28,042 nucleotides of DNA from an uncultured Roseburia sp. GTDB taxonomy: Bacteria; Bacillota_A; Clostridia; Lachnospirales; Lachnospiraceae. Below the pieces are notes generated by a model, which made no database searches, was not told the DNA's origin, and saw nothing but the letters and a program-made list of their open reading frames with translations. Shown one piece after another: positions 1 to 28,042 of the stretch. The DNA is taken from assembly GCA_900753715.1 (NCBI GenBank), contig CAAEAE010000155.1, forward strand, positions 1 to 28,042, written 5' to 3'. The position numbers and the translations under genes were made by a program. The first letter of the stretch is position 1; each line of letters starts with the position of its first letter.

Positions 1-1
1 A

Positions 2-814
2 CGTCTGAAAACCATTCTGGATTCCAAAAACATGGAGCTTGCGGGATGTTATCACCAGGAGCCGATGTCCTATCCGGCCCTGCTTTCCTGGTGCAGGAAG
101 CAGGCAGAACTTTTTGCCCCCTATATCTGTGATACCGGCAGTTATCTCGAAGCTGCCCTTAAAAATAAGAGAAATGTCGTTCTGGAAGCCCAGCTTGGTG
201 CAATGAGAGATATTGATTACGGCATCTTTCCTTTCACTTCAAGCTCCTCCACCATTTCAGCCTACGGTCCAATCGGGGCTGGAATTTCAGGAGAATCCTT
301 AAACCATGTTGTCGGTGTTTTAAAGGCTTACTCTACGTGCGTAGGTGCAGGTCCATTTGTCGCAGAAAATGCCATGCCGGAGGAATGGGTGGAAAATCTC
401 CGAAAACTTGGCGGTGAATACGGAGCGGCTACCGGTCGTCCAAGACGTGTCGGACCGTTTGACGCCGTTGCAAGCAGCTACGGATTAAAGTGTCAGCATG
501 CAGATAAAATTGCCCTGACAAAATTAGATGTGTTAAGCAGCCTGGATGAAATTCCAGTCATTACCGGCTACCGCAAAAACAATGTTTTAACAACACAGTT
601 TGACCCATTGGAAGACTTTAGCTGCATAGATCCTGAGCTGGAATATCTGCCGGGGTGGAAAACAGATATTTCCACCTGCAAAAACTTTGCGCAGCTTCCA
701 GACAATGCAAAATCCTATATAGCACGCTTAGAAGAACTGTTAAATCACGAAATCCAGTTTGTTTCTGTCGGAGCAGAGCGCAACCAGTATTTATTAAAGG
801 GAGAATGGCTATGA
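2..814 (+). CDS. purA: Adenylosuccinate synthetase, C-terminal part (cut by window start)
   Basis: PurA joins IMP and aspartate using GTP to make adenylosuccinate, the first committed step from IMP to AMP, in the cytosol. The reading frame is open from base 2, so the N-terminus with the GTP P-loop lies outside the window. Visible family landmarks are [21 protein letters not shown], the aspartate-binding [14 protein letters not shown] loop, and the guanine-recognition ALTKLDVL segment. The end LPGWKTDIS...[13 protein letters not shown] is typical of PurA C-termini. The stretch [18 protein letters not shown] differs from the common TSSN...GSGVGP form, which points to a divergent PurA subfamily that I recall from clostridia. 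The stop overlaps the pyrB start by four bases (ATGA), implying co-transcription and translational coupling. Function is very likely; the symbol is given with high confidence although the protein is incomplete. Confidence 0.93.
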
Positions 815-1758
815 GACACTTAATTGACCCTCTGGATTTTTCCATGGAAGAAACACGTCAGATTTTAGACCTTGCAGACCGCATCCGGATGCAGCCATCG
901 GTTTATTCCCATGTTGCTGACGGCAAAAAGCTTGCAACACTTTTTTATGAGCCAAGCACAAGAACACGTCTTTCCTTTGAATCCGCCATGCTGAGTCTTG
1001 GCGGGAAAACGCTGGGATTTGCCGGTGCCGAGCTGTCAAGTGCCTCGAAGGGCGAAACCGTTGCAGACACCGCACGCGTTGTAAGCTGCTATGCAGATAT
1101 CATCGCCATGCGCCATCCAAAAGAGGGTGCACCGCTCCGTGCCTCAATGTACGCAAAGGTTCCGGTCATCAATGCCGGGGACGGCGGTCATAACCATCCG
1201 ACGCAGACTTTAATTGATCTGCTTACCATCCGCCAGCGGAAAGGGCACCTTGATCATCTGACGGTAGGCTTCTGCGGGGATTTAAAATTCGGGCGTACCG
1301 TCCACTCCCTCGTAAACAGCCTTGTCCGCTACCCTGGCAATGAATTCTATTTTATCTCGCCGGAGGAGCTGCGCGTTCCGGACTATCTGATTGAAGACAC
1401 ATTAAGACCTGCCGGGGTGACATACCACGAGGTAACCAGCCTCGAGGATGCCCTTCCAAAACTTGATGTTTTATATATGACCCGCGTACAAAAAGAACGT
1501 TTTTTCAATGAAGCGGATTATATCCGTTTAAGCGGAATCTACACGCTGACAAGGGCAAAGCTTGAGCTTGCCCCTGCAGATACGCCGGTTCTGCATCCTC
1601 TCCCAAGAGTAAATGAAATCACTCTGGATGTAGATGAGGACAAACGGGCAGCTTACTTTGACCAGGTACAAAACGGAGTCTACATCCGGATGGCGCTCAT
1701 TATGGCGCTGCTTGGGCTCCCCGACCCACAGACTGGAAAAGAGATACTGGTATGCTAA
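811..1758 (+). CDS. pyrB: Aspartate carbamoyltransferase catalytic subunit
   Basis: PyrB condenses carbamoyl phosphate and aspartate to carbamoyl-aspartate, the committed step of pyrimidine synthesis. The 315-residue protein matches the usual length of about 305-310. Carbamoyl-phosphate-binding residues sit in [13 protein letters not shown] (45-57). The 80s loop is SSASKGET (near 76-83), and [10 protein letters not shown] (129-138) and HPLPRVNEI (262-270) complete the active site. An in-frame ATG also occurs at 805, but the AAAGGGAG ribosome binding site ends at 803 and only fits the ATG at 811, whose product begins [10 protein letters not shown]. The gene overlaps purA by ATGA. No pyrI regulatory-subunit gene follows; the next gene is unrelated. 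The enzyme is therefore either unregulated by a PyrI partner or pyrI lies elsewhere. Confidence 0.97.
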
Positions 1759-1797
1759 ATATTCAAACCACTTGGCATTTTATAAGGAGATGAGTTT

Positions 1798-2595
1798 ATG
1801 TCATTCGTACTTCCAAGAGAAGAAGAAGTAGAAAATATTTTTTCAAGAATCCTTTCCTCCGATGAGTCCTGCGAAAGACTCATTGAGACATTTTACGACC
1901 ATTTGTGTGATGACAACCGCTATATGGATCCGGACCCGCATCATTTTGCGGAAGTTCTGCTAAATGCCTACAAAAACGGAGATGTGAGTGCTCTTTTACT
2001 GGAAATCTGTAACCGCAGTATGTTCGACCTTTTGAAAGAAGCCTATCTGATTCCGAAACGCTTCCACGGAAAATCCGGTGAGAATCCAGTTCTTCTTACG
2101 GATGCAAGTGGTAATCTTCTGGAAGATAAAAAAGAGCTTGTCACCAAACATGAATATAAAAAATTTCAGGAAATTTACCGGGCACATCCCGCCGCTCCCC
2201 GTTCAAAACTGTATCTGGCAGACGGTTATGACCTTGTCCGGTATTATACAAACGATATGAGTATCTGTGAGAAACAGGAAAACAGAGAGCGCGGTATCCT
2301 GATTTTATATGCTCTCCCGGACACCAAAAAGCTGAACCTGACTGAAGCCCAGGCATATGACGTCATCTGGTCTACTTTTCATGAAATACAAAAGGAGGCA
2401 TTTTCCGCAATTGTATTCTACGGACAGGAAACCGGTCTAAAATCCGGCAAATCCTTTGACGAGCTTGGCGTTCTTTTGCCTATCCATCAGTTTGAAAGCA
2501 AAATGCTCCAGCATCTTGGCGTAATTGACGGACTGGTTTTGTCCTGCCGGGAAGAAATGATAAAAACTGCCGGAACTGACAGCCTTGATTTATAA
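1798..2595 (+). CDS. Conserved-looking protein of unknown function (265 aa)
   Basis: I do not recognise this family. The start is well supported by a TAAGGAGATGAGTTTATG ribosome binding site. The product is a soluble-looking 265-residue protein with no signal peptide or membrane segment. The N-terminal 90 residues look helical and acidic (repeated E/D, DPDPHHFAEVLL). The C-terminal half alternates hydrophobic strands such as GILILYALP and FSAIVFYGQE with helices, suggesting an alpha/beta domain. No catalytic motif is obvious. It sits 39 bases after pyrB and 21 bases before a threonine/serine exporter-like gene on the same strand, so all are probably in one transcript. Codon use and composition look like those of the neighbours. 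It is a real gene by ribosome binding site, length and context, but its function is unassigned. Confidence 0.8.
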   Translation: MSFVLPREEEVENIFSRILSSDESCERLIETFYDHLCDDNRYMDPDPHHFAEVLLNAYKNGDVSALLLEICNRSMFDLLKEAYLIPKRFHGKSGENPVLLTDASGNLLEDKKELVTKHEYKKFQEIYRAHPAAPRSKLYLADGYDLVRYYTNDMSICEKQENRERGILILYALPDTKKLNLTEAQAYDVIWSTFHEIQKEAFSAIVFYGQETGLKSGKSFDELGVLLPIHQFESKMLQHLGVIDGLVLSCREEMIKTAGTDSLDL

Positions 2596-2616
2596 CCAAA
2601 ATGAGAGGTACACAAC

Positions 2617-3957
2617 ATGAAACCTGCTACTACTCAGACCATCATCAAAAAAAATCATATGGACGTGCTCTGGCATGAATACGCCGACAAGACAGATACC
2701 ACGCCGATTGCAAAGGCAGACCTGCCCGCAAAGGCATCTGTCATCGGAAGAGTCGGAATTATGATGCTTTCCTGCGGCACCGGAGCATGGCGTGTCAGAA
2801 GCTCCATGAATGAACTGTCTGAGCTTATGAATATGACCTGTACCGTTGATATCGGGCTTATGTCTATCAATTATACCTGTTTTGATGGAAATAACAGCTT
2901 CAGCCAGTCTTTATGTCTGACGAACACCGGCGTAAATACTTCCCAGCTTAACCGTCTCGAAAAATTTGTCACCAATTTTTCCACCAGGGAAATCTCCATG
3001 AGCTGTGAAGAGATTCATTCTGCATTGGATGAAATTGAAAAAATTCACGGCCTGTACTCTCCCGCTACCCTTGCCCTTTCCGCTGCATTGGCATGCGGAT
3101 CTTTTACCTTTCTCCTTGGCGGCGGCATCATCGAGATGTTCTGCGCATTTGTCGGGGCGGGAATTGGAAACTATATCCGGTGCAAGCTCTCAAAGCACCA
3201 CTTTACTTTATTTTTGTGTATTATTTCCTCGGTTTCTGCCGCCTGCCTCAGCTATACCGTTTTGTTAAAGCTGCTCGAAATTGCTTTTTCCGTAAAATTG
3301 CTGCACGAAGCAGGTTACATCTGTTCCATGCTTTTTATCATTCCGGGATTTCCGTTTATCACCAGCGGAATCGACCTTGCAAAGCTTGATATGCGCTCCG
3401 GAACGGAACGGCTTATGTATTCCCTGCTGATTATAACGGTCGCCACCATGAGTGCCTGGATACTTGCGCTTCTGCTTGGACTCAATCCGGCTTCCTTCCT
3501 GCCTTTAAGCCTCGCCCTGTGGCAGTGGATTGTATTTCGCCTGACGGCCAGTTTTCTTGGGGTCTTTGGCTTCTCGATTATGTTCAACAGTCCCCTCCGG
3601 CTTGCCGCGGCTTCCGGCATCATAGGTGCCATTTCAAATACCATCCGGTTAGAGTTAATCGATATCTGCTCTTTCCCTCCGGCAGTCGCCGCTTTTATCG
3701 GCACATTTATTGCCGGAATCCTTGCCTCTAAGCTCAAAGGTGCTGCCGGATATCCGCGAATCTCGATTACGGTTCCATCGGTTGTCATCATGGTTCCCGG
3801 TCTGTATCTTTACAGAGGATTTTATAATCTTGGCATCATGGATCTTAATTCCGCCGCCTCATGGCTTGCATCGGCGCTGCTCATCATTCTGGCACTGCCT
3901 CTTGGGCTTATATTTGCACGAATTATTACGGATAAAACCTTCCGGTACTGTACCTGA
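2617..3957 (+). CDS. ThrE-family threonine/serine exporter-like membrane protein
   Basis: This is a 446-residue integral membrane protein resembling the ThrE family (DUF1212 plus ThrE_2), which exports threonine and serine in characterised actinobacterial members. The cytosolic N-terminal region holds the family-like segment IMMLSCGTGAWRVRSSMNEL (49-68), comparable to the usual LLxxGAExxRVExTM pattern. Around ten hydrophobic helices follow from about residue 150. The C-terminal half carries the typical VPSVVIMVPGLYLYRGFY signature near residues 389-406. Both family halves are fused in one chain, whereas many Firmicutes split them into two genes. The ribosome binding site is GAGAGG, eight bases before the ATG. 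The substrate is inferred from the family only. The 123-base gap after its stop, facing a convergent gene, shows no convincing terminator hairpin and nothing else that I can name. Confidence 0.85.
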   Translation: MKPATTQTIIKKNHMDVLWHEYADKTDTTPIAKADLPAKASVIGRVGIMMLSCGTGAWRVRSSMNELSELMNMTCTVDIGLMSINYTCFDGNNSFSQSLCLTNTGVNTSQLNRLEKFVTNFSTREISMSCEEIHSALDEIEKIHGLYSPATLALSAALACGSFTFLLGGGIIEMFCAFVGAGIGNYIRCKLSKHHFTLFLCIISSVSAACLSYTVLLKLLEIAFSVKLLHEAGYICSMLFIIPGFPFITSGIDLAKLDMRSGTERLMYSLLIITVATMSAWILALLLGLNPASFLPLSLALWQWIVFRLTASFLGVFGFSIMFNSPLRLAAASGIIGAISNTIRLELIDICSFPPAVAAFIGTFIAGILASKLKGAAGYPRISITVPSVVIMVPGLYLYRGFYNLGIMDLNSAASWLASALLIILALPLGLIFARIITDKTFRYCT

Positions 3958-4080
3958 TTGTTTCCGTTGCAACAAAAATTTATCATTTTTCACATTTCTA
4001 TAAAAAGGAGACACAGCATTCCACTTTCCATACTCCTCCGGGTCTATCAGCAAAATAGAAATTACCTTTCCAACGCTCTT

Positions 4081-4728
4081 CTATTGAATCAACGTCCTCA
4101 CCAGCTCCTGATACCGGTCGGATTTCTCTTTTATATCCTCTTGTGTCACTCCGTAATAGCGGTACACATCCTTCTCTATCCTCTTAAATTCCCGAATCAC
4201 CTTCTTGCTTCCACCGGCTCCGCCGCCGATATAGGCATATTTTTTCTCAATCGTAATCTCGATATTACTGTTTTTGTCTTTAAATTCCTTTTTAAACTTA
4301 TAGAAGTCAATATCAAACTGTTCCTTCGGTACTTCCATTGCCCTTTGTATCTGCGCTTGTGTCTGCTTAAGGTATGCCTGTATATCCTCGTTTGATTTGC
4401 TCTTTAACTTCGGAATCACCGCATATTCTCCCAGCAGCTCCGGGGCGTACTGAATGATAAAAGAAGCTCTCACCTCCCGGTACTCTTCCGTATTTTCTAT
4501 GCCTTCTGCCTCGACAAATCCATGATGGTTTACAAGGTATTCCATCACCTCGTCTAAAGTGTGGCTTTCGCACCGGATTGTTCTTTCCACATAAAATCTC
4601 TTTATTTTATTTTTGAACCGTTCTAACTTCTGCCGCAGCGTAAGTTTCGCATCTTTACTGACAATAAAAACAGCGGTTGGTCCATCTTCTCCTCTGATTA
4701 CTGAGGCTGCCTGCGCTCTTTTTTTCAT
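4081..4728 (-). CDS. Uncharacterised protein with GEDGPT-type N-terminus (215 aa)
   Basis: The start chosen is the ATG at 4728, preceded by AGAGG; upstream in-frame starts would overlap the response regulator. The N-terminus reads MKKRAQAASVIRGEDGPTAVFI. This resembles the SVIGGADGPTSIF motif found inside the beta subunit of sodium-pumping decarboxylases, and I recall small clostridial proteins with the same N-terminal motif. The rest is not a membrane protein. It is a charged, helix-rich domain (LRQKLERFKNKIKR, 31-44), followed by DEVMEYLVNHHGF (59-71) and a lysine-rich region with a YIGGGAGGSKK glycine loop (166-176). It is therefore not a decarboxylase subunit. It lies 46 bases after the response regulator on the same strand. 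A TGATATAAT sequence (4745-4753) just upstream could be an extended -10 element. The function is unknown. Confidence 0.78.
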   Translation of the reverse strand: MKKRAQAASVIRGEDGPTAVFIVSKDAKLTLRQKLERFKNKIKRFYVERTIRCESHTLDEVMEYLVNHHGFVEAEGIENTEEYREVRASFIIQYAPELLGEYAVIPKLKSKSNEDIQAYLKQTQAQIQRAMEVPKEQFDIDFYKFKKEFKDKNSNIEITIEKKYAYIGGGAGGSKKVIREFKRIEKDVYRYYGVTQEDIKEKSDRYQELVRTLIQ

Positions 4729-4774
4729 AATACCTCTGCACAATATTATATCAGGATTTATTTTATTTATATTT

Positions 4775-5464
4775 TTACAGCTTGAACCTGTATCCCACGC
4801 CCCAAATCGTTTCAATGTACTGCGGCTTATTCGTATTCATTTCAATTTTTTCCCGAATCTTTTTGATGTGGACGGTTACAGTTGCGATATCCCCGATGGA
4901 TTCCATATCCCACACCTGCTGGAACAATTCTTCCTTGGTAAAAACGTGGTTCGGGTTTTCGGCAAGGAATGTCAACAGGTCAAATTCCTTCGTCGTAAAC
5001 TGCTTCTCTTCTCCGTTGACCCACACGCGTCTCGCAGTCTTGTCAATGCGGATTCCACGAATTTCGATAATATCGTTTTCTACCGTATTGCTGCCAATCA
5101 GACGCTCATACCGCGCCAGATGTGCCTTCACGCGTGCCACAAGCTCGCTTGGGGAAAACGGCTTCGTGATATAATCATCCGCGCCAAGTCCAAGTCCACG
5201 AATCTTGTCGATGTCATCCTTCTTCGCCGATACCATCAGAATCGGTGTATTTTTTTCCTGGCGAATCTGCTTGCAGATTTCAAAGCCGTCAATGCCCGGA
5301 AGCATCAAATCCAGAATATACATATCAAAATCTTCCGTCAGGGCACGCTTTAAGCCCACTGCTCCGTCATTTTCCGTTTCCACCTCAAAACCGCTTAACT
5401 CCAGGTAGTCCTTCTCTAAATCTGCAATTGCTTCTTCATCTTCAATAATCAATACTCTGCTCAT
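4775..5464 (-). CDS. OmpR/PhoB-family response regulator
   Basis: This is a 229-residue DNA-binding regulator. The receiver domain (1-115) has the acidic pocket IIEDEE (6-11), the phospho-acceptor Asp52 in LDLMLPGIDG, the switch Ser79 in LMVSA, and Lys101 in ITKPF. The C-terminal winged helix (about 130-229) ends in the family hallmark IETIWGVGYRFKL, with recognition-helix sequence VTVHIKKIREKIE. It would bind DNA when phosphorylated by a partner kinase. The only kinase in the window is the histidine kinase two genes upstream on the same strand, separated by a large membrane protein. The pairing is an inference from proximity. Twenty-eight bases separate it from the upstream membrane-protein gene, so co-transcription with that gene is likely. 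Confidence 0.95.
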   Translation of the reverse strand: MSRVLIIEDEEAIADLEKDYLELSGFEVETENDGAVGLKRALTEDFDMYILDLMLPGIDGFEICKQIRQEKNTPILMVSAKKDDIDKIRGLGLGADDYITKPFSPSELVARVKAHLARYERLIGSNTVENDIIEIRGIRIDKTARRVWVNGEEKQFTTKEFDLLTFLAENPNHVFTKEELFQQVWDMESIGDIATVTVHIKKIREKIEMNTNKPQYIETIWGVGYRFKL

Positions 5465-5492
5465 TTGATGCCACGTTTTCCTCTCTTATATT

Positions 5493-7244
5493 TTAGTTTC
5501 TTGTTCGCTCACGTCTGGTATTCTTCCCCTGTACTCCAAAAAAGATGATGATTGCAATCCATCCAAACAGGGAAATCCAGTTTGAAATATGCTGTACCTT
5601 TGTTCCTGTATAAGAAACGGTAATTGTACCAGTCTCATGCTCTCCGATTTTAACCTCTACCAGACCATCCTCACTTTTTTCAACGGAAAGTGTGCCTCCA
5701 TTTTCGGAATCGCATGCACTATATCCATAGTAATAAAGTAATGGCAGTTCCAGTATGGTCTCCTGTGTGCAGTTTGAGTAGGCAAGAACAATTTTTCCAT
5801 TCTCCCTGTTCCATGCATAGTTGAGTGCAGGGTCACTGCTTAAAACCACATCCCCTCTTTCCTGCATCTGGGCTTTATTTGCTCCCTTCGGCTGGTAAAG
5901 CGTATCTGCAAATGAACTTGCTCCTTCTTCTTCCAGCGCTGATGAAATCACTTCTTTTCCGTCTGTTACCATCAGATATACATTTCTTGCTCCGGAAATC
6001 ACTGCACAGCCAAAGGTCACCCACAGAATCACGTTCTTCACTGTCTTACTTTCGAATTTAAAGTAATAATAGGTGAGGCCGACTGCCAGAAAAACGGATA
6101 CCAATAACAGTAATCTCCACGGGAACTGCAATACGCGCAAAAACGGAATCTTATCTGCAATCCGAAGCAGTGCCCCAAACGATACAAACACCGCAATGAT
6201 GCAGGAATAACCAACCAGTCTCATCGGCATGGAGTCTTTCCATTTTTCTTTTTTAAAAATACACAAAATAACTGCCAGAAGTAAAATGTAAATATAACAA
6301 CTTGGCCAGAAGCTGTTAATCCCCATATCATATCCGTTTCTATACAGAAAATAAAGCGAATAGGCAAGGTTCGGGAACAACAGTTCCACCAGAGTCACCC
6401 TGCTTCCATACAGGCTGGAACCGCCTGCAACACCATTTACCGTAACGTAAGACTGTAACATCTGTTCCACAAACGGCAGCGACCAGTATGCGGTCAGTAC
6501 AATCGTAAGTCCCACTGCGGCGAGCAGATATTTCATCCGTTTTTTCCCAAGGAAGGTACGGATATGGCAAAGCAGAAAAACAGCCATCACGCAGCAGATA
6601 ATTGCGGTAGATAATACATGTGAACAAACCAGTACGGACATTCCAACCGCTAACAGTACCGCATCTTTTTTTTCTGCTTTCTCAGAGAAAATCAGTGCGC
6701 AGAAGCTGCTCACAATTAACGGCAGTATCATGCCGGCTGACACTTCTCCCATTGCCGCCCTCGAAATAAGGCACTCCACCATGTATGGGAAAAACTGATA
6801 TAAAAATGCAAATACTAATGCCACATACTTCTGTTCTCCCAGGGTATTTATCTGTATTCTCTTTAGCAGATAACGTGCAGAAAAATATGCAATGAAAAAT
6901 CTTCCGCCCCACAGCTCCAACGACAGGATACAATAGCCAAAGAGCAGCGGCGCCCCTGCTGCTACGAACAGTGACGGAATCATCAAAAAGATATCGCCAT
7001 AAAAAAGCGGTGCTCCATAGCCATACCCTGCATAAGCACTTTCTGTAATCCGCATTGGCAGTGCAAGGATTCCATAATTACGGATATACTCGCCAAGTGC
7101 ATCAATCCGGTAAAGCCAGAACCAGACATCAATTCCATACACGGGATATACGATTAGGAAAACAAACGATATTCCCATTAATAAAAATAAGAGGTATCTC
7201 AGTTTTTCACTTCGGGATAAATTCTTTAAATTGAACTTTCTCAT
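5493..7244 (-). CDS. Large multi-pass membrane protein, GT-C / YfhO-like
   Basis: This 583-residue protein has roughly a dozen hydrophobic segments. It has an N-terminal helix (about 16-36), a first extracytoplasmic loop with ITESAYAGYGYGAPLFYGDI, many helices to about residue 410, a soluble region of roughly 130 residues and a last helix near the C-terminus (about 550-575), followed by a basic tail. This layout resembles bacterial GT-C or YfhO-type membrane glycosyltransferase proteins, including those annotated as 6-pyruvoyl-tetrahydropterin-synthase-related membrane proteins. In that family a lipid-linked sugar donor is used outside the membrane. No catalytic residue can be assigned with confidence. 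It sits between a histidine kinase and a response regulator on one strand, with its own candidate promoter upstream. A role in cell-surface modification under that system is possible but speculative. Confidence 0.75.
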   Translation of the reverse strand: MRKFNLKNLSRSEKLRYLLFLLMGISFVFLIVYPVYGIDVWFWLYRIDALGEYIRNYGILALPMRITESAYAGYGYGAPLFYGDIFLMIPSLFVAAGAPLLFGYCILSLELWGGRFFIAYFSARYLLKRIQINTLGEQKYVALVFAFLYQFFPYMVECLISRAAMGEVSAGMILPLIVSSFCALIFSEKAEKKDAVLLAVGMSVLVCSHVLSTAIICCVMAVFLLCHIRTFLGKKRMKYLLAAVGLTIVLTAYWSLPFVEQMLQSYVTVNGVAGGSSLYGSRVTLVELLFPNLAYSLYFLYRNGYDMGINSFWPSCYIYILLLAVILCIFKKEKWKDSMPMRLVGYSCIIAVFVSFGALLRIADKIPFLRVLQFPWRLLLLVSVFLAVGLTYYYFKFESKTVKNVILWVTFGCAVISGARNVYLMVTDGKEVISSALEEEGASSFADTLYQPKGANKAQMQERGDVVLSSDPALNYAWNRENGKIVLAYSNCTQETILELPLLYYYGYSACDSENGGTLSVEKSEDGLVEVKIGEHETGTITVSYTGTKVQHISNWISLFGWIAIIIFFGVQGKNTRRERTRN

Positions 7245-7291
7245 AACTTTCAGTACTCCTAGATTTTTCGTCTTATTTATTACACGATTAT

Positions 7292-7320
7292 AGTATATCT
7301 TTTCTTTCTACGTCTAGCAA
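7292..7320 (-). promoter_or_regulatory. Candidate sigma-A promoter for membrane protein / response regulator unit
   Basis: On the minus strand, TTGCTA (7315-7320) and TATACT (7292-7297) are separated by 17 bases. A second, overlapping TATAAT lies at 7287-7292. The site falls in the 99-base gap after the histidine kinase stop. It would drive the membrane-protein gene and the response regulator independently of the kinase. It is a sequence match only. Confidence 0.55.
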
Positions 7321-7343
7321 GTACCTTCTTATCTCTGCTTTTG

Positions 7344-8846
7344 CTATGATTCGCTCTGTTCGTTTCCAATTACTTCCTGATATTTCCGCAGTACAAAATA
7401 CATGACGGTTCCGGTCGACTCCCGGCTGGTTGCCCAGATTTTGCCACCGTGGTCTTCTATAATCTTGCGCACAATCGAAAGTCCGATTCCGCTTCCGCCC
7501 GTTGCAGAATTGCGGGAAGCGTCCGTCCGGTAGAACCGGTCAAAAATGTACGGTAAATCCTTCTGGGCAATTCCTCTTCCGTTGTCCTCGATTTCTACCT
7601 GGATAAAATCTCCTACATCTTTAATGCGGATGTTCAAAAGTCCCTTCTGCTTATCCATATATTTGACGGAATTGTTGATAATATTGTGAATCACACGCTT
7701 TAACTGCTCCGGGTCCGCAATAATCTGCACATCCTCTGCCACGTAATTAAAGTAAGACAGCCCGATGTTTCTCGTCTCCAAATCCAGTCCCACTTCTTCC
7801 ACACAATCGTTAAAATACTCTGCCACATTTAACTTTGCAAAATTGTATGGAATCCGGTTGGTATCAATCTTGGAATAAAGCGTCAGCTCATTGATGAGAT
7901 TATCCATCTCATTTGCCTTATTGTAAATGGTCTTTAGGTATTTCTCCTGCTTCTCCGGTGTCACCGCAACTCCGTCAAGCAGTCCTTCTGCATAGCCCTT
8001 CACCGCTGTAATCGGAGTCTTTAAATCGTGGGCGATATTACTGATTAACGCCCGGTTTTCTTTCTCTCCGGCAAGCTTCTCTTCCGCATTATCTTTAAGT
8101 CTCTGACGCATCTGTTCAAAACTTCTGCAAAGCTCCCCAATTTCATCCTTACTATCTGCCTCCACAGTAAAATCAAGATTTCCCTCTTTAATATTATGTG
8201 CGGCAGCCTGCAATTTCTTGATTGGATTTAACATGCTCGTGTAAATCCACATGGAAAGCGTGCACGCTGTCAAAAGCAGAATCAATACAATTGAAATTGC
8301 TCCATCGACTACAAGTTTTTTTACTTCCGGGACAGATTCTTTGAGAATACTTATAATAAAAACGCTTCCCTCACTGCCGTCGCTGCAGTTAAAATCCACC
8401 TGTTTGATAAGCGCCTGGTCGTCTCCGTCAATATAGGTTCCGGCATTAGCGTCACACGTTGCCTCACCGTAGCCCGGCAGCTGCGTCAGCAGTGATACCG
8501 CCTGGTCAGCTCCAATGTAAATCAGCTCTCTGTCCTTGCGCACAATCAGGTAGGAATTTTTTTCCAGAAGATCCGTGTTCATCGTTTCCAGATAATCCTG
8601 ATTCTCAAGTTCTGCCGGATTCTCCTGCGCAATGCGGCAGATTTCCTGATAGTCTTCCTTGGTAAAACGGCTGAGCAACTGCATGGAATTGGAGAAATAA
8701 CTGTAATCATCCTTGTCCATTCCATAAGTCTGCTGAATTGCCTTCACCTGGATATGCTGAAAGCTGAACATCACGGCTACCGCCAGAACAATCGGGACAA
8801 ATATGATAATACAGAATGAAATAATAATCTTGTACTTAAACTTCAT
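7344..8846 (-). CDS. Two-component sensor histidine kinase
   Basis: This is a 500-residue membrane kinase. TM1 covers about residues 7-29, an extracytoplasmic sensor domain about 30-178, and TM2 about 180-203. A HAMP domain (about 204-256) is followed by the HisKA dimerisation helix with phospho-acceptor His273 in IAHDLKTP. The HATPase domain has an N-box (HNIINNSVKY, 387-396), G1 DNGRGI (421-426) and G2 GGSGIGLSIV (450-459). The chosen ATG at 8846 has GAGGA six bases upstream; a TTG six codons earlier lacks this. The sensor region has two cysteines (about 131 and 154) but no recognisable domain. The expected response regulator is not adjacent: a 583-residue membrane protein lies between them. 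An extended -10 promoter lies just upstream, inside the metK terminator. Confidence 0.95.
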   Translation of the reverse strand: MKFKYKIIISFCIIIFVPIVLAVAVMFSFQHIQVKAIQQTYGMDKDDYSYFSNSMQLLSRFTKEDYQEICRIAQENPAELENQDYLETMNTDLLEKNSYLIVRKDRELIYIGADQAVSLLTQLPGYGEATCDANAGTYIDGDDQALIKQVDFNCSDGSEGSVFIISILKESVPEVKKLVVDGAISIVLILLLTACTLSMWIYTSMLNPIKKLQAAAHNIKEGNLDFTVEADSKDEIGELCRSFEQMRQRLKDNAEEKLAGEKENRALISNIAHDLKTPITAVKGYAEGLLDGVAVTPEKQEKYLKTIYNKANEMDNLINELTLYSKIDTNRIPYNFAKLNVAEYFNDCVEEVGLDLETRNIGLSYFNYVAEDVQIIADPEQLKRVIHNIINNSVKYMDKQKGLLNIRIKDVGDFIQVEIEDNGRGIAQKDLPYIFDRFYRTDASRNSATGGSGIGLSIVRKIIEDHGGKIWATSRESTGTVMYFVLRKYQEVIGNEQSES

Positions 8847-8862
8847 TCCAAATCCTCTTTTC

Positions 8863-8903
8863 AAAAAAATAGGTCATAAGGAACAATGTCCTTATGACCT
8901 ATT
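8863..8903 (-). terminator. Rho-independent terminator of metK
   Basis: A perfect 15-bp inverted repeat (8868-8882 with 8889-8903, arms AATAGGTCATAAGGA and its complement) encloses a six-base loop. On the minus strand it is followed by a run of T residues (8863-8868). It lies 67 bases after the metK stop. The same DNA also carries the -10 element of the next gene. Confidence 0.88.
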
Positions 8904-8909
8904 ATAGCA
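8901..8909 (-). promoter_or_regulatory. Extended -10 promoter for histidine kinase
   Basis: The minus strand reads TGCTATAAT (8901-8909), a perfect TGn-TATAAT extended -10. No good -35 is visible at 17 bases, as is usual for extended -10 promoters. The expected transcription start would fall inside the 5' arm of the metK terminator hairpin, about 45 bases before the kinase start codon. Confidence 0.6.
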
Positions 8910-8970
8910 TGAAAAGTTTTAAATCCTATTTCTTTTACATAAATTAATCTAAACTTTTCATAAACATATC

Positions 8971-10152
8971 CTATAAGTACTTCTTTAATACCTCAACTCT
9001 GTCGAGTGCCTCCCACGGAAGGTCAAGGTCGGTACGTCCGAAATGACCGTATGCAGCGGTTCCACGGTAGATTGGTCTTCTGAGGTTTAACATCTCAATA
9101 ATGCCTGCCGGACGCAAATCGAAATTACTGCGGATAATCTCAACTAACTTCTCATCGGAAAGTTTTCCGGTTCCAAAGGTATCAACCATTACAGATGTAG
9201 GCTGTGCAACACCGATTGCGTAGGATAACTGAATCTCACATTTCTCTGCAAGACCTGCTGCAACGATATTCTTTGCAACATAACGTGCTGCGTAAGCTGC
9301 GGAACGGTCAACCTTGGTGCAGTCTTTTCCGGAGAAAGCGCCGCCGCCGTGACGTGCATATCCGCCGTAGGTGTCTACAATAATCTTACGTCCGGTAAGA
9401 CCTGCATCTCCGTGAGGTCCACCGATAACGAAACGTCCGGTCGGATTGATGAAGAATTTGGTTTCTGCATCTACTAACTCTTTCGGAAGAACCGGGTCAA
9501 ATACATATTTCTTGATATCCTCGTGAATCTGCTCCTGGGTTACATCCTCATCATGCTGTGTGGAAAGAACAACTGCTTCAAGACGCTTTGGCTTGCCGTT
9601 CTCATCATACTCTACAGACACCTGGGTCTTTCCGTCCGGTCTTAAATATTTTAATGTGCCATCCTTACGCACGTTTGTGAGCTGTAATGCAAGCTTGTGC
9701 GCAAGAGAAATCGGATACGGCATATATTCCGGAGTCTCATTTGTTGCATAACCAAACATCATACCCTGGTCACCGGCACCCGTATCAAGTTCATCGGTAA
9801 GTTCACCCTCTTTTGCTTCAAGTGCTTTATCAACACCCATTGCAATATCCGGAGACTGCTGGTCTAATGCAACCATGACTGCACAGGTATTGCCGTCGAA
9901 TCCGGTCTTTGCATCGTTGTAGCCGATTTCGTTTACGGTCTTACGAACGATCGCCGGAATATCTAATTTTGCCTTTGTCGTAATCTCTCCTGTTACAAGA
10001 ACAAATCCTGTACAGCTTGCAGTCTCACAAGCCACGCGGCTCATCGGGTCCTCTGCCATGCAGGCATCAAGGATAGCATCGGAAATGGCATCACAGACTT
10101 TATCCGGATGTCCTTCGGTTACTGATTCTGAAGTAAATAATCTTTTTTCCAT
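8971..10152 (-). CDS. metK: S-adenosylmethionine synthetase
   Basis: MetK makes S-adenosylmethionine from methionine and ATP in the cytosol. The 393-residue protein has the usual family length. Signature motifs are GHPDK (14-18), [12 protein letters not shown] (125-136) and the phosphate-loop GGGAFSGKD (269-277). The start at 10152 ([18 protein letters not shown]) has GGGAG seven bases upstream; a longer in-frame reading would run into the riboswitch terminator and is rejected. The gene is monocistronic by appearance. It is preceded by a SAM-I riboswitch with an intrinsic terminator and followed by a perfect 15-bp hairpin terminator. High SAM is therefore expected to stop transcription before metK. 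Confidence 0.98.
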
Positions 10153-10202
10153 TTGTATCTCCCTTCGTAAGTAGGAAGTTCCGGGGGAAATTCCTATAAA
10201 GT

Positions 10203-10231
10203 AAAAAAAAACCGCTTGTTGCAACAAGCGG
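10203..10231 (-). terminator. Riboswitch-controlled intrinsic terminator upstream of metK
   Basis: CCGCTTGTTG and CAACAAGCGG form a self-complementary 20-base hairpin (10212-10231), followed on the minus strand by nine T residues (10203-10211). It sits between the SAM aptamer and the metK start codon, as expected for the off-state expression platform. The TTGTT of its 5' arm could alternatively pair with AACAA in the 3' P1 region of the aptamer. Confidence 0.93.
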
Positions 10232-10260
10232 ACATGATAGTTATGAGATCATCAAATCCT

Positions 10261-10400
10261 CTTATTGTTCGAACTACTCTTCTCTACACACCGTCTGCAT
10301 CAGACGGAGCGATATGCCCGCTCAGGTTGGCACCTTCCATATGACTATAGGGGTTGCCGTGACTTCATCGATCCTTTGTATCTCCATCACTCTGAATAAG
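10261..10400 (-). promoter_or_regulatory. SAM-I (S-box) riboswitch aptamer
   Basis: Read on the minus strand, the leader shows the S-box core in order: P1 5' side CTTATT (10395-10400), AGAGTGATGGAG, the kink-turn segment GATGAAGTCACGGCAACC, AAGGTGCCAACCTGAGCGGG, a P4 hairpin CCGTCTG-ATG-CAGACGG, and P1 3' side AATAAG (10261-10266). GTGA and TCAC pair to form P2. The aptamer lies directly upstream of an intrinsic terminator and metK. Known S-box RNAs bind SAM and switch transcription off. Confidence 0.96.
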
Positions 10401-10441
10401 AAAATTTTCACAATATTGAATTTTCAAATCTACGCAGATAC

Positions 10442-10468
10442 ATTACACCTTTTTATGTTTACTGTCAA
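10442..10468 (-). promoter_or_regulatory. Promoter of the metK riboswitch transcript
   Basis: A consensus -35 TTGACA (10463-10468, minus strand) is followed by TGTAAT (10442-10447) after 15 bases, or by the poorer TAATGT after 17. Start of transcription would lie about 30-40 bases before the riboswitch P1 stem. The -35 is convincing; the exact -10 is uncertain. Confidence 0.6.
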
Positions 10469-10476
10469 CCTTTTTA

Positions 10477-10505
10477 TTGACTTTCTTTTTTCTTAAAATT
10501 ATACT
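10477..10505 (+). promoter_or_regulatory. Sigma-A promoter of the HD-GYP gene
   Basis: TTGACT (10477-10482), a 17-base spacer and TATACT (10500-10505) make a near-consensus promoter 40 bases before the HD-GYP start codon. Its -35 box is only eight bases from the -35 box of the oppositely directed metK promoter. This completes the 393-base metK/HD-GYP gap, which otherwise holds the riboswitch. Confidence 0.75.
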
Positions 10506-10545
10506 GGTAATAGCAAATATTTTATTGGGGAACCGAGGACTGCTT

Positions 10546-11622
10546 ATGAAAAAAATTCAGGTAATAGACCTTAAACCGGATATGATTCCGGCAGAAGATG
10601 TCATGACCAAAGGAGGACAGCTTGTCGTGGGAAAGGGCGTCCCACTGACAAAGAAACTGATTCTGCGCATCACATTTTACAATATTCCTTTTATTTACGT
10701 AGAAGGAGAAGAAGAGGCGCCGGTTGAAAAACCGCAGCTGTCACCCGACTACACACAAAAAATCCGTCGTTCAAACGAATTTCAGTCATTCCAGATTGAC
10801 CATTCTGTTGTCCTTACGATGATTCGTGAGAGTTTTACCGCTTTCGTCGAGAAAGGAACACCGCTTCCCATTGATGAGCTGTTAAATGCCACCGTGAATC
10901 TCTATCGGACCTGCAAAACTTCGCTTGATTTATTTAATATGCTTCACAATCTGCGTTCTTCCGATGACAGTATCTACGCACACTGTCTGAACGTTGCATT
11001 AGTCAGCCGCCGTCTCGGACGCTGGCTTAAAGTGGACGACGACACTTTAAACCTTTTAACACTCTGCGGACTGCTTCACGATATCGGCAAACTCAAAATT
11101 CCACAGGAAATTTTAAATAAGCCGGGCAAATATACTGACGAGGAATTTGCCCTTGTGAAAAAACATCCTGTTTTCGGCTATGAGCTTTTAAAGAATCTTC
11201 CAATTGATACACGCATCAAAAAGGCTGCCTTAAGCCACCATGAGCGCTGCGATGGAACCGGTTATCCGTTGGGTCTTAAGCAGGAAGACCTTGATAGCTG
11301 TACCATGGTCGTCGCTATCGCCGACGTGTATGATGCAATGACAGCGGCACGTTCCTACCGCGCTCCGCTTTGTCCGTTCCAGGTCATCGAACGGTTTGAA
11401 CAGGATGGTCTGCAGAAATATAATCCAAAATTTATTCTCACATTTTTATCCCGGATTGCAGACACCTACAAAAACCATCGCGTTCTGTTAAACGACGGCC
11501 GCTCCGCAACCGTTGTCATGATTAACGCTAACCGGCTTTCAAAACCATTAATCCAGTTTAATGACGGCTCCTGCATCGACCTTTCCAAGCAGGAAGGACT
11601 TTTTATCCAGACCGTTTTATAA
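10546..11622 (+). CDS. HD-GYP domain protein, probable cyclic-di-GMP phosphodiesterase
   Basis: HD-GYP proteins hydrolyse cyclic di-GMP using a metal centre. In this 358-residue protein the N-terminal region (1-55) begins KKIQVIDLKPDMIPAEDVM, a small domain often found before HD-GYP in Firmicutes. The HD-GYP domain (about 140-310) has His146, the HD pair His178-Asp179 in LLHDIGKLKIP, HHERCDGTGYP (231-241) and ADVYDAMTAARSYR (259-272). The diagnostic GYP is intact. There is no membrane segment or receiver domain. The start at ATG 10546 is supported by GAGGAC five bases upstream. The gene is single and divergent from metK. It has its own near-consensus promoter and shares a bidirectional terminator with murA. 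No diguanylate cyclase gene is visible in the window. Confidence 0.94.
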   Translation: MKKIQVIDLKPDMIPAEDVMTKGGQLVVGKGVPLTKKLILRITFYNIPFIYVEGEEEAPVEKPQLSPDYTQKIRRSNEFQSFQIDHSVVLTMIRESFTAFVEKGTPLPIDELLNATVNLYRTCKTSLDLFNMLHNLRSSDDSIYAHCLNVALVSRRLGRWLKVDDDTLNLLTLCGLLHDIGKLKIPQEILNKPGKYTDEEFALVKKHPVFGYELLKNLPIDTRIKKAALSHHERCDGTGYPLGLKQEDLDSCTMVVAIADVYDAMTAARSYRAPLCPFQVIERFEQDGLQKYNPKFILTFLSRIADTYKNHRVLLNDGRSATVVMINANRLSKPLIQFNDGSCIDLSKQEGLFIQTVL

Positions 11623-11642
11623 CGCAAGAAAAAATAAAAACA

Positions 11643-11678
11643 CACCCGGGCCTCACGGTCCGGGTGCATTTTTATTTT
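11643..11678. terminator. Bidirectional terminator between HD-GYP gene and murA
   Basis: CACCCGGGCC-TCAC-GGTCCGGGTG (11643-11666) forms a ten-bp stem with one G-T pair and a four-base loop. It is followed on the plus strand by CATTTTTATTTT and preceded by an A-rich run that acts as the U-tract for the minus strand. It lies between convergent stop codons and can serve both genes. Confidence 0.9.
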
Positions 11679-11696
11679 CTTCTAACAAATGTTCCG

Positions 11697-12989
11697 TTAA
11701 GAAACCTTCAATGTAAACTTCTGAATATCCTTCTCCGTCGCAACTTTCTCAATCAGTGCTCCAAGAGAAGCAAGCTTGCTCTCAAATGCCTCATATCCAC
11801 GTTCAATATAATAAATATCATCTACAACCGTAATTCCGTCTCCGGCAAGTCCTGCAATGACAAGCGCTGCTCCTGCACGTAAATCCGGTGCATTGACTCT
11901 CGCTCCGGTGTAACGCTCCACACCGCTGATTATCGCAATGTTGCTCTCCACCTTGATGTTTGCGCCCATTCTTGTCATTTCGTCCACATATTTGAAGCGG
12001 TTCTCAAAAATGCTCTCTGTCACGGTACTCGTTCCGTCTGCAATTCCAAGCACAACCGCCATCTGCGGCTGCATATCAGTCGGAAATCCCGGATATGGCA
12101 ACGTTGTCACCTGTGTATGCCGTAACGGCTTTGATGCCACTACACGCACCGCATCATCAAATTCCTGTACTTCACAGCCCACCTCTAATAACTTGGCACT
12201 GATTGCCTCTAAGTGCTTCGGGATAACATTCTTAACCGTCACGTCTCCCTTGGTCGCTGCTGCCGCAAGCATAAACGTTCCTGCTTCAATCTGATCCGGA
12301 ATGATGGAGTACTCTGTCTGATGCAGCTTCTCAACACCCACGATACGGATAACATCGGTTCCCGCTCCGCGGATATTTGCACCCATGCTGTTTAAGAAAT
12401 TCGCCACATCTACGACATGCGGCTCTTTTGCTGCATTCTCAATGGTCGTTTTTCCTTCTGCCATCGCTGCTGCCATCATAATATTAATCGTAGCTCCTAC
12501 GGAAACCTTATCCATATAAATATGCGTTCCGGTCAGCTTCTCTGCGGATGCCATCACAAGTCCGTGACCAATCTCCACCTGCGCACCAAGCGCACGAAAT
12601 CCCTTCAAATGAAGGTCAATCGGTCTGCTTCCGATATCGCATCCACCCGGAAGTGCCACTTCTGCATGCTTGTATTTGCCTAAAAGTGCTCCAATCAGAT
12701 AATAAGACGCACGGATTTTGCGGATAAATTCATTGTCGACATTGAGATCCCGGATAAAAGACCCGTTGATTTTCACGGTATGCGCATCTAACCGCTCTAC
12801 CTTTGCACCAATCTCCGCAATCGCATTGAGCAGAATATTTGTATCTCTGACATTTGGTATATTTTCTATTGTAACGGTCTCATCCGTCATGACAGCCGCA
12901 GATAAAATCGCAAGCGCTGCGTTCTTTGCACCGCCGATTTCCACTTCGCCAACTAACGGATTGCCTCCTTTAATTACATACTGTTCCAT
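11697..12989 (-). CDS. murA: UDP-N-acetylglucosamine 1-carboxyvinyltransferase (MurA)
   Basis: MurA transfers enolpyruvate from PEP to UDP-GlcNAc, the first committed step of peptidoglycan synthesis. The 430-residue protein is of normal length. Lys22-Asn23 in GGAKNAALAI is the conserved substrate-binding pair. The active-site loop LPGGCDIGSRPIDLHLKG has Cys117, the residue alkylated by fosfomycin in known MurA enzymes, so the enzyme should be of the fosfomycin-sensitive type. The start is ATG 12989 with AGAGG eight bases upstream. A consensus promoter lies 36-65 bases before the start. Firmicutes often have two paralogues (MurA/MurZ), and I cannot say which this is. It is monocistronic or the last gene after the shikimate-kinase-like gene. 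Confidence 0.97.
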   Translation of the reverse strand: MEQYVIKGGNPLVGEVEIGGAKNAALAILSAAVMTDETVTIENIPNVRDTNILLNAIAEIGAKVERLDAHTVKINGSFIRDLNVDNEFIRKIRASYYLIGALLGKYKHAEVALPGGCDIGSRPIDLHLKGFRALGAQVEIGHGLVMASAEKLTGTHIYMDKVSVGATINIMMAAAMAEGKTTIENAAKEPHVVDVANFLNSMGANIRGAGTDVIRIVGVEKLHQTEYSIIPDQIEAGTFMLAAAATKGDVTVKNVIPKHLEAISAKLLEVGCEVQEFDDAVRVVASKPLRHTQVTTLPYPGFPTDMQPQMAVVLGIADGTSTVTESIFENRFKYVDEMTRMGANIKVESNIAIISGVERYTGARVNAPDLRAGAALVIAGLAGDGITVVDDIYYIERGYEAFESKLASLGALIEKVATEKDIQKFTLKVS

Positions 12990-13024
12990 TTCACACCTCT
13001 ATGAACAATCTCTACAAATTCGTA

Positions 13025-13054
13025 ATTATAACAGTCTTACATTTATTTTGTCAA
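13025..13054 (-). promoter_or_regulatory. murA promoter
   Basis: On the minus strand, a perfect TTGACA (13049-13054) and a perfect TATAAT (13025-13030) are separated by 18 bases, with TG at the extended -10 position. Transcription would start about 30 bases before the murA start codon. It is the best core-promoter match noticed in the window. Confidence 0.8.
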
Positions 13055-13132
13055 TAGTATACCATTTATTCCGGCATTTGCAAACACAAATCATTGCTCC
13101 ACTGATACAGCTCACACTCTGCTACCAATATT

Positions 13133-13663
13133 TTATTCGCTTCCTTCTCTTTTGTTACTGAACTGCTCTTTTAAACCGAGTATCTTTTCCACCGTCTGTT
13201 CCACACTGCATCCGCTTTCATCCACCGTCAGATCCGCATATTTCTCATAAAGAGGCACACGCTCTTTGTACAAATCAAGAAAAGTCTGTCCCTCTCTTAG
13301 CACGACACCGCGCCCTTTGATATCATGCAGTCTCACGCGCAGTTCCTCATATGGAAGTTTCAGGTAAATAACCGTTCCAATCTTCTTCAGATGTTCCATC
13401 GCTTCTGCCCCATAGACAACACTTCCGCCTGTGGCAATAATGGAATGTTCTACCATAAGCCCCGCATTTACCCGGTTTTCCACTTCAATAAAGCCATCCG
13501 TTCCGACCTCTGCAATAATCTCCCGCAGCAGTTTTCCCTCTTCCTTCTGAATCACCAGGTCTGCATCGACAAACTGATATCCAAGCACTTTTGCAAGAAT
13601 CACACCGATGGTGCTTTTTCCCACACCCGGCATTCCAATCAATACGATATTATTATTTTTCAT
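13133..13663 (-). CDS. Shikimate kinase-like P-loop kinase
   Basis: The 176-residue protein has the shikimate kinase fold and length. The Walker A is GMPGVGKST (10-18) and the shikimate-site Asp35 lies in FVDADLVIQ. A lid arginine candidate is Arg118 in KGRGVVL, and the C-terminal RVPLYEKYAD motif has the expected Arg and Tyr. Two canonical features are altered. The FR pair that supplies a substrate arginine (Arg58 in M. tuberculosis AroK) is Phe58-Ile59 here, and the GGG loop is Gly79-Gly80-Ser81. I recall clostridial proteins annotated as shikimate kinase that share IATGGSVVY, so this may be a paralogous subfamily with another substrate. For that reason no aroK symbol is given. The gene follows the terminator of the lipoprotein gene and precedes murA. 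No other aromatic-pathway gene is nearby. Confidence 0.85.
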   Translation of the reverse strand: MKNNNIVLIGMPGVGKSTIGVILAKVLGYQFVDADLVIQKEEGKLLREIIAEVGTDGFIEVENRVNAGLMVEHSIIATGGSVVYGAEAMEHLKKIGTVIYLKLPYEELRVRLHDIKGRGVVLREGQTFLDLYKERVPLYEKYADLTVDESGCSVEQTVEKILGLKEQFSNKREGSE

Positions 13664-13715
13664 CTGCGCTGTTTCCTTCCATAGTTTTCTCGTATTCCCT
13701 TTGCTTTATACATCC

Positions 13716-13752
13716 AAAAAGAGGCCTCCGTCTTACACAGAAGCCTCTTTTT
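13716..13752 (-). terminator. Terminator after the PrsA/SurA-like lipoprotein gene
   Basis: AAAAAGAGGC (13716-13725) pairs with GCCTCTTTTT (13743-13752). On the minus strand this gives a GC-rich stem base flanked by a T run, 11 bases after the lipoprotein stop codon. The structure is symmetrical, so it could also work in the plus direction. Confidence 0.82.
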
Positions 13753-13762
13753 CCTAATCTTT

Positions 13763-14821
13763 TTACTGTTCGGTTGTATCTGCTGCGGACTCTGTAGCCC
13801 CTGCTGCTTCTGTGCTTTCTTCTGCAGTTGTAAACAGGTTGTCAAAGCTGACTTTCGCCCATACTTTCTCATTCAAAGTCCAGGTTGAGTTGTCTTCCCA
13901 TCCGCTTAAAACCTCGCTGTAATGGTCGCTCTGGCGCTCGCTGATAATACTCTGTCTTGTCTCCTCGGTTGCCTTGGCATCTGTCTTTGCATCAAGACGT
14001 ACCACATAATAGCTGCTGTCAAGTTCAATCAAATCGGAAACTTCACCCTCATCTAATCCCTGTAATGCAGTTAAAACTGCCTCGTCAATAGAATCGGTAT
14101 CTGCGGTAAACGTACCTGTCGAAACGGTATATCCTGCTGTCTCTGCGGCAGACTCAAGTCCATTTTCTTTTGCATCCTCGTCAAATGCCTCTACCTGCGT
14201 CGCAAGCAGCTTTAAATCATCCTCTGTATAGGTAACAGTGTTGCCGTCTGCATCTGTCGTGGAAGTCTTAGAAACCGTCACATAGCTGTAAGAGCTGGTG
14301 TTTGCCTCTTCGTCGCTCACCTCGGTATCAGCCTCAGCAATGATGGCATCATACATATGAGTCTGAATCGTTGCAAGGCTTAAATACTCTTCTACGATTT
14401 CCTTGGTTGCGCCCATCGCATCAAGTGCCTCTTTGCTGTTATCTGCAATAAAAGTCTCAGCCGCCTTTGTAATTGCAGCTTTCTCCTCATCGGTTAAAGC
14501 AATGTTATATTCGTCTGCATGAGCATTTAATGTATACATTGCCTGGATTCCTTTAATACTGTTGCTCTTAAGGCTCTCCTCCATTGTGGTTCCCTGTCCG
14601 TACATATCGGTGGACCAGACTTTTTCACCAAAATACATGGTATAAAAATCATCGTAAGTCGCCTGCTGTAAACGTGCTGCAAAATTGGCAACCCCAAGTG
14701 TAATCTCCTGGTCATTAAATGTTGCCACCACTTCGTCTTTATTAATACCGCCGCATCCGGTCAGAATGGATGCCGCCATCACACCGCCAAGTAATCCTGC
14801 GGTTATTTTCCTGATTCTCAT
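13763..14821 (-). CDS. Peptidyl-prolyl isomerase-like lipoprotein (PrsA/SurA type)
   Basis: The N-terminus is a lipoprotein signal: MRIRK, a hydrophobic stretch and the lipobox LTGC with Cys23. The mature protein should therefore be anchored outside the cytoplasmic membrane. The remaining 330 residues are acidic and resemble PrsA/SurA foldases. A SurA-like helical chaperone region (about 28-170) includes EITLGVANFAARLQQATYDD, followed by a parvulin-like region (about 175-280) with ALQGLDEGEVSDLIELDSSYYVVRL, the usual C-terminal parvulin strand pattern. The tail (about 334-352) is rich in Glu, Ala, Thr and Ser. It has an AGGAGG ribosome binding site and follows mfd, a common clostridial arrangement. 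Its likely role is folding exported proteins; isomerase activity is not certain. Confidence 0.85.
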   Translation of the reverse strand: MRIRKITAGLLGGVMAASILTGCGGINKDEVVATFNDQEITLGVANFAARLQQATYDDFYTMYFGEKVWSTDMYGQGTTMEESLKSNSIKGIQAMYTLNAHADEYNIALTDEEKAAITKAAETFIADNSKEALDAMGATKEIVEEYLSLATIQTHMYDAIIAEADTEVSDEEANTSSYSYVTVSKTSTTDADGNTVTYTEDDLKLLATQVEAFDEDAKENGLESAAETAGYTVSTGTFTADTDSIDEAVLTALQGLDEGEVSDLIELDSSYYVVRLDAKTDAKATEETRQSIISERQSDHYSEVLSGWEDNSTWTLNEKVWAKVSFDNLFTTAEESTEAAGATESAADTTEQ

Positions 14822-14865
14822 AGGTTCCTCCTGCTTTTCATCTTCTCATAAAAATCACTTGCTCT

Positions 14866-14894
14866 ATTATAGTGCTTTTTCCCAAAAGCCGCAA
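14866..14894 (-). promoter_or_regulatory. Candidate internal promoter before the lipoprotein gene
   Basis: A perfect TATAAT (14866-14871, minus strand) is preceded after 17 bases by TTGCGG (14889-14894), a weak -35. It lies in the 90-base gap between mfd and the lipoprotein gene and could supplement read-through from mfd. Confidence 0.45.
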
Positions 14895-14911
14895 CTACTT
14901 TCATACTTTTT

Positions 14912-17900
14912 TCACACAGGTTCCTCGGGCTTTTGCAGCAGCATTTCTCCCGCCCTGTTTAAAAACTGCTCCAAGGCATCCTGGGCTTCCACACCTTTGT
15001 CCCTGGAATTTTTCCGGAACAGGTAACTAAAATACGGTGCCTTTGCATCCATCGTAAACTTCAAATCACTTCCAAATGATGCCACAAACTCCGGAATCCG
15101 TGCCACATCAAGTTTCGCCTTTTCATACAGCGTAAACTTCAGGGAATCCCCCTTCTGCGCCACCTCGGTCATATAAAGCGCATGCGCCTTTGATTTCACT
15201 CTTGCAATGTAAAGCAGATTTTCCACCGACTTCGGCGGGTCTCCGAAACGGTCGATTAACTCCTCGAGCATCTCCTCTGTCTCTTCCTCGGTCTCAATGT
15301 CTGCAATCCGCTTATAAATATCGAGTTTCTGCACCTCATTCGGAATGTATCCCATCGGAATATATGCGTCAATTGTAATGTCAATCGACGTATCAAAATG
15401 CTCTCCGACTGCGTCTCCCTTTGCCTCTTTTACCGCTTCGTTCAACATCTTGCAGTAAAGGTCATAGCCGACCGCCTCCATATGCCCGTGCTGTTCGGCA
15501 CCTAAAAGATTTCCGGCTCCGCGGATTTCAAGGTCGCGCATCGCAATTTTAAAGCCGCTTCCAAGCTCCGTGTACTCTTTAATCGCCGCTAATCTCTTTT
15601 CCGCGACTTCCTTAAGCATCTTATCCCGCTTATACATCAAGAATGCGTAGGCGGTACGGTTCGAGCGTCCCACTCTTCCCCTGAGCTGATAAAGCTGTGA
15701 AAGTCCCATGTTATCCGCATCGTGGATAATCATCGTATTGACGTTTGAGATATCAAGTCCAGTCTCTATAATTGTAGTAGAAACTAAAACATCAATTTCA
15801 CCGTTGATAAAACGGTACATGATATTTTCAAGCTCCGTCTCCTTCATCTGCCCATGGGCATACGCCACATTTGCCTCTGGCACAAGCTCTCCAATCTTTG
15901 CTGCCACATCCGCAATCTCTTTTACGCGGTTATAGACATAGTACGCCTGTCCGCCTCTGGCAAGTTCCCTCGAAATTGCCTCCCGCACAAGCTCCTCGTT
16001 ATACTCCATCACATAGGTCTGAATCGGAAGTCTGTCCATCGGCGGCTCTTCTAATACGCTCATGTCGCGGATTCCAATCAGGCTCATATGAAGTGTTCTT
16101 GGAATCGGTGTTGCCGTAAGGGTCAGCACATCCACATCCTTTTTGAGCTGCTTGATTTTTTCCTTGTGCGTGACGCCGAAACGCTGCTCCTCGTCAATCA
16201 TTAAAAGCCCCAAATCTTTGTATACCACATCTTTTGACAGCAGCCGGTGCGTGCCGATAATGATGTCCACGCTGCCTTTTTTCAAGCCTTCAATCGTCTT
16301 TTTCTGCTCCGCACTGCTTCTGAAACGGCATAAAAGGTCTACATTTACCGGAAAATCCTTCATGCGCTGTGCAAAATTGTTATAGTGCTGCTGCGCGAGA
16401 ATCGTTGTCGGCACTAAAAATGCCACCTGTTTGCCATCCTGCACTGCCTTAAATGCCGCACGGATTGCAATCTCCGTCTTTCCGTAGCCCACGTCACCGC
16501 AAATCAGACGGTCCATAATCTTGGTGCTTTCCATATCCTTCTTGGTCGCTTCAATGGCAAGCTCCTGGTCCTCTGTCTCCTCAAACGGGAACATTTCTTC
16601 AAATTCCCTCTGCCATACCGTATCCGGCCCGTATACAAACCCACTCTTGCTCTGACGCGCCGCATAAAGTTCTACCAGTTCCCCGGCAATCTCTTTTACC
16701 GCACCGCGCACTCTGGTCTTGGTCTTATTCCATTCCTGCCCGCCTAATTTATTTAGCTTCGGCTTTTTCGCGTCCGCTCCGGCATATTTTTGAATCAGCT
16801 CTAACTGCGTCGCAAGGATATACAGATTTCCGCCCCCGGCATATTCAATCTTGATATAATCCTTGACCGTCTTATCAACCTCAATCTTTTCGATTCCGCG
16901 GTAAATGCCAAGTCCATGATTCTCATGCACCACATAATCTCCGATATTCAAATCGGTAAAGCTGGCAATCTTTTCTCCTTCGTAAAGCCTGCGGTGTTTC
17001 TTTTTCTTCTTTTCTCCGCCGAAAATATCACTCTCGGATATCACGACGAACTTAATCATCGGATACTCAAACCCTTTTTTCAGTTTGCCATATCCCACCA
17101 TGATTTCGCCGGGCTTTACCTCATGGTCAAAATCTTCTGAATAAAAAGCGCTTAACCCCTCTCCCATCAAATCCTCAGAAAGACGTTTCGCCCTCGTCTT
17201 AGAGCCGGAAAGCAGCACCACCCGGAACCCATTTTTCTTGTAGCGTTCCAAATCATGCACGAGAAGTTCAAAACTATTGTTGTAGGGATTCACAGTCCGC
17301 GTTTCCATGCTAAGGCGCAGCTTCAAATCCAGATATTTATTTTTCATATCCAGTGCGACAAGCGCCACGCATTTGCGTTCTTCTATCTTTGCAAGAATTT
17401 CTGCGCAGGAGAACAGCTCCCGCATCTGTCCCGGAAGAATATAGCCCTTCTCAAGTCTCTGTTTCATGCTCTCCGAAAATTCCGTCTCCGTGGAAGTTCC
17501 GCGCTCAATCGAGCGTGCCGCCTCATCCAGAAAAATAATCGTCTGTTCTTTGTCAAAATAATCAAGAAGCGACACCCGTTTCTCACAAAAATAAGACAAA
17601 TAGGCATCCAGTCCGGCATTTATGGCAAGCTCGCCTGCCTCCTCCGCAAGCTGCTCGGCTGCGGATTTCACCCGGTACGCCTCCTCGGTCTTCATCTCTT
17701 TGCGCAATTTTGCAGAAACCACTTCCGCTTCTTTTAAAATGCGTGCAATTCCGGCTTCCCGTTCCTCTTTGGTCAGCACCAGCTCGCACGCCGGATAAAT
17801 GGACACTTTTTCGAGATTTTCAATGGAACGCTGACTTTCCGCATCAAAGGAACGGATGGAATCCACCTCATCTCCCCAGAGCTCAATGCGGTACGGATTG

Positions 17901-18457
17901 TCCTCCGTCAGTGGAAAAATATCTACAATTCCACCGCGCACCGAAAATTCTCCCATCGTCTGCGCCTGGTAATTTTTTTCATACCCTAATGCTGCAAGCT
18001 CCGCGGACAATTCTTCTAAGGATATCACATCTCCCACTGCAATTGGAATCACCGACTGGATAAATTTTTCCGGTTCCGGCATCGGGTTCATAAGTGCGTC
18101 AAATGTAGTTATAATGGTACAGTTTTTCTCCTCTGCAAGCATTTTAAGCGCATTTATCCGTTCTGCCGTCATAACATTGCCGCGGATATCCGACTGATAA
18201 AAAAGAATATCTTTTGCCGGATAATAGACCGCGTTTGGGTCAAAGAACCTGTACTCTTCGCACAGTTCCCTTGCTTTCTGTTCATGAAAAGTAACAATGA
18301 TTCTGCTGCCAGAACCATTGTTACAACTGTACATGATATGCGGTTTTGCGGCATCGATACAGCCGGCAAGCTGTACGACGCCCGTAAGAGTCTGCAATGC
18401 GTGCTCAAGCTCTTCAAATTCCTTCAGCTCTGCTAAAGGTTTCCGAAATGTTTCCAC
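14912..18457 (-). CDS. mfd: Transcription-repair coupling factor Mfd
   Basis: Mfd removes RNA polymerase stalled at DNA lesions and recruits nucleotide excision repair. The 1181-residue length is typical. The N-terminal UvrB-like region (about 1-350) includes GGIVDIFPL. The RNA-polymerase-interacting region (about 490-560) has GDYVVHENHGLGIYRG. The translocase carries Walker A GDVGYGKTE near residue 655, the DEEQ box near 756, TLTATPIPRTL, and the QLRGRVGRS motif VI. A TRCF C-terminal domain follows. The start is GTG at 18455-18457, directly after the pth stop codon TAG with no spacer. Its AGGAGG ribosome binding site lies inside the last pth codons, so translation should be coupled. An ATG start is not available at this position. 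Confidence 0.97.
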   Translation of the reverse strand: METFRKPLAELKEFEELEHALQTLTGVVQLAGCIDAAKPHIMYSCNNGSGSRIIVTFHEQKARELCEEYRFFDPNAVYYPAKDILFYQSDIRGNVMTAERINALKMLAEEKNCTIITTFDALMNPMPEPEKFIQSVIPIAVGDVISLEELSAELAALGYEKNYQAQTMGEFSVRGGIVDIFPLTEDNPYRIELWGDEVDSIRSFDAESQRSIENLEKVSIYPACELVLTKEEREAGIARILKEAEVVSAKLRKEMKTEEAYRVKSAAEQLAEEAGELAINAGLDAYLSYFCEKRVSLLDYFDKEQTIIFLDEAARSIERGTSTETEFSESMKQRLEKGYILPGQMRELFSCAEILAKIEERKCVALVALDMKNKYLDLKLRLSMETRTVNPYNNSFELLVHDLERYKKNGFRVVLLSGSKTRAKRLSEDLMGEGLSAFYSEDFDHEVKPGEIMVGYGKLKKGFEYPMIKFVVISESDIFGGEKKKKKHRRLYEGEKIASFTDLNIGDYVVHENHGLGIYRGIEKIEVDKTVKDYIKIEYAGGGNLYILATQLELIQKYAGADAKKPKLNKLGGQEWNKTKTRVRGAVKEIAGELVELYAARQSKSGFVYGPDTVWQREFEEMFPFEETEDQELAIEATKKDMESTKIMDRLICGDVGYGKTEIAIRAAFKAVQDGKQVAFLVPTTILAQQHYNNFAQRMKDFPVNVDLLCRFRSSAEQKKTIEGLKKGSVDIIIGTHRLLSKDVVYKDLGLLMIDEEQRFGVTHKEKIKQLKKDVDVLTLTATPIPRTLHMSLIGIRDMSVLEEPPMDRLPIQTYVMEYNEELVREAISRELARGGQAYYVYNRVKEIADVAAKIGELVPEANVAYAHGQMKETELENIMYRFINGEIDVLVSTTIIETGLDISNVNTMIIHDADNMGLSQLYQLRGRVGRSNRTAYAFLMYKRDKMLKEVAEKRLAAIKEYTELGSGFKIAMRDLEIRGAGNLLGAEQHGHMEAVGYDLYCKMLNEAVKEAKGDAVGEHFDTSIDITIDAYIPMGYIPNEVQKLDIYKRIADIETEEETEEMLEELIDRFGDPPKSVENLLYIARVKSKAHALYMTEVAQKGDSLKFTLYEKAKLDVARIPEFVASFGSDLKFTMDAKAPYFSYLFRKNSRDKGVEAQDALEQFLNRAGEMLLQKPEEPV

Positions 18458-19036
18458 CTAGTCCTCCTGCTTTTTTCGATTATAATCATTCATTGCCTTA
18501 TCCGCTTCTCCCTGCATCATCAGGATTGCTGCACCCATGGCGTCCTCCATGGCGCTCTCCACAAGTTTGCGGTCAGCCGCGTCAAAATGTCCGAGCACAT
18601 GGTCGGCAAGGTCCCATCCCGCCGGTTTTTCCCCGACTCCGACTTTAATGCGCATAAAATTCTGGGTTCCCGTCATTGCAATGATATTCTTGATTCCGTT
18701 ATGTCCGCCGGCGCTTCCTTTTTTGCGCACACGGATATTTCCCGGTGCCAGGCTGATATCATCAAATATAACAATAAGCTCCGTTTCTGGATCCGATTTA
18801 TAAAAATTTAAAAGCTCTGCCACGCTTTCCCCGCTTAAGTTCATAAACGTCTGCGGTTTTGCAAGCACGACCTTCTGTCCCTCTATGATGCCCTTGCCGC
18901 AGAGCGCCTTGTGTTTTTTCTCCGTGACACTGATATTATATTTGTCCGCCATCACGTCTATGACATCAAATCCAACGTTATGTCTGGTATGCTCGTACTG
19001 CTTTCCCGGATTTCCGAGACCTACTATCAGAATCAT
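18458..19036 (-). CDS. pth: Peptidyl-tRNA hydrolase
   Basis: Pth cleaves peptidyl-tRNAs released by ribosome drop-off, recycling tRNA. The 192-residue protein has the family motifs VGLGNPGKQYEHTRHNVGFD (5-24), with Asn9 and catalytic His19. KPQTFMNLSG contains the conserved Asn, IFDDISL has the catalytic-site Asp, and GSAGGHNGIKNI completes the peptide-binding region. Its start ATG overlaps the stop of the upstream GlmU-like gene by ATGA, and its stop abuts the mfd GTG start. These three genes look like one translationally coupled unit. The pth-mfd order is widely conserved in Firmicutes. Confidence 0.97.
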   Translation of the reverse strand: MILIVGLGNPGKQYEHTRHNVGFDVIDVMADKYNISVTEKKHKALCGKGIIEGQKVVLAKPQTFMNLSGESVAELLNFYKSDPETELIVIFDDISLAPGNIRVRKKGSAGGHNGIKNIIAMTGTQNFMRIKVGVGEKPAGWDLADHVLGHFDAADRKLVESAMEDAMGAAILMMQGEADKAMNDYNRKKQED

Positions 19037-19779
19037 TTTTTTCTCGCCTTTCTGCGTCTGATTACAATACCGGCTGACTTTAACTGCTCCTGGTCATTAA
19101 CTCCGGTAATATCCTCCGGGTCATCGAGTGCAAATGCATCCACACGAAGTCCTTTGTCCTTTATGATTGTGAGCGTATCCGGCAGATAATATTCGCCCTG
19201 TGCATTGTTCGGCTGAATTTTCTCTAACGCTTCCCGCAGTTCTTTTGTCTCAAAAATATACATTCCGGAATTAATCTCCTTAGACTGTAACTCTGCCTCA
19301 TTTGCATCCTTATGCTCCACGCTCCTGACAAAATTGCCGTCCGTATCCCTTATGATTCTTCCATATCCGGTCGGGTCTTCTATCATCGCAGAAAGCACCG
19401 TCACCGTATTCTTTTTCTTTTCATGATACTCTTTTAACCGCTTTAAGGTAGCTGCCGTAATTAACGGCGTATCACCAAAAAGAATCAGCGTCTGTCCCTC
19501 ATCGCCTAAAAAATCCTTTGCACATTTTACCGCGTGACCGGTTCCAAGCTGCTGTTCCTGCAATACATAGCGCACATCTTTGTGCATCATGGACTCTCTT
19601 ACCACTTCATATTTATAGCCGAGAACAAGGCAGACATCATCCGCCCCAGCCTCAATTGCCGCATCGATGACATAGTCCACCAGACATTTTCCCTCAATGG
19701 TATGTACTACTTTTGGCAAATCTGATTTCATTCGTGTTCCTTTTCCGGCTGCAAGGATTACCGCTTTTAACTGTTCCAT
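19033..19779 (-). CDS. GlmU-like UTP:GlcNAc-1-P uridyltransferase domain protein
   Basis: The 248-residue protein corresponds to the N-terminal pyrophosphorylase half of GlmU, which makes UDP-GlcNAc from GlcNAc-1-P and UTP. It has the nucleotide-binding loop ILAAGKGTRMKSDLPKVVH (8-26), EQQLGTGHA (75-83), the metal-binding GDTPL (102-106) and the GYGRI segment, with product-site motifs EINSGMY and NNAQGEYYLPD. It stops right after the GVNDQEQL segment, where the left-handed beta-helix acetyltransferase domain would normally begin. The acetyltransferase step must therefore be done by another protein. The start is ATG 19779 with GGGAGGA upstream. It overlaps pth by ATGA. Full-length GlmU is about 450-460 residues. 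The substrate is inferred from similarity, so no symbol is given. Confidence 0.9.
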   Translation of the reverse strand: MEQLKAVILAAGKGTRMKSDLPKVVHTIEGKCLVDYVIDAAIEAGADDVCLVLGYKYEVVRESMMHKDVRYVLQEQQLGTGHAVKCAKDFLGDEGQTLILFGDTPLITAATLKRLKEYHEKKKNTVTVLSAMIEDPTGYGRIIRDTDGNFVRSVEHKDANEAELQSKEINSGMYIFETKELREALEKIQPNNAQGEYYLPDTLTIIKDKGLRVDAFALDDPEDITGVNDQEQLKSAGIVIRRRKARKK

Positions 19780-19862
19780 CTGTCTTCCTCCCGTTTCGCG
19801 CAATTACTCTAATGTTACATTTTACAAAACTTTCTAGAATTTACAAGTCTTTTTTGCACAAA

Positions 19863-19903
19863 GTAAAATGGGATTCAGAAAACATTCTGCTTTCTGAATC
19901 CCA
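19863..19903 (-). terminator. Terminator of spoVG
   Basis: GGGATTCAGAAA (19870-19881) and TTTCTGAATCCC (19891-19902) form a perfect 12-bp stem, extended by a T-A pair, with a nine-base loop. On the minus strand it is followed by ATTTTACTTT, a modest U-tract, 33 bases after the spoVG stop codon. Confidence 0.78.
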
Positions 19904-19935
19904 AACTGCTGTACCTGTTTAAATGCAACGGAAAC

Positions 19936-20202
19936 TTATGCCTCAGAATCAAGCATCTCCTGATATTTTTCAAGAATCAGTTTCTGAATCCGGTCTCTGG
20001 TGTCGGAATTGATTGGATGTGCAATGTCACGGTATTCCCCATCTGCTGCCTTACGGCTTGGCATTGCAATAAACAATCCCTTTTCCCCTTCTATCACCTT
20101 GATATCGTGAACAACAAATTCCTCATCAATCGTAATCGATACCACTGCCTTCATCTTGCCTTCTTTTTCTACTTTTCTGATTCTTACATCCGTAATCTGC
20201 AT
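19936..20202 (-). CDS. spoVG: SpoVG family regulator
   Basis: SpoVG is a small, widely conserved Firmicutes protein, first known from sporulation and later as a DNA/RNA-binding regulator. The 88-residue product begins [19 protein letters not shown] and contains the family signature [21 protein letters not shown] (44-64) and the C-terminal [15 protein letters not shown]. The start codon is preceded by a run of five G residues about 11 bases upstream. It follows glgD by 55 bases on the same strand and has its own terminator. Co-transcription with glgCD is possible; a good independent promoter was not identified. Presence of spoVG does not prove sporulation. Confidence 0.96.
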
Positions 20203-20257
20203 ATCTCATGTCCCCCTTCGTTGCTCTGTCCCTTATAATATAGTAGATACCTGTGTC

Positions 20258-21373
20258 CTATAAAACGTACCGGTCATTGTTCTCGTAGACAATCTTGATT
20301 CCATTGTCTCCGCAATAATACGTATTGGCTTTGAGCGTATCACGGCTCTCCACGATACAGTTTTCAATATGCGTGTTGTCCCCAATATAGACATCGTTAA
20401 GAATAATCGAATTCTTAATCACGCAGTTCTTTCCAACAAAGACCTTCTTAAACAGGATGGAATTTTCCACCTTGCTGTTGATGATACATCCACTGGAAAT
20501 CAGACTGTTGCGCACATCCGACCCGGTATTGTATTTTGCCGGCGGCAAATCATCCACTTTGGAATAGATTTTTGGTTCTGCGCTGAAGTACTTGCGCACT
20601 TCCGGCTTTAAGAAATCCATATTTGTCTGGTAATAAGAATCTACTGTCGCAATGTTGCTCCAGTATTCCTTCATCTTATATCCATAGATACGCTTCATGT
20701 TCTTGTAGCGGATCAGAATATCGGTAACAAAGTCCCAGCGGTCTTCCTCCGCACTGCGCTCAAGCATCTCGATTAACTGTCTTCTTCGCACGACATAGAT
20801 TCCGGTGGAAATCGTATTGGACTGGGATACCATCGGCTTCTCTTCAAATTCGATAATCCGGGCATCCTCGTTCATCTTGACCACACCAAAACGGCTTACA
20901 TCCACATCCGGAGCCATATCCTTGCAGACTACAGTAATATCTGCCTTCTTCTCCATATGGTAATCAAGCACCTTGTTGTAATCAATCTTGTATACACAGT
21001 CACCACTGGTGATGATGACGTAAGGTTCATGACGTTTCTTTAAAAAGTTGATGTTCTGGTACATGGCATCCGCCGTACCACGATACCACCAGCTGTTGTC
21101 CACCGTCACAGTCGGATTGAAAACAAACAGTCCACCCTGTTTTCTTCCGAAATCCCACCACTTGGAGGAACTTAAATGTTCATTCAGGGAACGTGCACTG
21201 TACTGTGTGAGCACTGCTACCGTCTGAATGTGGGAATTGCTCATGTTGCTTAATGCAAAGTCAATACACCGGAAGCATCCGCCTACCGGCATCGCTGCAA
21301 TTGCTCTCTTATTGGATAATTCCTGCATGCGGCTGTTATTTCCGCCAGCTAAAATAATTCCTATTGCCTTCAT
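20258..21373 (-). CDS. glgD: Glucose-1-phosphate adenylyltransferase subunit GlgD
   Basis: GlgD pairs with GlgC to form the heteromeric ADP-glucose pyrophosphorylase of Firmicutes. The 371-residue protein has the nucleotidyltransferase fold plus a C-terminal left-handed beta-helix (about 280-371, with [22 protein letters not shown] hexapeptides). The catalytic loop is degenerate. GlgC has GGQGSRL, whereas GlgD has GGNNSRM (10-16), and [10 protein letters not shown] becomes [10 protein letters not shown] (123-132). This agrees with a regulatory rather than catalytic role. The start ATG overlaps the glgC stop by ATGA, indicating coupled, near-equimolar synthesis. Confidence 0.96.
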
Positions 21374-22644
21374 ACTGAGTCACCTGCCTTAATGATTACT
21401 TCACCGCTTTCAAGAATTCCATTCGGGTAATCTTCTTTATCCGTCACGCCGGAAATTGCTGTGTTCTTGCCAACTGAAACATGGTCCGGTATCACGGAAT
21501 CCTCACCGATTGTTGCAAGACCAAAGGCATAAATGCTGGCATTGAGCTTGTTCGGTGCCTCCTCGCCGACTCCAAGATGCACATCGGAACCAATCTGACA
21601 ATTCTCTGCGATAATTGCCTTATCCACCGTCGTGTTCTCGCCGAGTGTGGTGCCTTTCATAATGATGGAATCACGGATGACCGTTCCCCTTCCAACCGTA
21701 ACACCAGGTCCAATCACAGAATTGTAAATCTGGCCATATATCTCAGAGCCCTCTCCTACAATACTACGCTCCACAACGGAATCTGCGGAAAGATACTGTG
21801 GCTCGATAATCTCACTCTTGGTATAAATCTTCCAGTATTCCTCATAAAGGTTAAATTCCGGAATCAGGTCAATCAGCTCCATATTGGCTTCCCAATAAGA
21901 ACCAAGGGTTCCTACGTCCTTCCAGTAACCGTTAAACTCATAGGCAAACAGCCGCTTCTTGTTCTCATGGCAATATGGGATAATATGCTTTCCGAAATCA
22001 CAGCCGCTCTGGTCTTTCATCGCATAAAGCGCTTCTTTTAAGACCTTCCAGCTGAATATGTAAATACCCATGGATGCAAGGTTGCTTCTCGGATGCTCCG
22101 GTTTCTCCTCAAACTCCATGATTTTCTTATTCTCATCTGCAATCACAATTCCAAAACGGCTTGCTTCTTCCATCGGAACCGGCATTGTGGCAATTGTCAC
22201 ATCCGCATTGTTCTCCTTATGGAAATCAAGCATGACTTCATAATCCATCTTGTAAATGTGATCTCCTGATAAAATCAGCACATACTCCGGCTCATAAGTC
22301 TCCATATAACGCATATTCTGGAAAATTGCATTTGCGGTTCCACTATACCATTCGCTGTTATCACTCTTCTCGTATGGCGGAAGAACCGTCACACCTCCAT
22401 TATTCCGGTCAAGATCCCATGGAATACCAATTCCGATATGGCTGTTCAGCCGAAGTGGCTGATACTGTGTCAATACACCAACCGTGTCGATACCGGAATT
22501 GATGCAATTGCTGAGCGGGAAATCAATAATACGATACTTTCCGCCGAAAGCAACTGCAGGCTTGGCAACCTTTGCGGTAAGCACACCGAGGCGGCTTCCC
22601 TGTCCACCAGCCAGTAACATTGCAATCATTTCTTTACGAATCAC
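21370..22644 (-). CDS. glgC: Glucose-1-phosphate adenylyltransferase catalytic subunit GlgC
   Basis: GlgC makes ADP-glucose from ATP and glucose-1-phosphate, the first step of bacterial glycogen synthesis. Motifs are [15 protein letters not shown] (9-23), [24 protein letters not shown] and the metal-site [10 protein letters not shown] (126-135), with a beta-helix C-terminus. I chose the GTG at 22642-22644, giving [19 protein letters not shown] lies eight bases upstream, and the resulting N-terminus resembles other clostridial GlgC proteins. A GTG three codons earlier overlaps that ribosome binding site. Length is then 424. It heads a glgC-glgD-(spoVG) run and is divergent from murC. Confidence 0.96.
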
Positions 22645-22694
22645 GTCAATCACCTCTCGTCATTTCTAGTCTGAGCTACTCCCCTCATAGTTAA

Positions 22695-22703
22695 ATTGTA
22701 TCA
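22695..22703 (-). promoter_or_regulatory. Candidate extended -10 for glgC
   Basis: The minus strand reads TGATACAAT (22695-22703), a TGn plus five-of-six -10 match, about 51 bases before the chosen glgC start. No clear -35 accompanies it. The 278-base glgC/murC gap is very AT-rich and otherwise holds only the murC promoter. Confidence 0.35.
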
Positions 22704-22850
22704 CATTCTTTTGTTCGTGTATATTATTTTTCACAATTTTTTTTATTGTTTTTGCTTTTTTTTGACATTTCACACAAAGTCCGGTATTAATTTCCTATGC
22801 CCTGACATACCTTTCCGATTTCTGTCGAAAAGATTTTCTCCCAAAACAAT

Positions 22851-22878
22851 TTGCAAATTAATAATATAAGGTTATAAT
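22851..22878 (+). promoter_or_regulatory. Candidate murC promoter
   Basis: TTGCAA (22851-22856), a 16-base spacer and a perfect TATAAT (22873-22878) lie 45 bases before the murC start codon. This promoter would start transcription after the in-frame TTG at 22884 or very near it, supporting the ATG at 22923 as the real start. Confidence 0.6.
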
Positions 22879-22922
22879 TAGCTTTGGAAACAGTAAAACA
22901 GACAGACAGGCAGGTAATTATC

Positions 22923-24302
22923 ATGTATACCATTAATTTTCATGAACCCATACATATTCACTTCATCGGAATCGGCGGCATCAGCATGAGCGGTCTCGCA
23001 GAAATTCTTTTAAAAGAACATTTCACCATTTCCGGCTCCGATACAAAAGAATCCGAACTCACAAAGCATTTGTCAGAGCTTGGCGTCACCGTTTTTTATG
23101 GCCAGCGTGCCGAAAATATCACAGATGGCGTACAGCTTGTTGTTTATACCGCAGCAATTGCCCAGGATAACCCGGAGTTTGTCCGTGCCAAGGAACTTGG
23201 TCTTCCAATGTTAAGCCGTGCAGAACTCTTAGGACAGATTATGGACAATTACCGCAATTCCATCGCGGTTGCCGGCACACACGGAAAGACCACGACAACT
23301 TCCATGATCAGCCAGATTCTTCTGACCGCAGCATGTGACCCTACGATTACCGTCGGTGGAATTTTAAAAGCCATTAACGGAAATCTCCGTGTCGGAAAAT
23401 CTTCCTATTTTGTAGCGGAAGCATGTGAATACACCAACAGTTTTCTGCATTTTTATCCGAAGTACAGCATTATCTTAAATGTAGAAGCAGAGCATCTCGA
23501 CTTCTTTAAAGATATTCAGGATGTCCGCAATTCATTCCATCATTTTGCATCCAACACCAAACCGGACGGAATGATTCTTGTCAACGGCGACATTGAAAAC
23601 TATGAGGAACTCACCGCAGGACTCACACAGGAGGTTCACACCTTCGGTCTCTCCGAGCACTGTGAATTTCATCCGGCAGATATTTCCTTTAATGAAAAAG
23701 CATGTGCAACCTTCACAGCAATGCAGGGTAATACAAAGCTTTTAACCGTCACCTTAAATATTCCGGGAATGCACAATGTCTGCAACGCACTGGCAGCGAT
23801 TGCGCTTTGCCTTGAGCTTGGCATTTCCAAGGAAGCAATTGCCGCCGGACTTCTTGCCTTCGGAGGCGCTGACCGCAGATTCCAGTATAAGGGCAGCTTT
23901 GACGGTGTCACTGTCATCGATGATTATGCACACCATCCGACCGAGATTGCCGCAACCTTAACCGCTGCTGCCAATTATCCACATAAGCGCCTTATTCTTG
24001 CGTTCCAGCCGCATACCTATTCCCGCACGAAAGCTTTTCTGGATGACTTCGCCAGAGTCCTTTCTGCGGCAGATGTCGTTGTTCTCGCCGACATTTATGC
24101 AGCGCGTGAGAAGAATACCTACGGAATTTCTTCTAAGGATTTACTCGAAAAGCTTAAAGAAAACGGCACGGAATGCTACTATTTTCCTAATTTCGACGAA
24201 ATTGAACAATTTTTATCAAAAAAATGTATGAACGGAGACCTGTTGATAACTATGGGTGCCGGAGATATCGTAAATGTTGGGGAAGACTTATTAATCCACT
24301 AA
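22923..24302 (+). CDS. murC: UDP-N-acetylmuramate--L-alanine ligase
   Basis: MurC adds L-alanine to UDP-MurNAc with ATP, starting the peptidoglycan stem peptide. The 459-residue protein has the N-terminal Rossmann motif HFIGIGGISMSG (13-24), the ATP-binding GTHGKTTTT (118-126), the conserved EACEY and LNVEAEHLDFF segments, and the C-terminal DDYAHHPTEI and FQPHTYSRT motifs. ATG 22923 is preceded by CAGGCAGG about nine bases upstream. It stands alone between glgC (divergent) and a DnaD-like gene, with a terminator right after its stop codon. A perfect TTATCCACA sequence occurs within its coding region at 23975-23983. Confidence 0.97.
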   Translation: MYTINFHEPIHIHFIGIGGISMSGLAEILLKEHFTISGSDTKESELTKHLSELGVTVFYGQRAENITDGVQLVVYTAAIAQDNPEFVRAKELGLPMLSRAELLGQIMDNYRNSIAVAGTHGKTTTTSMISQILLTAACDPTITVGGILKAINGNLRVGKSSYFVAEACEYTNSFLHFYPKYSIILNVEAEHLDFFKDIQDVRNSFHHFASNTKPDGMILVNGDIENYEELTAGLTQEVHTFGLSEHCEFHPADISFNEKACATFTAMQGNTKLLTVTLNIPGMHNVCNALAAIALCLELGISKEAIAAGLLAFGGADRRFQYKGSFDGVTVIDDYAHHPTEIAATLTAAANYPHKRLILAFQPHTYSRTKAFLDDFARVLSAADVVVLADIYAAREKNTYGISSKDLLEKLKENGTECYYFPNFDEIEQFLSKKCMNGDLLITMGAGDIVNVGEDLLIH

Positions 24303-24303
24303 C

Positions 24304-24321
24304 TTATCCACATTATCCACA
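24304..24321 (+). promoter_or_regulatory. Tandem pair of perfect DnaA boxes (murC end)
   Basis: Two TTATCCACA nonamers lie head to tail with no spacer (24304-24312 and 24313-24321), starting two bases after the murC stop codon. TTATCCACA is the strong consensus DnaA box of E. coli and B. subtilis. The second box is also part of the 5' arm of the murC terminator hairpin. A degenerate box on the other strand (24351-24359) results from the hairpin 3' arm. Confidence 0.72.
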
Positions 24322-24367
24322 TTCAATTGGGGAAAACCTCAACTTTTGAATGTGGATTTTCTTGTTT
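24315..24367 (+). terminator. murC terminator overlapping a DnaA box
   Basis: ATCCACATTCAA (24315-24326) pairs with TTGAATGTGGAT (24346-24357). Inside, TTGGGG and CCTCAA pair with one G-T wobble around an AAAA loop, giving about 18 bp with a small bulge. TTTTCTTGTTT follows. The hairpin lies 12 bases after the murC stop and would end the murC transcript before the DnaD-like gene. Confidence 0.82.
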
Positions 24368-24469
24368 ACATAACATACCTTTTTCCACAATGGCAATTTT
24401 ACCGGAAATAACTCTTCAGAAACCGTTTTCTGCTGAATTCCGTTTTGATTTAAAAAATAAACCACAATT

Positions 24470-24487
24470 TTATCCACATTATCCACA
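24470..24487 (+). promoter_or_regulatory. Tandem pair of perfect DnaA boxes upstream of DnaD-like gene
   Basis: Two further TTATCCACA nonamers lie head to tail without spacer (24470-24478, 24479-24487). They sit in AT-rich DNA about 68 bases upstream of the -10 element of the DnaD-like gene. A near-match TTTTCCACA is at 24381-24389. The spacing places DnaA near position -90 relative to the expected transcription start. This pair and the one at 24304-24321 are the main content of the 295-base gap. Confidence 0.75.
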
Positions 24488-24552
24488 ATTTTGTCAACCC
24501 TTGATTTTGCTGGGTTTGGAAAGAATTTGTACTTCTCTTTTCGCAATTCCTG

Positions 24553-24561
24553 TGCTATAAT
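24553..24561 (+). promoter_or_regulatory. Extended -10 promoter for DnaD-like/loader operon
   Basis: TGCTATAAT (24553-24561) is a perfect extended -10 element, 36 bases before the start codon. No good -35 is seen at 17 bases, so activation by an upstream-bound factor such as DnaA would be plausible. Confidence 0.65.
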
Positions 24562-24597
24562 TTGGGGCAGTTAGAAAAGGAAAGAGGTTTTCAATTT

Positions 24598-25686
24598 ATG
24601 GGAAAAATTACGCTGCACAGTGACAGTACCACCTCCGCCACCAGCGTTTCCAATATTTTCATTGATGAATATATGACAGATGCTAACGGAGAATTCGTGA
24701 AAATTTACCTGTATCTGCTACGCTTGATGAACGCACCGGAAGCAGCCTTCTCGATTTCCTCCATTGCAGACCGTTTCGAGCATACAGAAAAGGATATCCG
24801 ACGTGCGTTAAGCTACTGGGAGCGCATGCACCTTCTGCGTCTGGAATACGACAGCCAGAACAACCTGACCGGTGTCTATCTTCTAGACTCCGTGCCATCT
24901 GCCGCAAAAGATGTTCCTACAGACAGCACGGCTGTCACAGCGGATGCCAGACCGGAGGAAGCTGTGATGGAACCGGAAGCAGACGATGCCGCTCCGGCAC
25001 GCAAGAGCTACACCGCCGACGATATTCTCGCCTTTACCCAGAGTGAGGATGCGACTGAGCTGCTCTTTATCACAGAGCGTTATCTTGGCAGGACTTTAAC
25101 TCCAACTGATACGGATACGATTTTATATTTTTATGACGGACTTGGTTTTTCCACGGATTTAATCGAATATCTGGTAGAATACTGTGTAAGCAAGGGACAC
25201 ACCAGCATCCGTTACATAGAAAAGGTTGCTCTTCGCTGGGCAGAGGATGATATTACTTCTGTAGAACAGGCAAAACAGGCATCGAACCTGCACAACCAGA
25301 CTTATTTTACCGTCATGAGAGCACTGGGCATTACCGGACGCAATCTGGTCCCTGCCGAGACCGCATTTATTGATAAGTGGAAAAACACCTACGGTTTTTC
25401 CTCCGAGCTTATCTCCGAAGCCTGCCAGCGCACCATTCAGGCAACGCACCAGCCAAGCTTCGAGTATACGGATTCCATCCTCACGAACTGGCTGAAAAAA
25501 GATGTCAAAAGCCCGGCTGATATTGCCCGCTTAGACGCTGAGTTCCAGAGCCGCAAAAAGCCTTCTTCCACCGCGAATGCTGCTTCTGCAAACACAACAG
25601 CCAAAAATAAATTCAACAATTTCGAACAGCGTTCTTACGATTACAACGAAATGGAGCGTATGTTGCTTTCTACCGGAAGCCGATGA
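24598..25686 (+). CDS. DnaD-domain replication initiation protein
   Basis: DnaD/DnaB-type proteins help load the replicative helicase at origins and restart sites in low-GC Gram-positives. This 362-residue protein has an N-terminal winged-helix-like region (about 15-97, with FSISSIADRFEHTEKDIRRALSYWE), an acidic Pro/Ala-rich linker (about 98-138), and two DnaD C-terminal domains in tandem. The first (about 145-225) contains the hallmark YIEKVALRWAEDDI, and the second (about 235-312) the pattern YTDSILTNWLKKDV. The tail KFNNFEQRSYDYNEME is the recurring C-terminus of such proteins. The chosen ATG 24598 has AAAGAGG ten bases upstream; the TTG at 24562 lies on the promoter edge. It is followed after 18 bases by the helicase loader gene. 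Confidence 0.92.
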   Translation: MGKITLHSDSTTSATSVSNIFIDEYMTDANGEFVKIYLYLLRLMNAPEAAFSISSIADRFEHTEKDIRRALSYWERMHLLRLEYDSQNNLTGVYLLDSVPSAAKDVPTDSTAVTADARPEEAVMEPEADDAAPARKSYTADDILAFTQSEDATELLFITERYLGRTLTPTDTDTILYFYDGLGFSTDLIEYLVEYCVSKGHTSIRYIEKVALRWAEDDITSVEQAKQASNLHNQTYFTVMRALGITGRNLVPAETAFIDKWKNTYGFSSELISEACQRTIQATHQPSFEYTDSILTNWLKKDVKSPADIARLDAEFQSRKKPSSTANAASANTTAKNKFNNFEQRSYDYNEMERMLLSTGSR

Positions 25687-25704
25687 TTTGGGAGGATCTG
25701 ATTC

Positions 25705-26709
25705 ATGCCGCTTAATAATTCACAATATGGCGAACTGATACGGGAATATAACGCCAGACAGCTCCGCAACCAGAGGATTACCGAGCTGCGTGCCAAAGAA
25801 GCTTACCGCAAGATTCCACGGCTTAAGGAAATCGATGATGCCATCGCTTCCTGCTCTGTCGCCCAGGCTGCAAAACTCCTAGACGGTGATAAGGAAGCTC
25901 TCTCTACTTTAAAACAGCAGATTGCCGCTTTCCATGCAGAAAAAGAAGACCTTTTAACCAAAGCCGGCTTCCCGGCGGATTTTTTTGAACCGGTCTACAC
26001 CTGTAAGGACTGCAAAGACACCGGATATATCGGTCAGAAGCGCTGTCATTGTTTTAAACAGGCAGCCATTGACTTAGTTTATACACAATCAAACTTAAAA
26101 GATATTCTTACAAACGAAAATTTTGACCATTTTTCCTTCGACTATTATTCCGACGAGGTAAAGGATTCTGCAACCGGCCTTTCCTCTCTCGATGCCGCCA
26201 AAAGTGCTTACGATAAATGCCGTGCTTTTATTTCCGGGTTTAATAAGGGTGGGGAAGCAGCCAACCTATGTTTCTACGGAAACACGGGGATTGGAAAGAC
26301 CTTTCTTTCCAACTGCATTGCAAAGGAACTAATGGATGAAGGACATTCTGTAATTTACTTTACGGCGTTTCAATTATTTGATATATTAAGCAAGGGTGTG
26401 TTTGACAAGGACGAGGATGCCCTCATTGCACACCGCAATATATTTGACTGTGATTTACTGATTATCGATGATCTGGGAACGGAGTTTTCCAACTCCTTTA
26501 CCACTTCACAGCTGTTCTTATGCTTAAATGAACGGATTCTGCGAAACAAGTCCACGATTATTTCTACAAATCTTGGATTAAACCAGATTGCAGATCTCTA
26601 TTCGGAGCGTGTGCTCTCCCGCATTACCAGCAAGTACACACTTATCAAACTTTTTGGTGCGGATATCCGCATTTTAAAGAAAACCATGCCGGCAAAAAGC
26701 ATTCACTAG
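25705..26709 (+). CDS. DnaC/DnaI-type helicase loader ATPase
   Basis: This is a 334-residue AAA+ ATPase that would load the replicative DnaB-family helicase. The N-terminal region (about 1-90) is helical and charged. A zinc-binding cluster follows with Cys100, Cys103, Cys114 and Cys116 (CKDC...RCHCF), as in DnaI. The ATPase core has Walker A GNTGIGKT (192-199), Walker B LLIIDDLG (251-258) and sensor-1 IISTNL, with the arginine-finger region SERVLSRI. The ribosome binding site is GGGAGG. It lies 18 bases downstream of the DnaD-like gene, a functional pair. The gene may be called dnaC or dnaI depending on convention, so the symbol is left empty. Confidence 0.93.
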   Translation: MPLNNSQYGELIREYNARQLRNQRITELRAKEAYRKIPRLKEIDDAIASCSVAQAAKLLDGDKEALSTLKQQIAAFHAEKEDLLTKAGFPADFFEPVYTCKDCKDTGYIGQKRCHCFKQAAIDLVYTQSNLKDILTNENFDHFSFDYYSDEVKDSATGLSSLDAAKSAYDKCRAFISGFNKGGEAANLCFYGNTGIGKTFLSNCIAKELMDEGHSVIYFTAFQLFDILSKGVFDKDEDALIAHRNIFDCDLLIIDDLGTEFSNSFTTSQLFLCLNERILRNKSTIISTNLGLNQIADLYSERVLSRITSKYTLIKLFGADIRILKKTMPAKSIH

Positions 26710-26752
26710 AGTAATCTATTGAATATATATCATTTTATGGAGGAACCCATTC

Positions 26753-27934
26753 ATGCCAAACGATGAAAGAAACTTAGAAACCATGCCTGACGGCACACTT
26801 GGACTCATTCCCTTAAAGAGCTGTCTTGAGTTAGGAACCAAGGTCGACAAATATCTGGCCAGCTGGAGAGCAACACGCCAGATTAAGCACATTGAAGACC
26901 CTGCATTCAAAGGCTACCACCGTGATTCCTATATCATCTCCACCGACATTCCCCGTTTCGGTACAGGAGAGGCAAAAGGTGTCATTAAGGAGTCGGTACG
27001 AGGTTATGACCTCTATCTTATGGTAGATGTCACAAACTGCAGCCTGACCTATTCTGTCTGCGGTTACGAAAACCATATGTCCCCGGATGACCACTACGCA
27101 GACTTAAAGCGTATTATCGCTGCTGTAGGCGGAAAAGCACGCCGTATCACCGCAATCATTCCATTCCTGTACGAAAGCCGCCAGCACAAGCGTACTGCCC
27201 GTGAATCCTTAGACTGTGCACTGGCTCTTCAGGAACTTACTGCTATGGGCGTTGATAACATTATTACATTCGATGCACACGACCCGCGTGTTCAGAATGC
27301 AATCCCGTTAAAAGGATTCGAGACCGTACAGCCGGCTTACCAGTTTATCAAGGGCATCTGCCGCACTGTAAAAGATTTGCAGATTGACAATGACCATATG
27401 ATGGTTATCAGCCCGGACGAAGGTGGTACAAACCGTGCCGTTTACCTTGCAAACGTTCTTGGTCTTGATATGGGTATGTTCTACAAACGCAGAGATTACA
27501 GTAAGATTGTAGATGGACGTAACCCGATTGTTGCACATGAATTCCTTGGTTCTTCTGTAGAAGGAAAAGATGTTATCATTATTGATGATATGATTTCCTC
27601 TGGTGAGAGCATGATTGATGTAGCAACTGAGCTTAAAAAACGGAAAGCGAACCGTATCTTTGTCGTTGCAACCTTCGGTCTTTTCACCAATGGTCTTGAG
27701 AAGTTTGACAAGGCAGTAGAGGACGGTATCATTTACAAAGTCGTAACGACCAACCTGACTTACCAGACTCCGGAGCTTTTATCCAGACCTTACTACATCA
27801 ATTGCGATATGAGCAAGTACATTGCCTATATTATTGATACGTTAAATCATGACAGCTCCATCAGCGACTTATTAAATCCATATGACAGAATTCAGAAACT
27901 TGTATCCCGCTACAAAGCAGGTGAACTTTCTTAA
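26753..27934 (+). CDS. Ribose-phosphate pyrophosphokinase (long, divergent form)
   Basis: PRPP synthetase transfers pyrophosphate from ATP to ribose-5-phosphate, giving PRPP for nucleotide, histidine and tryptophan synthesis. The PRPP-binding loop VIIIDDMISSGESM (274-287) is clear. Other family sites are recognisable but altered: PFLYESRQHKRTARES (137-152) in place of the common PYxxYARQDRK, FDAHDPRVQNA (173-183) in place of DLHADQIQGF, and SPDEGGTNRA (220-229) in place of SPDxGGxxRA. At 393 residues it is about 75 longer than the usual 310-320, mostly from an N-terminal extension (1-75). The ribosome binding site is GGAGG, nine bases before ATG. It is 43 bases downstream of the loader gene and probably co-transcribed. 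Substrate assignment is likely but not proven for this divergent form. Confidence 0.9.
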   Translation: MPNDERNLETMPDGTLGLIPLKSCLELGTKVDKYLASWRATRQIKHIEDPAFKGYHRDSYIISTDIPRFGTGEAKGVIKESVRGYDLYLMVDVTNCSLTYSVCGYENHMSPDDHYADLKRIIAAVGGKARRITAIIPFLYESRQHKRTARESLDCALALQELTAMGVDNIITFDAHDPRVQNAIPLKGFETVQPAYQFIKGICRTVKDLQIDNDHMMVISPDEGGTNRAVYLANVLGLDMGMFYKRRDYSKIVDGRNPIVAHEFLGSSVEGKDVIIIDDMISSGESMIDVATELKKRKANRIFVVATFGLFTNGLEKFDKAVEDGIIYKVVTTNLTYQTPELLSRPYYINCDMSKYIAYIIDTLNHDSSISDLLNPYDRIQKLVSRYKAGELS

Positions 27935-27973
27935 TAAAAGCTGACTTAAGATGTGCGGAGACCGTTTCAAGTT

Positions 27974-28001
27974 TTGTGTAAACGTTAAAAACTGATATAA
28001 G
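27974..28001 (+). promoter_or_regulatory. Candidate promoter at window end
   Basis: TTGTGT (27974-27979), 16 bases and TATAAG (27996-28001) with an upstream TG suggest a promoter reading out of the window. An ATG at 28006 opens a frame to the window end but lacks a ribosome binding site and would overlap the transcription start. The 108 bases after the PRPP synthetase gene show no convincing terminator and no recognisable gene. Confidence 0.35.
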
Positions 28002-28042
28002 ATTTATGAATAGTTACAAATGGGCAGAGCCGATTTTTCAGG

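Follow-up and report, generated by a model that had tools for sequence, protein, structure and literature searches.

Conserved spacer-free DnaA-box pairs between murC and dnaD in Lachnospiraceae: a candidate control region for the helicase-loader genes

Why should sequences recognised by the replication initiator DnaA gather in front of the genes for helicase loading, in a gap that also ends murC? The question is raised by a stretch of 28,042 nucleotides from an uncultured Roseburia sp. (assembly GCA_900753715.1, contig CAAEAE010000155.1), referred to below as the window. An initial annotation of its sequence had noted five exact copies of the DnaA box TTATCCACA around the end of murC and suggested that DnaA regulates the helicase-loading operon or is titrated there. 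DnaD is needed for initiation in B. subtilis (PMC5295017, in excerpt) and inhibits DnaA oligomerisation in vitro (PMC13220808, in excerpt). Here we ask which of the boxes are conserved, what they are joined to, and which roles fit their arrangement.

Box pairs in the window and among relatives

The genes of the locus and the boxes between them, all on the + strand, are as follows.

22923..24302, +, murC, UDP-N-acetylmuramate--L-alanine ligase (TIGR01082, 505.7 bits, cut-off 335.1)
24304-24312 and 24313-24321, +, pair 1, two exact DnaA boxes head to tail with a 0-bp spacer (sequence match)
24381..24389, +, weak DnaA box TTTTCCACA between pairs 1 and 2, one mismatch to TTATCCACA
24470-24478 and 24479-24487, +, pair 2, two exact DnaA boxes head to tail with a 0-bp spacer (sequence match)
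24598..25686, +, dnaD-like gene, DnaD/DnaB_2 domain in two stretches (PF07261, 146.1 bits; TIGR01446, 81.9 bits); start codon read from the sequence
25705..26709, +, dnaI/dnaC-like AAA+ helicase-loader gene (NF005304, 383.1 bits, cut-off 215)

These domain matches agree with the first description of the downstream genes as encoding a DnaD-domain protein and a DnaI/DnaC-type loader, and dnaI lies 3' of dnaD in 80 of the 81 loci compared below. The family for primosomal protein DnaI, NF006505, matches the loader gene below its cut-off. A PRPP-synthetase-like gene is also present in the window beside these three. An Rfam search over the window placed no RNA element at gathering score in the murC-dnaD gap; the only match in the window is a SAM riboswitch (RF00162, 56 bits, 10293-10402 on the - strand), 5' of a same-strand metK. 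A tRNA search of the window found none.

Exact copies of TTATCCACA begin at 23975, 24304, 24313, 24470 and 24479, all on the + strand as first reported, and the window contains no other exact match. Counting both strands, 0.25 exact boxes and 1.4e-6 tandem 18-mers are expected under a first-order Markov model of the window, against 5 and 2 observed; the initial annotation had put the expectation at about 0.2 sites from equal base use. With up to one mismatch the count rises to 20, where 7.05 would be expected, and none of 100 shuffles gave as many. Clustering well above chance is one of the properties of the non-oriC DnaA-box clusters (DBCs) of B. subtilis.

The box within murC had been counted as part of the cluster, and this view is not borne out. 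The copy at 23975 encodes NYPH and is exact in just 5 of 77 aligned murC genes, window counted, while a near-box at 23924 encodes a DYAH motif that is kept in 77 of the 77. Coding sequence is the best explanation of both, and they were dropped as cluster members. The conserved cluster consists of the two spacer-free intergenic pairs, 24304-24321 and 24470-24487.

To find relatives, an alignment of 29 DnaD sequences was used as the query against genome contigs. Of 256 loci, ranked by similarity to the window, the best 80 were kept; they are therefore enriched in Roseburia-like genomes (most are titled Roseburia, Lachnospiraceae or Eubacterium) and are not independent, L005 and L006 even sharing one assembly. 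Together with the window they make 81 loci, 78 of which have murC directly upstream; the other three (L019, L046 and L059) lie on contigs with no murC match and are left out of the gap counts. The 78 murC-dnaD gaps, 23,921 bp together, contain 231 exact boxes, compared with 13 in 619,251 bp of flanking DNA, an enrichment of about 460-fold, and 230 of the 231 lie on the operon (+) strand, with a single one on the - strand. A tandem pair with at most two mismatches is found in all 78 gaps and in 0 of 1560 simulated gaps. Two such pairs are present in 68 gaps, the second being unrecognisable in 10; at least one exact tandem occurs in 63 and two in 21. The gaps of L076 and L077 are without the second pair and without the hairpin arm described below, and that of L078 has no exact box. 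The boxes are thus kept in these gaps while their flanks drift, the outcome of a check that the initial annotation had proposed.

The distribution of the exact 18-mer, that is the 0-bp pair, extends the observation to the family. It is found in 222 of 397 family genomes (reversed-pattern control, 0) and nowhere in the remaining 175, and in 45 of 291 genomes across Clostridia as a class. When 29 further Clostridia loci were fetched, two were at murC-dnaD and one lay by an hpf-like gene, while the other 26 match none of murC, dnaD, dnaI, hpf, trmB and dnaA. In the genomes sampled, arrays placed at murC-dnaD thus seem to be limited to Lachnospiraceae.

Terminator and promoter context of the pairs

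The two pairs differ in what they are joined to. The following features lie in the gap, again on the + strand.

24315..24360, +, predicted intrinsic terminator of murC, a 12-bp perfect stem and T run (fold -22.5 kcal/mol, z -4.34)
24364..24373, +, GTTTACATAA, a GTTTACATA-like motif after pair 1 that recurs in many longer gaps (sequence)
24495..24518, +, conserved block CAACCCTTGATTTTGCTGGGTTTG, a partial dyad (column profile of 68 loci)
24532..24537, +, CTTCTC at the expected -35 place (column profile)
24553..24561, +, extended -10 TGCTATAAT of the predicted dnaD promoter (sequence and column profile)

The overlap of pair 1 with the murC terminator is a feature that the initial annotation missed. 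In the window the murC stop codon ends 1 nt 5' of pair 1, and a tandem pair with at most two mismatches begins 0 or 1 nt past the stop in 74 of the 78 gaps. The stem arms, which were also found as an inverted repeat, lie at 24315-24326 (ATCCACATTCAA) and 24346-24357 (TTGAATGTGGAT), and the 5' arm takes in seven bases of pair 1, the end of its second box. On the right, 74 of 79 loci have the arm TGTGGAT with a T or A after it. Pair 1 together with TGTGGATTTT is exact in 75 of 397 family genomes (reversed control, 0), and at 30 fetched loci carrying pair 1 and the terminator arm, dnaD adjoins in 30 and murC as well in 29.

To examine the stem, identical hairpins were merged and the arm TGTGGAT was required, which gave 85; removal of five that are not directly after murC (L120, L127, L130, L217 and L227) left 80 distinct hairpins. 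Because the search itself demanded the box arm, the inner pairs alone count as evidence of covariation. The five inner-stem pairs are Watson-Crick in 310 of 400 cases, against a shuffle mean of 154 and maximum of 177, counts that are inflated by relatedness among the sequences. The same pairs slid by one to three positions are Watson-Crick in 15-43% of cases, and each of the five is seen as more than one Watson-Crick type. The covariation indicates that an RNA stem is kept while the stem sequence drifts; the box itself does not drift. A stem followed by a T run, with compensatory changes, is what is looked for in an intrinsic terminator.

It might be supposed that pair 1 is kept chiefly for ending transcription rather than for binding a protein. 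The near-constant hairpin arm and the covarying stem fit such a reading, yet the first box is conserved though it lies outside the stem, and the stretch of stem next to the box varies freely where the box does not. Moreover, in 25 of the 80 hairpins an additional 9-mer close to the consensus lies 3 bp past the second box, within the hairpin, and pair 2 would be left unexplained. We consider a terminator-only role very unlikely.

A GTTTACATA-like motif also adjoins DnaA boxes in L093, L094, L098, L099 and L101, and occurs upstream of dnaA. As a candidate motif of DnaA clusters GTTTACATA is no more than a lead, since genome-wide it fell below its reversed control in three of three genomes (45 against 63, 26 against 80 and 38 against 111).

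Pair 2 is in register with a predicted promoter, the second feature missed at first. In the window it starts 86 bp upstream of the -10. A profile of 68 loci anchored at the first base of the -10 places the box pair at -87 to -70, the block CCCTTGATTTTACTGGGTTT at about -59 to -40, and CTTCTC at -24 to -19, followed by TGTGCTATAAT. A conserved predicted promoter that does without a consensus -35 suggests positive control. The dyad CAAnCCC-N11-GGGnTTG, at 24495-24518 between the DnaA boxes and the promoter, is a possible site for a second regulator. Among eight genomes, six contain the pattern CTTCTC-N15..19-TGnTATAAT, at 8 places in all; 4 of these places are at the dnaD locus, and there was no sign of a regulon.

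Distances were measured by taking as pair 2, in each locus, the pair with the fewest mismatches after pair 1. This gave a value for 64 of the 81 loci; the other 17 lack a second pair or a match to the promoter. Among the 64, pair 2 starts 86-88 bp from the -10 in 27 and 96-98 bp from it in 34, while two loci measure 77 bp and one 84 bp. The two main classes, which hold 61 of the 64 loci, are about one box apart, and many of the 96-bp loci carry a three-box array in which the next box again gives 87. Loci with a single candidate pair (n = 37) fall into the same classes (86-88 bp in 23, 96-97 bp in 11, 77 bp in two and 84 bp in one). A single distance of 87 bp was rejected as an artefact of picking the match nearest 86.5 bp, since the fewest-mismatch count shows two classes.

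The neighbouring distances vary much more. That from pair 1 to pair 2 spans 86-224 bp, and 34-247 bp separate the -10 from the point where the dnaD match begins, which may sit up to a few codons within the gene. A test of the spacing of the two pairs for helical phasing gave R 0.48 near 11.2 bp (null fraction 0.0042), with a period of 12.8 bp doing almost as well; it used the pair nearest 86.5 bp and left relatedness uncorrected. A box position constrained with respect to the promoter is a property of DnaA-regulated promoters, and this held distance amid varying neighbours is the best evidence for a role of pair 2 in transcription.

The zero spacing of the pairs raises the question of which protein reads them. 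We counted head-to-tail pairs with one exact box, at most one mismatch in the other, and spacers of 0-20 bp. At 24 dnaA loci the most frequent spacer is 2 bp (18 pairs), with 5 pairs at 0 bp, 5 at 3 bp and 22 at other spacers of 4-20 bp, whereas at the 81 dnaD loci 0 bp dominates (136 pairs, with 8 at 3 bp and 17 at others). Exact pairs with spacers of 1-20 bp occur in 169 of 397 family genomes, some of these being three-box arrays scored at 9 bp. In E. coli, DnaA has a preference for pairs with spacers of 2-3 bp (PMC11317965, in excerpt); binding of DnaA to 0-bp pairs is therefore putative, and the earlier idea that the spacer-free geometry favours cooperative binding cannot be assumed.

Both the contrast between dnaD and dnaA loci and the E. 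coli preference would be expected if the pairs were bound by a protein other than DnaA, one specific for 9-bp repeats. The repeat unit, however, matches the DnaA consensus exactly; 11 of 12 dnaA loci inspected have one exact copy or more, and 0-bp pairs stand beside dnaA itself in L130. A reader other than DnaA therefore strikes us as improbable. The DnaA helix-turn-helix signature was found in 24 of 24 DnaA genes with loose patterns.

A more speculative and rather doubtful extension is that in Lachnospiraceae the spacing itself is a code, in which 0-bp pairs (9-bp pitch) would mark regulatory or sink sites and 2-3-bp pairs origin sites, through two DnaA assemblies. The murC-dnaD arrays would then form a DnaA switch that couples murC termination to loader transcription, the initiator setting the supply of its downstream partners, with feedback through DnaD. 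The 0-bp geometry offers a direct way to test how DnaA separates regulatory from origin sites.

Genome position, clusters elsewhere and the role of the arrays

Several DnaA boxes beside helicase-loader genes, and window genes that diverge near 22.7 kb, bring to mind a second or displaced replication origin. We sought dnaA and dnaD in 24 genomes and found both on one contig in 14 and on different contigs in 10. In all 14 placeable genomes the murC-dnaD site lies 87-519 kb from dnaA, three of these distances (G327, G349 and G304) presuming a circular contig; in G304 dnaD is near one contig end and a dnaI-like match at the opposite end. At such distances the murC-dnaD site is not oriC, and in G327 dnaA has boxes of its own. 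GC skew in the window is negative through 24.3 kb, so that the site is not at a skew switch beside dnaA, and in the consensus, inspected by eye, the sequence after pair 2 contains no run of DnaA-trios. A pattern search likewise gave no clear trio run between dnaA and dnaN at 12 dnaA loci. Skew and the position of dnaA rule out oriC at murC-dnaD, and we give an origin of any kind here almost no credence.

The site instead lies outside oriC yet close to it in all 14 placeable genomes, as do clusters of the DBC type, and the likeness to B. subtilis clusters away from oriC that had been pointed out is strengthened by this position. Each of 12 genomes holds 60-112 exact boxes, against 9-44 for the reversed 9-mer. 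In G327, with 74 exact boxes, four within 500 bp are found only at murC-dnaD and at the contig end beside dnaA. In G008 the murC-dnaD site, with five exact boxes in about 500 bp (one of them in murC), has the most among the clusters listed.

Judged from strand and side, transcription of the helicase-loader operon meets the fork head-on in 11 of the 14 placeable genomes, despite the proximity to oriC, and is co-directional with it in G057, G157 and G193. By eye, exact boxes also look strand-biased by replichore, with TGTGGATAA on the leading strand, in G095 and less cleanly in G327; perhaps this is plain GC skew.

Arrays of this kind occur at other genes as well. A tool-chosen sample of 28 family loci carrying the exact 18-mer divides into 18 at murC-dnaD and 10 at other places. 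Seven of the ten (L114, L116, L119, L133, L134, L136 and L137) have an hpf-like gene just past the pair, with the boxes in L134 pointing away from it; of the other three, L130 is at dnaA, and L113 and L138 are unassigned. A second recurrent cluster is laid out differently: TTATCCACA is often followed, some 44 bp on, by a near-box and then a 0-bp pair. It is found upstream of the hpf-like gene in these seven loci and L159, or of a trmB-like gene in L093 and L098, both gene names having been given by reading translations. Such arrays are therefore not exclusive to replication genes. The initial annotation had named clusters scattered without relation to such genes as evidence against its suggestion, and the 10 loci away from murC-dnaD partly bear this objection out.

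The position near oriC and the second cluster before the hpf-like gene bear directly on pure titration, by which the arrays do no more than soak up DnaA near oriC and so time initiation, a role proposed for the B. subtilis clusters, the dnaD-dnaI neighbours being incidental. Removal of six clusters from B. subtilis leads to early initiation (PMC5295017 and PMC13220808, in excerpt), which also favours this explanation. Titration alone, on the other hand, needs neither two narrow distance classes to the -10 nor the fixed orientation of the gap boxes, nor their retention before the same operon in all 78 gaps. We regard pure titration as possible, with a minor share of our confidence.

We favour, with moderate confidence, the reading that DnaA binds the murC-dnaD gap as a control region of the helicase-loader operon, conserved in Lachnospiraceae, that also titrates DnaA. 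The boxes with their conservation and register, the overlap with the terminator and the genomic position are results of computation, whereas DnaA occupancy, the sign of regulation, looping and titration are what we infer. The conserved boxes, the presence of dnaI after dnaD, the narrow promoter distances and the proximity to oriC make regulation, titration or both a reasonable reading, so that the original suggestion stands in part, with the murC-coding box set aside. DnaA would bind two co-oriented, spacer-free arrays in the gap. Array 2, at either of the two promoter distances, would tune dnaD-dnaI transcription according to the level and nucleotide state of DnaA, probably by activation at moderate DnaA and possibly by repression when ATP-DnaA is high, a behaviour reported for nrdAB of E. 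coli. Array 1, joined to the murC terminator, may serve as a distal partner site, perhaps engaged by looping, as a sink that titrates DnaA, or to insulate transcription. Lying near oriC, the locus is duplicated soon after initiation and would thereby also add DnaA sinks. The arrangement suggests that DnaA may control its own downstream machinery through these arrays; if DnaA does set dnaD-dnaI transcription, a feedback loop between initiator and helicase supply would operate in a common gut family.

Comparison with known systems

Among the titles listed in the open-licence PMC literature, none concerns DnaA boxes in Lachnospiraceae or before dnaD, and none is a study of replication control in this gut family. 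The eight high-affinity DnaA regions of B. subtilis given in the cited part of PMC4447404 include none at dnaD, dnaB or dnaI. The excerpt of PMC8203912 names nrdAB, dnaN and Caulobacter dnaB as transcriptional targets of DnaA and leaves dnaD and dnaI unnamed. Goranov 2005, as cited in the excerpt of PMC13220808, reported that inhibiting replication altered 71 genes, whose promoters contain DnaA sites; the response of B. subtilis dnaB-dnaI may be among them.

Like the DBCs of B. subtilis, the arrays comprise several near-consensus boxes within a few hundred bp, are intergenic, and lie near but outside oriC; unlike the eight regions just mentioned, they are at dnaD, and their 0-bp tandems are joined to a terminator and stand in promoter register. 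They resemble the E. coli nrdAB and dnaA promoters and that of Caulobacter dnaB in having boxes 5' of a replication-related promoter, but the target here is the helicase-loader operon, the box geometry is different, and a non-consensus -35 is conserved. With B. subtilis incC (BUS), where a distal box works through a loop with helical phasing (PMC6669920, in excerpt), they share a distal box and a co-oriented proximal pair, whereas no DnaA-trios were seen here and a promoter takes the place of the unwinding region. As at E. coli datA, where a terminator and DnaA binding attenuate read-through, a box cluster adjoins a terminator; datA, however, uses IHF, its terminator is that of a tRNA operon, and the cited part of PMC10950094, the source for datA, mentions no overlap of box and stem. 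The murC-dnaD arrays thus belong to a known kind, the DnaA-box cluster outside oriC, in a place and with a geometry that are apparently new.
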